Assembly: GCA_003140215.1 (NCBI GenBank)
Contig: PLJL01000001.1
Coordinates: 267,283-331,282 of the forward strand
Reading direction: 5' to 3'
DNA from: Vulcanimicrobiota bacterium
GTDB taxonomy: Bacteria > Vulcanimicrobiota > Vulcanimicrobiia > Vulcanimicrobiales > Vulcanimicrobiaceae
DNA length: 64,000 nt
The position numbers were made by a program, and so were the translations under genes. The notes below the pieces were generated by a model, which was not told the origin of the DNA, searched no databases, and saw only the letters and a list, made by a program, of their open reading frames with translations. Shown here in pieces: positions 1 through 64,000 of this stretch; the stretch's first letter is position 1; each line of letters opens with the position of its first letter.

Positions 1-384
1 ATCGAGGTCGTCGAGATCGGCAAGCAGCTGCTGATGACGCGCGGTTCGCTGACGACGTTTTCGATCGCCAACGACATAGCGAAGTACTTCGCGATCCTGC
101 CGGCGATGTTTGCGGCTACCTACCCGGCGATGGACGCGCTCAACGTGATGCGGCTCGCGACCCATCAGAGTGCCATCCTCTCGGCGATCATCTTCAACGC
201 GCTGATCATCGTCGCGCTCATCCCGCTGGCCTTGCGCGGCGTTCCGTACCGTCCGCGCGGCGCCGATGCCGTGCTGCGCGAGAACGTCCTGATCTACGGC
301 CTGGGCGGGATCATCGTGCCGTTCATCGGGATCAAGGCGATCGATCTGATCCTGGTCGGACTCCATCTCACGGGAGCGCACTGA
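1..384 (+). CDS. kdpB: Potassium-transporting ATPase subunit B, C-terminal fragment (partial)
   Basis: This is the 3' end of kdpB, cut by the window edge. KdpB is the P-type ATPase subunit that drives K+ uptake through the KdpFABC complex in the inner membrane. The visible 127 residues hold the closing part of the P-type fold: the [11 protein letters not shown] helix and the following membrane segments, ending in GLHLTGAH. The phosphorylation site and nucleotide-binding domain lie upstream of the window. The TGA stop overlaps the ATG of kdpC (TGATG), as expected of one operon. kdpA must be outside the window. Confidence is high because the tail is strongly conserved and kdpC follows. Confidence 0.95.
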
Positions 385-1004
385 TGTCGACTGTTCAGAC
401 CCCCGAGACCCGCGAGGGGACGCTGCGTCACATCGTCACCTCGGTGCTGTATACCGTCGTCTCCGTGGTCGCGCTCGGACTGATCTATCCGCTCGTGATC
501 TGGGGGATCGGCACGGCGTTGTTCCACCACCAGGCGCAAGGCTCGCTCGTCTTCGACCAGAGCGGCAAGCTGATCGGTTCGGAGCTGGTCGGGCAGAACT
601 GGACCAAGCCCCAGTACTTCGGGGGCCGTCCGTCGGCCGCCGGCAAGGGCTACGATCCGACGTCGACCGGTGGAACGAACTTCGGCCCGACCAGCAAGAA
701 GCTCATCGACGGCACGCGCAGCACGATCGCGGCGCTGCGCAAGGCCAATCCGGATGCGACCGGCCCGGTGCCGATGGACCTGGTCACTTCGAGCGCGAGC
801 GGGATCGATCCCGACATCTCGCCGGAGGGTGCGTACTACCAGGTGCCGCGCGTCGCGAAAGCGCGTGGCGTCTCGATCGAGCGCCTGCGCAGCCTCGTCG
901 CCGCGCACGTCATCCCGCGCCAGTTCGGGCTGCTGGGTGAGCCGCACGTCAACGTCTTCGAACTGAACCGCGCGCTCGACGCGCAAGGAGCCCTAAGCAC
1001 GTGA
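384..1004 (+). CDS. kdpC: Potassium-transporting ATPase subunit C
   Basis: KdpC, 206 residues, is the single-span accessory subunit of the KdpFABC K+ pump. There is one N-terminal membrane helix (about residues 18-48) followed by a periplasmic domain with the family features QNWTKPQYFGGRPSA, the SGIDPDISPEGA motif and a C-terminal VNVFELNRAL. Length is normal for the family. The start overlaps the kdpB stop and the stop overlaps the GTG of the next gene, so all three genes are probably translated from one message. Confidence 0.97.
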   Translation: MSTVQTPETREGTLRHIVTSVLYTVVSVVALGLIYPLVIWGIGTALFHHQAQGSLVFDQSGKLIGSELVGQNWTKPQYFGGRPSAAGKGYDPTSTGGTNFGPTSKKLIDGTRSTIAALRKANPDATGPVPMDLVTSSASGIDPDISPEGAYYQVPRVAKARGVSIERLRSLVAAHVIPRQFGLLGEPHVNVFELNRALDAQGALST

Positions 1005-1861
1005 TTCGTCCCTCGACGGCGATGGTCGCCGCGGCCCTGGTTTCGCTCATCCCGCTCACCGTGACCGCGCAGACCGTGCCCGCACCGGCGCCCACCGCAT
1101 CGCCGACCCCGGCGCCGAATCCGATCGGACCGGCGCTGGGCAACAACGACCCGTGCACGTCGATCTCCGCGATCGTCACCCGGCCGTCCGTGACGAACTC
1201 CGTGTGCACCGTCCGCCCCAACCACGTCGAGATCGAGACCGGCTATCTCAACACGACCACCCCCGGGACCGGGAACACCGTGACGTACCCGCAGACGCTG
1301 ATCCGCGTGGGCACGAAGATTCCGGCGCTCGAGTTCCAGGTGTCGCCCCCGCAGCTCGTTCGCTCGAGCGCCGGCGGCTCGCCGGCGACGGTCGGCTCGA
1401 GCGACGTCGGCGCCGGGCTCAAGTACGTCTTCGGCTACACCGCGAAGTTCAATTACGGCGGCCAGGTCTTCTTCACCGTGCCGACCGGCACGAACGGGAC
1501 GTCCGCGAACGGTTCGACGGCGGTGTACGCGCTCAACGCCGGCTACACGCTCTCGCCGGTGTTCTCGGTCGCGACGACGCTGCAATCGCAGTCGCTGACC
1601 AACGGCACGCAGCGCTGGTCCTCGTTCGTCCCGTCGTTCGTCGTGAGCGCGACGCTGCCCAACTCGACGGGGCTCTTCACCGAGATCGCGCAGTTCTCGC
1701 TGGCCAACGGCCCGGGGACGCCGACCCGCACCCAGTACATCTACGGCCTCTACCACGACCTCGGTCCACGCTTGCAGCTCGACGCCTCGGCGAGCACGTC
1801 GCCGACCGTCTCGACCGGCAAGTATCATGGGGTCGGCTTCGGTTTGAGCTATTACCTCTAA
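1001..1861 (+). CDS. Secreted outer-membrane barrel-like protein linked to kdp
   Basis: A 286-residue exported protein. It has a signal peptide (about residues 1-23, cleaved near TAQTVPAP), a Pro/Ala/Thr-rich linker, then a C-terminal two thirds of alternating short beta strands (for example FNYGGQVFFTVPTG, YALNAGYTLSPVFSV) ending in GVGFGLSYYL. This is the look of a small outer-membrane beta-barrel of the transporter or MetA-degradation type. Two Cys (CTSIS, CTVRP) near residues 51-67 could form a disulfide. The GTG start overlaps the kdpC stop (GTGA), so it is probably part of the Kdp operon, which is unusual. A role in passing K+ or sensing envelope state is only a guess. The sequence ends four bases into the stop region of the opposite gene (convergent). 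Confidence 0.7.
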   Translation: MIRPSTAMVAAALVSLIPLTVTAQTVPAPAPTASPTPAPNPIGPALGNNDPCTSISAIVTRPSVTNSVCTVRPNHVEIETGYLNTTTPGTGNTVTYPQTLIRVGTKIPALEFQVSPPQLVRSSAGGSPATVGSSDVGAGLKYVFGYTAKFNYGGQVFFTVPTGTNGTSANGSTAVYALNAGYTLSPVFSVATTLQSQSLTNGTQRWSSFVPSFVVSATLPNSTGLFTEIAQFSLANGPGTPTRTQYIYGLYHDLGPRLQLDASASTSPTVSTGKYHGVGFGLSYYL

Positions 1862-3951
1862 ACCGAAACCTCGTGCGGCGCGAGGACGAGCATCTCGCGC
1901 GCTCCGGCGGCAAGCAGCCGCACCGCGAACGACCGCTTCCCGAACCAGCCGCGCCGCCGGCGCGGGGACTCTACCGCGACGACATCCCCATCGGACAGCA
2001 TCTGGGCCACGCAAACGGCCGGGTCGGGGGCAACGTCGGCCAGGAAGCTCGCTTTCGCGGTGCCGGCCGCGCGGGCCAGCACGTCGACGATCGCGCGCAG
2101 CTCGTCGTCGTCGCGTGAGGTCACGACGACGACGCGCAGGTCCACGTCGAGCCGGCGCGCGAGCCGGCCCACGCGTCCGATCAACGCGGCGTCGCGTGCG
2201 CGCGGCGCGACGCCCAGGACGATGCGCGCGAACGGCCGTTCGCGGCGCCGTTCCGACCGGGCCCGCAGGATCTCGCGCACGGTCAGCTCGCGCAACGCCG
2301 CCAGGTTCTCGGTGCGGAAAAAGTTTTGCAGAGCCGTCTCGACGCGCTCGGCCGGATAGATCTTCCCTTCGCGCAGCCGCTGCCGGAGCACGTCGGGCGT
2401 GACGTCGATGAAGACGACCTCGTCGGCGAGTTCGAGCACGCTGTCGGGGAGCGTCTCGCGAACCCGCGTCCCGGTCAGCCGTTGGACGGCGTCGCCGACG
2501 CCCTCGAAGTGCTGCACGTTGAGCGTCGTGATGACGCTGACGCCGCTGCGCAAGACGGCGATCACGTCGTCGTAGCGCTTCGCGCGCGCGCCGGCGCCTT
2601 CGTTGGTGTGCGCGAGCTCGTCAATCAAGGCGACCTTGGGGTGTCGCACCAGGAGGGTCTCCAGATCGATCTCGCCGTTCGCCAATCGCGGAATCTGCTC
2701 GATCCCCTCGAGCAGCGCCGCCGTTTCGGCGCGACCGTGCGTCTCGACCAATGCCGCAACCACGTCGATGCCTTCCTCGATGAGCTGGTGGGCCCGGTCG
2801 AGCATCGCGTACGTCTTTCCGCTTCCCGCCACCGCACCCAAGTAGATGGTCAGCGTGCCGTAACCGATGCGCAGCCGGTCACCCAGCGCCGCGGTATAGG
2901 GATGGCGCACGGCTTCGTACGCCCGCGGCAGCGTGTTTCGCAGGGGATCGACGACGAGCAGGTCGCGGTCGAGCGGTTGCGTCAGGATTCGGCCGGCCAA
3001 TGCGCCGAACGGTACGATCACGACCGAGGCGCGCACTGCGCGCAGGTCGCCGCCCGCCAACCCCGCGGGGAGCGGGATCGCGCCGCCGTCGACCCGAGCC
3101 GCGGCCTCGGCGAAGTGGTGCACGTCGGCGGCGTCGACCGCGGTGCACTCCAGAGCTAGATCGAGCGCGTCGGCGAAAGCCGCCGCCCGGCGCAGGAACG
3201 GCTCGTGGTCGCCGATGCCGGCGACCACGGCGAGTGCGATGGAGACCTTGCTCGGTGCGACGACCGGAATGGTGAGATCGTCCACGACGCGCAAGAGCAG
3301 CTCGCGCATCATGCTCAGATTCTTGGGCGCAAAGACCCCTGCGGCGGCGCGTTCGACGTCCTCATCGCGCACGATGCGGCCGGTGCGCAGCCGCGATTCG
3401 AGTATCGAGGGGGCGACGTCAAGAGCGATCACGCGATCGGCGGCACGCAGGAATGCTACCGGAACGAGCTCGCGGACCGGGTAGCCGATGATGCGCTCGG
3501 CGACCGGCGCCACCGTGTCGAGGTGCATCACGTTGAACGCCCCGAGCACCGATTTTCCCGCGTCACGCAGGGCCTGCGCATCCTGCCAGCGCTTCGCGTG
3601 CGCGGCGCCGGGCGGGTTCGCGTGCGCGAGCTCGTCCAAAACGATCGTCTCGAAGTCACTCGCCAGAGCGGCGTCGAGATCGAAGTCCTCGACCGTCGTC
3701 TCGGCGAGCGGGTAGCGCCGCGGCGGAATGCGCGGCAGCCCGGCGGCGAGCGCTTCGAGCTGCGGCCGGTTCTTGGTTTCGATCCATCCGATCGCTACCC
3801 GGCGCCCGGCCTGCGCTTCGCGCTGCGCGTCGCTCAGCAGACGATGCGTCTTCCCGGCGCCCGGCGCGCCGGCGAGGTAAATCGTCAGCCGCGGCGTGAG
3901 CCCCAGCTCGGCCAGCACCGCGGAGGCGTCCGACCGCCGATCGTCGCGCAT
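1858..3951 (-). CDS. Tandem KdpD-N/USP cytosolic sensor protein (no kinase domain)
   Basis: This 697-residue protein contains two successive copies of the KdpD sensor unit and no histidine kinase. Unit 1 has a Walker A GAPGAGKT (residues 28-35) and DELAHANPPGAAHAKRWQD, followed by a USP-like segment. Unit 2 has GAVAGSGKTYAML (near 370), DELAHTNEGAGARAKRYDD and TTLNVQHFEG, followed by a second USP-like segment to the C-terminus. In ordinary KdpD one such unit is fused to membrane helices and a kinase. No membrane helix is visible here, so the protein should be cytosolic. I chose the ATG at 3951, because upstream residues of the open frame are non-homologous shadow sequence over the divergent kinase gene. 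It is divergent from that kinase with 45 bases between starts, and convergent with the kdp operon. It probably supplies the sensing half of a split KdpD. Confidence 0.88.
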   Translation of the reverse strand: MRDDRRSDASAVLAELGLTPRLTIYLAGAPGAGKTHRLLSDAQREAQAGRRVAIGWIETKNRPQLEALAAGLPRIPPRRYPLAETTVEDFDLDAALASDFETIVLDELAHANPPGAAHAKRWQDAQALRDAGKSVLGAFNVMHLDTVAPVAERIIGYPVRELVPVAFLRAADRVIALDVAPSILESRLRTGRIVRDEDVERAAAGVFAPKNLSMMRELLLRVVDDLTIPVVAPSKVSIALAVVAGIGDHEPFLRRAAAFADALDLALECTAVDAADVHHFAEAAARVDGGAIPLPAGLAGGDLRAVRASVVIVPFGALAGRILTQPLDRDLLVVDPLRNTLPRAYEAVRHPYTAALGDRLRIGYGTLTIYLGAVAGSGKTYAMLDRAHQLIEEGIDVVAALVETHGRAETAALLEGIEQIPRLANGEIDLETLLVRHPKVALIDELAHTNEGAGARAKRYDDVIAVLRSGVSVITTLNVQHFEGVGDAVQRLTGTRVRETLPDSVLELADEVVFIDVTPDVLRQRLREGKIYPAERVETALQNFFRTENLAALRELTVREILRARSERRRERPFARIVLGVAPRARDAALIGRVGRLARRLDVDLRVVVVTSRDDDELRAIVDVLARAAGTAKASFLADVAPDPAVCVAQMLSDGDVVAVESPRRRRGWFGKRSFAVRLLAAGAREMLVLAPHEVSV

Positions 3952-3996
3952 CACGACGACGTTCGCAGGGCGGCCGGAAGGCTCCCCGAAGGCGCA
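3952..3996. promoter_or_regulatory. Divergent intergenic region between KdpD-like sensor and kinase
   Basis: Only 45 bases separate the two divergent start codons. Any promoters for the sensor gene and the kinase gene must overlap here or lie inside the opposite coding sequence. No clear -35/-10 pair is visible. The shared region suggests co-regulation of the two halves of the split sensor kinase. Confidence 0.4.
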
Positions 3997-5535
3997 ATGG
4001 TGCGTTCGCGAGCCGTCGCGGTCACCGCCTTCGCGCTCTTGGCGGCGGTCTTCGTCATCGACGTGTTGACGCCGCAAGCGCTGGTCGTCGCGATCTTGCT
4101 CGACGTTCCGATCGTCCTGGCGGCACTCACCCGCAGCCGCCGGCTCACCGCGTGGCTGGTGATCGCGGCGCTCGCGGCGGATGGCGCCGCGGCCAGCATC
4201 AACGCCGCTCACGACGGCTACCGCTGGGAGCCGATCGGCGTCGGCGACCGGCTTCTTTCGATGCTCTCGATCGTGCTCGTCGGATACCTCAGCACCGCCG
4301 TGCAAGAACGCGCGGAGCGCGTCGGGCGCCTCGCGGCGCAAGAGGCGCGGGCCCGCCGCGAAGCCACGCTGTCGGCGGCGGCAGACCGCATTCGGGGTTC
4401 ACTCTCTCCCGAGGTCGTCATCCGTGCCATCGTTCGCGAGGCACCGTCGGCGCTCGAAGCGGTCGCGACGTACTGGTATCCGTCGGGTGCCGGCGGCGAG
4501 GTCCTGGCTTCGCGCGGCGGTGCCGCCGAGGTCGAGGTCGTCGACGAACGGCCGTCGTCCGAGATCGTTTCGCTGGCGCAACGCGTCCTCGACGATCGTG
4601 CCGTCGCGGTGGTGCGCGCCGTCGATCCGGTCGGAAGATTCGTGCTCGATCGTCTGCGTGCGCGCAGCGCGCTCGCCATCCCGCTCGCGGAGCACGGCCG
4701 CACCTTCGGCGTGCTCATCGCGACCTCGGACGCGGAAGCGCCGGACGACGCGGTGGTCTCGACGGCCCGCGCCTATGCCACGCTGGCGGTTAACGCGCTA
4801 GGCCAAGCGCGGCTTTTCGGCGAGCTCGCCGAGCGCAACGCGGCGCTGAGCGAACGTCAAGACGTCATTCGCGATCTGGTCTACGCGCTCTCGCACGATT
4901 TGCGCACGCCGCTCGCGGCGCTCTCGATGACGCTGCGCCAAGCCTCGGACGGCGCGTTCGGCGCGCTCCCCGAGCGCTATGCGAGCGTGTTGCGCGAAAG
5001 CCTCGTTTCGATCGACGACCTGCGCCGGCTCGCCGAGACGCTGCTTCTCGTGGCGCGCATCGAATCGGGCGACCGGCGCCCGCAGTCCGAGCCGGTCGAT
5101 CTCGCCGCGGTGGTGAACGACATCGCCGTCGAGCTGCAGGCGTTGGCGCAGTCGCGCGGCATCGCGCTGGTCATCGCGGCAGGCACGGTACCCGCGGTGC
5201 GTGCCTCGCGCGGCGACCTCAAACGCGCGATCGCCAACCTGGTCGCCAACGCGTTGCAGCACACGCCCCAGGGAGGATCGGTGACCGTCGGCGTGGCCTC
5301 GACCGGCGACCGAGTCACGGTGACCGTCAGCGACGACGGCTACGGGATCGACGCGCGCATGCGCTCCGCGCTGTTCGAACGCTTCTCGACCGCGTCGCGC
5401 GCCGGCGGCGGAACGGGGTTGGGCCTCTACATCGTCCGCCGCATCGCCGAAGAGAGCGACGGCACGGTGCGCTACGCGCCGCGCGAGCCGCGCGGGTCGG
5501 AGTTCACGCTCGCGCTGCCGAAGGCACGCTCGTGA
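3997..5535 (+). CDS. Membrane sensor histidine kinase (KdpD kinase-half-like)
   Basis: A 512-residue kinase. Several hydrophobic segments in residues 1-100 resemble the membrane block of KdpD. A GAF-like region follows (about 125-275), then a HisKA domain with H-box ALSHDLRTPL (His about 300), then HATPase_c with N-box NLVANALQH, DDGYGID and GTGLGLYIV. The start at the ATG at 3997 is chosen because hydrophobic sequence begins immediately; the open frame extends much further upstream only as antisense shadow of the sensor gene. The stop overlaps the GTG of the response regulator (GTGA). Together with the divergent tandem sensor it looks like a KdpD divided into two polypeptides; this pairing is inferred from context. 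Confidence 0.88.
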   Translation: MVRSRAVAVTAFALLAAVFVIDVLTPQALVVAILLDVPIVLAALTRSRRLTAWLVIAALAADGAAASINAAHDGYRWEPIGVGDRLLSMLSIVLVGYLSTAVQERAERVGRLAAQEARARREATLSAAADRIRGSLSPEVVIRAIVREAPSALEAVATYWYPSGAGGEVLASRGGAAEVEVVDERPSSEIVSLAQRVLDDRAVAVVRAVDPVGRFVLDRLRARSALAIPLAEHGRTFGVLIATSDAEAPDDAVVSTARAYATLAVNALGQARLFGELAERNAALSERQDVIRDLVYALSHDLRTPLAALSMTLRQASDGAFGALPERYASVLRESLVSIDDLRRLAETLLLVARIESGDRRPQSEPVDLAAVVNDIAVELQALAQSRGIALVIAAGTVPAVRASRGDLKRAIANLVANALQHTPQGGSVTVGVASTGDRVTVTVSDDGYGIDARMRSALFERFSTASRAGGGTGLGLYIVRRIAEESDGTVRYAPREPRGSEFTLALPKARS

Positions 5536-6164
5536 GCCTGCGGGTCGTCTTGGTCGAGGATCACGCGCTCGTTCGCGCGGGGCTGCGCGCGTCGCTCGAA
5601 GCCGCGGGGATCGACGTCGTCGCCGAGGCGCAGGACGGCGTCAGCGGCTTCGACACGATCGTGCGGACGCAGCCGGACGTTGCGGTCGTCGATCTCGGCC
5701 TGCCCGGAAAGGACGGGATCGCGCTGACCCGCGAGCTCAAGGCTCGCGCGAACGCACCGCGCATCGTGATCCTCACGATGCACGAGCTCGGAGATGAGGT
5801 CCTCGCTGCGATCGCCGCCGGCGCCGAAGCCTACTGCGTCAAGTCGTCCGATCCGGCGGTGGTCATCGACGCCGTCCGCATCGTCGCGGCCGGCGGCGCG
5901 TACTTCGATCCGAAGATCGCGCACGTCGTATTGCGCCGCCTCGGGGGCTCCGCCGCGCAGCCCGAGCCGTCGCCGCTGTCGGCGCGCGAGACCGAGATCC
6001 TCACCCTGATCGCGGGCGGCACCGGCAACGCCGAGATCGCGGAGCAGCTTCACATCAGCCTGGGCACGGTGAAAGGTCACGTCGCCGACATCTTGGCCAA
6101 GCTCTCCGCTTCCGACCGCGCGCACGCCGCCGTCACCGCCTACCGCCGCGGCTTAATCCGTTAA
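5532..6164 (+). CDS. NarL/LuxR-family response regulator
   Basis: A 210-residue two-domain regulator. The receiver domain has the acidic pair in VLVEDH (9-10), phospho-acceptor D54 in VVDLGLPGKDG, Thr in ILTMHE, and the conserved Lys in YCVKSS. The C-terminal LuxR-type helix-turn-helix contains LSARETEILTLIAGG and NAEIAEQLHISLGTVKGHVADILAKL. It is translationally coupled to the kinase (GTGA overlap), so that kinase is the likely partner. KdpE regulators are normally OmpR-type with a winged helix, so a NarL-type output next to kdp genes is unusual. Probable targets are the nearby kdp genes, but no binding site is identified. Confidence 0.93.
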   Translation: MSLRVVLVEDHALVRAGLRASLEAAGIDVVAEAQDGVSGFDTIVRTQPDVAVVDLGLPGKDGIALTRELKARANAPRIVILTMHELGDEVLAAIAAGAEAYCVKSSDPAVVIDAVRIVAAGGAYFDPKIAHVVLRRLGGSAAQPEPSPLSARETEILTLIAGGTGNAEIAEQLHISLGTVKGHVADILAKLSASDRAHAAVTAYRRGLIR

Positions 6165-6170
6165 CCTGTT

Positions 6171-6240
6171 CATTGTCATGCTGACAGAGCATCATCGTCA
6201 TGCTGAGCCGTCCTGAGCTCCGTCGAAGGACGAAGCATGG
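6171..6240. repeat. Dispersed-repeat-like palindromic element
   Basis: The gap between two convergent genes holds two copies of GTCATGCTGA (6175-6184 and 6197-6206). The second copy opens an imperfect hairpin whose outer arms are CATGCT (6199-6204) and AGCATG (6234-6239), with an inner stem GTCCT/AGGAC. This pattern resembles the short intergenic repeats (a GTCATxCTGAG core with a GTCGAAGGA partner) seen scattered in many bacterial genomes. Only one locus is present in this window, so repeat status is inferred. It may also act as a transcript end for both neighbours. Confidence 0.45.
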
Positions 6241-6253
6241 GCCACCAGCGTTC

Positions 6254-9200
6254 CTATTTGATCACAACAACCGAGGTTGCGCTGCGGCCGAACTCGTCGG
6301 GACGGCCGACGAGGTGCGCGTTCGCCCCCGGCCAAGCGAACGTCCCCGGCGTGACGGTGCGCGCCAGATAGTGCAGCCGATAGACGCCGGCGTCGAGTTG
6401 ATCGGCGTACGCTTCGATGCGGTCGGCGCGAATCTGCTGATCGCCGATCGACCACGACGCCGCCTGCAGCTGGAGCGCCGGCGAGGTGGTCGCGAACGAC
6501 GTGTCGACGGCTTCTAGTCCGGCCGGAAGCGGGTCGGTGATGACGACGCGCTCGACCGGGTGGTCGCTGACGATCTGCAGCTCGATGTCGTAGACGTGCG
6601 CGGCGGGCAGCGCGAGCGCCGCGCCCGGCGCGGCGAGCCCCATGGTGCCCAGCACGGCGGTGGTGTTCGCCTCGCGGATGACGCGCGTGACGCGCAGGCC
6701 GGCCAGGCGGCCTGGCGCGGCGCCGCTGAGGCGATACGTGTACGTCACGGCGTAGTGCAGCGTTCCGGAGCCGTTCTTCGCCAGGGCGAGCCCGCTACGG
6801 CCGCCGGGCAGATCGCGCATCGCGATGCGGGTGCTGCGCTGCGGCGCGGCAGCGCCGCTGAACGTCTCGCGGGCGACGGACTTGCCGGCCAGCGTCGCCG
6901 TCGCGGTGAAGCTTGCGGGGTGCTCGCGTTGCGCCACCTCGACGATCGCACCGAGCGCCGCGGCGTTCTCGCAGGCACAGCCGAACGAACCGTTGCGGCG
7001 CATGTCGAGCAGCGAGCGCGTGAGCCGGTCGAGCGTCTCGCCGTCGGCATTGCGCACCAGCTCGAGGCGCAACGCTTCCGCCTGCGCCACGACCCGGTCG
7101 GCGAGCCAGCTGTAGCGACCCGGCAGGTTCACCGCGCCGCCGCGACCGGTGAGGTAGAGTTGGTCGTCGATCGACTTGGTGAGCGCCGCAGCTTGCACGC
7201 CATACCCGGCCGCCGGCGTCATGAGGCGCGCCAACCGCGCGCGATCGGCAAAGGAGAGCGCGTCGCCCTGTGCCGCGATGTCGCTCAAGAAGGTCGTACG
7301 GCGAACGCCGGTCGCCGCGAGCCCATCGAGCGCGTAGAGACGCAACTGGGCCTTGCAGAGATCCTGGCGACACCATTTCGCGCGCGCCGTCGGGTCGGCG
7401 AGCACGCTCGCCGCGTAGCGCTGGGCGCCGCTGAGCATCGCTGAGTCGACGGGGATCCCGGCCTCGCCGGCGCGCCCCAGCGCGGCCAATGCGGGCAACG
7501 AATCCCAGGGATCCGACGTGTCGGAGCGCCAGTACGGGGCGAAGCCGCCGTCCGCGCGCTGCAGATCGTGCAGGATCGCCAGCTCGAGCAGCGCGCGGTC
7601 GCGCGCCGTGCGCGCATCGGCGCCGGTGCGCTTGGCGAGCAGCACGAGGTCGCCCGCGATCGACAGGCGGCTCGCCGCGGAGATCGCCAGCCGCTCGTCA
7701 CCCTTGAGCGCGTCGTTCGCCGCCACGGTGACCTCGGGGATCAACGACGAGGCGAGCGCAATCTCGACTCCGCCCGCATCGCGCGGGGTACCGGAAGCGA
7801 CGTCGAGCCCGATCGCGGCGCGATCGCCGGTGGTGCCGGTCTGCACGACGGATTCCGTGACGTCGGTGTCGCGGACGGGAACGGGGATCGCGAACGCATC
7901 GCCCCGCCCTGCCCCGCGCACGCGCATCGTCGCGGTCGCGACGCCGGTTGCGCTCGCAACCACCGCGAAGCGGTAGGCTTTGGTGATGCGGTCGAGCGGC
8001 GCATCGAGCGACGTGGTTGCGGTGGGCTTTCCGTTGACGAGAAACGCCAACGGGCCCGTCAGCGACGCATCGATGTGCACCGTTCCGCCGGCGCCGGTTC
8101 CGTTCGTCACCGAAACGCCCGCGTCGAAGCGGTCGCCGGGCCGCGCGAACTGCGGCACGACCGGGTTCGCGACGAGCGGTTTGGTCGTGCGGAACGTCGA
8201 CTCGCCGTTGCCGAAGCGGCCGTCGGCGGTCGCGCCGACGACCATGACGCGCCAGGTGGTGAGATCGTCGGGCAGGGTGAAGCTCGCGCTGGCATTCCCT
8301 TGCGCGTCGGTGCGCAGCGCGCCGGCGAAGTAGGCCAGCGCCTCGAACTTGCGACGCACGCGCGGATCGGCTTCTTCTCCCGACAGGCCGCCGCCGAAGC
8401 CCCAACCCTTCTCGAGCGGCCGGCGCAGGGTGTTGAGCACCAGGGCCGCGCGGTTGTCGGCGTAGCGCGTCGAGATCGGTTGCTCGGCGTACACCGTTTT
8501 GACCAGGTCCGGCGGCCGGTATCCGGTCAGCCGCAACACCGCGTCGTTGACCACCATCAAGGTCGCTTGCGCTTGCAGCGGACGATGCTGCGCGTCGGCC
8601 AAATGCACGCGCACGGTTTGCCGGGTGCCCGGCGCGAGCACCGCGGATGCACCCCTCGCCGTCGCCGTGATGTACTTCCCGTCGAGTGCGACGCCGAAGG
8701 CGGCGAACCCGGTGCGCGCGAGCGCATTGCCGCCGTCGGCGAGCTCTTTGGACGGCGGCGCGCCGCGCCGTACGGCGAAGGCCTCGACGGCGGCGTTGGG
8801 CAGCATCTCGGGCGTGACGCGGAAGCGCACGGTCGGCGCGGCGCTGCTGGTGCGTTGCGTGGTCTCCCAGAGTACGCCGTGCCGGACGACCGCCAGGTGC
8901 ACCTCCGCGTGCGGGAAGGGTGACTGCACCAGCACCGTCGCCGTGTCGCCGGGCTTGTAGGTGGGTTTGTCGAGCTTGAGCCGCAGCGAGTTCGGATCGC
9001 GCCCGAACCACACCGTTTCGCCGCTGCCGCCGACGAAGACTTCGGCATCGGTCTCGCCGGCGTCATCGGCGGCGCCCGCAACGTTGGCGCGCAACCGATA
9101 CGAACCGGGCTTGCGGGGCGTGAGCGCGACGCTCACCGGCGCGTCAGCGCTCGTCGCGTCGGCGCTCGCCACGGTCGCGTAGGTGACGGTTGTCTGGGCT

Positions 9201-11920
9201 TGCTCGGCGCCTTCGACGATCTGCGTCGCGTCCGCGTAGCTCGCGAGCTGCAACTCGACGTGGATCTTGGTGCCCGACCGCGCCGCACCACTCGGGTCGG
9301 TCGCGATCGCGCTGACCGCGAGCGGCGTGCCGGCGATCCCGACGTCGTCGGTCTTGACGCCCACCAGCGTGTCGGACGGCAGCGCGGTGAACGACTTCGA
9401 GTCGGCGACCGCGATGTTCGAAGCGTCGGTCGTCTCCGCGTCGACTTGATACGTCATCGGGAACGGCAGGTCGGCTGCGACCGGAACGCTGACGCTGCTT
9501 CTGCCGTCGGCATCGACGGTGACCGTCGACTCGAGGACGTCGGTCGACGCGTCGGGCGCTTGTTGGGGCCAGAACCAATGGCGGCCGAAGGTGAACGACT
9601 CGCGGCGCTTGGGTGTGAAGTCGGCCGGCGAGCGCGTCACGGTGAACTTCGTGGACGCACCGGCGAGCGGCGCACCGAAAAGGTACGCGTTCACGGCACG
9701 CGCCGCGACGACCGCACTGCGCGGGGCGACCTCGTGATCGAGCGCGAGATCGACCTTGAAGTTGGGGGGCTTGAACTCGGCGACCCGAAAGTCACCATCG
9801 ATCGTCTCGCCGTTGCCCGCCGACGCGCGCAGCGAGTAATATCCCAGCGCGGCGTTCTTGGGCAGCGCGACGGGGATCGAGAAGCTGCCGAACGCGTCGA
9901 GCGAACGGCGTCCCAAGTCACGGCTCTCGCCGCTGGGAAGCTTCAATGTGAGCGCGTACGACGGCGCGGTGCCGTGGCGGAGCACGCCGTCGACGAGGAA
10001 CCAGCCGACGGCGGTCAACTGGGCGGTTTCGCCGGGCTGATAGAGCGCGCGGTCCGAGTAGATGATCCCGCGCGCGAGCGGCTTCGCCGACGACCAGCCG
10101 TTGAAGAAGTCGCCGGCGTAGGCACCGCTCGACGAGTCGGTCCGGACGTAGGTCCAGTCGCCGCCGCGGCGCACGATCGTCACGAACGAGGGCGCGCTGT
10201 CCTCGCCCTTGTCGTAGGCCGCGCAGCGCCCGAACGCCGAACGCGGGAACGCGGCGACGCCCGCGGCGTCGGTGGTGGCCGTGGCGCAAAGGGCCGGCGC
10301 CGACTTTGTCTCCGCGTCGGCTTGCGACGGGTAGACCTCGACGCTCGCGCCGGCGACGGGCGTGCCGTCGGCGATGCGGTGAACGCGCACCGAGCCGCCG
10401 TCGGGGAACCATTGCGCGAACGCACCCAGATCGGTCAGTTGGACGACGCCGGACGACACGAACCGCGCATCCTTTCCGTACGTCGCCGTCACCCCGTAGC
10501 CCAGCACGCCGCCCGGCGCGCCGAGCTTGGCGCGCAGCGGGACCTCGACGGTGCGCTCGACGTTGCGTGCCGCGTGCACGTCGAACGGCGGCCACGCCGC
10601 CGAGGGCGGCAGCACGTCGCCGCGGTCGGTGTCACCGGACAGGTCGGGATACTGCACCACGTCGGCCGGGCGCAGCGGGCGGAAAATCGCGCGCACATTG
10701 CCCGGTGCGTTCACCGCGACCACGTTGAGGCGCACGTCGCGTGACGCCGGGAACACATTCGTCCCGCTCGGCGCCCACACGTCGGGCGCCAGGTCTCCGG
10801 TGCGGAAGGTCGCGCGCACCGGCGCGCCGAGGCGTTGGCCGTAGGTGTCGCGCAGATCGGCGCCGATCGTGACGGCGTAGCCGGTATTGGGTGCCAGCAG
10901 CGACGCGTTGATCCCGACGTCCTTGTACGTCGCGGCAAACGGCGTCGTCCCGCGCGGCGCCGGCGGGTCCAACGCCAGCGCGCCGAGCGACTTCGGATCG
11001 ATCGGCGTGCTGAAGATCAGCCGCGGGTTGCCGTTCGCGAAGCGCCCGCCGCTCACCAGACCGACGCGCACGAAGCGCAGCTCGCCCGGCGTGACGAAGG
11101 AGCCCGTGAAGGCCACAGCGCTCGGGAGATTGCCGTCGCGCGCGACGAGGCCCGGTTCGATCGCGATGTCGTAACGGGCGCCTTTGGCCAACGTACCGTC
11201 CGGAACGAGCACGTAGCGCCAAGCCTGCTGCGACGGATCGTACTCCTGGTTCGGCGGCGGCGTCGCTCCGGGCGAGGCGCTCGCCTTGGCGGTATCGGGC
11301 GGCACGACCATCCGAACCGCCGGACCGCCCTCGCCGTGACGGCGCAGCGAGGAGTGCGCCTCCAGCGAGGCGCGATCGAGCGCGACGTTGGACGTGAACG
11401 TGATCTTCGGCGCCAGATCGAGCATCTGATCGTGCTCGTACCGGCCGGGCAAATCGTCGAGCTTGATCGGATCGGTTTGGAACGTCCACGCCAGGTCGTC
11501 GGCGAGCGTGCGACCGCCCCGGTCGCGCAAGCCTTTGGCGACGGTAACGCGGACGCGGGTCGCCGCGGGCCACGCGCGGTCGGCTTCGAAACCGACCATG
11601 CGCGGGGTCAGAAAGCGGAAGTGCCCCGCCAACGCCGGCGCGATCGAGAAATGGGCCAGCAACGCGGTCTCGTCGGGCGACTCCAGTCGCTCGAGGGGGA
11701 TCAGGTCGGCGCTGAAGACGACGCGGATCTGCGCCAGCGTGCCGACGTCGCCGACCGGAGCGACGGCAGCGATCGGGGCCTGCATTTGCGGCGCCGGCAG
11801 CGGCAAAACGGCCGGCAGCGGCTCGCGTTTCGGCGTCGGAGCGTGCGGAGCACAACCGGCCGCGAAGAGGGCGGCGGCCAGCGTGGCGAAGGCTGTTGCG
11901 CGGCGCGCATGCCTAATCAC
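6254..11920 (-). CDS. Alpha-2-macroglobulin family lipoprotein lacking the thioester motif
   Basis: A very large (1888 residues) envelope protein. A lipoprotein signal peptide ends in the lipobox LFAAGC with Cys23 as acylation site, followed by a Pro-rich linker. Many beta-sandwich MG domains follow, including the A2M-N region with YSDRALYQPGETAQ and the A2M region around LPDDLTTWRVMVVGATADG. An alpha-helical thioester-type domain follows (SAASRLSIAGDLVLLAKRTG, QRADGGFAPYW), then receptor-binding-like beta sequence. Bacterial A2Ms trap proteases in the periplasm. The CxEQ thioester motif expected before the helical domain is absent: the aligned segment reads LKGDERLAISAASR (about residue 1400-1415). 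It is divergent from pbpC, the classic partner of thioester-containing A2Ms. Start GTG/ATG choice is supported by the signal peptide. Confidence 0.93.
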   Translation of the reverse strand: MIRHARRATAFATLAAALFAAGCAPHAPTPKREPLPAVLPLPAPQMQAPIAAVAPVGDVGTLAQIRVVFSADLIPLERLESPDETALLAHFSIAPALAGHFRFLTPRMVGFEADRAWPAATRVRVTVAKGLRDRGGRTLADDLAWTFQTDPIKLDDLPGRYEHDQMLDLAPKITFTSNVALDRASLEAHSSLRRHGEGGPAVRMVVPPDTAKASASPGATPPPNQEYDPSQQAWRYVLVPDGTLAKGARYDIAIEPGLVARDGNLPSAVAFTGSFVTPGELRFVRVGLVSGGRFANGNPRLIFSTPIDPKSLGALALDPPAPRGTTPFAATYKDVGINASLLAPNTGYAVTIGADLRDTYGQRLGAPVRATFRTGDLAPDVWAPSGTNVFPASRDVRLNVVAVNAPGNVRAIFRPLRPADVVQYPDLSGDTDRGDVLPPSAAWPPFDVHAARNVERTVEVPLRAKLGAPGGVLGYGVTATYGKDARFVSSGVVQLTDLGAFAQWFPDGGSVRVHRIADGTPVAGASVEVYPSQADAETKSAPALCATATTDAAGVAAFPRSAFGRCAAYDKGEDSAPSFVTIVRRGGDWTYVRTDSSSGAYAGDFFNGWSSAKPLARGIIYSDRALYQPGETAQLTAVGWFLVDGVLRHGTAPSYALTLKLPSGESRDLGRRSLDAFGSFSIPVALPKNAALGYYSLRASAGNGETIDGDFRVAEFKPPNFKVDLALDHEVAPRSAVVAARAVNAYLFGAPLAGASTKFTVTRSPADFTPKRRESFTFGRHWFWPQQAPDASTDVLESTVTVDADGRSSVSVPVAADLPFPMTYQVDAETTDASNIAVADSKSFTALPSDTLVGVKTDDVGIAGTPLAVSAIATDPSGAARSGTKIHVELQLASYADATQIVEGAEQAQTTVTYATVASADATSADAPVSVALTPRKPGSYRLRANVAGAADDAGETDAEVFVGGSGETVWFGRDPNSLRLKLDKPTYKPGDTATVLVQSPFPHAEVHLAVVRHGVLWETTQRTSSAAPTVRFRVTPEMLPNAAVEAFAVRRGAPPSKELADGGNALARTGFAAFGVALDGKYITATARGASAVLAPGTRQTVRVHLADAQHRPLQAQATLMVVNDAVLRLTGYRPPDLVKTVYAEQPISTRYADNRAALVLNTLRRPLEKGWGFGGGLSGEEADPRVRRKFEALAYFAGALRTDAQGNASASFTLPDDLTTWRVMVVGATADGRFGNGESTFRTTKPLVANPVVPQFARPGDRFDAGVSVTNGTGAGGTVHIDASLTGPLAFLVNGKPTATTSLDAPLDRITKAYRFAVVASATGVATATMRVRGAGRGDAFAIPVPVRDTDVTESVVQTGTTGDRAAIGLDVASGTPRDAGGVEIALASSLIPEVTVAANDALKGDERLAISAASRLSIAGDLVLLAKRTGADARTARDRALLELAILHDLQRADGGFAPYWRSDTSDPWDSLPALAALGRAGEAGIPVDSAMLSGAQRYAASVLADPTARAKWCRQDLCKAQLRLYALDGLAATGVRRTTFLSDIAAQGDALSFADRARLARLMTPAAGYGVQAAALTKSIDDQLYLTGRGGAVNLPGRYSWLADRVVAQAEALRLELVRNADGETLDRLTRSLLDMRRNGSFGCACENAAALGAIVEVAQREHPASFTATATLAGKSVARETFSGAAAPQRSTRIAMRDLPGGRSGLALAKNGSGTLHYAVTYTYRLSGAAPGRLAGLRVTRVIREANTTAVLGTMGLAAPGAALALPAAHVYDIELQIVSDHPVERVVITDPLPAGLEAVDTSFATTSPALQLQAASWSIGDQQIRADRIEAYADQLDAGVYRLHYLARTVTPGTFAWPGANAHLVGRPDEFGRSATSVVVIK

Positions 11921-11991
11921 GTTGCGCCCGATCTTCGTCCGAGCGGAGGTGCTCCCTTGTCCGACGGCGCGGCGCCGCGCAGGCGCCCGGT

Positions 11992-14214
11992 ATGATCGGC
12001 TTCGAAGCCGACCGCGTGCGGCTCGCGGCGGCCGGCATCGCGCTCGTCTTGAGTGCGCTCGCGATCGCGAACCGCCCGATCGGCCCGCGCGCCTTCGCCG
12101 GCGGGGCCAACGCGCTCGTCATCGAGGATCGCTCCGGCGTCGAGCTGGGCACCGTCCTCGCGCGCGATACCGAGCACGCCGTGCGCGTCCCGCTCGCGCA
12201 GGTCTCACCACGCTTTCTGGCGGCGATCGTCGCCGCGGAGGACGCGCGTTTCGCAGCGCACGACGGCGTCGATCCCCTCGCATTAGCGCGCGCGGCGTGG
12301 CAGCTCGCGCGCACCGGGCACGTGGTCAGCGGCGGCTCGACGATCACCATGCAGCTGGCCCGGCTGCGGTTCGGTTTGCCGCGAACGCCCGTGGGCAAGC
12401 TCGAGGAACTGCTGCTCGCGCGCCGCATCGAGGCCGGAACGCCGAAGGCCGCGATCCTCGAAGCCTACGTCAACCGAGTGCCGATGGGCGGTGACCTCGT
12501 CGGCGTGGAGGCCGGAGCCCGCACGTACTTCGGCGCGCCTGCGCGCGACCTCGACCTCGCGCACGCCGCGTTCTTGGCCGCGCTGCCCAACGATCCGGTA
12601 CGGCTCGATCCGTACGCGCATCGCGACGCACTCGAAGCGCGGCGCAGGCTGGTGCTCGCACGAATGGTCGCTGCCGGTGCGGTCGCCGCCGACGAGGCGG
12701 CGCGCGCAGCGGCGGAGCGGGTCGACGTGCAGCCGCGCAACGACGGGATCGCCGGCGCGGCGCAACTGCTGTTCCGGCTCGCCGGGAGCGCCGCGCCCAG
12801 CGCGACACGCTTGCGCACCACGATCGACGGCGAGCTGCAAGCCTTCGCCGAGAACGCGACGCAGCAGGTCGTAAGCGGGTTGAACGACCGCGGCGTGCGG
12901 GACGGGGCGGCGATCGTGATCGACAACCGCGACGGCGCGATCCGCGCGTACGTCGGATCGGCGGACTACTTCGCGCGCACCGGGGCCGGGAAGAACGACG
13001 GCGTCGCCGCGCTGCGCCAACCGGGGTCGACGCTCAAGCCGTTCCTGTACGAGCTCGCCTTCGAGCGGCGCGTGGTGCGCCCGACGACGATCTTGGCCGA
13101 CGTGCCGACCACCTACGCCCTGCCGGGGCTGCGCTCGTACAGTCCCGGCGACTACAGCGAGCGGTTCGCGGGACCGGTGCGTCCGCGTCTCGCACTCGCC
13201 GACTCGCTCAACGTCCCGGCGGTGCGCGTGCTCAGCGAGGTCGGCGTCGCGCCGTTCCTCGAGCGGTTGCGCGCGCTAGGATTCGCGCATCTCACGCGCG
13301 ACGCCGACCACTACGGGCTCGGGCTGGCGTTGGGCGACGGCGAGGTGTCGCTCGAGGAGCTGGCCGGGGCCTACGCGGCCGTCGCCAACGCGGGGCGGCG
13401 CGTGCGAGTGCACGCGCTGGCCGACCCTGCGGGCGCGCCGCCGGCCGCCGACCGCGTCGGCGCTGCGTCGGAATGGGCACTGGTCACCGACATCTTGGCC
13501 GATGCGCACGCCCGGGCGCGTGCGTTCGGCGTCGCGTCGCTGTTGCGCACACCGTTCGCGAGCGCGGTGAAGACCGGCACGTCGTCGGACTTTCGCGACA
13601 CCTGGACGATCGGTTTCACTCGCGACTATACCGTCGGAACGTGGGTCGGCAACTTCGACGGAGCGCCGATGCAGCGGGTCAGCGGCGTGACCGGCGCGGC
13701 TCCGCTGTGGAACCGGATCGTGCGGCACCTAGCCGAGCGCGACCCGCCGCCGGCCTTCGCGGCGCCGCAAGGGTATGCGCGCCGGCCGATGTGTGCGACG
13801 ACCGGGGTGCGGCCGACGCGCGATTGTCACAGCATCGTCGGCGAATGGCTCGATGCGCGCGACCTCGTCGCCTGGCAAGCTCCGCCGGCGCCGTTGGGCC
13901 GCACCTACGATGCTTGGCTCGCGGCCCAGCCGCCGCACGCTCACGAAGCGTTGCGCATCGTCGCGCCGCGCGACGGTGATGTCTACGTCGCCGCCGCCGG
14001 TGCGCGGATCGCGGTCGTTGCGCGCGGTACGCAACGTCCGACGTGGGAGCTCAACGGCCGCGCGCTCGCGGCCCGCGACGCGCGTTGGACGCTGCCGCTG
14101 GCGCGCGGCCGCTGGACGCTGCGTGCGCACGACGCCGGGCGCGTCGATGCCGTCACGTTCACCGTCGGCGACCCGCTGCCGCGCACCCACCGCGCGGGGT
14201 TCACGATTCGCTAG
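11992..14214 (+). CDS. pbpC: Penicillin-binding protein 1C, bifunctional peptidoglycan synthase
   Basis: A 740-residue class A PBP of the 1C type. It has an N-terminal membrane anchor (about 9-25), then a GT51 glycosyltransferase domain with EDARFAAHDGVDP and GGSTITMQLARLRFG. The transpeptidase domain carries RQPGSTLKPF (SxxK), a SLN motif in LADSLNVPAVR and KTGTSSDFRDTW. A C-terminal BiPBP_C-like domain (about 640-740) includes RRPMCATTG. All active-site motifs are intact. It is divergent from the alpha-2-macroglobulin gene with 71 bases between them, the pairing seen in E. coli yfhM-pbpC. It probably repairs peptidoglycan at sites of damage, with A2M guarding the periplasm; that coupling is knowledge of the family rather than visible here. 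Confidence 0.95.
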   Translation: MIGFEADRVRLAAAGIALVLSALAIANRPIGPRAFAGGANALVIEDRSGVELGTVLARDTEHAVRVPLAQVSPRFLAAIVAAEDARFAAHDGVDPLALARAAWQLARTGHVVSGGSTITMQLARLRFGLPRTPVGKLEELLLARRIEAGTPKAAILEAYVNRVPMGGDLVGVEAGARTYFGAPARDLDLAHAAFLAALPNDPVRLDPYAHRDALEARRRLVLARMVAAGAVAADEAARAAAERVDVQPRNDGIAGAAQLLFRLAGSAAPSATRLRTTIDGELQAFAENATQQVVSGLNDRGVRDGAAIVIDNRDGAIRAYVGSADYFARTGAGKNDGVAALRQPGSTLKPFLYELAFERRVVRPTTILADVPTTYALPGLRSYSPGDYSERFAGPVRPRLALADSLNVPAVRVLSEVGVAPFLERLRALGFAHLTRDADHYGLGLALGDGEVSLEELAGAYAAVANAGRRVRVHALADPAGAPPAADRVGAASEWALVTDILADAHARARAFGVASLLRTPFASAVKTGTSSDFRDTWTIGFTRDYTVGTWVGNFDGAPMQRVSGVTGAAPLWNRIVRHLAERDPPPAFAAPQGYARRPMCATTGVRPTRDCHSIVGEWLDARDLVAWQAPPAPLGRTYDAWLAAQPPHAHEALRIVAPRDGDVYVAAAGARIAVVARGTQRPTWELNGRALAARDARWTLPLARGRWTLRAHDAGRVDAVTFTVGDPLPRTHRAGFTIR

Positions 14215-14286
14215 GGAGACACGCCGGTACCAGGGCACAGCTTTGCAATGCAAAGGATACGCGGCGTCAGCCGCGAAGGCCGCGCC

Positions 14287-14625
14287 ATGGATCGTCGCAT
14301 CGGCTTGACGCTGCTCGCCGCGCTCTTGATCGCACCGGCCGCAACCGCGGTCGCGGCCGAAGGCCTCGCCGCCCTCGGAATCGCCGCCCCCGGGCACGCC
14401 TTCGAAGGCGTCTTCGCGCGACTCGGGGTTACGAACACCTCGCCGCTGCCGCTGCGTCAGGCGTGGTACCTGGGTCTGTACATCCTTGCCCCGGGCGGCG
14501 CGGCGGCGCTCGCCGGAGCGGCTGCGTTCGCGGCGCCGGGCCGGCGCGTGCCGCTGTTCGTGCTCGCGGCGCTGGGCCTCGGACTCGCCGCGTACTGGAT
14601 CCTGATGTCATTGGCCGACGCCTGA
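14287..14625 (+). CDS. Small membrane protein of unknown function
   Basis: A 112-residue hydrophobic protein with about three membrane segments (residues roughly 6-25, 52-75 and 85-108). The first could be a signal peptide. I place the start at the ATG at 14287, which has GAAGG eight bases upstream and begins directly at a typical positively charged N-terminus (MDRRIG). An in-frame ATG at 14248 would add 13 non-hydrophobic residues. It follows pbpC after 72 bases on the same strand. I do not recognise the family, and it is probably expressed but of unknown role. Confidence 0.6.
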   Translation: MDRRIGLTLLAALLIAPAATAVAAEGLAALGIAAPGHAFEGVFARLGVTNTSPLPLRQAWYLGLYILAPGGAAALAGAAAFAAPGRRVPLFVLAALGLGLAAYWILMSLADA

Positions 14626-14654
14626 CACGGGCGGCAGCGCAGTAGCGCCGCGGG

Positions 14655-15995
14655 CTAGAGCCGCGCGCGCAGATACTCCCCCAGCGCGTCCTGTGAGACG
14701 CGGTCCTGTTGCATGCTGTCACGATCGCGTACGGTGACCGTGGCGTCGTCGAGGGTCTGATAGTCGATCATGATGCAGTACGGCGTGCCGATCTCGTCCT
14801 GGCGGCGGTAGAGCTGGCCGACGTTGCCCTCGTCGTACTGCGTGCGACACTGCATGCGCAGGGCGCCCTCGATCGACTGCGCCCGCTCGACGAGCTCGGG
14901 CTTGTTGCGAGCCAACGGAAAGACGCCGGCCTGCACCGGCGCGATCTTCGGATGGAAGCGCAGCACCGTCCGTTCGGTGCGTTTGTCGCCTTCGACGATC
15001 GTCTCTTTGTCGTACGCGTCGATGAGCATCGTCAGGGTCGTACGGTCCATCCCGGCCGACGACTCGATGAGGATCGGCGTGTACTTCTGCTTGGAGGCCT
15101 CGTCGAAGAATTGCAGATCCTTCCCCGAGTACTCGATGTGGCGATCGAGGTCGTAGGTGCCGCGGTGCGCGATGGATTCCAGCTCGCCCCAGCCCCACGG
15201 AAAGAGGTACTCGACGTCGATCCCGGCCTTGGCGTAAAACGGCCGCTCTTGAGGCGTGAGCTCGTAGAAGCGCAGGCGCTCCGCCTTGACGCCGTAGTCG
15301 CTGTACCACTGCTTGCGCGCATTGACCCAGCGTTCGAACCACTCCAGATCGTGGCCGTCGTCGGGGACGAAGAACTCCAGCTCGGCTTGCTCGAACTCGC
15401 GCAAGCGGTAGGTGAAATTTCCCGGCGTGATCTCGTTACGGAACGACTTGCCGATCTGCGCGATGCCGAACGGCGGCTTCTTGCGCGCACTCTGATAGAT
15501 GTTCTTGAAGTTGACGAAGATGCCCTGAGCCGTCTCCGGCCGCAGGTACGTCTGCGCGGACGTGTCCTCCATCGGTCCGACCGCAGTCTTCATCATGAGG
15601 TTGAAGTCGCGCGGCTCGGTCAGGGTCCCGCTCATCCCGCAGTCAGGGCACTTGTCGCGTGACGCGATGTGGTCGGCGCGGAAGCGATGCTTGCAATTGC
15701 GGCAGTCCACGAGCTTGTCGTGGAAGGCCGCGACGTGGCCCGAGGCTTCCCAGGTGCGCGGGTGCATGACGATCGAGCTGTCGAAGGCGACGACGTCGTC
15801 GCGGCGCTCGACGTTCTCGCGCCACCACGCGTCCTTGACGTTGCGCTTGAGGATCGCGCCGAGCGGGCCGTAATCGAAAAACCCGCCGATCCCGCCATAG
15901 ATCTCGGATGATTGGAAGATGAACCCACGGCGCTTGGCCAGCGCTGTGATCTCGTCCATCGTGACGCGGGGCCGGGATTCGTCGTTGCTGCTCAC
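14655..15995 (-). CDS. glyS: Glycine--tRNA ligase, dimeric class II type
   Basis: A 446-residue GlyRS of the alpha2 type, which charges tRNA-Gly in the cytosol. Visible class II features are motif 1 around EIYGGIGGFFDYGPLG, motif 2 (FRNEITPGNFTYRLREFEQAELEFF) and motif 3 in the ESSAGMDRTTLTML segment. A zinc-ribbon insertion has CRNCKHRF and CPDCG (residues about 97-120). The C-terminal anticodon-binding domain ends YLRARL. The family's length is about 440-470, so it is complete. The alpha2 form is more common in Gram-positive-related lineages than in Proteobacteria, which use alpha2beta2. Confidence 0.96.
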   Translation of the reverse strand: MSSNDESRPRVTMDEITALAKRRGFIFQSSEIYGGIGGFFDYGPLGAILKRNVKDAWWRENVERRDDVVAFDSSIVMHPRTWEASGHVAAFHDKLVDCRNCKHRFRADHIASRDKCPDCGMSGTLTEPRDFNLMMKTAVGPMEDTSAQTYLRPETAQGIFVNFKNIYQSARKKPPFGIAQIGKSFRNEITPGNFTYRLREFEQAELEFFVPDDGHDLEWFERWVNARKQWYSDYGVKAERLRFYELTPQERPFYAKAGIDVEYLFPWGWGELESIAHRGTYDLDRHIEYSGKDLQFFDEASKQKYTPILIESSAGMDRTTLTMLIDAYDKETIVEGDKRTERTVLRFHPKIAPVQAGVFPLARNKPELVERAQSIEGALRMQCRTQYDEGNVGQLYRRQDEIGTPYCIMIDYQTLDDATVTVRDRDSMQQDRVSQDALGEYLRARL

Positions 15996-16063
15996 CGAAC
16001 GCCGACGTTTCCGCGCACGGCCCCCCGGCTCCTCACCTCAGCGCGTTCGACCCGGCGACGAGG

Positions 16064-16552
16064 TCAGCGCAGGGTCCGCCACGGGGCCGGCGGGCGCGCG
16101 ACGAAATCGCGCTGGATCTCGGCGAGGACGCGGCGGTGCGAGGCGAACTCCAGCAGGTCCGCCGCCTCGGCGAAGCTCACCCAGCGGTGCGCGTCGTGCA
16201 CGTCTTCGAGCGCCGCCTCGCCGGGCCGGACATGGGCGACGAAAAACGGGACGTGTACCACGCGGTCGCGCACCGGATCGTAGAACGCATCGAGCTGGCC
16301 CGCGGTGAACAGCGTCTCGAGCTCGAGCCCCGTCTCTTCGAGTAGCTCGCGGCGCGCGGCATCGGCCCCGCGCTCGCCCTCCTCGACGCCGCCCATCACG
16401 AACGTCCACGCGCCGGCGAACGCGCCACGCGAGCGCCGCAGCAAGAGCACGTCTGCACCACGCAGCACGACGACCGCAACCGCATCGGGACGGCTGTCGG
16501 GTTTCAGCTGGCTTTCGCTCGCGGCTGGGTTTCGGCGCGCAGCTGGCCGCAC
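16064..16552 (-). CDS. Nudix hydrolase
   Basis: The Nudix box is complete: GGVEEGERGADAARRELLEETGL fits GX5EX7REUXEEXGU (described here by position, about residues 54-76). The enzyme should hydrolyse a nucleoside diphosphate linked to another moiety; the substrate cannot be told. The fold is otherwise a single domain of about 135 residues (VAVVVLRGADVLLLRRSRG at its start). The open frame begins at GTG 16552, inside the end of rlmN, so the true start could be a little downstream and the first 20 residues are uncertain. It is co-directional with rlmN and probably coupled to it. Confidence 0.87.
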   Translation of the reverse strand: MRPAARRNPAASESQLKPDSRPDAVAVVVLRGADVLLLRRSRGAFAGAWTFVMGGVEEGERGADAARRELLEETGLELETLFTAGQLDAFYDPVRDRVVHVPFFVAHVRPGEAALEDVHDAHRWVSFAEAADLLEFASHRRVLAEIQRDFVARPPAPWRTLR

Positions 16553-17586
16553 GCGGCCGCGATGTCGCGGCCCATCGGCGTCCGCACCGTCACGCCGACA
16601 CCGTGCTGCTCGAGGATCTTGGCGAACTCCCAGATGCGGCGCTCCTCAGAACCGCGCAACGCCGCGTCGGGCGTGCTGTTGTACGGGATCAGGTTCACGT
16701 GGTACAGCGGGCCCTGCATGAGCCGGGCCAGGTCGCGCGCGTGCTCGTCGCCGTCGTTGACGCCGGCGAGCATCACGTATTCGAAGAATACCTTGCGGTG
16801 CGTCTTGTCGATGTAGCGCGCAACGGCGCCCAACAGCGCTTCGGTCGACCACTTGCGGTTCACCGGCATGAGCTTCGACCGCGTCGCGTCGGTCGGTGCG
16901 TGCAGCGAGATCGCCAAGTTCACCTGCGTGTGCTCGTCCGCGAAGCGGTCGATCTTGTCGACCAAGCCGACGGTCGAGATCGTGATGTGACGGTGGCCCA
17001 GGCCGAAGCCCTGCGGATCGTTGAGCAGCGCGACGGCGCCCATGACCTCATCGTAGGCGGCGAACGGCTCGCCCATCCCCATGAACACCACGTTGGTGAT
17101 GCGGCGGCCGGCGCGCGCGAGCTGCGTAGCGAAGTAGCGCGCCTGATCGAAGATCTCCGTCGCGCTCAGATTGCGCGTGAAGCCCGCCTGTCCGGTGGAG
17201 CAGAACGTGCACGCATACGCGCAGCCGGCCTGCGACGAGATGCAGACGGTCGTGCGGCCGCCGTGATGCTCCATGAGGACCGCTTCAACTTCGTTGCCAT
17301 CGTGCAGGCGGAACAGACCCTTCGTCGTTTGCCCGTCGCTCGAACGCTGGATCACGACCGGCTCGACCGCATCGAGCGCGAAGCCCGTCGCACCCAGCGC
17401 GGTGCGCAGCTCTTTGGGCAGCGTCGTGATCGCCTCGAGGTCGGCGACGAGTTCTTTGGCCGCGGCGCGGTAGAGCTGGTCGATGCGGTACGGTTTCACA
17501 CCGTGCGCCGAGGCGAGCGCCGCGCCGTTTTCGTAGCCGGCGCGGCGCGCTTTCTCGTCGATCCACAGGTCCCGGGCGCGCAGCAT
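16504..17586 (-). CDS. rlmN: Dual-specificity 23S rRNA/tRNA adenine-C2 methyltransferase RlmN
   Basis: A radical SAM enzyme of 360 residues that methylates A2503 of 23S rRNA and A37 of some tRNAs. The cluster-binding motif CAYACTFC places Cys at 122, 126 and 129. The nearby Cys115 and C-terminal Cys346 (AAACGQL) match the catalytic pair of E. coli RlmN (C118/C355). GMGEPFAAYDEV, ISTVGLV, LAISLHA and the N-terminal HhH-like region (YRIDQLYR) also match. Length is normal. It lies downstream of the fasciclin gene (36 bases) and its end overlaps the Nudix frame. Confidence 0.97.
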   Translation of the reverse strand: MLRARDLWIDEKARRAGYENGAALASAHGVKPYRIDQLYRAAAKELVADLEAITTLPKELRTALGATGFALDAVEPVVIQRSSDGQTTKGLFRLHDGNEVEAVLMEHHGGRTTVCISSQAGCAYACTFCSTGQAGFTRNLSATEIFDQARYFATQLARAGRRITNVVFMGMGEPFAAYDEVMGAVALLNDPQGFGLGHRHITISTVGLVDKIDRFADEHTQVNLAISLHAPTDATRSKLMPVNRKWSTEALLGAVARYIDKTHRKVFFEYVMLAGVNDGDEHARDLARLMQGPLYHVNLIPYNSTPDAALRGSEERRIWEFAKILEQHGVGVTVRTPMGRDIAAACGQLRAETQPRAKAS

Positions 17587-17622
17587 GACGGGCTATTCTA
17601 CCACGCCACGCTCGCAGGGGAA

Positions 17623-18120
17623 CTACTGAAGCATGACCTTGTCGATGGTGTTGACCGAGCCGTTGCCGGCGCGCATGTCGGATTGCAGCAGATGCGCGCC
17701 GCCGACGGTCGTGCGCTCGCCGTCGAGGCCGAAAGCGACCTCGCGACCGGCCGCGTTGCCGATGGATCCGCCGGTGACCGCGGTATCGCCGTCACGCATG
17801 CGGATCAGGTCCTTCACGATGTGGCCGAGCAGCACGGTCTTGAGGCGCACCGGGTCGCGCAACAGCGCGTCGCGCTCGGCCGTCGGGAGCTTGGCGAAGG
17901 CTTCGTCGGTGGGCGCGTAGACGGTTATCGGGCCCGGGGCCCGCAGCATATCGTCGAGACCCGCGGTGTGGACGGCGGCGACGAAGGTGGTCAGATTCTT
18001 CTGTTGGGCGGCCAGGTCGAGCACGGTCGCTGCCGGCTGGGCGAAGGCCGGGGCGGCCAACGCCAGGGCGAAGAGCGAGGCGGCGAGCGATCGGCATGCC
18101 GCAATACGGGTAAGGCGCAT
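17623..18120 (-). CDS. Secreted fasciclin (FAS1) domain protein
   Basis: A 165-residue exported protein with a clear signal peptide (1-27, cleavage near APAFAQPA) and one FAS1 domain. The domain has the family hallmarks TVLDLAAQQKNLTTFVAAVHTAGL, ITVYAPTDEAFAKLP, LLGHIVKDLI and a C-terminal NGSVNTIDKVML. FAS1 proteins act in adhesion or as periplasmic/extracellular binding modules. The start is supported by a strong ribosome site GGAGGAAGG just upstream of the ATG. The AT-rich gap behind it (18121-18244) probably holds its own promoter. No partner gene is evident. Confidence 0.93.
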   Translation of the reverse strand: MRLTRIAACRSLAASLFALALAAPAFAQPAATVLDLAAQQKNLTTFVAAVHTAGLDDMLRAPGPITVYAPTDEAFAKLPTAERDALLRDPVRLKTVLLGHIVKDLIRMRDGDTAVTGGSIGNAAGREVAFGLDGERTTVGGAHLLQSDMRAGNGSVNTIDKVMLQ

Positions 18121-18244
18121 GGAACCTTCCTCCGGGACGGTGTCGGTGCGTACGATCGATCGCTACGCCTAATCTACTATTTCCATAAGAGTTTGTTCCA
18201 GCGAGAAAGATTAAATTTTTAGGTGTGGCTCGCGGAGCCCCCTC
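18121..18244 (-). promoter_or_regulatory. AT-rich upstream region of the fasciclin gene
   Basis: This 124-base gap is much richer in A+T than its surroundings. On the minus strand it shows GGAAC (near 18208) followed downstream by TAGATT (near 18177), loosely like an extracytoplasmic-function sigma promoter, and then the strong ribosome site of the fasciclin gene. Promoter location is likely; the sigma class is a weak guess. Confidence 0.4.
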
Positions 18245-18904
18245 TCAGTCGAACAGCGAGACCTGCTCGGGCTTCGTTTCCGGTGCCGCCGGCTCAGCCA
18301 GGCGCGTGCGGACGGCCTTGAGATCGGCCCACACGAGCTTCTTCACCTCGCTCATCGCGCCGCCGGTTTGGCGCAGGATGTAGGCCGGATGGAAGGTCGC
18401 GATCGTCGGGATCCCCTCGGGCCCCTCGAACCATTGACCGCGCTGCTTGGTGATCGAGAACCGCTCCCCCATGAAGGACTTCGCGGCCGGCGCCCCCAGG
18501 GCGAGGATGACCCGTGGCCGCACGATCGCGATCTGGGCGTCGAGGTAGGGGCGGCAATTGCGCATCTCGTCCGGGGTCGGCGGCCGGTTCGCCAGCCGTT
18601 GTCCGGTGTCGAGGGTCGGCCGGCACTTGACGGTGTTGCAGATGAACACGTCCTCGCGCGGCAGATCGATCGAGAGCAGCATCCGGTCGAGCAGCTCGCC
18701 GGCGCGGCCTACGAACGGGCGCCCCAGCTTGTCCTCGGTTTCTCCGGGACCCTCGCCGACGACCATCAGCGTCGCGCACGGGTCGCCCTCGCCGTAGACG
18801 GCATTGCGGCGCGTCGCGCCGATTCCGCAGGTTCGGCACCCTGCAACGACGCCGGCGGCACGATCGAGCTCGCGCTGCCGCCGCGCCCGCTCCTCCAAGC
18901 TCAC
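18245..18904 (-). CDS. Family 4 uracil-DNA glycosylase (Fe-S)
   Basis: A 219-residue type-4 UDG, which removes uracil from DNA. Motif 1 is GEGPGETEDKLGRPFVGRAGELLD (active-site region, about residues 50-73) and motif 2 is TFHPAYILR. Cys23, Cys26, Cys94 and Cys117 are placed to bind the family's [4Fe-4S] cluster; the spacing between the last pair is longer than usual because of a TLDTGQRLANR insertion. The C-terminal EQVSLFD resembles tails of proteins that bind the beta clamp, which is speculative. GTG start overlaps the stop of the upstream gene (GTGA), making it the last gene of the prfB operon. Confidence 0.94.
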   Translation of the reverse strand: MSLEERARRQRELDRAAGVVAGCRTCGIGATRRNAVYGEGDPCATLMVVGEGPGETEDKLGRPFVGRAGELLDRMLLSIDLPREDVFICNTVKCRPTLDTGQRLANRPPTPDEMRNCRPYLDAQIAIVRPRVILALGAPAAKSFMGERFSITKQRGQWFEGPEGIPTIATFHPAYILRQTGGAMSEVKKLVWADLKAVRTRLAEPAAPETKPEQVSLFD

Positions 18905-19257
18905 GGCGCCCGGCCCCGATGCGGCGCCGGCTCGAGCAGCACCGCTTCACCGAAGGCGAGCACGCGCGTCGCGCCGTCGGGGCCTTCGGAGGCCTGGAAC
19001 TGCAACCCGATCACGCCGTTGGCGCCCATCCCTTCGGCCTTGCGCAGCAGCACCTCGAGCGAATCCGAGCGCGTGCGTTCGGCGTCGGTGAGATACTCGA
19101 CCGGCGCCAAGCCGATCAGTTGACCGATGCTGCGGAAGGTCTGCTTGAGCACGTTGCGCGGCCGGCTGGCCTGGCCGTAGGCATAGCCGAACGAGCGCAC
19201 CACGCGATAGCCTTCGATGCGCTCGAACGTGGTGACGGCGTCCGGTGCGAGCGCCAC
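18901..19257 (-). CDS. YbjQ/UPF0145 family protein
   Basis: A 118-residue cytosolic protein with the features of the YbjQ (UPF0145) family: TTFERIEGYRVVRSFGYAYG at the N-terminus and MGANGVIGLQFQAS in the centre. The family is pentameric in structures but has no firm function. I place the start at GTG 19257, because it forms a TAGTG stop-start overlap with the glycosyltransferase gene and begins right at the domain; the longer open frame is antisense-like sequence. Its stop overlaps the UDG start. Position inside the prfB operon gives no obvious functional clue. Confidence 0.85.
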   Translation of the reverse strand: MALAPDAVTTFERIEGYRVVRSFGYAYGQASRPRNVLKQTFRSIGQLIGLAPVEYLTDAERTRSDSLEVLLRKAEGMGANGVIGLQFQASEGPDGATRVLAFGEAVLLEPAPHRGRAP

Positions 19258-20144
19258 TAGCGAAAGAGCCGGCGGCCCAGCACGACGGCGCACGCGACGG
19301 CGCCCGCGTAGAGCGCGTACCGCCCGACGAGCGCACCGACGAGGCTGTAGTACCACGCGCGCCCGTGGTGCTTGATCCAATACTTGCGCCGCGACGTCTG
19401 TTTGCGCTTCTCGACGTCGTACTGACCGCGCGCCGAGCCCATCCCCTCGTGGATCGCTTCGCTGGCTGGGACGTACCAGGTCTCCCAGCCCGCGCCGGCG
19501 GCGCGTTTGGCGAAGTCCACCTCTTCGTGATACAGAAAGAAGCGCTCGTCGAACGGCCCGATCGCGTCGAGCATCGTGCGCCGTATCGCCAGCGCCGCGC
19601 CGATCGTTAGATCGACGCGCTGCGGCACGGCGTAGTCGATCTCGCGCAGCCCGGCGCCGTTGGCCCAGCGACGCAGCACGGGCAGCTCGCCCCAGGCGCT
19701 CGAGCGCAAGAACGCTCCCGCCCAGGTATCGAACTCGCCGACGGACTGCTGGATCGTGCCGTCATAGTTGTCGATGCGCGACCCGCCGATACCGCAGCGC
19801 GGATGCGCATCCATGAACGCCACCATCTCCGCCAGCGCGCGATCCTTGAGCTCGGCGTCCGGGTTGAGCAAGAATACGTATTCCGCGGACGTCGCCGCGA
19901 ACGCGCGGTTGCAGGCCGCGGCGAAGCCCAGGTTCGCGCCGTTCTCGACGATTTGCACGCGGCCGCCGTAGCGCTCGGCGATGAACGCGCGCGAACCGTC
20001 GCTCGACCCGTTGTCGGAGACGACAACGTGTGCGAACTCCGGGTCGTGCCGGAGCTCGGTCAGCGCGAACACCGAATCGAGCGCGATCGCGATCTTGGAT
20101 TTGTCGTTCCAGCAGACGACAACGACATCCACCCGACTCGGCAC
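19257..20144 (-). CDS. Family 2 glycosyltransferase
   Basis: A 295-residue GT-A fold enzyme. The N-terminal nucleotide-binding region reads VDVVVVCWNDKSKIAIALDSV, with SDNGSSDGS and the acidic metal-binding stretch FLLNPDAEL. The acceptor side has the typical GAALAIRR and DERFFLYHEEVDFAKRA, as in rhamnosyl- and related transferases. A C-terminal hydrophobic stretch (about 265-290) may tether it to the membrane. GTG start lies six bases after the prfB stop. It probably decorates a cell-surface polysaccharide or lipid, but the sugar cannot be determined. It is unusual to find it directly after a translation factor gene. Confidence 0.93.
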   Translation of the reverse strand: MPSRVDVVVVCWNDKSKIAIALDSVFALTELRHDPEFAHVVVSDNGSSDGSRAFIAERYGGRVQIVENGANLGFAAACNRAFAATSAEYVFLLNPDAELKDRALAEMVAFMDAHPRCGIGGSRIDNYDGTIQQSVGEFDTWAGAFLRSSAWGELPVLRRWANGAGLREIDYAVPQRVDLTIGAALAIRRTMLDAIGPFDERFFLYHEEVDFAKRAAGAGWETWYVPASEAIHEGMGSARGQYDVEKRKQTSRRKYWIKHHGRAWYYSLVGALVGRYALYAGAVACAVVLGRRLFR

Positions 20145-20150
20145 GGATCG

Positions 20151-21276
20151 CTACACCGACACGTTGGGCGGCGGCGAGAACTTGTTGCGGTTCTGCAAGT
20201 AGGGCCAAATGAATCCGTCGAGGTCGCCCTCGAGCACCGCCTGCGCGCTGCCGGTCTCGACGTTGGTGCGTACGTCTTTCACCAGCTGGTACGGGTGCAG
20301 CACGTAGTTGCGGATCTGCGAGCCCCACTCGTTGGCCATCCGCTCGCCGCGCAGCTCGGTGAGCTTGGCCTCTTGCTCCTCGCGCGCGCGTTGCACCAAC
20401 TTGGCGCGCAGGATGTTGAGCGCGACGTCGCGGTTCTGCATCTGCGAGCGCTCTTGCTGCGAGGCGACGATGATCCCGGTCGGCAGGTGGGAGATCCGGA
20501 TCGCCGACTCGGTCTTGTTCACGTATTGCCCGCCCGCACCGCTGGCCTTGAACGTCTCGACCTTGAGGTCTTCGGACTTGATCTCGACGTCGCCGGCTTC
20601 GTCTTCTTCCATCTCGGGGATGACGTCGACTTCGGCGAACGAGGTTTGGCGGCGGCCTTGATTGTCGAACGGTGAGATGCGCACCAGCCGGTGCACGCCG
20701 CGCTCGCTCTCGAGCATCCCGTACGCGTGCTTGCCGCGGATGATGAACGTGATCGAGCGCAAGCCCGCTTCATCGCCCGGCGCTTCTTCCACGACGTGCG
20801 TCTCGTAGCCGTGATTCTCGGCCCAGCGCAAGTACATCCGCCCGAGCATCTGGGTCCAGTCCGCGGCGTCGGTCCCTCCGGCGCCGGCGCGAATCGTCAC
20901 GATCGCGCCGTGCGAGTCGTACGGGCGGTCGAAGTTGGCCGCCATCTCGAGCTCGTCGAGCGCCCCGGTGGCGCGCGCGATCATCGCGTCGGCCTCGGCC
21001 TCGGCGCCTTCTTCATCGCCGAGCACGTCGAGGGTCTCCGCGGCGTCGGTGAGCGCGGCGTGGACCGCATCGATGGCGTCGAGATCGGAGCGCAGCTCGG
21101 CGATCCGCTTCATGACCCCGCGCGCCTTGTCCGGGTCGCCCCAAAAATCGTCGGCGCGCGACCGCGCCTCGAGCTCGGCTACGCTGCGCCGTTTGGTAGC
21201 GTCGTCAAAGACGCACCTCGAGCGCGCTCAAGCGCTCGCGGGCCCGGTCGATGGCGGCGGATTGGGCGTCGGACAC
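20151..21276 (-). CDS. prfB: Peptide chain release factor 2 (with programmed +1 frameshift)
   Basis: RF2 terminates translation at UGA and UAA. The main frame (20151-21113 and upstream) has the codon-recognition SPF in VRISPFDNQGRRQTS and the catalytic GGQ in ASGAGGQYVNKTESAIRI. Upstream lies a 23-codon leader starting at GTG 21276 that ends in CTT TGA C, the classic RF2 autoregulatory site. Shifting +1 there continues as DDATKRRSVAELEARSRADDFW into the main body, with all expected N-terminal homology. The full protein is thus about 374 residues, as usual for RF2. When RF2 is scarce, ribosomes pause at the in-frame UGA and shift, raising RF2. It leads the operon with the glycosyltransferase, YbjQ-like and UDG genes. 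Confidence 0.96.
21204..21219 (-). promoter_or_regulatory. RF2 programmed +1 frameshift site
   Basis: On the minus strand the sequence is GAGGTG CGT CTT TGA C: a Shine-Dalgarno-like stimulator (21219-21214), three bases, then the slippery CTT (21210-21208), the in-frame TGA (21207-21205) and C (21204). The spacing equals that of the well-studied E. coli prfB site. The shifted frame restores homologous RF2 sequence, which confirms it. Confidence 0.93.
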
Positions 21277-21309
21277 GGGGACTGCGGTTCTGCGGAGCCC
21301 GATTTCACC

Positions 21310-22338
21310 CTACCGCCGCAGCTTGTGAGCGACCTTGCGTACGGTCTGGGCGAGGGCCTCGCGGGGTGACTCCGGCAAAACCGCGTACGGCCCAGCGACG
21401 CGCGCGAGGGCGTGGCAGATGCCGCCGAGCGGACGGATTGCTCGCAAGCCGTCGCCGCAGTGGGGAAAGACGACCGGCGTGCCGTCGAGCGAGGGAACGA
21501 TCCACTGCCCAGTGCGGACGTCGCGCAGGTGGCTCACCGCATAGCGCCCTTCGCTGCGGCGCGAGAACATCGGCCTGAACGGCACGGAGCCCGTGAAGTA
21601 GTAGTGCGTCACCTGGCTCTTACGGGTGCGGGTGCGGTCGTCGCGCGGCGAGCCGCCGTGCAAGAGGTTTGCAGACCAGATCAGGAACGTACCGCGCGCA
21701 ATCGCCAACTCGTACATCCGAAATCCGCTTTCGCGCGCCAGCGCCGCGATGCGCTCTTCATACAGGGTGTACGAGGTACGCGTGTTCGGGTTCGCCCACC
21801 CCAGGGCACCGACGACCGGCGGGACGCCCAGGTCCTCGTAGTCGAGCTCGGGCAGCTTCTGCGAACCTGGAAAGTAGTGCAGCGGGCCTTGGCGCAGCGT
21901 GACGTCCTCGAGCGCCATCCACACGCCACACATGAATCCCGTCGGCAGCGACGAGAAGTGGATCGTGTCGCTGTGCGTGCGCTGCTCGGTGCCGCTCAAG
22001 AAGTTGAGCGTCTGGAACGGAAACGGCTCGCGCCCGTAGAGCACGCGCAGCACGTCGAGCACCGCAGGATGCGTCGCGATCGCGTGGACGGCGGGATCGT
22101 CGCTCCACGCGTCCTGCGCGCGGCCGGAGCCGTCGCTGCCGAAGTGCGCGGCGAGCCGCGTCCAGATCCCGTCGGCGTCGATCTCGTCCAGCACGCGGGC
22201 GTCCTCGACCACGAGGAAGCCGTCGCGCCGGTAGGCGTCGACGAGCGCACGTTCGCGCGAACTCAAGCCGCGCCGGTCGGCCTCGGCCTCCCAGTCCTCA
22301 CGCTCGTGCCACGGGCGGGTGGCGGGAAACGTCGTCAC
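21310..22338 (-). CDS. Phytanoyl-CoA dioxygenase (PhyH) family oxygenase
   Basis: A 342-residue Fe(II)/2-oxoglutarate-dependent oxygenase-like protein. The iron-binding triad is visible as HSD in EQRTHSDTIHF and a distal His in NLLHGGSPRD. LEDVTLRQGPLHYFPGSQKLPEL matches the PhyH core. The start at GTG 22338 is chosen since the frame further upstream (to 22860) is antisense shadow of the neighbouring amidohydrolase gene. Its substrate is unknown; related bacterial proteins hydroxylate small natural-product or lipid-like molecules. It is divergent from the amidohydrolase gene with a 39-base gap, so the two may share control. Confidence 0.87.
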   Translation of the reverse strand: MTTFPATRPWHEREDWEAEADRRGLSSRERALVDAYRRDGFLVVEDARVLDEIDADGIWTRLAAHFGSDGSGRAQDAWSDDPAVHAIATHPAVLDVLRVLYGREPFPFQTLNFLSGTEQRTHSDTIHFSSLPTGFMCGVWMALEDVTLRQGPLHYFPGSQKLPELDYEDLGVPPVVGALGWANPNTRTSYTLYEERIAALARESGFRMYELAIARGTFLIWSANLLHGGSPRDDRTRTRKSQVTHYYFTGSVPFRPMFSRRSEGRYAVSHLRDVRTGQWIVPSLDGTPVVFPHCGDGLRAIRPLGGICHALARVAGPYAVLPESPREALAQTVRKVAHKLRR

Positions 22339-22377
22339 GCTTGAGGTGTTTCGCGCCCGGGCTCGGAACACCGCCGC

Positions 22378-23589
22378 GTGAGCCTGCCGATTCTGCTGCG
22401 CCCCGACGCCGTTTTCGACGGCGAGCATCGGCACGCCGGCTGGTCGGTCCTGGTCGAAGGCGAGCGCATCGTCGCCGCCGGCCGCGACATCACGGGCCCA
22501 CCGGGGACGCGCGAGATCGGTCTCTCCGGCGCGACCGTGCTGCCCGGGCTCATCGACCTGCACTCGCACGTGCTGCTGCACCCTTATGCCGAGCGCGCTT
22601 GGGCGGATCAGGTGCTGCGCGACCCCGAGGCATTGCGCGTCGCGCGCGCCGTGATGGCCCTGCGGCGCACGCTGGCGGCGGGTTTCACCACCTTGCGCGA
22701 CCTGGGAACCGAAGGCGCCGGCGAAGCCGACGTCGGCCTGCGGCGGGCCATCGACGAAGGCGTGATCCCGGGTCCGCGGCTGATCTGCGTGACGCGCGCG
22801 ATCGTCGCCCGCGGCACCTACGGCCCGAGCGGTTTCGCGTCGACCTGCTGCGTGCCGCAAGGAGCCGAAGAAGTCGACGGCCCCGAGTCGATCCTACGCG
22901 TCACGCGAATGCAGATCGCGCGCGGTGCGGACTGGATCAAGGTCTACGCCGACTATCGTTTCGGGCCGGGCGGCGATGCCCGGCCGACGTTCTCGCAAGA
23001 CGAGCTTGCGTCGATCGTGCGCGTCGCGCACGACGCAGGCATCCCGGTGGCGGCGCACGCGACGACCGCCGAAGGGATGCGGCGCGCGGCGCTGGCCGGC
23101 GTGCAGACGATCGAGCACGGAAATGAGGGAACGCTGGAGGTCTTCGAGCTGCTGGCGGAGCGCGGCGTCGCCTACGTGCCGACCCTCGCGGCGTACGAGA
23201 CCCTCGAACGGATCCGCGGCCTGGGCCCCGACCATCCGGCGGTCGTGGCAAAGCGTGCGGCGTTTGCCGCCGCCCGCTGCAGCGGCGTCACGATCGCCAA
23301 CGGCAGCGATGTCGGAGTCTTCGCGCACGGCGACAACGCACGCGAGCTGGAGCTCTTGACCGAGCACGGCCTGACCCCGCTCGAAGCGCTGCGGGCCGCG
23401 ACCTCGACGGCGGCTCGGGTTCTACGGCGAGACGACCTTGGTCGCATCTGCGCCGGCGCCCGCGCCGACCTCATCGCCGTCGCCGGCGACCCGGTCGCCG
23501 GCATCGGCGCGCTGCGCTCCGTTCGGCTCGTCCTCAAGGACGGCGTTGACGGGCCCCCGGACGCCGCCGTTGAACGAAAGGCGGTCTAG
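22378..23589 (+). CDS. Metal-dependent amidohydrolase (imidazolonepropionase-like)
   Basis: A 403-residue amidohydrolase-superfamily enzyme. Metal ligands are visible in order: LHSH (His62, His64), the possible carboxylated Lys in DWIKVYADYRF, AAHATTAEG, TIEHGNEG and the catalytic-type Asp in NGSDVG. The small N- and C-terminal beta strands, ending near RSVRLVLKDG, form the usual composite sandwich domain. Related enzymes hydrolyse cyclic amides or Xaa-Pro-type peptides; the substrate here is unknown. GTG start at 22378. Its stop is 40 bases before the secretin start. Confidence 0.9.
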   Translation: MSLPILLRPDAVFDGEHRHAGWSVLVEGERIVAAGRDITGPPGTREIGLSGATVLPGLIDLHSHVLLHPYAERAWADQVLRDPEALRVARAVMALRRTLAAGFTTLRDLGTEGAGEADVGLRRAIDEGVIPGPRLICVTRAIVARGTYGPSGFASTCCVPQGAEEVDGPESILRVTRMQIARGADWIKVYADYRFGPGGDARPTFSQDELASIVRVAHDAGIPVAAHATTAEGMRRAALAGVQTIEHGNEGTLEVFELLAERGVAYVPTLAAYETLERIRGLGPDHPAVVAKRAAFAAARCSGVTIANGSDVGVFAHGDNARELELLTEHGLTPLEALRAATSTAARVLRRDDLGRICAGARADLIAVAGDPVAGIGALRSVRLVLKDGVDGPPDAAVERKAV

Positions 23590-23629
23590 CACACACCGGA
23601 TTTCTGACACGTTGCCGAAAGAGGACCGG

Positions 23630-26293
23630 GTGGGATCGATCCAAGAGCGTCCCCAGACGAACGCGGCTTTTCGGCGTGCGGGCGCTGCCGTGGCGGCGCT
23701 CGCGGTCGCTGCGGCTTGCCTATCGTCAGGGGTGGGCGCAGCCCCGTCGGTCCCGAAGCGAATCCAGCTCGTCGCGCACGACGAGCCGGTCCGAGACGTC
23801 TTGCTGCGCCTGGGGGAGATGGCCCGCCTCAACGTCGCCATCGCCGACGACGTCAGGGGCAACGTCAACGTCTCGCTTCACGACGCCACCCCGGACGAAG
23901 CGGTCCGCGCGGTGTGCTCGCAGCTGCGCCTGCGCTGCGTGCACGATGGCCGCACGCTCGCCGTCTCGGTCGAGTCCAACGCCGTCGTTCCCCTGACGAT
24001 CGTGCCGGCGGCGCGGGCCGCACAGATCGTGCGCTCGCTCTATCCGCGGCTCTCCGTGCGACCGGACGCGGCCTCCAACGCGCTGATCCTCGCCGGTTCG
24101 GCGGCCGACATCGCGGGAGCGCGAGCGATCCTGAGCGGACTCGACGTCCGCGACGCGAGCAAACCCACGACCGAGGCGATCACGCTGCGGACGCAGCCTG
24201 CCGCGGCGGTGGCGGATCGGCTGCGCGCGCTCTACCCGGCCGCCAAGATCACGCTGGTGTCGCGTTCGACGATGCTGGTCAACGCATCCGGGCCGGATCT
24301 CACCCAGATCAAAGCTCTCGTCGGGAGCATCGACGCGGCGACCGCGCCGCCCACGGTCATGCCGATCGCGAGCGATGCGATCAAGGTTCAGCAACGGCGT
24401 CCCAAAGATATCGCGCGCGCGGTGAGCGCCCAGGTCCCGCGCGTGCATGCCGCAGTTTCCGGTTCAACGATCACGTTGAGCGGCTCGCCCGAAGACGTGA
24501 CCCGCGCGCGCCTGCTCATCGGCCAGCTCGACGTGCCCGAGTTCGGGACGCGCTACGTGCAGATCTACCGGCTCAGGAACGTCGATGCGAAGTCGGTCGC
24601 CGAGTTGATCCAACGCTCTTTCCCGACCGTGAGCATCACGGTCGATGCGAGCCTCAACGCGCTGTCGGTCACGGCCACCGCCGGCGACCAGCAGCGCATC
24701 GCCGACGGCGTCGCGCGGCTCGACGGAACCACCGGCGGGCCGGCGTCGACGGGCGAACCCGGCAACACCGTGGTTGCTCAAGGCGGCCCGATGGCGCACG
24801 AAGTGATCCAGCTGCAGTCGATCGTCCCCAACAGCGGGTACGGGAACTCGACCTCGCCCCAAGACATCGCGACGGCCGTCCAGCAGGCGCTTGCGGTCTC
24901 CAGCCCCGACCTGCGCGTGGTCGTCCCCAACGGCACCCAACAGATCATCCTCACCGGCAGCCCGCAGAGCGTGCGCGCGGCGAAGGATCTCATCGCCGAG
25001 CTCGACATCGTGCCGCAGTCGGTGGTGCTCGACACCGAGATCCTCGAGCTCGACGAGACCAGCTCGCGAAATCTCGGTTTGCAGCTGGGCACGACCTCGA
25101 TCGGAACGACCTTCAGCGAAATCCAACCCACACCCGACCCGAACACCGGCGTCCCCGGCCGGCTGATCCGTCTGCAGCCGCTCACCCGCACCGGGCTCAG
25201 CTTTCAGGCCCAGGTGAACCTGCTCATCCAGAACGGGAACGCGCGCGTGCTCGCCGATCCCCGCATCACCACGCTTTCGGGACGCACCGCGACGATCCGA
25301 GCGGGCGACTCGATCAGCATTCTCACCACGGTCGGCGGCGGCTCGGGGACCGTCGCCACCACGCAGCTGCAAACGTTCCAGACCGGCGTCACGCTCGACA
25401 TCACGCCGATCATCACCAACAACGGCGAGCTCAGCGTCGCCCTGCACCCGGTCGTGAACTCACTAGGCGGCTTTCTGAGCGGCGTCCCGCAAATCTCCAC
25501 CCGCGACACGCAAACGACGGTACACCTGCGCGACAACGAGACGCTGGTGATCGGCGGCCTGATCCAGGAGACGGCGCAGCGCACCGAGAGCAAGATCCCG
25601 CTGCTCGGCGACCTGCCGCTGCTGGGGCGCGCGTTTCGCAATCAGAATACGACCACCACCCGCAACGAGCTCATCATCGTGGTGACGCCGCACCTGCTCA
25701 GCGGTTCGTCGACGACGACCGTCCCGACCGCCGCTGGAACCACGGGCATTCCGACGCCGCGCCCGCTCCCCACGCTGCCGCCGAGTACGCGATTTCCGAG
25801 CGCGCGGCCGGCGGCCGCGCCGACCCCGACTCCGGGTCCGGCTGCGTCCACGGGGCGCGACAGCAAAGCCGCCGCGCCGGGAGCAACCGGCAGCACGACG
25901 CCGACGCCCATCGCGACGCCGAGCGCGTTCGCCCAAGCGAACGTCTACGTCTACGGCTCGCCGCCGCCGAGCACGTACGCCGGCCCGGGCGATGCGCCGC
26001 AGATCTTTTACGCGATGCTCTCGCCGACCGTGTTGACGCCCAACGCGAGGATCAAAATCAGCGCGATCGTGACCACCAACGTGCAGAAGCTGACGATCTC
26101 GGCCGGTCCGACCTCGATCGGGCTCTCACCGGTCGGTTCGGGGACGTGGCAAGCCGTGTTCGCTGCGAATACGCTCAACTTGCCGCCGACCGCCACGACC
26201 CTGCAACTCACCTTGACCGCGTCACGCGGCGACGGTCAGAGTGCGAGCATCCAGCTGCCCGTCTCGCTGATGCGCGACCAGCCGGTGCTGTAG
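23630..26293 (+). CDS. Secretin, type IV pilus/type II secretion-type (PilQ/GspD-like)
   Basis: An 887-residue outer-membrane secretin. A signal-like hydrophobic stretch (about 12-38) is followed by an STN domain (residues 40-105) and several N1-like repeats, for example PLTIVPAARAAQIVRSLYPRL and YRLRNVDAKSVAELIQRSFP. The secretin barrel (about 470-700) has the family signature VIGGLIQETAQ...KIPLLGDLPLLGRAF and VVTPHLLSG. A Pro/Thr/Ala-rich linker follows and the last ~110 residues form an extra beta-rich domain. The GTG at 23630 follows AAGAGGA; earlier frame belongs to the amidohydrolase region. No pilM/N/O/P genes are adjacent, so pilus versus secretion function is open. Confidence 0.92.
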   Translation: MGSIQERPQTNAAFRRAGAAVAALAVAAACLSSGVGAAPSVPKRIQLVAHDEPVRDVLLRLGEMARLNVAIADDVRGNVNVSLHDATPDEAVRAVCSQLRLRCVHDGRTLAVSVESNAVVPLTIVPAARAAQIVRSLYPRLSVRPDAASNALILAGSAADIAGARAILSGLDVRDASKPTTEAITLRTQPAAAVADRLRALYPAAKITLVSRSTMLVNASGPDLTQIKALVGSIDAATAPPTVMPIASDAIKVQQRRPKDIARAVSAQVPRVHAAVSGSTITLSGSPEDVTRARLLIGQLDVPEFGTRYVQIYRLRNVDAKSVAELIQRSFPTVSITVDASLNALSVTATAGDQQRIADGVARLDGTTGGPASTGEPGNTVVAQGGPMAHEVIQLQSIVPNSGYGNSTSPQDIATAVQQALAVSSPDLRVVVPNGTQQIILTGSPQSVRAAKDLIAELDIVPQSVVLDTEILELDETSSRNLGLQLGTTSIGTTFSEIQPTPDPNTGVPGRLIRLQPLTRTGLSFQAQVNLLIQNGNARVLADPRITTLSGRTATIRAGDSISILTTVGGGSGTVATTQLQTFQTGVTLDITPIITNNGELSVALHPVVNSLGGFLSGVPQISTRDTQTTVHLRDNETLVIGGLIQETAQRTESKIPLLGDLPLLGRAFRNQNTTTTRNELIIVVTPHLLSGSSTTTVPTAAGTTGIPTPRPLPTLPPSTRFPSARPAAAPTPTPGPAASTGRDSKAAAPGATGSTTPTPIATPSAFAQANVYVYGSPPPSTYAGPGDAPQIFYAMLSPTVLTPNARIKISAIVTTNVQKLTISAGPTSIGLSPVGSGTWQAVFAANTLNLPPTATTLQLTLTASRGDGQSASIQLPVSLMRDQPVL

Positions 26294-26306
26294 CTCCCGC
26301 CGGCGC

Positions 26307-29036
<2,730 letters not shown>

Positions 29037-29111
29037 ACTTGACTACAACCGTTCGCCGCGCAGGACGGTTCCTCCCGAGGCGCAGGCTGCTACCGCGCTC
29101 GCGGCGCGCGG

Positions 29112-29933
29112 TTACTCCAGCGGCAGCCGCGCCGGGCGGTTGAGCTGCTCGGCCGACGTCCGGCGCAGCAGCGCGCCCACCGTAACGAACGCGTACCCCG
29201 CCCGGCGAAAGCGGCCGACGATCTGGGGCAACGCCGCGATGGTCGCCTGGCGCCCGCTGTGCAGCAGCAGGATCTCGGGGGCCCGCGCACGCCGCAGCAC
29301 GTGATCGCGGATCTCCGCGGCGCCGATCGAGCGCCAGTCGCCCGGATCGTCACTCCACAGGATCGTGTCGTAGCCGGCCGCTTGGGCCGCTCGGATGGTC
29401 GCAAGCGTGAAGCGCCCGTGCGGCGGCCGGAACAAGCGCCGCTCCGCGGGGTCCGGCGCGATGCGCTCCAGGGCGGCGGCGCCGGCCTGCAGCTCGGCTT
29501 GCACCGCGCGGTCCCCGAGCTGGTCGAGGTTCGGGTGGGTCAGCGTATGGTCGGCGATCTCGTTGCCGCCCGCCGCGATCGCGCGGGTCAGGTCGGGGAA
29601 CTGCTCGGCGTCGCGACCGATGAGGAAAAACGTCGCCGGCACCCCGAGATCGCGCAGCGTCTGCAGGAGCAGCGGCGTCTCCACCGGATATGGGCCGTCG
29701 TCGAAGCTCAACGCGATGAGCCGGGGCCGGGAGTCGGCGGAGACCGGGCGCCCGACCCGGTCGACGACCCGCGCCGCGAGCGAGGGGCGCAGCAGCGCCG
29801 CGGCGTCCGCGCCGCGCAGCACCACCACCGGCCGCAACAGCACGTCGAAGCGCAGCCAGACCCACAGCGCGGCGCAGCTCAGAACGATGACCGCGAGCGC
29901 GAGCAGCGCCGCCTTGCGCCCCGGGCGTCGCAC
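29112..29933 (-). CDS. Membrane-anchored polysaccharide deacetylase (NodB domain)
   Basis: A 273-residue CE4-type deacetylase anchored by an N-terminal membrane helix (about 8-28), so the catalytic domain faces the periplasm. NodB motifs are in order: SFDDGPY (motif 1), DHTLTHPNL (motif 2, metal-binding His), RPPHGRFT (motif 3), DPGDW (motif 4) and LLHSGRQ (motif 5). Likely substrate is peptidoglycan or another N-acetylated glycan. The GTG start is three bases from the LCP stop, so it is co-translated with that wall-polymer gene, consistent with a shared role in envelope assembly. Confidence 0.93.
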   Translation of the reverse strand: MRRPGRKAALLALAVIVLSCAALWVWLRFDVLLRPVVVLRGADAAALLRPSLAARVVDRVGRPVSADSRPRLIALSFDDGPYPVETPLLLQTLRDLGVPATFFLIGRDAEQFPDLTRAIAAGGNEIADHTLTHPNLDQLGDRAVQAELQAGAAALERIAPDPAERRLFRPPHGRFTLATIRAAQAAGYDTILWSDDPGDWRSIGAAEIRDHVLRRARAPEILLLHSGRQATIAALPQIVGRFRRAGYAFVTVGALLRRTSAEQLNRPARLPLE

Positions 29934-29936
29934 CCG

Positions 29937-31391
29937 CTAGTGCGTGGGCGCGACCGACGACGTCGGGGCGGGCACCGCCGCCGCCGTCGCATAGTCGCGC
30001 CCGACGATCACGGTCACGACGCTGGTCGGACCGGGAGTCGAATCGGTCGCCGGTGCGATCGCCGCGCCGGCGACGCCGAGATCGGCGCGCACGCGTTCCC
30101 CGACGTACGGCACGCGGGTCGCGGGTCGGATCTGCGTCGTGTCGTACCGGAACGAGTCGGCGTTGGCGATCGAGTCCACGACATAGCCAAGCCGCTCGAG
30201 CTTCGTAGAAACCGCCGTCGCGAGTCCACGGACGCCGCTACCGTTCTGCACCACGAGATGGACCGTCGCCGGTTTGACGGATTGCAGCGCGCTCGCCGGG
30301 GCCGGCACGACGTTGCCGTAGGGCCCGAGCAAGTCGGCGACGAGGCGCGCCTTCTGCGCCTGATCGGGGACCAGCAGCTCGCCCGCCCACGAGGTCTCCT
30401 TGACGTCGACGTACCCGACCGTGTCGGCATGGCCCAGATCGGCGAGGTTCGCGTCGCGGAACGCCCAGCCCAGCGACTTCTTCTCGGTATCGTTCATGTT
30501 GGTGACGACGTTGCGGTTGATCACGCCGATGAGCTGCCCGATGTGCAGCAGGTCGTTGAGCTTGTCGTTCTTGAGTTTTTGCATGACAATGTGGATGATC
30601 TGCTGCTGCCGTTTGGTGCGGCACGGGTCGCTGCACTCGTCGTACCGGAAACGCATGTACCCTTGGGCCTGCTCGCCGTTCATGTGGTAGCGGCGGTCCT
30701 TCTTGAAATGGATTGATAGATGGGCCCAGTGATCGTCGTAGTCCATGTTCTCGGTGACGTCGACATCGATCCCGCCGATCGCGTTGACGACCTCCTTGAC
30801 GCCGTTGACGTTCACGACCACGTAGCGGTCGAAGTGCCGGCCTTTGGCGTTGGTCGGCATCCCCAAAAAGTCACCGATGATCGAATCGGCGAGCTTGACG
30901 CCGCCCAGGCTGTACGCCTCGTTGATCTTCGTCTCGCGTCCTCCGACGATCGCGTCGGTGTCGCGCAGCACGGAAACGAGCTTCATCGACTTGGTCGGGA
31001 AGTCGAGGCCCGCGATCATGATGGTATCGCTGCGAGCGTCCTTCGAGAACGGCATCCCTTTGTCGTCGTAGTTGTAGTCGATGCCCAGCATCATCACGTA
31101 GAGGCGCTGCTTCCCGAACACTTGCGCCGGCGGCTTCGGATAGATCACCAGCGCGTCGGTGAAGCTGGTCGGGAGGCTCTTGTGATCGTGGAACACGCCG
31201 TAGGCGACAAAGCCGAAGAACAGCCCGACCGCGACGAGCATCAGGCCGAGCACGTACTGGACGATCGTTTTCCAGCCCGAACGCCGTCCGCCGCCCGCGG
31301 GCGGCGGCTGCGAGCGACGCCGCGGAGCACCGCCGCCTGTCGGCGGCGGCAGCGGCGGATCCGCGACGATGCCCTCGCTCAAGCGACGCAC
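29937..31391 (-). CDS. LytR-CpsA-Psr (LCP) family protein with LytR_C domain
   Basis: A 484-residue envelope enzyme. A proline-rich cytosolic tail is followed by one membrane helix (about 44-68). The LCP domain follows (about 95-290), with MMLGIDYN, ARSDTIMIAGLD, the RDTDAIVGGRETKINEAYSLGG core and the conserved RFRYDECSDPCRTKRQQQ. A LytR_C domain (about 375-465) with VQNGSGVRGLA closes it. LCP proteins transfer polymer from lipid carriers to peptidoglycan or surface glycans. Start GTG 31391 overlaps the rimO end by 13 bases. LCP genes are typical of Gram-positive-related and cyanobacterial lineages, useful for placing the organism. Confidence 0.94.
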   Translation of the reverse strand: MRRLSEGIVADPPLPPPTGGGAPRRRSQPPPAGGGRRSGWKTIVQYVLGLMLVAVGLFFGFVAYGVFHDHKSLPTSFTDALVIYPKPPAQVFGKQRLYVMMLGIDYNYDDKGMPFSKDARSDTIMIAGLDFPTKSMKLVSVLRDTDAIVGGRETKINEAYSLGGVKLADSIIGDFLGMPTNAKGRHFDRYVVVNVNGVKEVVNAIGGIDVDVTENMDYDDHWAHLSIHFKKDRRYHMNGEQAQGYMRFRYDECSDPCRTKRQQQIIHIVMQKLKNDKLNDLLHIGQLIGVINRNVVTNMNDTEKKSLGWAFRDANLADLGHADTVGYVDVKETSWAGELLVPDQAQKARLVADLLGPYGNVVPAPASALQSVKPATVHLVVQNGSGVRGLATAVSTKLERLGYVVDSIANADSFRYDTTQIRPATRVPYVGERVRADLGVAGAAIAPATDSTPGPTSVVTVIVGRDYATAAAVPAPTSSVAPTH

Positions 31392-32791
31392 GTCCCGGCG
31401 GCGACGAGCGAACCGTAGAAATCAAAGGCGGTGTTGCCCTCGAGCCGGACGTCGACGAACGATCCGATCTCGGCCCCGCCGCGAAAAACGATCCCGCCGT
31501 CGACGCCGGGAGCCTCGCCCGCCGAGCGGCCAACGAGCACCGCACGCGACCGGTCGGCGGCGTTCGCGCGCAGCGCGACGAGCAGCGGATCGGTCGAGCG
31601 CAGCGTGCGCCGCTCTTCGACGAGCACGCGAACGACCTGGCCCACGCGCCTCGAACGGGCCCGTTCCGACGCGCGCCGTTGCGCGTCTCGCACACGCAGG
31701 AGCCGTTTCCGTTTCTCCCGCTCCGCAACTTGGTCGGGCAAGTCGGCCCCCGGCGTTCCGGCCTCGCGCGAGTAGACGAAAAACCCGACGCGGTCGAGCT
31801 CGGCCCGTTCGATCCAGCGTTCCAATTCGGCGACGTGCTCGTCGGTCTCGCCCGGGAATCCGACGATGAAGGTCGAGCGCATGGTGATCCCCGGGATCCG
31901 GCGCCGGAAGTCTTCGACGATCTCGAGGTAGCGCTCGCCGTTGGACGGGCGCAGCATCGCGCGCAAGACCGGCACGCTCACGTGTTGCAGCGGCATGTCC
32001 ATGTACGGGCACACCTTGGGCAGCGCTGCCATCGCATCGATCAACTCGGCATCGACCGTCGCCGGATAGAGATACAGCAACCTGATCCACGCGATCCCGT
32101 CGACCTCGTGGAGCCGCCGCAGCAGATGCGCCAACCCGCCGCGCCGGAAGCCGCGATCGCGTCCCCACATCGAGGTGTCCTGCGCGATGAGGATCAGCTC
32201 TTTGGTTCCGCCCGCTGCGAGCGCGCGCGCCTCCGCCAGGATCGATTCCTCACTGCGCGACCGGAATCGCCCGCGCAGCTGCGGGATGATGCAGAACGTA
32301 CACGGATGGTCGCACCCTTCGGCGATCTTGAGGTACGCGGTCGCCGAGGGCGTCGTAATGAGACGCGGCAGAAAATCGTGCTCGGGCTCAGCCTCGAAAC
32401 CCAACCGCACCGGCTGGCGCCCGGCGCGCGCATCCTCGAGCAGGTCGACGATCGACGCATAGGCGCCGGTTCCAATAACCCCGTCGATCTCGGGTATCAG
32501 CGCTTGCAGCTCCTCGCCGAAACGCTGCGACAAACACCCCGCAACGATGAGCTGCTGCCCTTCACGCTTACGCTGCGCATGCTCGAGGATCGTCTCGGTC
32601 GACTCGGCCTTAGCCGGATCGATGAAGGCGCACGTATTGATCACCACCGCATCCGCATCAGCGGCGTCGGGCACGAGCGCCCATCCCGCCGCCCCGAGCT
32701 TAGCGATCATCACCTCGCTGTCCACGAGATTCTTCGCACACCCCAGCGACACAAACGACACGGTCAGCGAGCGCTCAGCAGTAGCAGTCAA
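31379..32791 (-). CDS. rimO: Ribosomal protein S12 methylthiotransferase RimO
   Basis: RimO (470 residues) adds a methylthio group to Asp of ribosomal protein S12. The N-terminal MTTase domain supplies Cys18 (SLGCAKNLVDSE), Cys54 (NTCAF) and Cys86 (AGCLSQR) for one Fe-S cluster. The radical SAM motif C160-DHP-C164-TF-C167 binds the second. LRGRFRSRSEESI, LYLYPATVD, PYMDMPLQHVS and IVGFPGETDEH separate it from MiaB. A TRAM domain ends the protein. Its 3' end overlaps the LCP gene start. Confidence 0.97.
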   Translation of the reverse strand: MTATAERSLTVSFVSLGCAKNLVDSEVMIAKLGAAGWALVPDAADADAVVINTCAFIDPAKAESTETILEHAQRKREGQQLIVAGCLSQRFGEELQALIPEIDGVIGTGAYASIVDLLEDARAGRQPVRLGFEAEPEHDFLPRLITTPSATAYLKIAEGCDHPCTFCIIPQLRGRFRSRSEESILAEARALAAGGTKELILIAQDTSMWGRDRGFRRGGLAHLLRRLHEVDGIAWIRLLYLYPATVDAELIDAMAALPKVCPYMDMPLQHVSVPVLRAMLRPSNGERYLEIVEDFRRRIPGITMRSTFIVGFPGETDEHVAELERWIERAELDRVGFFVYSREAGTPGADLPDQVAEREKRKRLLRVRDAQRRASERARSRRVGQVVRVLVEERRTLRSTDPLLVALRANAADRSRAVLVGRSAGEAPGVDGGIVFRGGAEIGSFVDVRLEGNTAFDFYGSLVAAGTCVA

Positions 32792-33015
32792 GAGAAAATC
32801 ACGCCGTCCGAAATAATCCCACCATCCCCATGAGGGTTGCCGCGAAAGCCCCCACCACCCTGGCAGGCGGGCGGGGGGACGCGCGGTGGCGGGGGCCTCT
32901 CGGCCGCCCCGAAGCCAGGATTGGCGAGAGGGGTGGACGAGCGGAGCGGCCGGATACGCAGGAAGCGTATCCGACCGCGTCCCCAGCCACCGCGCGTCCC
33001 CCCGCCCGCCGGGCC
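32792..33015. other. Intergenic region carrying a long palindrome
   Basis: This 224-base gap between yajQ and rimO has no credible gene. Most of it (32866-33010) is one nested palindrome, given as its own entry. The remainder, 32792-32865, is the leader of rimO and may hold its promoter if the palindrome stops transcription from yajQ. Confidence 0.6.
32866..33010. repeat. 145-nt nested palindromic element with a near-perfect 30-bp outer stem
   Basis: Positions 32866-32890 are an exact reverse complement of 32986-33010 (25 of 25). Past one mismatch the stem continues for four more pairs (32892-32895 with 32981-32984), giving 29 of 30. Inside are two further inverted repeats: CCTCTCG 32896-32902 with CGAGAGG 32925-32931, and a 13-of-14 stem 32946-32959 with 32965-32978 capped by AGGAA. 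The whole could fold as a three-way structure in RNA or DNA. It ends six bases after the yajQ stop. Candidates are a MITE/REP-type element, a structured RNA or a very strong terminator; no open frame, no adjacent transposase and no second copy in this window. Confidence 0.8.
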
Positions 33016-33510
33016 CTACCGATAATTCGTAAACTGGAGCGGCAAATCGAAGTCCAGTCCTTTGAGCAACTGCATAACCTTTTGCAGATCGTCCTTGGAC
33101 TTGCCTGAGACCCGGATCTGCTCGTCTTGATACTGGGACTGGACCTTGAGCTTGGAGGCTTTGATCGCGTCGATCAACGGCTTGGATTTGTCCTTGGGGA
33201 TCCCGGCGCGAATCGCGATCTTCTGCCGCAGCGTGCTCCCGGAGGCGGCCTCGGGTTCCCGGCTCATGTCGAACGACTTGAGGTCGATCCCGCGCCGGAC
33301 GGCCTTGGACTGAATGATGTCGACGACGTTGCGCAGCTTGAGCTCGTCGTCGGCCAACACGGTGATCGTCTTGCCGTCACTTTCGATCGCTGCGATCGAA
33401 TGCTTGAAATCGAAGCGCCCGGCGATCTCTTTGCGAGCTTGGTTGAGGGCATTGTCGAGCTCTTGCGGATCCACGCGCGAGACGACGTCGAAGGAAGAAT
33501 CTGCTGCCAT
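33016..33510 (-). CDS. YajQ family nucleotide-binding protein
   Basis: A 164-residue YajQ (DUF520) protein with the family's ends intact: MAADSSFDVVSRVDPQELDNALNQA at the start, DDELKLRNVVDIIQSKAVRRGIDLKS in the middle, and SKDDLQKVMQLLK near the C-terminus. Two ferredoxin-like halves are expected. YajQ proteins bind nucleotides or RNA, and in Xanthomonas bind cyclic-di-GMP; the role here is not known. ATG 33510 is chosen at the family start; the longer frame is shadow of the rodZ-like gene. It sits 10 bases after the rodZ-like gene. Confidence 0.95.
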   Translation of the reverse strand: MAADSSFDVVSRVDPQELDNALNQARKEIAGRFDFKHSIAAIESDGKTITVLADDELKLRNVVDIIQSKAVRRGIDLKSFDMSREPEAASGSTLRQKIAIRAGIPKDKSKPLIDAIKASKLKVQSQYQDEQIRVSGKSKDDLQKVMQLLKGLDFDLPLQFTNYR

Positions 33511-33520
33511 GCGATTTGCC

Positions 33521-34258
33521 TTACAGAGGGTAGTGTTGCTCGACGACGTCGCCTTCTTTGCCCATCGGCGCGGGCGGACGGCCGTTCGCGCCGACCGAGA
33601 CGCCGCCGGCATTTCCGGCCCGCACGTCGGCGACCTTGCCGGTGAACGTGCGCGTCGTGCCGGCCGGAAACAACCCTTCGAGCTGCGTCGTTCCGTCGAT
33701 CGCCACGCGCAGCCAGGAGCGCTCGGTGAGGCGAATCTCGAGCTGGTGCGGCCGGGCCGGGCCGGGCGAGGATGCCGGCGGCGATGCGGAGTCGGCCGGG
33801 CCGGGCGAAGCGGCCGGCGCCCCGCCAACGGAAGCCGAAGCTTGAGGGGCCGGCGTCGCGACGGCTACCGGAGCACCGCCGCCGTGCGTGTACTGCCAAT
33901 ACTCCCAGCCCACGAATCCCACCAGCGCCACGGCGAGCACCGCCCCGACGATCGCCCACAGCGAGGGGCCGGACGGCCCGTCCTCCTCGAGCGCGGACGA
34001 CGCGACGGAAGCCGACGGTCGCTCCGCCGGAACGGTCTGGTTGAAGCGAGCGACCGCGGCTTCGGCGTCCAAACCGAGGAACCGCGCGTAGGTGCGGATG
34101 AATCCGCGCACGTAGACGGGAGCGCCGATCGACGACCAATCGTCGTTCTCGATCGCGTTGAGGTAGACCGAACGGATGTGAATCTGCTCGGCAACGTCCG
34201 AGAGCGTGAGCCCGCGCGCTTCTCGCGCGCTTCGGAACTCCTCTCCGAGCGCAGCCAT
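33521..34258 (-). CDS. RodZ-like helix-turn-helix membrane protein
   Basis: A 245-residue protein with the RodZ arrangement. An N-terminal Xre-type HTH_25 domain has [36 protein letters not shown] and [18 protein letters not shown]. One membrane helix (about residues 101-120) and a Pro/Ala/Ser-rich periplasmic linker follow, then a DUF4115-like beta domain ([30 protein letters not shown]). RodZ couples MreB to the wall elongation machinery. The ATG at 34258 has AAAGGA upstream and fits the domain start; a GTG at 34282 is possible. mreB is not in the window. Confidence 0.9.
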
Positions 34259-34320
34259 GTGGTCGATCCTTTGCGGGTGCACCCCGTTCTCCTGGTCTAC
34301 GGTTGTACGATGGAAACACG

Positions 34321-35400
34321 ATGAGCGAACCCGAGCGCGTGGTCGCCGCGATGAGCGGCGGCGTCGATTCCGCCGTTGCGGCCGGACTGTTGAAGGAAGC
34401 GGGCTACGACGTCATCGGCGTGACCATGAAGATGTATGCGCCGACGCGCCCGGCGCACGCGCGGTCGTGCTGTGGGGCCGACGATTTCGACGACGCTCGC
34501 CGCAGCGCGGCGATCCTGAGGATCCCGCACTACGTGCTGGATTTCGAGGAAGCGTTCCGGCGGGGCGTCGTCGAGCGCTTCGTCGCGGACTACCGGCACG
34601 GGCGCACGCCCAATCCCTGCGTTTCTTGCAACAACCACGTGAAGCTCGGCACGCTGCGCGGCTATGCCGATCGCCTCGGCGCACGCTGGGTCGCGACCGG
34701 CCACTACGCGCGGCTCGAGCATGGCGCCGGCGGCCCGCACCTCTACCGGACCGATTCGCCGAAGGATCAGTCCTACGCGCTCGCCGGGCTGACGCCGGCG
34801 CAGCTCGATCGGCTGCTGTTGCCGTTGGGTGGGATGACCAAGGCCGAGACCCGCGGGCACGCGACGCGGCTCGGGCTTCCGGTCGCCGACAAGACCGAGT
34901 CGCAAGACATTTGCTTCGTCGAAGGCGGCGACTACCGCGACGTCTTGGCGCGCTTGGCGCCGGAGACGGCTCGGCCCGGCAGCGTCGTGTCGACGGGCGG
35001 GGAGCCGGTCGGAACCCACGCCGGGATCGGCGGGTACACCGTCGGCCAGCGTCGCGGACTCCCGGCCTCGGGCGGCGGCGCGCGCTACGTCACGCACATC
35101 GACGCGGCGACGAATACGATCGTGATCGGGCGCGACGACGAGCTCGAGGTCGGCAGCCTCGTCGCCGACGAGGTCAACCTGATCCGGCCCGAGCGTTTTG
35201 CCGGGGGACCGGCGCACGTGCTTGCGATGACGCGGTACCGTTCGCACCCGGTCGCCGCCATTGTCGAGGTAGCCGGCGAGCGCCTGCACGTTACCTTCGA
35301 GAACCCGCAGCGCGCCGTTGCTCCGGGACAGCTCGTCGCAGTCATTGATTTGGCCGGCGAGGAGATCCTTGCCTCGGGTACCATCCACCTGACTGTTTGA
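34321..35400 (+). CDS. mnmA: tRNA-specific 2-thiouridylase MnmA
   Basis: MnmA (359 residues) thiolates U34 of tRNAs for Lys, Glu and Gln. The PP-loop SGGVDS is at residues 12-17. The catalytic cysteines are Cys100 (NPCVSCN) and Cys198 ([12 protein letters not shown]). [19 protein letters not shown] and the C-terminal beta barrel are intact. Start ATG 34321 was chosen over an in-frame ATG six codons upstream, since homology begins here. It is divergent from the rodZ-like gene with about 60 bases between. Confidence 0.97.
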
Positions 35401-35663
35401 ACGACCGCATTTCGGCGATAGGCCCTCCGCGCAGGCACCCCTGCCCGATGTGCCCAAGTCTCCGCCGATGCGCTCTTTTTCCGAGCGCGCCGAGCCGGCG
35501 GTCACACGAACCTTCGAGGCCGCTTTCCGTTCGTCGGAAGTGGCCGCGCAGAAGCGTGCACGATCGCGGATAGCAGACCCGAACGCGATCGGCGCTTTGG
35601 AATCCAAGCGTTGATTGCGTTCGGCGTTCGCGTTCGCACCTCTCGATTGAAGGATATCCCAGC
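35401..35663. other. Intergenic region between mnmA and aspartyl protease gene
   Basis: This is the longest gap in the window (263 bases). I see no coding or tRNA feature. A short stem GCGCTC/GAGCGC (35470-35475 with 35483-35488, T-rich loop) may mark the mnmA transcript end. A ribosome site GAAGGA lies nine bases before the protease ATG, so the promoter of that gene is probably in the right half. Confidence 0.5.
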
Positions 35664-37292
35664 ATGCATACCCGGGTGATGTCAGCGGCGGTCGCCGCCT
35701 CCGTCGCGCTTTCACTTGTGCCAGGCGCCGCACGAAGCGAGACGTCCGCCGTCTCCGCACCCGCCGCATCGGTCGTCGCGATGCACGCCGCCTACGTCGG
35801 TCATCCGGAAGGCGTCGTGACGACGTACCGGTACTTCCCGCCCGAAAAGGCGCCGGCACCGCGTTCGACGCCCGCTCCCGATGAGCCGAAGATCGAACCG
35901 ACACAGCTCACGACGTATCGCCGCGGCGCGTTGTACCGCGACGTCTACCGGGGAAGCGGCGTCACGTCGCAGGCAGGGTTCACCGGGCGCGCGTTCTGGA
36001 CCGCGAACGAGAACGGGTACACGGCGGTCGCGTACGAGCTTTCGGCGCGGCGGCGTCTCACGACGAACCTCGTCGACAGCGACCAGCTCGCTGACGTACC
36101 CGCGACCGCGCGCGGAGCGCAGTCAGTCGGCGGCGTCGCGGTTGAAGTCGTGCGGTTCACGCCACCGCAGGGAATCCCGGTCGACGTGGCGTTCGACCGC
36201 GCGACCGGCGCCTACGTCGAGGTGACATTCGATCCCGACAAGAAGTACGCGACCCGCTCGCAGGTCGTGCACGTGGACGGCTACACCGAGGCCGCTCCCG
36301 GCGTTCGCGTCCCGAGCGGATACCACAGCGGCGAGTACGGCGGCTGGAAGCTGACGGAAAAAGCCGTGCGCGCTGTGACGAACGAGGATCTGCGCGGGCC
36401 GACGCCCACGGCCACATGGGATTTCCAATCGATGGACACCACGCCGATCGAGATCGTCGCGCATCAGACGCAGTACTCGTTCTTGCCGACCGGTCACGCC
36501 GCGCACGTGCATGCGACGATCGACGGCCATGTCGGCACGTTCCTGCTCGACTCCGGCGCATCCAGCATCCTGCTTTACCGGCCGTTCTCCGACAAGGTCA
36601 AGGTGACGAAGCTCGGACGCACCGCATTCAGCGGCGTTAACGGCGGCATGATGGGCGCACGCTTGGCGCGCGTCGACGCGATCCAAGTCGGCAAGAACAC
36701 GCTCAAGAACGTGATCGTGACCCTTGCCGGCGGCGAGTTCGCGGAAGGCATCGACGGCATCCTCGGCTACGACTTCCTCGCCGGCGCCCTCGTCGATGTC
36801 GACACGGCGGATCAAACGATCCGTATCCTCGACCCGAGCAAGATGGAGCCGGTCGTCAAGCCTGGCGCATACGCGTTCACCGTGAACCTCGCGAGCGGCC
36901 AGCCCGAGGTCAACCTGAAGGCCTCCGGCGTTCCGACGAGCGCGATCTTCGACACGGGTGCGGATTATCTCGCGGTGCTCAGCGACGACCTGCAGTCCAG
37001 CGGCCGCATCGTCGCGCTCACCGATCAGATCAAGCTCGGCGGAGGCCAGACGATCGACTATCGGATCGGCTTCTTCGGCGTCGACGGCCCGGCGAACGCT
37101 CCGGCACGATGCTCGCGCTTGAGCCAGATTGAAGTCGGTCCGTACAAGTACCAGAACGTCGAGACGTGTTTCGCTTCCGCGAACGTTTTCGGCCGCGATG
37201 GCGGGTTGATCGGGTTCGACTTCCTCAAGCACTTCAACTGGACGTTCGACTATGTCGAGTCGAAGCTGGTACTGACGCCCAACGGTAAGTAG
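35664..37292 (+). CDS. Secreted protein with two retropepsin-like aspartyl protease motifs
   Basis: A 542-residue exported protein (signal peptide about 1-25, ending near ARSETS). The first half is beta-rich with no recognised domain. The second half has two retropepsin-type lobes in one chain: FLLDSGASSILL (motif near 295) with the GILGYDFL companion, and SAIFDTGADYLAV (near 429) with LIGFDFLKHFN. Each bears the D(S/T)GA active-site motif. In pepsins two such lobes form one active site; in retropepsins two identical chains do. This bacterial arrangement implies a self-contained protease acting outside the cytoplasm. It is followed by a strong terminator. Confidence 0.82.
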   Translation: MHTRVMSAAVAASVALSLVPGAARSETSAVSAPAASVVAMHAAYVGHPEGVVTTYRYFPPEKAPAPRSTPAPDEPKIEPTQLTTYRRGALYRDVYRGSGVTSQAGFTGRAFWTANENGYTAVAYELSARRRLTTNLVDSDQLADVPATARGAQSVGGVAVEVVRFTPPQGIPVDVAFDRATGAYVEVTFDPDKKYATRSQVVHVDGYTEAAPGVRVPSGYHSGEYGGWKLTEKAVRAVTNEDLRGPTPTATWDFQSMDTTPIEIVAHQTQYSFLPTGHAAHVHATIDGHVGTFLLDSGASSILLYRPFSDKVKVTKLGRTAFSGVNGGMMGARLARVDAIQVGKNTLKNVIVTLAGGEFAEGIDGILGYDFLAGALVDVDTADQTIRILDPSKMEPVVKPGAYAFTVNLASGQPEVNLKASGVPTSAIFDTGADYLAVLSDDLQSSGRIVALTDQIKLGGGQTIDYRIGFFGVDGPANAPARCSRLSQIEVGPYKYQNVETCFASANVFGRDGGLIGFDFLKHFNWTFDYVESKLVLTPNGK

Positions 37293-37319
37293 GCACGGCA
37301 ACCATCGGGCGCGGAAAGC

Positions 37320-37358
37320 AAACGAGGCGCTACCTTTCGGTAGCGCCTCGCTTTTCTT
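37320..37358. terminator. Intrinsic terminator, likely bidirectional
   Basis: A perfect 12-bp stem, CGAGGCGCTACC (37323-37334) with GGTAGCGCCTCG (37339-37350) and loop TTTC, followed by CTTTTCTT on the plus strand. Read from the other side it is followed by TTTGCTTTCC. It lies between two convergent genes (protease and lipoprotein), so it can end both transcripts. Confidence 0.92.
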
Positions 37359-37375
37359 GACCTTGGATGCGGGTA

Positions 37376-38548
37376 CTATTGGGTGAAGGTTACCGCCGGG
37401 GAGAGCGAGATGTCCGCCTGCCCGCCGCAGGTCGAACTCTGCCCGCTGAACGTGCATGCGGTACCGCTGTTGTTGATGACCGGAGCCTGCGGCGGCGCCG
37501 CGGAGACAGGTACGGCCTCCATCGCCGGGTAGTCGAACCCGATCAGCACCGTACTGATCGAGTCGCCGGGCGTGATGGTCCCGGACGGGTACGTCAAGAC
37601 CTGGGCACCCGTAGCGTGCGTAATGAGCGTATGATACGCGACGATCCCGCCCGCCGGGGTGAGCTCGCGAAAGAAAATCGCAGCCTCGGTGATCCCCGCG
37701 GGAACGGTGATGGTGAAGGAGCCTCCGCCGGCGAGGCCGGTTGAGACGAACGTCGGAGCTGGCATAGCCGGAAGAGTGGCAAGTGACGTCAAGTTCGTCG
37801 TCGAGGTAAAGGTCCCGACCGGCGTGCTCGAGTTCGGAATGCCGACCGTGAGCACGTAGGCGCCGGCTGTCGGATGGATTGCGAACGGCGTGAATCCAGA
37901 CGGGTACCCCACGAACGTTGCTGACCCCGTCACCGGCAAGCTGTTGCCGACGATCGCGTTAGGCGGGCCGACGTAGAACGCCCGTTGCGTGAACCCGGCG
38001 ACGGTGCCGTAGATCGGCATGCGCCACGTTTGGAACGCGGGGCTGAGCGATCCGTCAGGGTTCGTCACCACGCCACCCTGCGAGGGGTAGAACGTCGAGT
38101 TGTTGGCGCCGGTCGTCGCCGAGTTCGACGCCAAGAAACCGTACGCGAACGCCCCCACGGTCTGCGGGAACGTGCGCGGGTCGGGGCTTATCACGCCGTT
38201 GGCCGTTTGAACCGTTCCGGAGATCTGGTTCGTGCCGGTATCGTTGCCGGCGAAGATCGTGCAGTTCGGGCACGCCCCGACGACCGACGTCGCCGTGTTG
38301 GTGAATGGGATCGCGATGCTGGGGGTGTTGTCGAGGAGCGCCGAGAGACCGTTCGGCTGCCGGAAGGTGACGACCGTATTGAGGAACGTGGTTCCGTTGT
38401 AGTTCGCCGTCCCGACTTGGAACTGGAGCTGCGATTGCGCGGTGGGCGCTATCGTTCTCGCCGGCTCGACCCCAGCCTGATTGGAGGTGCAGGCCGGGAG
38501 GGCGAAAAGCCCTCCCAGCGCTGCAACAGTGAGGATGCGTTTGATCAC
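37376..38548 (-). CDS. Lipoprotein paired with TonB receptor, module 1
   Basis: A 390-residue lipoprotein with lipobox LPAC (Cys20) after a short signal peptide. The mature part is beta-rich and of no family I recognise. A C-terminal region carries FDYPAMEAV, PVINNSGTACTFSGQSSTCGGQADISLS with a probable disulfide pair. The same signature recurs in the lipoprotein of module 2. The GTG start follows the TonB receptor stop by nine bases, and the receptor's TAA is itself part of the ribosome site TAAGGA, so translation is coupled. This pairing suggests a surface or periplasmic binding partner for the receptor, as with SusD-like lids, but there is no sequence sign of SusD homology. Confidence 0.82.
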   Translation of the reverse strand: MIKRILTVAALGGLFALPACTSNQAGVEPARTIAPTAQSQLQFQVGTANYNGTTFLNTVVTFRQPNGLSALLDNTPSIAIPFTNTATSVVGACPNCTIFAGNDTGTNQISGTVQTANGVISPDPRTFPQTVGAFAYGFLASNSATTGANNSTFYPSQGGVVTNPDGSLSPAFQTWRMPIYGTVAGFTQRAFYVGPPNAIVGNSLPVTGSATFVGYPSGFTPFAIHPTAGAYVLTVGIPNSSTPVGTFTSTTNLTSLATLPAMPAPTFVSTGLAGGGSFTITVPAGITEAAIFFRELTPAGGIVAYHTLITHATGAQVLTYPSGTITPGDSISTVLIGFDYPAMEAVPVSAAPPQAPVINNSGTACTFSGQSSTCGGQADISLSPAVTFTQ

Positions 38549-38557
38549 GAGCCGTCC

Positions 38558-41500
38558 TTACAGCGAGAGCTGGTAGTAGAAGCGGTATTCCGTCGGCGCG
38601 CCGCTGGGCGTCAGGAGATACGGCAGGTTGTTGTTGCGGAAACCCGCGTAGTTGGTGTAACCAAGCTGCGGGAAGAACGCGTTGCCCGACTGGGTGCCCG
38701 ACTTCGGTCCCGAGACGCCCGTGGCAACCGGCTGATACCGGCCGTTGAAGGACGGCTGCGAATAGACCTGGTTGAACACGTTGGACATGAGCAAACCGAA
38801 CGTGTTTCGCGAGCCGGGCTTCGTGTACTCGAAGTCCAGGTTCGCGATGTTGACGCGCGGCGCGCTCAAGACGCCACCCGGGCTGTTCTTTTCGGCCGTT
38901 CCGCGCGTGGCGGCGATGTTCGGCGCGAAGATCGTACCGGGGTTCGCCGGGTCGACGTATTGCGTCGCCGAGGTCGAACCGCTGATGTTCGTCACGTTGG
39001 TCGACGGGAGGTTGAAGTTCTTGCCCCCGAACGCGTACGGCGTGAGGAGCCCCGTCCCGATCGGATAACCGACGTTGAAGCCGATGATCGGATTGATACG
39101 GATGCCGTTGCGCCACTTGTACTGCACGGCCAGCACGCCGTTGAACGGCGAGACGAAGCCGACCCGGTACAGGTTGCCCTGCGCGAGCGAGACCAGCGGG
39201 ATCGACGGGAAGAAGTCCTCGTTGCCCGAGAGCGGGATCACGTTCGAGAACTCGTTGAGGTAGGTGAGCGAGAACGACCCGGAGAGCCCGTACGCGGCGG
39301 TCTTGGTCATGTAGAACTCGACGCCGGTGGTGTAGGAGGTTCCGAGGTTCGAGGTCTGCGACGGACCCGTGAGCGGGTTCCCGTTGGTGTCGAACTGCTG
39401 CACGCCGCCGACGAACAGCGGCGACGAGAAGAGCGCCACCACGTCGTAGCCGCGCCGATAGAACGGCGTCACCTTCGCCGACAGGCCGTTGCCGAAGTCA
39501 TGCTGCAGCGACGCGTCGTAGTTGTTGAACGTGCTGACCTTGGTCGGGTTGATCGGCACGCCGCCAATGATGTTCGCGTTGTCCCAGTAGATCTGGTCCG
39601 CGTAGTTGCGGCAGGTGCGGTCGGCCGTCGGCCCGCAATCGGCTTGGCTCGCCGGGATGCCGGCGAAACCGGCATACTGCGCACGCGGAATGCGGAAGTC
39701 GACGTCGGCGATCGGCGGGAGCTCCACCGAGCGGCCGTAGCTGAACGTGATGCTGTTCTTGGGGTTGAATTGGTACGCCATGCCGAACCGCGGCTGGAGC
39801 GTGCTGTTCGACTGGCGGGTATCCGGGTTGTAGACGTCCAGGGCCGGATTCGGCGTTCCAATGAGCGGACCGGACGTGTAGAGACCGGTCGAGATCGGCA
39901 GGTAGAACGCCGACGAGTAGCCGTTCGGATCGTTGAAGGCACCGTCGCGAAGCCCCGGATAGTTGGAGAACGACGAGCGGTCCAGCCGCAGGCCGACGTT
40001 GATCTTCAGCTTGTCGGTGGCCTGGAACTGGTCCGAGATGTAGAACCCGGCGTCGTGCCGGTCGGCGACCGGCGCCTGGTTGTAGTCCGGAACTCGTACT
40101 CCGACTCCCGCGGGCAGGCCGAGGAACGTCGGCAGATACTGGCCCGGGAAGAAGTCGAACAGATCGGTGGGACCGTTGAAGGTCGCCGCGATCATGCCGA
40201 GCGACGCGCTCTGGAAGCCGTCGATCGGGTGGACGAACTCGTACTTCGCGCCGAATCCGAGCAGGTGCTTGGTGCCGAGCTGCTTGGTGAAGTCGGCCGC
40301 GATCCCGGTGCGCTGGCCGCCCTGCGGGGTGAAAAAGTCGCAATTCGCGCCCGATAGGACGCCCTGGCACGACTGGCCGGCGTACGGCTCGTCGAAGACC
40401 GCCGTCGAGTTGACCTTGTAGAACTTCATGGTCATGAAGGTCGACTGGTTGAGGCTGTTGCTGTACTGCAGCTTGAGGGTGTCGTTGGGCTGCGTCACGG
40501 ACGCGGCCGGCCGGCGGATCAGATCCGTCAGCGTCGTCTGACCGTATTGGAGCGGCAGGACGGCTCGCACGAAGCTGGCCGGAAGGCCGAGCTGCGTGCG
40601 CGTGTAGCCGATGTAGTCGGGCATCGACGTGCGGTAGAGCAGCGAGTTCGGGTTCGCGAACTGCGCGTTCTCGTAGAACTCGAAGTTCTGGTTCTGCCAG
40701 AACAGCTGCAACGACTGGTTCTTGTCGCGGCCGAACTTGTAGACCGCGTTCTCGATGAAGTCACGCCCAACTTGCGAGTTGTTGAAGATCTGCGCGCCGA
40801 TCAGGTTGCAGTCGGTTCTGCCGCGACCACAGGTGAAGGCGCTGTTTTCGGCTTGGAGCGACGAATAGCTGGACAGCGCCCCGTTGGGCGTGGCCCAACC
40901 GTACTCGCCGGAGAAGTCATGATCGAACTCCGGAGTGCGCATGTCGCCTTCGAACGACCCGAAGGCCGGCCGCGTGCCGCGCTTGACGTTGGCGTTGATC
41001 TGACCGGTTCCGACGTTGCCGACCGACGCGTCGCCCGCGCCGGGGCTCAACTGGAAGTTCGCGACGCCGTTGAGCGCCAGCGAGTTCACGAACTGGTGCG
41101 TGAACGCGTCGGTGTAGTCGATCCCTTCGAACTGGAAGCCTTCGTCGTTTTCACGGCCGCCGCGGAGGACCGGGTAGCCGCTGCTGTCGAGCGTGGCACC
41201 CGGCAGCGAGATGATCAGGCTCGTCTCGCTGACCGCGTGCGATTTGCCCAGAATCGTCTGAATCTGGTTCGCGTTGACGCTGTACGTATCTTCCGGCTGT
41301 TGGGGCTGGAAGGCGCTGACGCCCGAAGAGCGGCTCGTCGTCGAGCCGATCGTGGTCAGCCGCGGGTTCAGCGCTTGGTTGACGGTCATGGTGATGGTCG
41401 CGCTGACCGTCACACCGTTGATGCTGGAGTCGGCGAATCCCGTCTTCGAGAACGAGATGTTGTAGGTATCGGGCACGACGCCTACGATGCCGTAGAAGCC

Positions 41501-41722
41501 TTTTGAGTCGGTGGTCGCGGTGTAGCGGCCCGAGGGTGCGACGGCGACGACGTTGACGTTGGGGACCGGCTGGCCGGCGGCCGTAACCGTCCCCGAGATG
41601 TTGCCTGTCGTCGTATCGGCGAGCACCGGAGCCGCGAGGGACGCCGTAAAAGCGATAGCCAGCGCCATTCCAATGATGCCGCGCCGGGACCGCTTCAAGG
41701 CGTGTGCGATTCGATGTAGCAC
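38558..41722 (-). CDS. TonB-dependent receptor with carboxypeptidase-regulatory-like domain, module 1
   Basis: A 1054-residue outer-membrane receptor. Signal peptide 1-35; a CarboxypepD_reg-like beta sandwich (about 38-118: GNISGTVTAAGQPVPNVNVVAV, GVVPDTYNISFSKTGF). A plug domain follows (about 140-290) with TSRSSGVSAFQPQQPEDTYSV, VLRGGRENDEGFQFEGIDYTDAF and VGTGQINANVKRG. The rest is a 22-strand-type barrel ending FYYQLSL. It is close to the module 2 receptor in architecture and in sequence. GTG start at 41722 has AAGGAAG upstream. Such receptors import a TonB-energised ligand; no substrate is indicated. No tonB/exbBD genes are nearby. Confidence 0.93.
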   Translation of the reverse strand: MLHRIAHALKRSRRGIIGMALAIAFTASLAAPVLADTTTGNISGTVTAAGQPVPNVNVVAVAPSGRYTATTDSKGFYGIVGVVPDTYNISFSKTGFADSSINGVTVSATITMTVNQALNPRLTTIGSTTSRSSGVSAFQPQQPEDTYSVNANQIQTILGKSHAVSETSLIISLPGATLDSSGYPVLRGGRENDEGFQFEGIDYTDAFTHQFVNSLALNGVANFQLSPGAGDASVGNVGTGQINANVKRGTRPAFGSFEGDMRTPEFDHDFSGEYGWATPNGALSSYSSLQAENSAFTCGRGRTDCNLIGAQIFNNSQVGRDFIENAVYKFGRDKNQSLQLFWQNQNFEFYENAQFANPNSLLYRTSMPDYIGYTRTQLGLPASFVRAVLPLQYGQTTLTDLIRRPAASVTQPNDTLKLQYSNSLNQSTFMTMKFYKVNSTAVFDEPYAGQSCQGVLSGANCDFFTPQGGQRTGIAADFTKQLGTKHLLGFGAKYEFVHPIDGFQSASLGMIAATFNGPTDLFDFFPGQYLPTFLGLPAGVGVRVPDYNQAPVADRHDAGFYISDQFQATDKLKINVGLRLDRSSFSNYPGLRDGAFNDPNGYSSAFYLPISTGLYTSGPLIGTPNPALDVYNPDTRQSNSTLQPRFGMAYQFNPKNSITFSYGRSVELPPIADVDFRIPRAQYAGFAGIPASQADCGPTADRTCRNYADQIYWDNANIIGGVPINPTKVSTFNNYDASLQHDFGNGLSAKVTPFYRRGYDVVALFSSPLFVGGVQQFDTNGNPLTGPSQTSNLGTSYTTGVEFYMTKTAAYGLSGSFSLTYLNEFSNVIPLSGNEDFFPSIPLVSLAQGNLYRVGFVSPFNGVLAVQYKWRNGIRINPIIGFNVGYPIGTGLLTPYAFGGKNFNLPSTNVTNISGSTSATQYVDPANPGTIFAPNIAATRGTAEKNSPGGVLSAPRVNIANLDFEYTKPGSRNTFGLLMSNVFNQVYSQPSFNGRYQPVATGVSGPKSGTQSGNAFFPQLGYTNYAGFRNNNLPYLLTPSGAPTEYRFYYQLSL

Positions 41723-41873
41723 GCGCTTCCTTACATAAAGGGCGAATAGAGATGAGCAGCATGAGAAGCTGCCGGGCTACTCCTGCTCTCATCGAATTCC
41801 CATTTCCTTCTCAGGAAATACGGAGGTGGCTGCCGGCGGCCGGAAAGGACGGGGCCATTTCCTGGGTCCGGGG
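41723..41873 (-). promoter_or_regulatory. Upstream region of TonB receptor module 1
   Basis: This 151-base gap separates the receptor gene from the mqnC stop. It contains a perfect 6-bp inverted repeat ATTTCC (41802-41807) and GGAAAT (41814-41819) with a 6-base spacer in an otherwise AT-richer stretch, a possible operator or transcript end for mqnC. No Fur box is visible. Confidence 0.4.
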
Positions 41874-42956
41874 TTACGCGGTCGCGAGCGCTAGGTCGGT
41901 TCGCCGGTTCCAGTACGTGTCGCGCAGCACGGGCGTGAAGCCGGCCCCGCGGACGATCCCTTCGACCTGGGCGCGGGTCGCCTCGTTCGTGCTGCCGGCA
42001 TCGTGGACGACCTGCTCCTCGATGATCGTGCCGCCCATATCGTCGCAGCCGTAGAAGAGGGCGAGTTGCCCCAGCTTGAGTCCCGGAGTCAGCCAGGACG
42101 CCTGCAGGTGCGGGACGTTGTCCAGAAACAGCCGAGCGATCGCCAGGACCCTTAGGTACTCGAGGCCGCTCGCCTCGCTTCCGCGCAGCGGGGTCTTGTA
42201 CGGTACGTAGTACCAGGGGATGAACGCCGTGAAGCCGCCGGTCTCATCCTGCAGATCGCGGATCACCCGCAGGTGCTCGATCCGCTCCGCGTCGGTCTCG
42301 ATCGACCCGAACATCATCGTCGCGGTCGTGGGCATCCCCAGCTGCTGCGCCTCGCGCATCACGCCGATCCAGCCCTCGGGGACGATTTTGCGGGCGCTGA
42401 TCCGCTTGCGGACGCGTTCGACCAGAATCTCGGCCCCGGCGCCGGGGAGCGACTTGAGCCCGGCGGCCTTGAGCCGCAATAGGACCTCGCGGACGCTCGT
42501 CTGCTCGATCGCCGCCAGGCCGGCGATCTCGGAGACCGACAGCGAGTGGATGTCGACGTTGGGGTACTCCGCGGCGACCCGGCGGAAGAGCTGCTCGAAC
42601 CACGCGATACCGAGCGCGGGGTTGACCCCGCCCTGGATCATGATCTGCGTCGCGCCCTGCTCCGCCGCGAAGCGCACGCGCTCCAGTACCGTGTCGTGCG
42701 ACATCGTGTAGCCTTCACGATGGTGCTCCGGCCGGAAGAACGCGCAGAACGTGCAGTGGACGTTGCAGACGTTGGTATAGTTGATCGTCGTGTCGACCAC
42801 GTAGGTCACGTCGTCGCCCGGATAGAGCGCCATGCGGCGCGCGTGCGCCGCCGCGCCGAGATCGTGGAGCGGCGCGTCGCGGTACAACCGCAGACCTTCG
42901 TCCGCGCTCAAGCGGCCGCCGGCGGCGGCGCGGTCCAGTGTGTCAGCGAGCGACAT
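41874..42956 (-). CDS. mqnC: Cyclic dehypoxanthinyl futalosine synthase
   Basis: A radical SAM enzyme (360 residues) of the futalosine route to menaquinone: it cyclises dehypoxanthine futalosine. The [4Fe-4S] motif is C64-NVH-C68-TF-C71, after NYTNVC. IMIQGGVNPALGIAWFEQLF, SLPGAGAEIL, TATMMFGSIET, FIPWYYVPYKTPL and YGCDDMGGTIIEE are family features. ATG start lies 14 bases inside the end of mqnA. The order mqnE-mqnA-mqnC supports an operon for three steps of the pathway; mqnB and mqnD are not in the window. Confidence 0.96.
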   Translation of the reverse strand: MSLADTLDRAAAGGRLSADEGLRLYRDAPLHDLGAAAHARRMALYPGDDVTYVVDTTINYTNVCNVHCTFCAFFRPEHHREGYTMSHDTVLERVRFAAEQGATQIMIQGGVNPALGIAWFEQLFRRVAAEYPNVDIHSLSVSEIAGLAAIEQTSVREVLLRLKAAGLKSLPGAGAEILVERVRKRISARKIVPEGWIGVMREAQQLGMPTTATMMFGSIETDAERIEHLRVIRDLQDETGGFTAFIPWYYVPYKTPLRGSEASGLEYLRVLAIARLFLDNVPHLQASWLTPGLKLGQLALFYGCDDMGGTIIEEQVVHDAGSTNEATRAQVEGIVRGAGFTPVLRDTYWNRRTDLALATA

Positions 42957-43758
42957 GCGCGTCCTCCCGCACGTCGTCCCGAGGCGCTCGCAGCGCCGCG
43001 AAACGCTCCAGGCCTCGTTCGGCGCGCGGCCCGAGCCGGTACGACAGCCGCATGAAGTAGTCTTCGTAGAGCGCGCGATGGTACGGACGCGCCGCGACCG
43101 CCGCGTCGATCACGGCGCCGCGGTTGGTCTCGCCCCAGGCGCGCGCGGCGACGAGCGCGTCGCACAGCGACGCCACCTCGGCCGGACGCGCGTCGAGCGT
43201 TTCGCGCCGCACCGCCCAAACGGCGAATACGAACGGCAGACCCGTCGACGCATGCCACGCTTCGCCCAGGTCGTGGACGTGCGCGGGCGGCAGCTCGGCC
43301 CGCACCGCAAGCGCTTCGTCGCCGATCACCAGCGCCGGGCGTCCGGCGCGCGCGACGGCGAGCGCATCGTCGACGGTCTCGTAGCGCGGGCGTACGCCGG
43401 GGAAACCGGCGAGCAGCATCGCGAGCAGCGCGCGACCCGAGGCGGAGTGCGAGGTCACGGCGATCGTCGCGTCGCCGAGCAGCGCCGGCGCTGTGGGCGA
43501 CACGAACAGCACGGTCCGCACCGGCCCGTCGGCGGCGATGCACAGATCCGCCAAGCGCACGAACCGGTCGCGGTGCGCGAGGTAGTGGGCCGCGCTGATC
43601 GCGCCGGCATCGATCGACCCGTCCGACATCGCGGCGTTCAGCAGCGCCGGCACCGCACCGACGACCTCGACGTCGCGCGTGACGGCGCCGGCGTCGAACG
43701 CCGTTTCAACGGGCGCGACGTTGACGTAGGGTATGCGGCCGTACCGCAGCTTTGCCAC
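42943..43758 (-). CDS. mqnA: Chorismate dehydratase MqnA
   Basis: MqnA (271 residues) converts chorismate to 3-enolpyruvyl-benzoate, the first step of the futalosine pathway. It has the periplasmic-binding-protein-like fold of the family: RIPYVNVAPVETAF at the start, VGAVPALLNAAM and DAGAISAAHYLA, VSPTAPALL, IGDEAL and GLPFVFAVWAV. Length is typical. GTG start six bases from the mqnE stop, and its end overlaps mqnC, so the three genes are co-transcribed. Confidence 0.95.
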   Translation of the reverse strand: MAKLRYGRIPYVNVAPVETAFDAGAVTRDVEVVGAVPALLNAAMSDGSIDAGAISAAHYLAHRDRFVRLADLCIAADGPVRTVLFVSPTAPALLGDATIAVTSHSASGRALLAMLLAGFPGVRPRYETVDDALAVARAGRPALVIGDEALAVRAELPPAHVHDLGEAWHASTGLPFVFAVWAVRRETLDARPAEVASLCDALVAARAWGETNRGAVIDAAVAARPYHRALYEDYFMRLSYRLGPRAERGLERFAALRAPRDDVREDAHVAR

Positions 43759-43763
43759 CGCGC

Positions 43764-44918
43764 TCAGACGCCCGCCCCGGCCAGCTCGCGGTCGGGGATC
43801 CCGTCCTCGGGCTTCCAGTCGTGCGGAAACGTCTCGTACGTCGAGTTGCGCCGCACCGGGACGTAGCCGGCCTCTTCGATGAGCCGCCGGAACTCACGGT
43901 CGTCGACGTGCTGGCCCGACAGGGTCCCGGCGCTGTGATAGATCAGCTCCTCGTCGGACGAGCCGTGCGTGCCGTCCATGTCGTCGGCGCCGAACTCGAG
44001 CGCGAGCTGACAGACTTTCAGCCCCTGGATCATCCAGTACGCTTTGATGTGATCGAAGTTGTCGAGCATCAGGCGCGCGACGGCGAACATGCGAATGTCG
44101 TCGAGCCCCGACGTCCAGCCGTGATGCGAGAGCGCGTTGCCGTCGGGATGGAACGCGAGCGGGATGAACGCGTTGAAGCCCGGCGAGCGCCGCTGCGACT
44201 CGCGCAGCATGATCAGGTGCTCGACGCGCTCTTCGAGCGTCTCGATCGTGCCGTAGAGCATCGTCGCGTTGGACGCGACGCCGTGCCGGTGCAGCGTCTC
44301 GTGGATCTCGAGCCAGTGCGCCGCGTCGACCTTGTTCGGGCAGACCGCTTTGCGGAAGCGCTCGCTGAACACTTCGGCCCCGCCGCCGTTGACGTTGTCG
44401 AGGCCGGCGTCGCGCAGGCGCCGGCAGATCTCGTCGTACGAGAGGCGATGCCGGCGCGCCATGTAGTCGATCTCGGCGGCCGTGAAGAGCGAGAGCTGAA
44501 CGTGCGGCAGCTGCTCTTTCAACCGGCGCATCAGCGGCAGCCAGTAGTCCAGCGACAGCTGGCGCGGGTCGTGACCCCCGACGATGTGGACCTGATTGAA
44601 GTTGGTGCCGGTCTCGAGCGTCTTGGCGACCACCTCGTCGGCCGACATGCGAACCATGTCGGCGTCCTTCTCGTCCCGGGCGAACGAGCAGAACGTGCAG
44701 TTCGCGTAGCAGACGTTCGTGGAGTTGATGTAGCGGTTGAGGACGTAATAGACGTTCTTGCCGCTCTTGCGTTCCTTCGCCGTTTTGGCGAGCCGTCCGA
44801 GCGTGTGGAGGTCCGCGGTTCGGAACAGTGTCAGCCCGTCATCGAGATCGAGCGAGAGCCCGGCCTCGAGCTTGGCCTCGACGGCCGGGAGGGCGCGGTC
44901 GGTGATTCTCACGGACAT
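43764..44918 (-). CDS. mqnE: Aminodeoxyfutalosine synthase MqnE
   Basis: A radical SAM enzyme (384 residues) that joins 3-enolpyruvyl-benzoate to SAM to make aminodeoxyfutalosine. The cluster motif is C70-YAN-C74-TF-C77. NQVHIVGGHDP, NGGGAEVFSERF, NATMLYGTIETLEERVEH, FIPLAFHPDGN and DDMDGTHGSSDEELIYHSAG match the family and separate it from MqnC. ATG at 44918 is preceded by a GGGGGGA ribosome site; the longer open frame upstream is shadow. It heads the mqnE-A-C operon. Confidence 0.96.
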   Translation of the reverse strand: MSVRITDRALPAVEAKLEAGLSLDLDDGLTLFRTADLHTLGRLAKTAKERKSGKNVYYVLNRYINSTNVCYANCTFCSFARDEKDADMVRMSADEVVAKTLETGTNFNQVHIVGGHDPRQLSLDYWLPLMRRLKEQLPHVQLSLFTAAEIDYMARRHRLSYDEICRRLRDAGLDNVNGGGAEVFSERFRKAVCPNKVDAAHWLEIHETLHRHGVASNATMLYGTIETLEERVEHLIMLRESQRRSPGFNAFIPLAFHPDGNALSHHGWTSGLDDIRMFAVARLMLDNFDHIKAYWMIQGLKVCQLALEFGADDMDGTHGSSDEELIYHSAGTLSGQHVDDREFRRLIEEAGYVPVRRNSTYETFPHDWKPEDGIPDRELAGAGV

Positions 44919-44978
44919 CGTATTCGAGTATCCCCCCAAGAGCCCGGCTTCCGCGATGACAAAAAGAGGACCGCTGCA

Positions 44979-45857
44979 GTGATCCGCGCCCCGCTCCCGG
45001 CCCAGGACGGTCCTGCTCCGCGCACGTTCGCGCGCGACGTCGTGCGCCGTTTTCGGTCCGGGCCCGGCGCGTTGGCGGGCGCGGCCATCGTGCTGGTCAT
45101 CGTGCTCCTCGCGGTCGCCGGGCCGTTCGTGGTGGGGTCCGATCCGCTCGCGCAGCACGTCGCCGAGGGCGCGCGCGCGCCGTCGGCCGCCCACCCCTTC
45201 GGGACCGACAAGCTCGGCCGCGACGTCCTGGCGCGGATCCTCTCCGGGGCGCGGATCTCGATCCGCATCGGGTTCCTGGCGGTCGGTCTGGCGATCACGG
45301 CCGGGACCCTGATCGGCCTGGTCGCCGGCTACGCCGGGAAACGGGTCGAGGGCCTCTTGATGGGCGCCATGGACGTCATGCTGGCGTTCCCTTCGATCAT
45401 CCTCGCCATCGCGATCACGACGGTCCTCGGGCCGAGCATCAACAACCTCATGCTGGCGGTCGGCATCGTCTACGTTCCTCAATACGCGCGTCTGGCGCGG
45501 TCCTCGGTCTTGGCGGTCAAGGAGCAGGACTACGTCGAGGCGGCCCGTGCAATCGGCGCCGGGGTGCCGGCGATTCTGGCTCGCCACGTGCTGCCCAACA
45601 TCCTCGCCCCGCTGCTGGTCCAAGCGACCCTCGGGGTCGCGACGGCCGAGCTCGAGGCCGCGGGGCTGTCGTATCTGGGCCTGGGCGCGCGGCCCCCGGC
45701 GCCGGAGTGGGGCGCGATGCTCAACGACGCCCGCGACTACTGGCTCTCGGCCCCGTGGGCGCTGGTCTTTCCGGGCCTCTCGATCACCTTGCTGGTGCTG
45801 GGCTTCAACTTGCTCGGCGACGGCCTGCGCGACGCCCTCGACCCCAACCAAAACTAG
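44979..45857 (+). CDS. ABC transporter permease of the DppC/OppC type (orphan)
   Basis: A 292-residue inner-membrane permease. An N-terminal OppC_N helix (about 33-55) is followed by GTDKLGRDVLARILSGARIS, then five further helices and the EAA loop EAARAIGAGVPAILARHVLPNI. It should form half of a peptide or nickel importer channel. GTG 44979 has AAAGAGGA nine bases upstream. Immediately before it a nine-codon frame (ATG 44956) ends in a TGA that overlaps the GTG, possibly a tiny coupled leader. No DppB, ATPase or binding protein gene is adjacent, so its partners are elsewhere or lost. Confidence 0.9.
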   Translation: MIRAPLPAQDGPAPRTFARDVVRRFRSGPGALAGAAIVLVIVLLAVAGPFVVGSDPLAQHVAEGARAPSAAHPFGTDKLGRDVLARILSGARISIRIGFLAVGLAITAGTLIGLVAGYAGKRVEGLLMGAMDVMLAFPSIILAIAITTVLGPSINNLMLAVGIVYVPQYARLARSSVLAVKEQDYVEAARAIGAGVPAILARHVLPNILAPLLVQATLGVATAELEAAGLSYLGLGARPPAPEWGAMLNDARDYWLSAPWALVFPGLSITLLVLGFNLLGDGLRDALDPNQN

Positions 45858-45860
45858 CAG

Positions 45861-45879
45861 CGCCGGCTTGTTGCCGGCG
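45861..45879 (+). terminator. Hairpin after the permease gene
   Basis: A 7-bp stem CGCCGGC (45861-45867) with GCCGGCG (45873-45879) and loop TTGTT, four bases after the stop. It has no U-run, so intrinsic termination is uncertain. Confidence 0.45.
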
Positions 45880-45891
45880 AGACTTTGTGTT

Positions 45892-45918
45892 ACAAAGCGT
45901 ACATCACCATCGCTTTGT
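45892..45918. promoter_or_regulatory. Inverted repeat before the CreD-like gene, possible operator
   Basis: ACAAAGCG (45892-45899) is the exact reverse complement of CGCTTTGT (45911-45918) with an 11-base spacer, ending 12 bases before the start codon. Arm length and spacing fit a dimeric repressor or activator site; it could also hide the ribosome site in the RNA. Confidence 0.5.
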
Positions 45919-45930
45919 GAGGCAGAGTTC

Positions 45931-47112
45931 GTGCTGAGCGCCAAGTACCTGTTCGGAATCTTCTGCGTGGTACTGGCCGCGGCGGTGGGCTGGTCCGTGC
46001 TCGGCGGCACCCTGGTGGTGCGAACCGAGCAGTCCGACAGCGCGCAGCGTAACGCGCTGGGCACGCTGTGGGGCACCGAGCTCGAGCAGCGCCCGCCCAG
46101 CTTTACGTTCGTCAGGAACGAGCGCAACCGCGGGACGGTGACGTACGATGTCGCGCCGGCCTCCTCGCGGATCACCGTCGACCTCGCGCTCGACCTGCGA
46201 CGCAAGGGGCTGCTGTGGTACAACACCTACGGTGTCGCGTTCTCAGGAACGTATCGCGTGACGAACCGGGCCTCGCGCGGATCGCTGGAGATGGCGTTCC
46301 CGCTGCCGTCGGAGACAGCGACCTACGACGACGTGGCGGTCCTAGTCGCCGGCCGTCGCGTCGCGGCGTCGAGCAGCGGCGGGAAGCTGCTCACCACGAT
46401 CCCCCTCGTGCCTGGGCGCGACGCGACCGTCACGGTACGGTACCGCTCACGCGGACTCGGTACGTGGCAGTATCGTTTCGCGAACGAGGTCACCACGGTG
46501 CGCGATCTCATCCTGACGATGCGCACGAACTTCCCGGCGATCGACTTCCCGGCGCGGACGCTCGCACCAACCGCCGAGCGCCCCACCACGACCGGCTGGG
46601 CGCTGACCTGGGCGTACCGCGAGCTGGTGACCGGCGCCGGGATCGGGATGGCGTTTCCGATGCCGTTGCAGCCGGGGCCGCTGGCGCAGCGGATCACCTT
46701 CTGGGCACCGCTCTCGCTGCTGTTCTACGTCTTCGTCATGCTGGTGATCACGACGCTGCGGCGCATCGAGCTGCACCCGCTCAATTACCTCTTCCTGGCC
46801 GCTGCCTTCTTCGCGTTCCACCTGCTCTTCGCGTACACGGTCGACCGGATCCCCGTCGAGTACGCGTTCGTGCTGTGCGCGGTCGTTTCGATGGCGCTGA
46901 CCATCTCGTACCTGCGCCTGGTCGTCGGGCTGCGCTTCGCCGCGGTCGAGGCCGCTGCGGCGCAATTCTTCTACCTGATCCTGTTCTCGCTGGCGCTCTT
47001 CGACGAGGGCTACAGCGGTCTCTCGATCACCGTCGGCGCGATCGTCACGCTGTTCGTGACCATGCAGCTAACCGGGCGCATCCGCTGGTCCGAGCGGTTC
47101 GCGAAAAAGTAG
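45931..47112 (+). CDS. CreD-like inner membrane protein
   Basis: A 393-residue membrane protein. One N-terminal helix (about 5-27), then a large periplasmic beta domain (about 60-255), then five or six helices that include RRIELHPLNYLFLAAAFFAFHLLFAY and AYVLCAVVSMALTISYLRLVV-like sequence. This arrangement and the LHPxxYL motif resemble CreD, which in Proteobacteria is induced by CreBC and protects the envelope. No creBC genes are nearby. Start GTG 45931 is chosen at the charged N-terminus; the open frame upstream is shadow of the permease. Confidence 0.75.
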   Translation: MLSAKYLFGIFCVVLAAAVGWSVLGGTLVVRTEQSDSAQRNALGTLWGTELEQRPPSFTFVRNERNRGTVTYDVAPASSRITVDLALDLRRKGLLWYNTYGVAFSGTYRVTNRASRGSLEMAFPLPSETATYDDVAVLVAGRRVAASSSGGKLLTTIPLVPGRDATVTVRYRSRGLGTWQYRFANEVTTVRDLILTMRTNFPAIDFPARTLAPTAERPTTTGWALTWAYRELVTGAGIGMAFPMPLQPGPLAQRITFWAPLSLLFYVFVMLVITTLRRIELHPLNYLFLAAAFFAFHLLFAYTVDRIPVEYAFVLCAVVSMALTISYLRLVVGLRFAAVEAAAAQFFYLILFSLALFDEGYSGLSITVGAIVTLFVTMQLTGRIRWSERFAKK

Positions 47113-47124
47113 CGGCCATGGGCA

Positions 47125-48198
47125 TCACAAGCTGGACCACACGTCGAGCTTGGTCTTGACTTTGACGATGACGGCATCGGTGAACTCCGTCGTCGACGCG
47201 TCTCCGCCCAGGTCACTCGTCGCGATCCCCGCGCGCACCGTTTCGAGCACCGACTCGTACAAGGCGCGCGAGGCGCTGCCGGCGCGCCGGTCGTCGACGA
47301 AGACCAGCAGCGCGGCGACGGCGAGGATCATCGCCATCGGGTTCGCGACGTTCTTCCCGAACAGCCGCGGCGCGGTGCCGTGCGGCGCCTCGGTCATTAC
47401 CACGTCGGGCTTGCCGTCGGGCCTGAACGACATCACGGTCGACTCGGCGCCGGCGATCGAGCCGAACAACTGCATCACCAGATCGGAGAGGCAGTCGCCG
47501 TCGCGGTTGAGCGCCGGGATGACCAGCGCGTCGCCGGCGCTCGAGATCAGCAGCGCGTAGGTCGCGTCGATGAGCTGCGGTTCGTACTCCACGTCGGGAT
47601 AGCGGGCCGCGGCGGCGTCCATCTCTTCTTTGAGCATCCCCTCGTACACCGGGCTGACGGTGAACTTCGGGCCGCCGAAGACTTTTGCGCTCATCCGGCG
47701 CGCGTGCAGGAACGCGTACTCGGCGACGACGCGGCAGGTCGAGCGCTCGATCCGCTCGGTGCGAAACGCGATCTCGTCGTCGCCCTGCTGCTCGCGCCAT
47801 TCTTTGGCGCCGTAGGCGTCCCCGACGGCCATGCGCACGACCGAGATCGGCGCATGGATCCCCGCGATGGGCCGGACGCCGGGGATGCGCCGTCCGGTCC
47901 GCACGATCACCTTCCCGTCGATCGCTCGGCGCAAGAGCGCGTTGGGCGAGCCGACGTCGCCGCTGGTCTCGGGCGTGATCGTCGCAGCCTTCAAACCGAG
48001 CTTGGTCCGCTTCATCGCGGCGGCGGCTTCGAGCACGACGGCGTTGCTCGTCGCGCGGCGCCGCTCGAGCGACAGATCGTAGCGCTCGAGGTCGACGTCG
48101 AAGCCGATGACGTCGGGCGCGAGGACGCGCAACGATTCGACGAGCAGCTCTTGGCCGGTCTGGTCGCCTTCCAGGACGACGATCGAGGGTCTGGACAC
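47125..48198 (-). CDS. NADP-isocitrate-dehydrogenase-like (type II) enzyme, divergent
   Basis: A 357-residue member of the isocitrate/isopropylmalate dehydrogenase family. The start VVLEGDQTGQE matches the GDxxG entry. LKAATITPETSGDVGSPNALLRR aligns with the ATITP...SPNxxIR segment of eukaryote-type NADP-IDH, VVRMAVGDAYGAKEW with the RHAYGDQY substrate-binding region, and ALNRDGDCLSD with the NYDGDxxSD metal site. EAPHGTAPR gives the HGT cofactor loop. It is shorter than IDH1-type enzymes (about 410). The IDH Arg-His pair reads Arg-Met here. Substrate may be isocitrate or a similar beta-hydroxy acid. GTG 48198 is chosen; it is divergent from ftsK by 57 bases. Confidence 0.8.
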   Translation of the reverse strand: MSRPSIVVLEGDQTGQELLVESLRVLAPDVIGFDVDLERYDLSLERRRATSNAVVLEAAAAMKRTKLGLKAATITPETSGDVGSPNALLRRAIDGKVIVRTGRRIPGVRPIAGIHAPISVVRMAVGDAYGAKEWREQQGDDEIAFRTERIERSTCRVVAEYAFLHARRMSAKVFGGPKFTVSPVYEGMLKEEMDAAAARYPDVEYEPQLIDATYALLISSAGDALVIPALNRDGDCLSDLVMQLFGSIAGAESTVMSFRPDGKPDVVMTEAPHGTAPRLFGKNVANPMAMILAVAALLVFVDDRRAGSASRALYESVLETVRAGIATSDLGGDASTTEFTDAVIVKVKTKLDVWSSL

Positions 48199-48255
48199 GG
48201 CCAGCCCGGTTCGCGCAAAGGTGCGCGGCCCCTCGGAACGGGAAGGTCCGGTGTA

Positions 48256-50604
48256 ATGGCTCGCGTCCGACGGAAGACGAGCACGAAGACCCGCTGGAAC
48301 CTCGAGATCGCCGGCATCGCGGCGCTCGGCTTCGCCGTGCTGCTGGGCGTTGCGCTCGTCGCGCCGCCGGCGCGCACCGGCGTCGTCGGCGGCGCGACCG
48401 CGTTCGCGCTGCACGCGCTGTTCGGGAGCGGAGCCGCGTTGTTCGTGATCCTCATCGCGCTGGTGGGCGCCATCGTCTTCCTCGAGATCGACGTCCCCAA
48501 GATGATCGCGACGCTGGGCGGTGCGGCGTGCGCGTACTTCATCGCGCTCGACGTCGGCTTGGCGGCGTCGGGGCGCGACGGCGGAGCGGTCGGCGGGGCG
48601 ATCGTCCGTGGGCTGCACGCGCTCGTCGGCGACGCGGGCGTCTGGATCGTGCTGATCGTCGCGGTGCTCGTGGTGACCGTGGCGATCACCGGCGTGAGCC
48701 TCAAGCGGATCATCGGCTGGTGCGTGACGCGCTTGGCCGCGCTACGCCCGCCGGCATCGCAAGCGGCACCGACATCGGCGGCGCGCCCGACCTCGCTGCG
48801 CGAAGCATTCCATCTGCCCGCGCTGTTGCCGCGCGCAGCGCAGCCCGCCGCCACCGTGCCGGCGATCCCCGCGCCGACCCACACCGTAGTCGAAACCGAG
48901 CCGGCCCGTTTCTACGATCGAGACGCCGACGGCGAGCTCGACGCGGACGACTACTACGACGAGGACGACGACGAATACGACGAGGACGACGACGCGCTCG
49001 ACGAGGACGAGGGCGACGACGACGGCATCGCCGGCGAACCGGAGGACGATGCGCCGGGCGACGTCGACTCCGGGGTGCAGGACGGGCGGGTAACGGTGCT
49101 GCCGGCGGTGCGCGGCGAGTACGAGCCCCCCGCCCCGACGGCGTACGTGCTCCCCGACGTCGCGGCGATCTTCGACGCGCCGCCGGCGCAAAAGCCCGAC
49201 GACGCCAGCCGCGCACACATCCTCGAAGACACCCTGGCGTCGTTCGGAGTCGGCGCGAAGGTCATCCACATCGAGCGCGGGCCGTCGATCACGCGCTACG
49301 AGCTGCGGCCCGAGCGCGGCGTCAAGATCTCGCGCATCGCGTCGCTCACCGACGACCTGGCGCTGGCGCTGGCCGCGACCTCGGTGCGTATCGAGGCGCC
49401 GATCCCGGGCAAATCGGCGGTCGGGATCGAGATCCCCAATGCGATCGTCTCGATCGTCGCGATCCGCGAGATTCTCGAACGGCTCCCCAAAGGCGCCGCG
49501 CCGCTGGCGATCGCGCTGGGCAAAGACATCACCGGCGGCCCGGTCTTCGGCGACTTGGGCAAGATGCCGCACCTGCTCGTCGCCGGAGCGACCGGCGCCG
49601 GCAAGTCGGTGTGCCTCAACTGCATCATCGCATCGCTGCTGGTCACGTCGCGGCCCGACGAGCTCGAGCTGCTCATGATCGACCCCAAGCGCGTCGAGCT
49701 CACCGTCTACAACGGCATCCCGCACCTGCGCAACGAGGTCATCACCGACCCCAGCATGGCCGCCGGCGCCTTGAACAAGATCACCAACGAGATGGATTCG
49801 CGCTACCAGCGCTTCGCCAAGGCGGGCGTGCGCAAGATCGAAGAGTACAACGCGAAGTTTCCGGCCGAGAAGCTGCCCTACATCGTGGTGATCATCGACG
49901 AGCTGGCCGACCTCATGCTCGTCGCGCCGGCCAAAGTCGAGATGCTGGTGATGCGCTTGGCCCAGCTCGCACGCGCGACCGGGATCCACCTCGTCGTCGC
50001 GACGCAGCGCCCGTCGGTCGACGTCATCACCGGGCTCATCAAGGCCAACATCCCATCGCGCATCGCCTTTGCGGTTAGCTCGCAGGTCGATTCGCGCGTG
50101 ATCCTGGACATGAACGGCGCGGAACGCCTGCTCGGGCGCGGCGACATGCTCTATCTGCCGATCGACGCGCCCAAACCGGTGCGGGCGCAAGGCGCGCTCA
50201 TCAGCGGCCACGAGATCGAGAAGCTCGTCGCGTTCTGGAAGCGCCAGGCCAATCCGGCCGAGCTCAAGTCGATGGAGATCACGCCGCTGCGCGACGACGA
50301 CGAACGCAACGCGAACGCCGACCGCCGCACCGACGAGCTGTGGTACGACGCGGCGAAGTTCTTGCTCGACTCGCGCGTCGCCAAGGGCGAGCCCGGGGTC
50401 GGCTCGACCGCGGCACTGCAAGCCCGCTTCTCGATCGGGCACCCGCGCGCGGTGCGGTTGATGCGCCAGCTCGAAGAGTTCGGGATCGTCGGTCCCAACG
50501 AAGGGACCAAGCCGCGCAACGTCATCATCGAATCGCCCACCGATCTCGAACGGCTCGCCGACCGCATCGGCCGGCCCGCGCAGACCGACCTCTTCGCGGG
50601 ATGA
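48256..50604 (+). CDS. ftsK: DNA translocase FtsK
   Basis: A 782-residue FtsK/SpoIIIE translocase that pumps DNA during chromosome segregation at division. Four membrane helices (about 20-155), then a linker with a very acidic stretch (YYDEDDDEYDEDDDALDED, about residues 235-253), then the motor with Walker A GATGAGKSV (about 443), LLMIDPKRVEL and IVVIIDELADLM. The RecA core contains VVATQRPSVDVITG. The C-terminal gamma winged helix has ARFSIGHPRAVRLMRQLEE. ATG 48256 fits; stop overlaps the ATG of the PAP2 gene. Confidence 0.97.
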   Translation: MARVRRKTSTKTRWNLEIAGIAALGFAVLLGVALVAPPARTGVVGGATAFALHALFGSGAALFVILIALVGAIVFLEIDVPKMIATLGGAACAYFIALDVGLAASGRDGGAVGGAIVRGLHALVGDAGVWIVLIVAVLVVTVAITGVSLKRIIGWCVTRLAALRPPASQAAPTSAARPTSLREAFHLPALLPRAAQPAATVPAIPAPTHTVVETEPARFYDRDADGELDADDYYDEDDDEYDEDDDALDEDEGDDDGIAGEPEDDAPGDVDSGVQDGRVTVLPAVRGEYEPPAPTAYVLPDVAAIFDAPPAQKPDDASRAHILEDTLASFGVGAKVIHIERGPSITRYELRPERGVKISRIASLTDDLALALAATSVRIEAPIPGKSAVGIEIPNAIVSIVAIREILERLPKGAAPLAIALGKDITGGPVFGDLGKMPHLLVAGATGAGKSVCLNCIIASLLVTSRPDELELLMIDPKRVELTVYNGIPHLRNEVITDPSMAAGALNKITNEMDSRYQRFAKAGVRKIEEYNAKFPAEKLPYIVVIIDELADLMLVAPAKVEMLVMRLAQLARATGIHLVVATQRPSVDVITGLIKANIPSRIAFAVSSQVDSRVILDMNGAERLLGRGDMLYLPIDAPKPVRAQGALISGHEIEKLVAFWKRQANPAELKSMEITPLRDDDERNANADRRTDELWYDAAKFLLDSRVAKGEPGVGSTAALQARFSIGHPRAVRLMRQLEEFGIVGPNEGTKPRNVIIESPTDLERLADRIGRPAQTDLFAG

Positions 50605-51233
50605 TCGTCCGCTCCGCCGTCGTCGCGCTCGTCGCAGCGGCGCTGTACGTAGCGCTCGGCCGCGCCGTCTCGCATGTTCTGCCGTACGGCATCGACGTGG
50701 CGGGGCGCGCGCTCGCCGGGGAGGCGCCGCATCTGGCGCTGCTGTTCACGCGCTCGTGCCTGTGGTACGTGCTCGTCGCGCTCGGGCTCATCGCCATCTT
50801 CGTGGCGATCCGTTTTCCGGCGTGGCGCGCGCGCGTCGTGTTCGCCATTTCCACGACGCTGATTGCGTGGCAGCTCAGCGACGCTCTCAAGCTCGTCTTC
50901 GGGCGGCCCCGGCCCGAATACTGGAAGCTCATCCACGAGCCGACGTTCGCTTACTCCAGCGGCCACGCGATGTTCGCGCTGCTGGTGTACGGCCTGTGGG
51001 CGTGGTTCGTCTGGAAGAGCGATCTGCCGTACGCGGTGCGCGTCGTCGTCGCGCCGTTGCTCGCGCTCTGGGGCTGCGGCGTGATCTGGTCGCGCCTCGC
51101 GCTAGGCGCGCACTACGCCACGGACCTGGTCGGCGGCCTGTTGCTCGCGACGACGGCGCTCGCGGTCGCGTCCACGGCCACGGCGGCCTGGCCGGGCAGG
51201 CGCGCGGGGGCGCGAGCAGCGAACGTTCCATGA
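50601..51233 (+). CDS. PAP2 family membrane phosphatase
   Basis: A 210-residue polytopic membrane protein with all three PAP2 motifs: KLVFGRPRP, YSSGHAMF and SRLALGAHYATD. It has about five or six helices. Members dephosphorylate lipid phosphates such as undecaprenyl diphosphate, which would fit the adjacent division gene. ATG 50601 overlaps the ftsK stop (ATGA), and its stop is inside the double ATG of the next gene, so the run ftsK-PAP2-secreted protein is translationally coupled. Confidence 0.93.
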   Translation: MIVRSAVVALVAAALYVALGRAVSHVLPYGIDVAGRALAGEAPHLALLFTRSCLWYVLVALGLIAIFVAIRFPAWRARVVFAISTTLIAWQLSDALKLVFGRPRPEYWKLIHEPTFAYSSGHAMFALLVYGLWAWFVWKSDLPYAVRVVVAPLLALWGCGVIWSRLALGAHYATDLVGGLLLATTALAVASTATAAWPGRRAGARAANVP

Positions 51234-51802
51234 TGACAGACGTGCGATTCGCTCTCGCGTGCACGCTGGCGTTCGCCCTGGGTGGCGCGCCTGCCCGCGC
51301 CGCCGAGGCCATCGCCGATCCGATCTGCCCGTCGGCGGTTCCCAGGCTCGTCGCGCTCGAGGACGCCGGCCGGTCCAGCGACGCGAAGAACATGGAGAAG
51401 GCGGCCCACGCGGTCGTGGATGCGTACACGGCGTGTTACAACAACCAGAAGTTCAACGGCCGCGCCAACCCCGCGCTGCAACAAGAATGGATGAACTACG
51501 ACCAGACGCGGATCGGCCAGTACCTTGTCATCGTCGGCCGCACGCAAGCCGCGCAGGGGAAGACCGCCGAAGCGGCTGCGTCGTACAAGGACGCGCAGAG
51601 CCACGTGCTCGATGTGATCGGGTGGGCGCCGATGGCGCAGACGATCCACGGCTCGAGCAGCGGATCGGCGAACTCCGAGCGCACCTCCGACAAGAACCAC
51701 TCCCGGTGGTACGAAACGGCCGTCGCGGTGCGGGACGCGGCGAGCGAGGAGCTCGCGAAGGTCGCGCCCGCCGCACCCGGACAGCCGACGCCCAAGCCGT
51801 AA
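51230..51802 (+). CDS. Secreted protein of unknown function, tandem paralogue A
   Basis: A 190-residue exported protein with a signal peptide (about 1-24, cleavage near ARAAEA). The mature part is helical, with two Cys (ICPSA, TACYNNQ) that could pair. It shares a long signature with the next gene: ICPSA..RL.ALEDA.R, K..EKAA.AVVDAY, ACYN.QKFNGR.NP.LQQEWMNYD.TR. The alternation suggests a TPR-like pair of helices. I do not recognise the family. It is coupled to the PAP2 gene by an overlapping ATGATGA. Confidence 0.75.
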   Translation: MMTDVRFALACTLAFALGGAPARAAEAIADPICPSAVPRLVALEDAGRSSDAKNMEKAAHAVVDAYTACYNNQKFNGRANPALQQEWMNYDQTRIGQYLVIVGRTQAAQGKTAEAAASYKDAQSHVLDVIGWAPMAQTIHGSSSGSANSERTSDKNHSRWYETAVAVRDAASEELAKVAPAAPGQPTPKP

Positions 51803-51817
51803 AGAAGCCGGCGGGTC

Positions 51818-52387
51818 ATGTCGCGGTTCGTAGCGCTCAGCGTCGCGTGCGGCGTGATGATCGCCGGGGTCATCGACCCCGCGCCCGGCGCCGATACCCC
51901 GGCCGACGGGATCTGTCCGTCGGCGACCTCGCGGCTGGGCGCCCTCGAGGACGCGGATCGCACGCACCAGCCCAAAGAGATCGAGAAGGCGGCGCGGGCG
52001 GTCGTCGACGCGTACTTCGCCTGCTACAACGGGCAGAAGTTCAACGGCCGCCTGAACCCGTCGCTGCAACAAGAGTGGATGAACTACGACGAGACGCGCA
52101 TGGCGCAGTACCTCGTCCTGGTCGGCCGCGCGCAGCTGCTGCAAGGCAAGACGTCGGAGTGCGGGGTCACGTGGCATGAAGCGCGCAACCACGCGCTCGA
52201 CGTCATCGAATGGATTCCGTTCGGCCAGACCATCCGCGGCCCCGTGCGAGGTCCAGGCAGCGCCGAGCGAACCACGGACCGCCGCCGCTCGCGCTGGTAC
52301 GACATCGCCCTCGCGGCCCGGGACGCCGCGGACGACGAGCTCGGCCGGCTGCAGTTCGTCGGCCCCGTACCGGAGCGCACGCCGTAA
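51818..52387 (+). CDS. Secreted protein of unknown function, tandem paralogue B
   Basis: A 189-residue exported protein, adjacent to and clearly duplicated from paralogue A: same signal peptide position, same CPSA and ACYNGQKFNGR.NPSLQQEWMNYDETR segments, and the same length. The second half (GKTSECGVTWHEARNHALDVIEWIPFGQTIRG) parallels A with one extra Cys. It lies 15 bases after A and before a strong terminator. Function unknown; retention of both copies suggests each has a job or that they form a pair. Confidence 0.74.
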   Translation: MSRFVALSVACGVMIAGVIDPAPGADTPADGICPSATSRLGALEDADRTHQPKEIEKAARAVVDAYFACYNGQKFNGRLNPSLQQEWMNYDETRMAQYLVLVGRAQLLQGKTSECGVTWHEARNHALDVIEWIPFGQTIRGPVRGPGSAERTTDRRRSRWYDIALAARDAADDELGRLQFVGPVPERTP

Positions 52388-52409
52388 CGCGCACAACCCG
52401 ACAAACCGA

Positions 52410-52440
52410 AAGAGGACGGCCCGAAAGCCGTCCTCTTCTC
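52410..52440. terminator. Intrinsic terminator, likely bidirectional
   Basis: Stem AGAGGACGGC (52411-52420) with GCCGTCCTCT (52427-52436) and loop CCGAAA, followed by TCTCTTGT on the plus strand; the minus strand reading ends CTCTTTCGGTTTGT. It sits between convergent genes (paralogue B and lipoprotein 2). Confidence 0.9.
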
Positions 52441-52469
52441 TTGTCAGGTCAATGGCGTACGGAGCGAAT

Positions 52470-53624
52470 CTACTCCGTAACCGCCGCCGCCGCCGGGTTC
52501 GACATCGTCAGGTCCGCTTGTCCCGTGCACGTCGACGTGACGCCCGAGAACGAGCAGGCAGCGCCCCCATTGTTGATGACGGGCGTCTGCGAGAACGGGC
52601 CGTTGCCGAACTCGACCGCTTCCATCGCGGGGTAGTCGAAGCCGACCGCAATGGTACGCACCGTGTCGCCGGCGGCGATGCTGCGCGCTGCAACCCCGGC
52701 CGTGATCGTCCCGAGGTTGTCCGCCAGGACGAGCGTCTGCGGACCGCCTCCGTGCACGACGAACGTGTAGAACGCGTTGCCGGTGATCGCGCGGACCTCC
52801 ACCATCGTCTCCGTGACGCCGGCCGGAACCGTCAGCGTGATGGTGCCGCCGCCGGCGTGATCAGACGTGAACACCGGCGCCGGCATCACCGGCAACAACA
52901 CCGTCGACGTCATCGTCGTGGTCGACGTGAAGGTCGGTACGGCCTGACTCGCCCCCGGCAGGACGACGGACAATCCATAGCTGCCCGTCGTCGGGGTGAG
53001 CTGGAACGCGGTGAAGCCGGACGACGTCCCGAGGAACGCGGTTCCGAGCGACCCGTCCTTGAAGTTCGGCAGGAGCGGCGGGCCGACATAAAATGCGTTC
53101 CGCGTCGCTCCGTAGTACGGCATCGCGTTCGACCCGGACGCGTTGCCGGTGCCGCCGGCGCCCGTGGCCGGCGTAAGCGCAGCAGAGTAGAACGTCGAGC
53201 TGTTCGCGCCCGCTTGCGTCGAGTTCGAAGCCAGCAAACCGTACGAGAAGACGCCGACCGGTTGACCGAACGTTGTCGCACTCGTCAGCACGGCACCTGC
53301 GAGCTGCTGCGGCGTGGCACTGATTTGGTTGGTGCCCGAGTCGGTGCCGGCGACCGCGGCCGACGCCGTGTTGGTGAAGGGCAGCGTGATCGTCGGCGTA
53401 CTGACGAGCACCGCGGAGAACCCCCCCGTTGGCTGCCGGAACGTCGTGACGACGTTGAGGCCCGGCGTGCCGTTCAAGTTCGCGGTCCCGACCTGGAACT
53501 GCAGCCGGTCTTGCGTGATGTCGGCGACTGTAATCGGCGGTTCGACCGCCGCTTGATTGGAGGTGCAGGCCGGGAGGGCGATGAGCCCCCCCAGCACGGC
53601 GACCCCGAGATATCGTTTGAACAC
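52470..53624 (-). CDS. Lipoprotein paired with TonB receptor, module 2
   Basis: A 384-residue lipoprotein, paralogue of that in module 1. Lipobox LPAC has Cys20 at exactly the same position, followed by TSNQAAVEP. Core phrases are shared (LQFQVGTAN, VTTFRQPTGG, STFYS, GFDYPAMEAVEF) as is the C-terminal PVINNGGAACSFSGVTSTCTGQADL. The start GTG is 15 bases after the TonB receptor stop, whose TAA runs into AAGGGGG, as in module 1. The protein is unrelated to any family I recognise; a 28-base DNA block (53554-53581) is identical to module 1. Confidence 0.82.
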   Translation of the reverse strand: MFKRYLGVAVLGGLIALPACTSNQAAVEPPITVADITQDRLQFQVGTANLNGTPGLNVVTTFRQPTGGFSAVLVSTPTITLPFTNTASAAVAGTDSGTNQISATPQQLAGAVLTSATTFGQPVGVFSYGLLASNSTQAGANSSTFYSAALTPATGAGGTGNASGSNAMPYYGATRNAFYVGPPLLPNFKDGSLGTAFLGTSSGFTAFQLTPTTGSYGLSVVLPGASQAVPTFTSTTTMTSTVLLPVMPAPVFTSDHAGGGTITLTVPAGVTETMVEVRAITGNAFYTFVVHGGGPQTLVLADNLGTITAGVAARSIAAGDTVRTIAVGFDYPAMEAVEFGNGPFSQTPVINNGGAACSFSGVTSTCTGQADLTMSNPAAAAVTE

Positions 53625-53639
53625 GAAGTCGTGGCCCCC

Positions 53640-56600
53640 TTAAAGCGACAGCTGGTAGTAGAGCCGGAACTGCGTCGGCGTGCCCGACGGCGTGAGCAGA
53701 TACGGATACTGCCCGAAGCGCACCGGCCCGAAGTTGAGGTCTCCGAAGTTCGGCCCGAGGCTGGGCGTCTGCGCCACCGCGAGCGAGCCGGACTTGACGC
53801 CGCTGATCCCGGTCGCCAGCGGCTGGTACCGCGTGTTGAGCGCCGGCTCACCGTAGATCTGGTTGAACAGGTTGGTGATCAGCAGACCGAAGGTGTTCCG
53901 CGACCCCGGGCGGTTGTACTCGAAATCGAGGTTCGCCACGTTGATGCGCGGTGCGGTGAGCACGCCGCCCGCCGCGTTCTTCTCCGGCGTTCCGCGCGTC
54001 GCCACGACGTGCGGCGCGAACACGGTGCCCGGATTGACCGGGTCGACGTACTGAACGGCGCCGGTCGTACCGCCCAGACCGGCGGGCGACGTCACGTTGG
54101 TGTTCGGGACGTTGATGTTCACCCCGTTGAGCGTGAACGACGTCAGGAGCCCGGACCCGTACGGGAACCCGTTGTCGAACCCGACGATCGGGTTGATCCG
54201 CCAGCCGCTGCGGGTCTTGTACTGGACCGCCAGCGTCCCGGTGAGCGGCGACAGGAACCCGACGCGGTACACGTTTCCGAGGGCGAGCGACGCGGGCGGG
54301 ATCGTCGGGAAGAAGTCTTCGCGCGACGTCGTCGGCACGACGTTCGAGAACTCGTTGACGTACGTGAGCGACAAGGTTCCGGAAAACCCGTAGTTCGCCG
54401 TCTTCGTGATGTAGAGCTCGGCGCCGGTCGTCCGGTTGATCCCGAGGTTCGACCCGATCGCCGGGTTGAGCTGCGGGGCGCCCGCCGCGTTGAGCAGCGG
54501 CACGCCGTTGAGGAACCGCTGCGACTGCGTGCGTGCGAACACGTCGTAGCCGCGGCGGTAGAACGGCGCAACCTTCATCGAAATGCCTTTGCCGAAGTCG
54601 TGCTGATAGGACGCATCGACGTTGGTGAACGTCGACGGCTTGTCGGGCTGCAGCGGCACGCCGCCAAGTTGGTCTTGGTATTCCCAGTAGAGCTCGTCGG
54701 CATAGTCGCGGCAGATACGGTCACCGGTCACGCCGCACACGTTACGCTTGGCGGCGATGCCGACGAACGGCGCGAAGGCAGAGCGCGGGGTGAGGTTGTC
54801 GATAAGTGCGATCGACGGCAGCTGGACCGAGCGTCCGTAGCTCGTGGTGAAGCTGTCGCGCGGCGAGAACTGGTAGGCGAACGCCAAGCGAGGCTCCGGA
54901 GCGCTGATCCGGTTCAGACCGCCGACATCCTGGAACGTCTCGACGAGCTGGCCGCCGACGACCGAGACCGTTTGCGGCTGGAAGAATCCCGAGGTGTATC
55001 CGCACGCCGCGAGCGTCGCGGCTGACGTCGTCGCGCAAGCCGGGTTGCCCGTGACGAACCCGCCGGCCGTCGTGGACGGATAGTTGAGCTTCGTGCCGTC
55101 CAGGCGCAGGCCCATGTTGATCTTGAACTTGTCCGTCACTTGGAACTGATCGTTGACGTAGACACCGTAGTCGTGGCGCGTCGTGATCGGCGCCTCGTCG
55201 AAGTTCGGGATGCGCGGTACGATGCCGCCCGGGAAGCGTGCGGCGAGGTATCCGTTGCAATTCGCGCACGCGCCGACCGGGAGGAAGTCGAAGATGTTGC
55301 TGAAGAGCGCGCTGCCGAGCAAGCCGAGCCCGGCACTGTTCGCAGTGAACACCGGCTGGAGGAACTCGTAGCGGCCGCCGACGGCCAGCAGGTGCTTCGT
55401 GCCGAGCTGGCGCGTGAAGTCGAGCGCGCCGCCGACGCGGCGCCCGCCCTGCAGTTCGTAGATGTCGCCCGTCGCGCCCAAGGTGAAGTTGGTACCGGAA
55501 TACGGCTGGTCGAACGGAACGACCGAATTCACCTTGTAGAGCTTCGCCGTCACGAACGTCGACGTGTTGAGCGAGTTGCTGTACTGCAGCTTGAACGTGT
55601 CGTTGGGTTGATTCTGGCCGATCGGCGGCCGGTTCAGCAGTTGTCCGATGCCGGTCTGCCCGTATTCGAGCGGCGTGATCGCTTGCGCGGCCGCGTTGAA
55701 CGGGATGCCCAGCCCAGCGAACGCGTTGATCCATTCTTGGTTACCGACGCGGAACGTGTTCTGCGGGAAGTTGTTCCGGGCGTAGAAGTCGATTTGCTGG
55801 TTCTGGTAGAACAGCTGCAGCGACTGCGCGCTGTCGCGACCGAACTTGTAGACGATGTTGCCGACGAGATCGCGTCCCGTCACGAGCGTCGTCGGTTGCG
55901 TCACGCCGAGCACGTTCAGATCGACGCCCCGGCGACCGGGGTCGCGGTTGTCGTTCGAACCGGTGAGGGCCGTGAACATCGAGAGCCGGCCCGTCGGCGT
56001 GGCCCAGCCGTACTCGCCCGCGAACTGGTGGTTGAAGAGCGGGCCGGCGACGTCTTGCTCGAAGCTGCCGAAGGCCGGACGAGCGCCGCGCTTGACGTTC
56101 GCGTTGACTTGTCCCGTGCCGGCGTTACCGACGGTCGCGTCGCCCGCGCCCGGCGTGAGCTGGAAGTTCGAGACGCCGTTGATGCGCAGCGAGTTGACGA
56201 ACTGGCTCGTGAACGCGTCCGTGTAGTCGATGCCTTCGAATTGGAAGCCGATGTCGTTCTCGCGGCCGCCGCGAATGACGATCGACCCGGACCGGTCGAG
56301 CTGTGCGCCCGGCAGCGACAGCAACAGGCTCGCCTCGCTCGTCGCGTGCGGCTTGCCCAGCGCCGTGGTGATCTGGTTCGCATTGATCGAATACGTATCG
56401 ACCGGCTGTTGCGGTTGGAACGCGCTGATCCCCGACGAACGGCTCGTCGTCGAGCCGATCGTCTGCAACTGCGCGGCCAAGGTTTGATTGACGGTGGTCG
56501 TGAGCAGCGGGTTGACCGTGACACCGGTGATCGTGACCGAGTTGAAGCGGCCGGCGGGCTTCATGGTCACGGTATACGTGTCGGGCACGACGCCGACGAC

Positions 56601-56837
56601 CGAGAAGAAGCCCTTCTCGTCCGTCTTGGTGGAGTACGTGGCCGACGGCGCGACCGCCCGGACGGCGACGTTGGGGATCGGGTGCCCGTCGGACCCGATG
56701 ACCGTGCCGGAGAGGTTTCCGGTGGTCGTGTCGGCGAGCGCGGGCAAGGCTACCGAAGCCAAAAGGACGATCGCCAGCGCCATTCCAATGATGCCGCGCC
56801 GGGAACGCCCAATGGCGTGAACGAGAAGTCGTAGCAC
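53640..56837 (-). CDS. TonB-dependent receptor with carboxypeptidase-regulatory-like domain, module 2
   Basis: A 1065-residue receptor, paralogue of module 1. Signal peptide with the same RSRRGIIGMALAI core; CarboxypepD_reg sandwich (GNLSGTVIGSDGHPIPNVAV, GVVPDTYTVTM). The plug has SRSSGISAFQPQQPVDTYSI, VIRGGRENDIGFQFEGIDYTDAF and GTGQVNANVKRG; the barrel again ends YYQLSL. The DNA of the signal-peptide region is identical to module 1 over 32 bases (56773-56804). Conserved plug and extracellular differences suggest a related but different ligand. GTG start has AAGG upstream. Confidence 0.93.
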   Translation of the reverse strand: MLRLLVHAIGRSRRGIIGMALAIVLLASVALPALADTTTGNLSGTVIGSDGHPIPNVAVRAVAPSATYSTKTDEKGFFSVVGVVPDTYTVTMKPAGRFNSVTITGVTVNPLLTTTVNQTLAAQLQTIGSTTSRSSGISAFQPQQPVDTYSINANQITTALGKPHATSEASLLLSLPGAQLDRSGSIVIRGGRENDIGFQFEGIDYTDAFTSQFVNSLRINGVSNFQLTPGAGDATVGNAGTGQVNANVKRGARPAFGSFEQDVAGPLFNHQFAGEYGWATPTGRLSMFTALTGSNDNRDPGRRGVDLNVLGVTQPTTLVTGRDLVGNIVYKFGRDSAQSLQLFYQNQQIDFYARNNFPQNTFRVGNQEWINAFAGLGIPFNAAAQAITPLEYGQTGIGQLLNRPPIGQNQPNDTFKLQYSNSLNTSTFVTAKLYKVNSVVPFDQPYSGTNFTLGATGDIYELQGGRRVGGALDFTRQLGTKHLLAVGGRYEFLQPVFTANSAGLGLLGSALFSNIFDFLPVGACANCNGYLAARFPGGIVPRIPNFDEAPITTRHDYGVYVNDQFQVTDKFKINMGLRLDGTKLNYPSTTAGGFVTGNPACATTSAATLAACGYTSGFFQPQTVSVVGGQLVETFQDVGGLNRISAPEPRLAFAYQFSPRDSFTTSYGRSVQLPSIALIDNLTPRSAFAPFVGIAAKRNVCGVTGDRICRDYADELYWEYQDQLGGVPLQPDKPSTFTNVDASYQHDFGKGISMKVAPFYRRGYDVFARTQSQRFLNGVPLLNAAGAPQLNPAIGSNLGINRTTGAELYITKTANYGFSGTLSLTYVNEFSNVVPTTSREDFFPTIPPASLALGNVYRVGFLSPLTGTLAVQYKTRSGWRINPIVGFDNGFPYGSGLLTSFTLNGVNINVPNTNVTSPAGLGGTTGAVQYVDPVNPGTVFAPHVVATRGTPEKNAAGGVLTAPRINVANLDFEYNRPGSRNTFGLLITNLFNQIYGEPALNTRYQPLATGISGVKSGSLAVAQTPSLGPNFGDLNFGPVRFGQYPYLLTPSGTPTQFRLYYQLSL

Positions 56838-56999
56838 GCGATTAAACCTTCGTGTTGATGCTGCGAATCGACCGGGCGCGACCGACCGCCAACAGAGGGG
56901 GGACCCCGACCAAAGCGAGGCTAAAAATTAGATTCTGCTGAGAATTCTTCGTTCCTGGTAGCCTGCTGGGGAATTTCTGATCCAGCGCCCAGCCCGCGG
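56838..56999 (-). promoter_or_regulatory. Upstream region of TonB receptor module 2
   Basis: A 162-base gap between the amidase end and the receptor. It has an AT-rich tract (56924-56960, including TAAAAATTAGA) that probably holds the receptor promoter. No operator shared with module 1 is obvious beyond a CTGAGAA word. Confidence 0.4.
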
Positions 57000-58409
57000 T
57001 CAGGTAGCCCGCAGGTGCTTCACCAGCGGTGGACGCTGCTGATGGAACGCGGTCTCGCGCTGGTAGCGCGTGCCCAGCGCGGTCAGCGCCGCCTCGCCCC
57101 AGGCGCGGCCGAGAAACGCCAGCGAGGTCGGCAACCCGTTGGGCCCCATCCCGTTCGGCAACGCGAGCGCGGGAAGGCCCGCCAGATTGCCCGGCGCGAT
57201 CAGCGACGGGCCGCCGGGAAACTTGGTGTAGACTTTGTCGAAGCCGATCCCGACCGGATAGGTCACGGTGGGCAGCGTCGGCGAGACGATCGCGTCGTAG
57301 CCGGCGATCGCCTTTTCGAGCAAGGCGTTGAGCTTGGCGCGCTGCCGCAGCGCGTCGATGTAGTCGACCGCAGGCGTGGCGTACGCCACGTAGCCTCCGA
57401 GCTTGTCGTCGGCGTTGCGCAGCTCGCGCGACTTGCCGGACTCGACGAGATCGCGGAACGCCGCGGCGCCCTCGGCATCGACGATCGTGCCGACCGCGGG
57501 CCCCCAGGGTCCCTTGGGGAGTGCGACCTCACCCGCGATGTCCGCGAACGCCGCGAGCGCTTTGAGCGATGCGCGGAAGTTGGCGGCAACCTCGGGCATG
57601 GACTTCTTCGTCGCGTCCTTGAGCACCGCGATGCGCAGCTTGCGCCGCGGTGTGTCCAGCGGCGCGTCGACCGCGGTGGGGTCGTTCGGATCGGCGCCGG
57701 CGATGACCGCCAGGACCATCTCGGCGTCGCGCGCGCTGCGCGCCATCGGTCCGAGCTTGTCGAGCGTCCAGCACAGCGCCATCGCGCCGTGTCGCGAAAC
57801 GCGCCCGTAGGTGGGACGCAGGCCGGTGATGCCGCAGGCGGTCGCCGGGAACAAGATCGAGCCCGACGTCTCCGAGCCGATCGCGAAGCCGACGAGTCCG
57901 GCGGCGACGGCGATCCCCGAACCGCTCGACGAGCCGCCGCTCCAATACTTCGCGTTCCACGGCGTGCGGCCGGGACCGGTGAACGATGCGTCGGCATCGC
58001 CGTAGCCGAATCCGCCGGCCAGCTCCACCATCGCCAACTTGGCGAGGAGCACCGCGCCGGCTGCGGTCAGCTTCTTGACCACGGTCGCGTCGAACGCGAA
58101 GCGCTGCGTGCGGTACGGCTGCGCGCCCCAGGTCGTCGGCGCGTCGGGTGTCGCCAGCAGGTCTTTGACGCCGTACGGGATGCCGTGCAACGGGCCGCGG
58201 ACGCGACCGCGGGCACGTTCCGCGTCGGCCCGCTTGGCCTCGCGCCGCGCGCGGTCGTGCAGGATCGTCACCACCGCGTTGTAGACCGGACCGTAGGTTT
58301 CCAGGCGCCCGAGGTAGAGCTCGGTGAGCTCGACCGACGAGACGCGCTTGGCCGTGAGATGCCGCTGCAGCTCGACGACGTCGGCGAACGCGAGATCGTC
58401 GTGCGTCAT
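57000..58409 (-). CDS. Amidase-signature family enzyme
   Basis: A 469-residue amidase (GatA-like fold). The catalytic Lys is in HGIPYGVKDLL, the two Ser of the triad lie in the WSGGSSSGSGIAVAAG and GSETSGSILFPA stretches. The family usually reads GSDTGGSIR at the second, so Leu replaces the common Arg after the Ser-Ile. Substrate could be an amide or a small peptide; not GatA, since gatB/C are not adjacent and the length is typical of stand-alone amidases. ATG start overlaps the stop of the upstream Tat-exported gene (ATGA). No signal peptide of its own. Confidence 0.88.
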   Translation of the reverse strand: MTHDDLAFADVVELQRHLTAKRVSSVELTELYLGRLETYGPVYNAVVTILHDRARREAKRADAERARGRVRGPLHGIPYGVKDLLATPDAPTTWGAQPYRTQRFAFDATVVKKLTAAGAVLLAKLAMVELAGGFGYGDADASFTGPGRTPWNAKYWSGGSSSGSGIAVAAGLVGFAIGSETSGSILFPATACGITGLRPTYGRVSRHGAMALCWTLDKLGPMARSARDAEMVLAVIAGADPNDPTAVDAPLDTPRRKLRIAVLKDATKKSMPEVAANFRASLKALAAFADIAGEVALPKGPWGPAVGTIVDAEGAAAFRDLVESGKSRELRNADDKLGGYVAYATPAVDYIDALRQRAKLNALLEKAIAGYDAIVSPTLPTVTYPVGIGFDKVYTKFPGGPSLIAPGNLAGLPALALPNGMGPNGLPTSLAFLGRAWGEAALTALGTRYQRETAFHQQRPPLVKHLRAT

Positions 58410-58753
58410 CGCGGTCTCGGCGCAGCGAAGCGCGTCACCGGCTCGTCCGCGTTTTTGAGCGCGGTCGCCTTGCGCGCGTTGAGCCGCACGACCGCACGGC
58501 GGTTGTCGTCGATGCCGTGGGCGATGGTGTCGAGGTCCGTGTCGCTCAGGTTGGGATCGAAGCGGCGCATCGAGGCCGCGATCGCCACGGCGAGCGCCGA
58601 GGGCGGCTTGGGAGACGTGCTCGGCGCCGGCGACGGGGGAGGCGAGCTGGAAGGAGCGACCGGAGCGGACGACTGCGCGTCGGCCTTCGCAGCGAGCAGC
58701 ACTGAGGCCGCGACGCCGGAAACGGCGCCGAGGAACGATCGTCGATCAGCCAT
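58406..58753 (-). CDS. Small Tat-exported protein
   Basis: A 115-residue protein with a twin-arginine-type signal, MADRRSFLGAVSGVAASVLLAAKADA (in residues 1-26): the RR-x-F-L pattern is intact. A Ser/Pro-rich linker follows, then a short helical C-terminal domain (FDPNLSDTDLDTIAHGIDDNRRAVVRLNARK). I chose ATG 58753 because the signal starts there; earlier frame is not hydrophobic. It precedes and overlaps the amidase, so the two probably act together. Function unknown. Confidence 0.75.
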   Translation of the reverse strand: MADRRSFLGAVSGVAASVLLAAKADAQSSAPVAPSSSPPPSPAPSTSPKPPSALAVAIAASMRRFDPNLSDTDLDTIAHGIDDNRRAVVRLNARKATALKNADEPVTRFAAPRPR

Positions 58754-58866
58754 ATGCGAGACGATTAGACGCCCCGCACGCTGCAAAGCCCTCCTCGCTT
58801 CGAGACCCTTGTCAGCGCGGCGTCTCATTCTGGCTTTCGGCTCGGCCTTCCGGTACCATCAGCCTC

Positions 58867-59535
58867 ATGGAATCCCCGGCCGGCACGCGGCTCGATCAGG
58901 ATCGTCGCGAGCGCACCGGCGTCCCGGAGGCGATCTTCGCGGCCGGAAAGACGCTGGAGCAGAACCTCGCCCTGATCGACGCGCTCTACGCGCGCACCGG
59001 CTTCGCGCTGGCGACGCGCATCCCGAGCGAGCAACGCGCGCCGCTCGCGGCCGCCTATCCCGATGCCGTGCTCGAGCCGCTCTCCGGAGCGCTGCGGCGC
59101 GGCGCGCTCCCGCGCAGCGGCGCACGCGTCGCGGTCGTGTGCGCGGGGACGTCCGATCTTCCGGTCGCCGAGGAGGCGGCATTCGTGACCGGCGCGCTCG
59201 GGCACGACGCGGTGCGTGCCACCGACGTCGGGGTCGCCGGGATCCACCGGCTCTTCGACGCGCTCGACGACATCGTCACGTGCAGCGTGGTCATCGTCGT
59301 CGCCGGGATGGAAGGCGCGCTGCCCAGCGTCGTCGCCGGCTTGGTCCGCGCGCCGGTGATCGCGGTACCGACCAGCGTCGGCTACGGCGCGGCGTTCGAA
59401 GGCCTGGCCGCGCTGCTGGGGATGCTGACGTCGTGCGCGCCGGGGATCGGCGTCGTCAACATCGACAACGGCTTCGGCGCCGCCGCCCTCGCGCATAAGA
59501 TCATCGCCTCGCACGAACCCGGTGCGTCGCTATGA
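58867..59535 (+). CDS. larB: Pyridinium-3,5-biscarboxylic acid mononucleotide synthase LarB
   Basis: LarB (222 residues) starts nickel-pincer nucleotide synthesis by carboxylating and hydrolysing nicotinic acid adenine dinucleotide. It belongs to the PurE-like fold: VAVVCAGTSDLPVAEEAAFVT, DVGVAGIHRLFDAL, VVIVVAGMEGALPSVVAGL, PTSVGYGAAFEGLAALLGML and NIDNGFGAAALAHKI. Length slightly below the usual 245 because the N-terminal part is short. Its stop overlaps larC (ATGA). First gene of larB-larC-larE. Confidence 0.95.
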   Translation: MESPAGTRLDQDRRERTGVPEAIFAAGKTLEQNLALIDALYARTGFALATRIPSEQRAPLAAAYPDAVLEPLSGALRRGALPRSGARVAVVCAGTSDLPVAEEAAFVTGALGHDAVRATDVGVAGIHRLFDALDDIVTCSVVIVVAGMEGALPSVVAGLVRAPVIAVPTSVGYGAAFEGLAALLGMLTSCAPGIGVVNIDNGFGAAALAHKIIASHEPGASL

Positions 59536-60782
59536 GGATTGCATACGTGGACATGATCGGCGGGGCGGCGGGCGACATGCTGCTCGCTGCGTTCCTCGAT
59601 GCGGGGCTCGATCGCGAGGCGCTCGAGCACGCGCTGCGCAGCGTCGTGGCGGACGGCTGGACGCTGTCGCCGGCGCGCGTGCGCAAGCACGGGATCGTCG
59701 CGACGTTTGCCGGTCTGGTCGTGCCCGGCGAAGACGGCGACGCCGAGCATCATCATCATGATGAGGATGACGAGCACGAGCACGAGCACGAGCACGTGCA
59801 CGTGGGCGCCGGATCCCGGACGCTCGCCGAAGTGCTGGAGATCGTCGAGCGCAGCGGCTTGACGCCACGCCAGCGCGAGCGTGCGAGCGCGGTGTATCAT
59901 CGCCTGGCGCAGGCCGAAGCGCACGTGCACGGCATCACCGCCGACGCGATGCGATTCCACGAGGTCGGACAGATCGACGCCGTCCTCGACGTCGCGGCAA
60001 CCTGTGTCGCGCTGGACCTGCTCGAGATCGACGAGCTGCGCTGCTCGCCGTTCCCGCTCGGCCACGGCACGCTGCACATCGCCCACGGACGCTATCCCAA
60101 TCCACCCCCGACGACCGCGCAGCTGCTGATCGGCTGGCCGACGCGTGCGGTCGACGTCGAGGGCGAGCTGGTGACGCCGACCGCGGCCGCGATTCTGACC
60201 ACGCTGGCTAAGCCGGGCCGGCCCGATCTCGTCCTGGAGCGCATCGGCTACGGTGCCGGCCGCAGCGACTTCACCATCCCGAACGTGACGCGCGTCATCA
60301 TCGGCAGCGCCGTCCCGAGCGGCGCGAACGGCGGCAGCGACGACGACGTCGTCGTGATCGAAACGAACATCGACGACATGTCGCCGCAGCACTACGAGCT
60401 GGCGGTGGAACGCCTCTTCGCAGCGGGCGCGCTCGACGTCTGGCTCACGCCGATCACGATGAAGAAAGGACGGCCTGCAATCACGCTCTCCGCGATCGCC
60501 GCGCCCGAGCACCAGGACGCGGTCGCACGAGCGATGCTCACCGAAACGACGACGATCGGCGTGCGCGTGCGCACCGAGCGCCGGCAGGTGCTGCCACGGG
60601 CCGGCGGATCGGTCGACACGCCGTACGGCCCCGTCCGTGTGAAGCGTGCCGGGATGAATGGCGAGCAACGGACGCGAGCCGAATACGACGATCTGCTGCG
60701 CATCGCGCGCGAGCGCAACCTGCCGCTGCCGGAGGTTGCGCATACCGTGGACGCGGCCATCCGAGGAGAGCGCCCGACGTGA
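59532..60782 (+). CDS. larC: Nickel insertion protein LarC
   Basis: LarC (416 residues) is the CTP-dependent cyclometallase that inserts nickel into the pincer nucleotide. N-terminus YVDMIGGAAGDMLLAAFLDAG is the family signature. A His/Asp/Glu-rich loop (residues 73-90: AEHHHHDEDDEHEHEHEHVHV) is a likely nickel store. RFHEVGQIDAVLDV, IETNIDDMSPQHY and TPITMKKGRPA complete the core. The two parts that in Lactobacillus plantarum need a frameshift (LarC1/LarC2) are one continuous frame here. Both ends overlap neighbouring lar genes. Confidence 0.96.
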   Translation: MRIAYVDMIGGAAGDMLLAAFLDAGLDREALEHALRSVVADGWTLSPARVRKHGIVATFAGLVVPGEDGDAEHHHHDEDDEHEHEHEHVHVGAGSRTLAEVLEIVERSGLTPRQRERASAVYHRLAQAEAHVHGITADAMRFHEVGQIDAVLDVAATCVALDLLEIDELRCSPFPLGHGTLHIAHGRYPNPPPTTAQLLIGWPTRAVDVEGELVTPTAAAILTTLAKPGRPDLVLERIGYGAGRSDFTIPNVTRVIIGSAVPSGANGGSDDDVVVIETNIDDMSPQHYELAVERLFAAGALDVWLTPITMKKGRPAITLSAIAAPEHQDAVARAMLTETTTIGVRVRTERRQVLPRAGGSVDTPYGPVRVKRAGMNGEQRTRAEYDDLLRIARERNLPLPEVAHTVDAAIRGERPT

Positions 60783-61594
60783 TCGACACGACACCTGAGA
60801 CGCTCGAGATCAAAGAGGCGCAACTGCGCGCGATCTTCCGCGAGCTGGGCAGCTGCATCGTCGCGTTTTCCGGCGGCGTCGACTCGGCGCTCGTGCTGCA
60901 CGTCGCCGCCCAGGAGCTCGGCGAGCGCGCGGTGGGGATCACCGCGCGCAGCGAGTCGCTCGCCGAGCGCGAATACGCCGGCGCGGTGCAGTTCGCCGGC
61001 ACGATCGAGGCGCGCCACGAAGTGGTCGAGACGCGCGAGCTGCACGATCCGTCGTACGCCGCGAACCCGGTGAACCGCTGCTACTTCTGCAAGAGCGAGC
61101 TGTACGGCCGCCTGGCGGAGATCGCCCGCGAGCGCGGTATCCCGCACATCGTCGACGGCTACAACCGCGACGACGAGGGCGATTGGCGCCCCGGCCGCCA
61201 GGCGGCGCGCGAGCACGCCGTGCGCAGCCCGCTCTACGAAGCGGGGCTGCGCAAAGCCGACGTCAGAGCGCTTGCGCGCAAACTCGGGCTCGAGGTGTGG
61301 GACAAGCCCGCCCTGGCGTGCCTGTCCTCGCGCTTTCCGTACGGCACGCCGATCACGCTGGAGCTGCTGCGCCAGGTCGATCGTGCCGAGCAGGCCGTGC
61401 ACGACGCCGGACTGCGCGCCTGCCGCGTGCGGCATCACGGCGAGATCGCACGCATCGAGGTCCCGCCCGACGAGATCGCAGCGGCGGCCGAACCCGAGCG
61501 GCGCGCGCGCATCGTCGAAGGCGTGCGGGCCGCCGGCTACCGCTACGTGACGCTCGACCTCGGCGGCTACGTCAGCGGCGGCTTCAACCCCTAA
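60779..61594 (+). CDS. larE: Pyridinium-3,5-bisthiocarboxylic acid mononucleotide sulfurtransferase LarE
   Basis: LarE (271 residues) is the PP-loop enzyme (SGGVDS, residues 31-36) that thiolates the nicotinate-derived carboxylates. It has Cys101 and Cys104 (NRCYFCKSELYG) plus Cys181 (ALACLSSRFPYG), the three-cysteine pattern of LarE proteins that bind a [4Fe-4S] cluster, as described for Thermotoga. The single-Cys type of L. plantarum sacrifices its own sulfur instead. GTG start overlaps larC (GTGA). No larA (lactate racemase) lies in the window, so the cofactor's client is unknown. Confidence 0.95.
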   Translation: MIDTTPETLEIKEAQLRAIFRELGSCIVAFSGGVDSALVLHVAAQELGERAVGITARSESLAEREYAGAVQFAGTIEARHEVVETRELHDPSYAANPVNRCYFCKSELYGRLAEIARERGIPHIVDGYNRDDEGDWRPGRQAAREHAVRSPLYEAGLRKADVRALARKLGLEVWDKPALACLSSRFPYGTPITLELLRQVDRAEQAVHDAGLRACRVRHHGEIARIEVPPDEIAAAAEPERRARIVEGVRAAGYRYVTLDLGGYVSGGFNP

Positions 61595-61597
61595 GCC

Positions 61598-62140
61598 TCA
61601 GCGTCGGGCACGCTCGAACAGCGCGCCGACGTCGAGGCTGAACCCCGGCAGCGCCGCGTGCGACAGCGTATCGCCTTGGCGCAACTCGCGGATCCCGCTG
61701 CGATCGTGCACGGCGATCGTTTCGCGCGGCGGGTCGACCACGACGACCGCGGCCGTGCCGGCGGAAAGGTAGGTCGCGATCTTGTCCTCGACATCGCGTC
61801 GCCGCTCGCCCGGTGACAGGATCTCGACCGCGACGGTCGGCGCCGTGAGCGGCACCTGCACGGTGTCGCGCGGCGCGTCGGCCGGCAATGCAGCATACGA
61901 GAGATAGCCGACGTCAGGTACCAGCGGCCGAACCACCGCGCCAGGAGGCATCACGCGAAAGCGCCATTCCGTGCCGACGCGACCGTGCTCATCCGTCTCC
62001 GACCACAAACGAAACGCCATGAAGAGCAGGCCCTGCAAGACCGAATGATCGTAGGTCGGGCTCACCTTTTGCAGCGCCCGGCCGCGGACCCATTCCGTCT
62101 CCGGCTTCGTCTCCGGCAACACGATCTCGTGCAGGGACAT
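61598..62140 (-). CDS. Uma2 family (DUF820) protein
   Basis: A 180-residue PD-(D/E)xK nuclease-like protein of the Uma2 family, abundant in cyanobacteria and related phyla. Features: MSLHEIVLPETKPETEW, YDHSVLQGLLFMAFRLW, VPDVGYLS, VAVEILSPGERRRDVEDKIATYLSAGTAAVVVVDP. The Asp, Glu and Lys of the nuclease core are in place. Cellular role is not known. ATG 62140 was chosen because homology starts there; a GTG at 62179 would add 13 residues. Its stop is close to the larE stop, with the genes convergent. Confidence 0.9.
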   Translation of the reverse strand: MSLHEIVLPETKPETEWVRGRALQKVSPTYDHSVLQGLLFMAFRLWSETDEHGRVGTEWRFRVMPPGAVVRPLVPDVGYLSYAALPADAPRDTVQVPLTAPTVAVEILSPGERRRDVEDKIATYLSAGTAAVVVVDPPRETIAVHDRSGIRELRQGDTLSHAALPGFSLDVGALFERARR

Positions 62141-62225
62141 CGCACACCAGCGTATCACGCCCACCCCCGCACACCGCAATACCTAACCCACCCACATCGC
62201 CAAGACAATGCGCGCACCTTGGACA

Positions 62226-62282
62226 GCGCCCGCAAGGGCGCGCCTTCTGGCGGACAAAGATCGCGTCGCAACGCGAACTTTG
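62226..62282. terminator. Two adjacent hairpins after the RNase J gene
   Basis: Stem 1: GCGCCC (62226-62231) with GGGCGC (62236-62241), loop GCAA. Stem 2: 62255-62266 with 62271-62282, 11 of 12 pairs (one A-A mismatch), loop CGCA. They lie in the gap behind the minus-strand RNase J gene (which ends at 62294). No U-run, so intrinsic termination is uncertain; they may protect the 3' end. Confidence 0.5.
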
Positions 62283-62293
62283 ACCGACAAAGG

Positions 62294-63988
62294 CTACACT
62301 TCCATCACCACCGGGATCACGATGGGGCGGCGGCGCGAGCGTTCGAAAATCGCTTTGGACAGTCCCGAGCGAATATGTTCTTTCACGTTGCCGATGTCGC
62401 GGATGCCTTCGACGCTGCAGTCGGCGAGGATCGCGCTGAGCTTGGCCTTGAGCTCGTCGAGCACGTCGCCGGAGTCGGGGAGATAGAACACGCCGCGCGA
62501 GATCAGGTCCGGTCCCGCGACGACGCGCGCCTCTTCGGCGTCGACGGTCACCACCACCATCATGATGCCGTCGCCGGCGAGATGCTTGCGGTCGCGCAGC
62601 ACCGCTTCGCCGATGTCGCCGACCCCCGAACCGTCGACCATGACGTTGCCGCCGTAGGTGCGCCCGATCTTCTCGGCGTTCTCGGCGGTGAACTCCATCA
62701 CGTCGCCGTTCTCGGTGACGAAGACGTTATCGCCGGCGACGCCCGTCTGCCGGGCGAGATTCCCGTGCGTGACCAGCATGCGGTACTCGCCGTGGATCGG
62801 GATGAAGTACTTCGGACGCACCAGGTTGAGCATGAGCAGCAGCTCTTCTTGGGACGCGTGTCCCGAGACGTGCGCGTTGCCCGAGCTGCCGTGGATCACG
62901 TGCGCGCCCAGGCGGTACAGGTTGTTTATGGTCTTGGAGACCGAGCGTTCGTTGCCGGGGATCGGCGTCGCGGCGATCACGACGGTGTCGCCGGGGACGA
63001 TCTTGAACTGCTTGTGGTCGCGCACCGAGAGCCGGGTGAGCGCCGACATCGGCTCGCCTTGCGAACCGGTCGTCATCACGCAGATCTGCTCGGGCGGATG
63101 CTGCTCGACGTCCTCGAGCCGGATGACCAGTCCCTCGGGGATGTCGAGGTAGCCCAGTTGGCGCGCGAACTGCACGACGTTCTGCAGCGACCGGCCCAGG
63201 AACGCGACCTTGCGGCCGTAACGCTTGGACTGGTCGATGACCTGCTGGATGCGCGGAACGTTCGACGCGAACGAGGTGACGATGATCCGTCCCGCCGTGC
63301 GCGAAAAGATGTTCGAGAAGGCCTCCCCGACGATGCGCTCCGAGAGCGTGTGCCCCGGGCGCTCGGCGTTGGTCGAGTCCGAGAGCAGCAGCAGCACGCC
63401 CTCGTCGCCGACCTTCGCGATCGAAGCGAAGTCGGCCGGATCGCCGTCGATCGGCGTCTGGTCGAACTTGAAGTCGCCGGTGTGGAACACGGTCCCCAGC
63501 GGCGTGCGGATCGCCAGTGAGCACGCGCCCGCGAGCGAGTGGTTGATGTGGATGAACTGCGTCTCGATCGCGCCGAAGCGCACGCGGTCGCCGGGTTCGA
63601 CCTCGCGCGCGTCCCACTCGCCGGGCTTGTGCTCCTTGAGCTTGGCGCGGATCAGCGCCAGCGAGAGCGGCGTCCCGATCACCGGCATGGTCGGAAACTC
63701 GCGCAACAGGTACGGGATGCCGCCGATGTGGTCTTCGTGGCCGTGCGTGACGAGCAGGGCGCGGAACTTGTCGGCGCGCTCGCGCAGGTAGGTGAAGTCG
63801 TTGATCACGATGTCGACCCCGAACATCTCCTCGTCGGGGAACATCAGGCCGCAGTCGACGACGACGAGGTCGTCGTTGGTCTCGATGACCGTCATGTTGC
63901 GGCCGATCTCGCCGCAGCCGCCCAGCGGGACGATCCGAAGGTAGGGCTCGCTCGGGGGTGCGGGGATGACGAAGGTGTCGGAAGACAA
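62294..63988 (-). CDS. rnj: Ribonuclease J
   Basis: RNase J (564 residues) is an endo-/5'-exoribonuclease that matures and degrades RNA. The metallo-beta-lactamase motif THGHEDHIGG has His82, His84, Asp86 and His87; HINHSLAGA, FHTGDFKFDQTPIDG and the beta-CASP features SDSTNAERPG, TTGSQGEPMSAL and SGHASQEEL are present. C-terminal domain complete. Start is TTG at 63988, supported by an AAGGA six bases upstream; further extension beyond the window edge cannot be excluded. RNase J is typical of Gram-positive-related and cyanobacterial lineages. Confidence 0.95.
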   Translation of the reverse strand: MSSDTFVIPAPPSEPYLRIVPLGGCGEIGRNMTVIETNDDLVVVDCGLMFPDEEMFGVDIVINDFTYLRERADKFRALLVTHGHEDHIGGIPYLLREFPTMPVIGTPLSLALIRAKLKEHKPGEWDAREVEPGDRVRFGAIETQFIHINHSLAGACSLAIRTPLGTVFHTGDFKFDQTPIDGDPADFASIAKVGDEGVLLLLSDSTNAERPGHTLSERIVGEAFSNIFSRTAGRIIVTSFASNVPRIQQVIDQSKRYGRKVAFLGRSLQNVVQFARQLGYLDIPEGLVIRLEDVEQHPPEQICVMTTGSQGEPMSALTRLSVRDHKQFKIVPGDTVVIAATPIPGNERSVSKTINNLYRLGAHVIHGSSGNAHVSGHASQEELLLMLNLVRPKYFIPIHGEYRMLVTHGNLARQTGVAGDNVFVTENGDVMEFTAENAEKIGRTYGGNVMVDGSGVGDIGEAVLRDRKHLAGDGIMMVVVTVDAEEARVVAGPDLISRGVFYLPDSGDVLDELKAKLSAILADCSVEGIRDIGNVKEHIRSGLSKAIFERSRRRPIVIPVVMEV

Positions 63989-64000
63989 GTCTGGTCCTTG

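Follow-up and report, generated by a model that had tools for sequence, protein, structure and literature searches.

The question raised by this locus is what is done by a KdpD that has no histidine kinase half and carries the KdpD-N unit twice. The gene lies on the minus strand (1858..3951) of the window, that is, the whole 64,000-nucleotide stretch of DNA analysed, and encodes a 697-residue protein with the order KdpD-N, USP-like, KdpD-N, USP-like, as read from its translation, two PF02702 matches and an AF2 model. KdpD-N is known to be an atypical serine kinase that phosphorylates KdpB and shuts off KdpFABC; alone it phosphorylates KdpB S162, which requires the Walker A motif, D109, E110 and the W39/R190 pair, and the short KdpD/Usp protein of Deinococcus geothermalis also phosphorylates KdpB, with the control of this serine kinase activity left for further characterisation (PMC11018627). 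Splitting of KdpD has also been described, its commonest form having KdpD/Usp and TM/GAF/DHpCA on separate chains, and the split into ASK and TM/GAF/DHpCA is commonest in Acidobacteriota and Chloroflexota (PMC11018627). The KdpD of the original prediction, both split and duplicated, is borne out on both counts, the split itself being already known; what is new relative to it is the tandem.

The two KdpD-N units, each with Walker A and DELAH motifs, were predicted correctly down to their coordinates. Both halves match PF02702 strongly (199.6 bits for unit 1 and 255.4 bits for unit 2, against a curated cut-off of 26.1), so that neither is an unrelated partner of a single KdpD-N. Unit 1 (3283..3891, minus strand) has the Walker A sequence GAPGAGKTH, with K34/T35 and with H36 where E. 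coli has W39, followed by D106/E107 and R187; unit 2 (2269..2859, minus strand), which also matches PDB 2r8r, has GAVAGSGKTY with K379/T380/Y381, followed by D444/E445 and R525, and Walker B reads DELAH in both. A profile search of the genome, which is 86.7% complete, found no PF02702 match beyond these two and no second full-length KdpD, nor was a full-length kdpD with a normal kdpE found elsewhere, the best match to E. coli KdpE (41% identity) lying on another contig.

A USP-like part was expected after each unit. The AF2 model points to such a part in both places, a short one at residues ~228–345 (2917..3270) and another at ~566–697 (1861..2256), both on the minus strand with approximate limits, although a domain search gave no PF00582 match after either unit. 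The Foldseek matches to USP structures, 7ji4 among them, are to the tandem model, and the output does not give which of the two regions was aligned. The absence of a membrane helix is likely: a simple hydropathy scan flags residues 226–247 and 305–323, and in the model both stretches form short strands and helices within the first USP-like part. With a pTM of 0.55, the model does not allow the relative packing of the units to be read (a Neobacillus tandem gave pLDDT 75.5 and pTM 0.42), and a BFVD fold search returned only low-TM matches.

A domain search at E up to 0.1 found no HisKA or HATPase family on the tandem chain, and the TM, GAF and DHp/CA parts of the full-length KdpD histidine kinase are absent from it. 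The claim of a protein with no kinase holds to this extent, but the KdpD-N half is itself the serine kinase of KdpB (PMC11018627); the tandem therefore need not act through a histidine kinase, and a serine kinase that inhibits the pump on its own describes it better than a kinase-free sensor does. It resembles the D. geothermalis short KdpD/Usp and NCBIfam NF038185 (KdpD_non_kinase) in joining KdpD-N to USP with no histidine kinase, and its unit 2 has, like the short KdpDs, the residues for KdpB phosphorylation, while it differs from them in having two units per chain and a changed base pocket in unit 1. Against NF038185 the window's tandem scores 406.2 bits, below the whole-protein cut-off of 550; of three further tandems scanned, two from Bacillota pass (L203 with 834, L173 with 850) and one from Chloroflexota fails (L183, 468). 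The tandems suggest that short KdpDs are more than the "non-kinase" sensors of the family's name. PADLOC has no entry for the tandem protein (P0001) or for P0002. Among the relatives examined, the short KdpD of D. radiodurans is encoded beside kdpABC.

The relatives of the window's tandem are Candidatus Eremiobacterota MAGs, in which tandem KdpD was found at 70 distinct loci. In E. coli KdpD numbering, used throughout for conserved positions, unit 2 of these tandems has D109, E110 and R190 in 68/68 aligned sequences each and K37 in 67/68. Position 39 is Tyr or Phe in 64/68, as it is in 36/36 single KdpD-N compared, and the adenine pair of the window's unit 2 is present as Y381/R525, with Tyr replacing the Trp of W39/R190. 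In unit 1 the pair becomes H36/R187, without the aromatic, and the stacking residue has been changed to Arg or His in 64 of the 68 sequences with a residue at this position. The base pocket and the ETH motif of unit 1 are changed consistently (H63 to Lys and A40 to Arg, 69/70 each), yet D109, E110, K37 and R190 are kept almost invariably at a mean mutual identity of about 60%, the catalytic Asp in 70/70 and the Glu in 69/70. Neither unit in this lineage has thus lost its catalytic D-E, as a kinase and pseudokinase pair would have. Unit 1 is the less conserved in 96.8% of protein pairs, and group mean identity to E. coli KdpD-N is about 39% for unit 1 and 51% for unit 2. A decaying or chance copy was considered for unit 1 and is ruled out by motif residues near-invariant over 70 sequences. 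By sequence, the two units are not equivalent, and cooperativity between duplicated units, as first proposed, is too simple a description.

With its catalytic Asp and Glu retained, unit 1 in the window's lineage may be an active kinase and not a regulator. In that case both units would be active as serine kinases but differ in substrate or in nucleotide, and the target of unit 1 would not be KdpB S162; retention of D109, E110, K37 and R190 beside a consistently changed pocket agrees with this, but no second substrate is known and the tandems of other phyla speak against it, leaving it improbable. In Bacillota, 15/17 tandems have no catalytic Glu in unit 1, and unit 2 is the better conserved of the two in 98.5% of protein pairs. 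Chloroflexota tandems have the reverse order, with the canonical unit first, and here it is unit 2 that is less conserved (97.4% of pairs), has Asp for Glu in 12/14 and has often lost the Walker A lysine too. The diverged unit thus keeps its Glu in only 2/17 Bacillota and 2/14 Chloroflexota, so that this residue seems dispensable there, though the Asp of the 12/14 Chloroflexota might still work.

Because the canonical unit is first in Chloroflexota and second in Bacillota and Eremiobacterota, at least two independent fusions are indicated; tree tests did not reject one common origin for all of the diverged units (p-AU 0.328 and 0.113 in two tests) or units 1 and 2 of Eremiobacterota as one clade (p-AU 0.42). 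The asymmetric pattern recurs in three phyla, and tandems with one altered copy in the further two suggest a two-part on/off switch for the potassium pump. We tentatively propose, at somewhat below even odds, that KdpD serine kinases in at least three phyla are asymmetric tandems, fused independently at least twice, in which a canonical kinase is joined to a diverged, allosteric, nucleotide-sensing KdpD-N/USP copy; the Eremiobacterota form would be a variant whose partner has the catalytic Glu and a re-shaped base pocket. JAK JH2-JH1 is a tandem kinase and pseudokinase protein in which a catalytic copy likewise stands beside a diverged one that binds nucleotide; its fold is unrelated, and unit 1 of the window's lineage differs in retaining the catalytic Glu. 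If the proposal is true, the tandem would be a bacterial Walker-type counterpart of such pairs. Tandems with one intact and one residue-depleted copy are ready-made natural tests of how KdpD serine kinases are controlled.

For the window's protein itself, the reading we favour, and consider probable, is a stand-alone, post-translational off-switch of KdpFABC built from a catalytic unit 2 and a diverged regulatory unit 1, with transcription in the hands of a histidine kinase and response regulator. By analogy with the activity reported for single KdpD-N/USP proteins, the C-terminal unit 2 would be a canonical atypical serine kinase that phosphorylates KdpB at its TGES serine when enough potassium is available. 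The N-terminal unit 1, a diverged sister with Walker A and B kept and the adenine pocket changed, would most likely bind nucleotide and, as a partner, keep unit 2 switched off or on, the two forming an asymmetric built-in dimer; we infer this regulatory role, as we do an input signal and the target promoter of the regulator. A fused P-loop pair similar to ArsA, in which nucleotide at two sites would switch the conformation and no protein would be phosphorylated, is very improbable: Foldseek ranks tandem ArsA ATPases next after KdpD, but at TM-scores of only 0.10–0.13, unit 2 keeps the residues required for KdpB phosphorylation, and no ATPase activity was seen with E. coli KdpD-N (PMC11018627). 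As to the signal, c-di-AMP had been suggested, and the motif of c-di-AMP-binding KdpD USP domains, SXS-X20-FTAXY (PMC4686210), was absent from both units in a pattern search. It is also absent from the short KdpDs of D. radiodurans, Allomeiothermus and Trichormus, and its absence is hence not decisive; four tandem-bearing genomes gave no DAC match, and the window's own genome gave two (one weak), which leaves c-di-AMP a candidate input.

The transcriptional arm lies across a gap of 45 bases between two divergent start codons (3952..3996; 7–126 bases in relatives measured), where, as predicted, a membrane histidine kinase and a LuxR/NarL-type regulator are encoded. The kinase (3997..5535, plus strand, 512 residues) has a hydrophobic N terminus, GAF, HisKA (SHDLRTPL) and HATPase_c; hydropathy flags residues 1–48 and 50–68, and ~79–104 in several relatives, which we read as four membrane helices. 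The regulator (5532..6164, plus strand, 210 residues) has Response_reg and GerE and shares 4 bases with the kinase gene, and no OmpR-type KdpE adjoins. As in split KdpD, ASK and histidine kinase chains come from separate genes; unlike there, the ASK chain is a tandem, the regulator is of NarL type, and the membrane part of the kinase was not recognised as that of KdpD by domain search or hhalign. KdpD-N, the USP fold and the presumed target pump are shared with E. coli KdpDE, from which the system differs in having no histidine kinase on the chain, a second KdpD-N unit and no adjoining KdpE. Kinase and NarL-type regulator would stand in for KdpE and the kinase half of KdpD, with kdp transcription left to them, which suggests that in Eremiobacterota the transcriptional arm has been handed to a NarL-type regulator.

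The original prediction had the tandem working in trans with this kinase, as a pure cytosolic sensor that binds it and restores a two-protein, KdpD-like kinase. The comparison of neighbourhoods that it called for found the pair divergent from and adjoining the tandem in 52/56 readable loci, tandem and kinase co-occur (37/4/3/11 in 55 genomes of the class, Fisher 3e-6, uncorrected for kinship; presence calls read by hand, kinase counted at E up to 1e-20), and the kinase has the domain order of KdpD with a GAF that aligns with KdpD's (hhalign probability 94.8). Against this, KdpD-N has been shown to be an enzyme in its own right (PMC11018627), two genomes (G026, G027) keep the tandem with no match to the N-terminal part of the kinase, and 11 of the 17 Bacillota loci have no HK-like match in the fetched stretch. 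In the other Bacillota loci, a KdpD-type kinase and KdpE adjoin the tandem (L173, L206, L207), a full-length KdpD follows it (L132), or a weak match lies at the stretch edge (L171, L180). We consider the trans sensor unlikely, if the least improbable of the alternatives to an off-switch.

Four things can be read directly from the sequences: how the tandem protein is built, how well that arrangement is conserved, which residues each unit keeps or changes, and that the gene is linked to kdp and to the kinase–regulator pair. In the window, the 3′ end of kdpB (1..384, plus strand) is followed by kdpC (384..1004, plus strand; PF02669, 224.1 bits), part of the presumed target pump, with kdpF, kdpA and most of kdpB just outside. 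Just beyond the edge of the window, the kdpB of this MAG, from an uncultivated bacterium, falls into two reading frames, which may reflect either a defective pump or an assembly error. KdpB TGESAPV is kept in 50/56 distinct ORFs of tandem loci, the window's genome included, the remaining 6 being truncated where the stretch stops, and tandem and KdpA co-occur (37/4/2/12 in the 55 genomes, Fisher 3e-7, uncorrected for kinship). Four tandem-bearing genomes (G006, G026, G027, G042) gave no KdpA match; in two of the three such tandems read, a key residue of unit 2 is changed, the Walker A lysine being lost in G027 and H113 replaced by Arg in G026. The tandem may have a different target in these four, or their assemblies may be incomplete.

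A palindrome upstream of kdpA, TCGCGTA-N7-TACGCGA, was tried as a regulator site. Its core GCGTA-N7-TACGC occurs in 9/44 upstream regions, and at least 10 of 14 positions are matched in 42/47, against 30% of random stretches. It was rejected because its position and reading frame fit the kdpF coding sequence (Y-L-x-Y-A, which we take to be a KdpF motif, in 50/57 upstream regions). The best 5-base palindromes occur in 8/54 regions upstream of kdpF (20 crude shuffles gave 3 at most) and in 11/58 divergent gaps (shuffles again gave 3 at most), counts that are inflated by near relatives, and we make no claim of an operator for the NarL-type regulator. Between kdpC and the tandem gene lies an ORF of 286 residues (1001..1861, plus strand) with a hydrophobic N terminus by hydropathy and no Pfam or NCBIfam match, and ORFs similar to it are found in the stretches around 20 of the 70 tandem loci.

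P0001, the 697-residue product (by translation) of the tandem KdpD gene at 1858-3951 on the minus strand, contains two stretches matching the KdpD-N family PF02702 in a Pfam search, one at residues about 365-561 (255.4 bits) and one forming the N-terminal copy (199.6 bits), and no histidine-kinase domain is listed on the chain, as had been observed from the sequence alone. These two stretches are also the only PF02702 matches found in its own genome (3.88 Mb, 86.7% complete). A 512-residue membrane histidine kinase (HK, 3997-5535) is encoded on the opposite strand, starting 45 bases from the tandem gene, and matches GAF (22.8 bits), HisKA (42.0 bits) and HATPase_c (96.3 bits); its gene overlaps by 4 bases that of a 210-residue response regulator on the same strand (RR, 5532-6164), which consists of Response_reg and GerE domains. 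The other flank of the tandem gene carries kdpC and the end of kdpB inside the window, with kdpF, kdpA and the remainder of kdpB immediately outside it. Judged by sequence, the system combines a tandem KdpD of the serine-kinase type with a two-component pair of its own, whose regulator is NarL-type.

The closest named relatives come from Candidatus Eremiobacterota MAGs, although two are titled 'Rhodospirillales' and some only 'bacterium'. Among the loci retrieved, 89 ORFs match P0001 over 520 residues or more in a single alignment; 71 are left once repeats are removed, of which 70 belong to Eremiobacterota and neighbouring 'bacterium' MAGs and one to Neobacillus pocheonensis. The 5' side was readable (at least 2.3 kb) in 56 of the 70 loci, the other 14 being too short, and HK and RR are both divergent to the tandem in 52 of these 56 (exceptions L047, L054, L087 and L117). 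On the 3' side, readable in 53 loci and too short in 17, 35 loci have a convergent KdpC no more than 1.5 kb away, 10 have KdpC at another place in the stretch and 8 show none there.

Any KdpD-N, tandem or single, was matched in 110 of 149 Eremiobacterota genomes, 105 of them above the family cut-off. One of these genomes (G107, locus L169) has four PF02702 matches among those listed, with tandem-length frames on two contigs. Of 55 genomes of the window's class, 36 have all three of the tandem, the HK N-terminal part (E up to 1e-20) and KdpA, 10 have none of them and 9 are mixed, in a tally read by hand that includes copies broken by contig ends and ignores kinship. Four genomes of the class (G006, G026, G027 and G042) have a tandem and no KdpA match; among the three examined, the Walker A lysine of unit 2 (the C-terminal KdpD-N/USP-like half) is lost in G027, the DELAH histidine of unit 2 is replaced by Arg in G026, and unit 2 appears intact in G042. 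A second, more distant KdpA-like gene adjoins the kdp locus in some relatives (L040:7155-8846 and L037:12757-14457; 48-49% to E. coli KdpA). In none of the 436 plasmid records with a match did any locus reach 80% coverage of P0001.

A mapping on E. coli KdpD of distinct domain sequences, 70 of unit 1 and 68 of unit 2, shows the two units to be unequal at key residues. Unit 2 keeps K37 in 67/68 and D109, E110 and R190 in 68/68 each, with Tyr (61), Phe (3) or Met (4) at position 39. Unit 1 retains K37 (68/68, 2 gaps), D109 (70/70), E110 (69/70) and R190 (70/70), and position 39 is occupied by Arg (52), His (12) or Tyr (4; 2 gaps), position 40 by Arg in 69/70 (1 gap) and H63 is replaced by Lys in 69/70. 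P0001 itself has H36, R37 and K60 in unit 1 versus Y381, A382 and H405 in unit 2. Tyr/Phe at 39 and Glu at 110 occur throughout the 36 single KdpD-N domains used for comparison.

KdpD-N has been shown to be an atypical serine kinase (ASK) that inactivates KdpFABC at KdpB S162, as does a short KdpD/Usp protein stimulated by c-di-AMP, and ASK and HK lie on separate chains in some species, so that the split of KdpD is already in print (PMC11018627). Of 56 distinct KdpB ORFs at these loci, 50, that of the own genome among them, retain the TGESAPV motif, and the other 6 are cut by the stretch end. By analogy with these activities, and given this conservation, unit 2 of the tandem would most likely inhibit the pump, and unit 1 would act as its partner. 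The original observation of a split KdpD and a separate two-component pair is right, while the original prediction, in which sensing and kinase parts work in trans and the duplicated units give cooperativity or mixed ligand input, is supported only in part. As for the input signal, 54 of the 60 relatives have DAC and the own genome has two matches (134.8 and 33.1 bits), whereas four tandem-carrying genomes (G041, G042, G043 and G051; 96-97% complete) have none. A pattern search for the S. aureus c-di-AMP motif (PMC4686210) came up empty in both units of P0001; as the same holds for the short KdpDs of D. radiodurans, Allomeiothermus and Trichormus, it neither establishes c-di-AMP as an input nor excludes it.

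An AF2 model of P0001 (37 sequences, pLDDT 82.2, pTM 0.55) predicts the domains well but not the packing between them. Foldseek matched it to the KdpD N-terminal structure 2r8r (TM 0.89-0.90 to target) and weakly to 7ji4, the c-di-AMP-bound USP domain of KdpD (E 0.001, TM 0.69 to target), with tandem USPs also among the weak matches. A sequence search of the PDB with an E limit of 0.01 gave one match, 2r8r on unit 2 (8e-52). The USP-like part of unit 1 is shorter and lacks a conserved late segment. HK has the domain order of KdpD and its GAF region aligns to that of KdpD (hhalign probability 94.8; E 5e-8 in one comparison); no hhalign alignment to the KdpD membrane part and no listed Pfam family were found for its membrane part.

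Tandems also occur in other groups. In the Neobacillus family, KdpD exceeds the cut-off in 24 of 151 genomes, 11 of which have two units in one frame. With at most two candidate stretches scored per genome, at least 56 of 398 Bacillota genomes match, at least eight with a full tandem, besides one (G625) in which a very degenerate first unit is fused to a canonical one; likewise, at least 119 of 400 Chloroflexota genomes match. Of twenty Chloroflexota stretches picked for two matches or tandem-length frames, 14 hold a fused tandem that begins with its canonical unit; six of these (L188-L193) share the window's layout of convergent kdpABC and divergent HK, but with a KdpE-type regulator. In four others (L194-L197) the canonical and the degenerate KdpD-N/USP unit are encoded by two genes that overlap or adjoin, possibly a pre-fusion state, while L198 has two canonical KdpD-N genes side by side and L199 is ambiguous. 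In N. pocheonensis, a second KdpD of 901 residues with one lower-scoring KdpD-N follows the tandem by about 0.8 kb (L132:11132-13837).

The window's lineage keeps D-E in both units, unlike most tandems of these groups. Bacillota unit 1 has the Walker A Lys, Asp109 and Arg190 in 17/17 and Glu110 in 2/17, the Glu being kept in 17/17 of unit 2. Chloroflexota unit 1 has the Glu in 14/14; its unit 2 has it in 2/14 and Asp there in 12/14, a mild change that might still allow function, with the Walker A Lys in 5/14 and an aromatic residue at 39 in 0/14. Three tandems from two genomes of other Eremiobacterota families have D-E in exactly one unit each (unit 1 in L161 and L163, unit 2 in L162).

In trees, the diverged units of Bacillota, Chloroflexota and the window's class form three separate supported groups. 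The first tree joins Bacillota units 1 and 2 (94/83), but the second does so only inside a wider, open group. The branches are long, and one clade comprising every diverged unit is not rejected (p-AU 0.328 in the first test, 0.113 in the second). Two features of Chloroflexota, the reversed unit order and the occurrence of unfused pairs, point to two or more independent tandem fusions.

In the main text of PMC11018627, terms for duplication, two KdpDs or two copies, NarL and LuxR are absent. Literature searches on KdpD truncation, tandems, serine kinase, pseudokinase and c-di-AMP, which covered few subscription papers, gave listings with no tandem description, as did those on Eremiobacterota and kdp, where the sole paper listed was a synthetic community study (PMC10655421).

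Between kdpC and the tandem, a 286-residue ORF (1001-1861) has a hydrophobic N terminus and no listed family; 20 of the 70 tandem loci have similar ORFs in their surrounding stretches, and it is possibly an envelope protein tied to potassium uptake. Just upstream of window position 1, two frames of the own-genome kdpB meet (L033:7986-7999, by alignment to E. coli KdpB), reflecting either a MAG error or a broken pump; kdpB is one ORF in most relatives and also in two pieces in L046. Beyond the RR gene, a very large alpha-2-macroglobulin-like ORF (6254-11920, minus strand) was noted by eye beside a penicillin-binding-protein-1C-like ORF (11992-14214, plus strand), which is an ordinary pairing.
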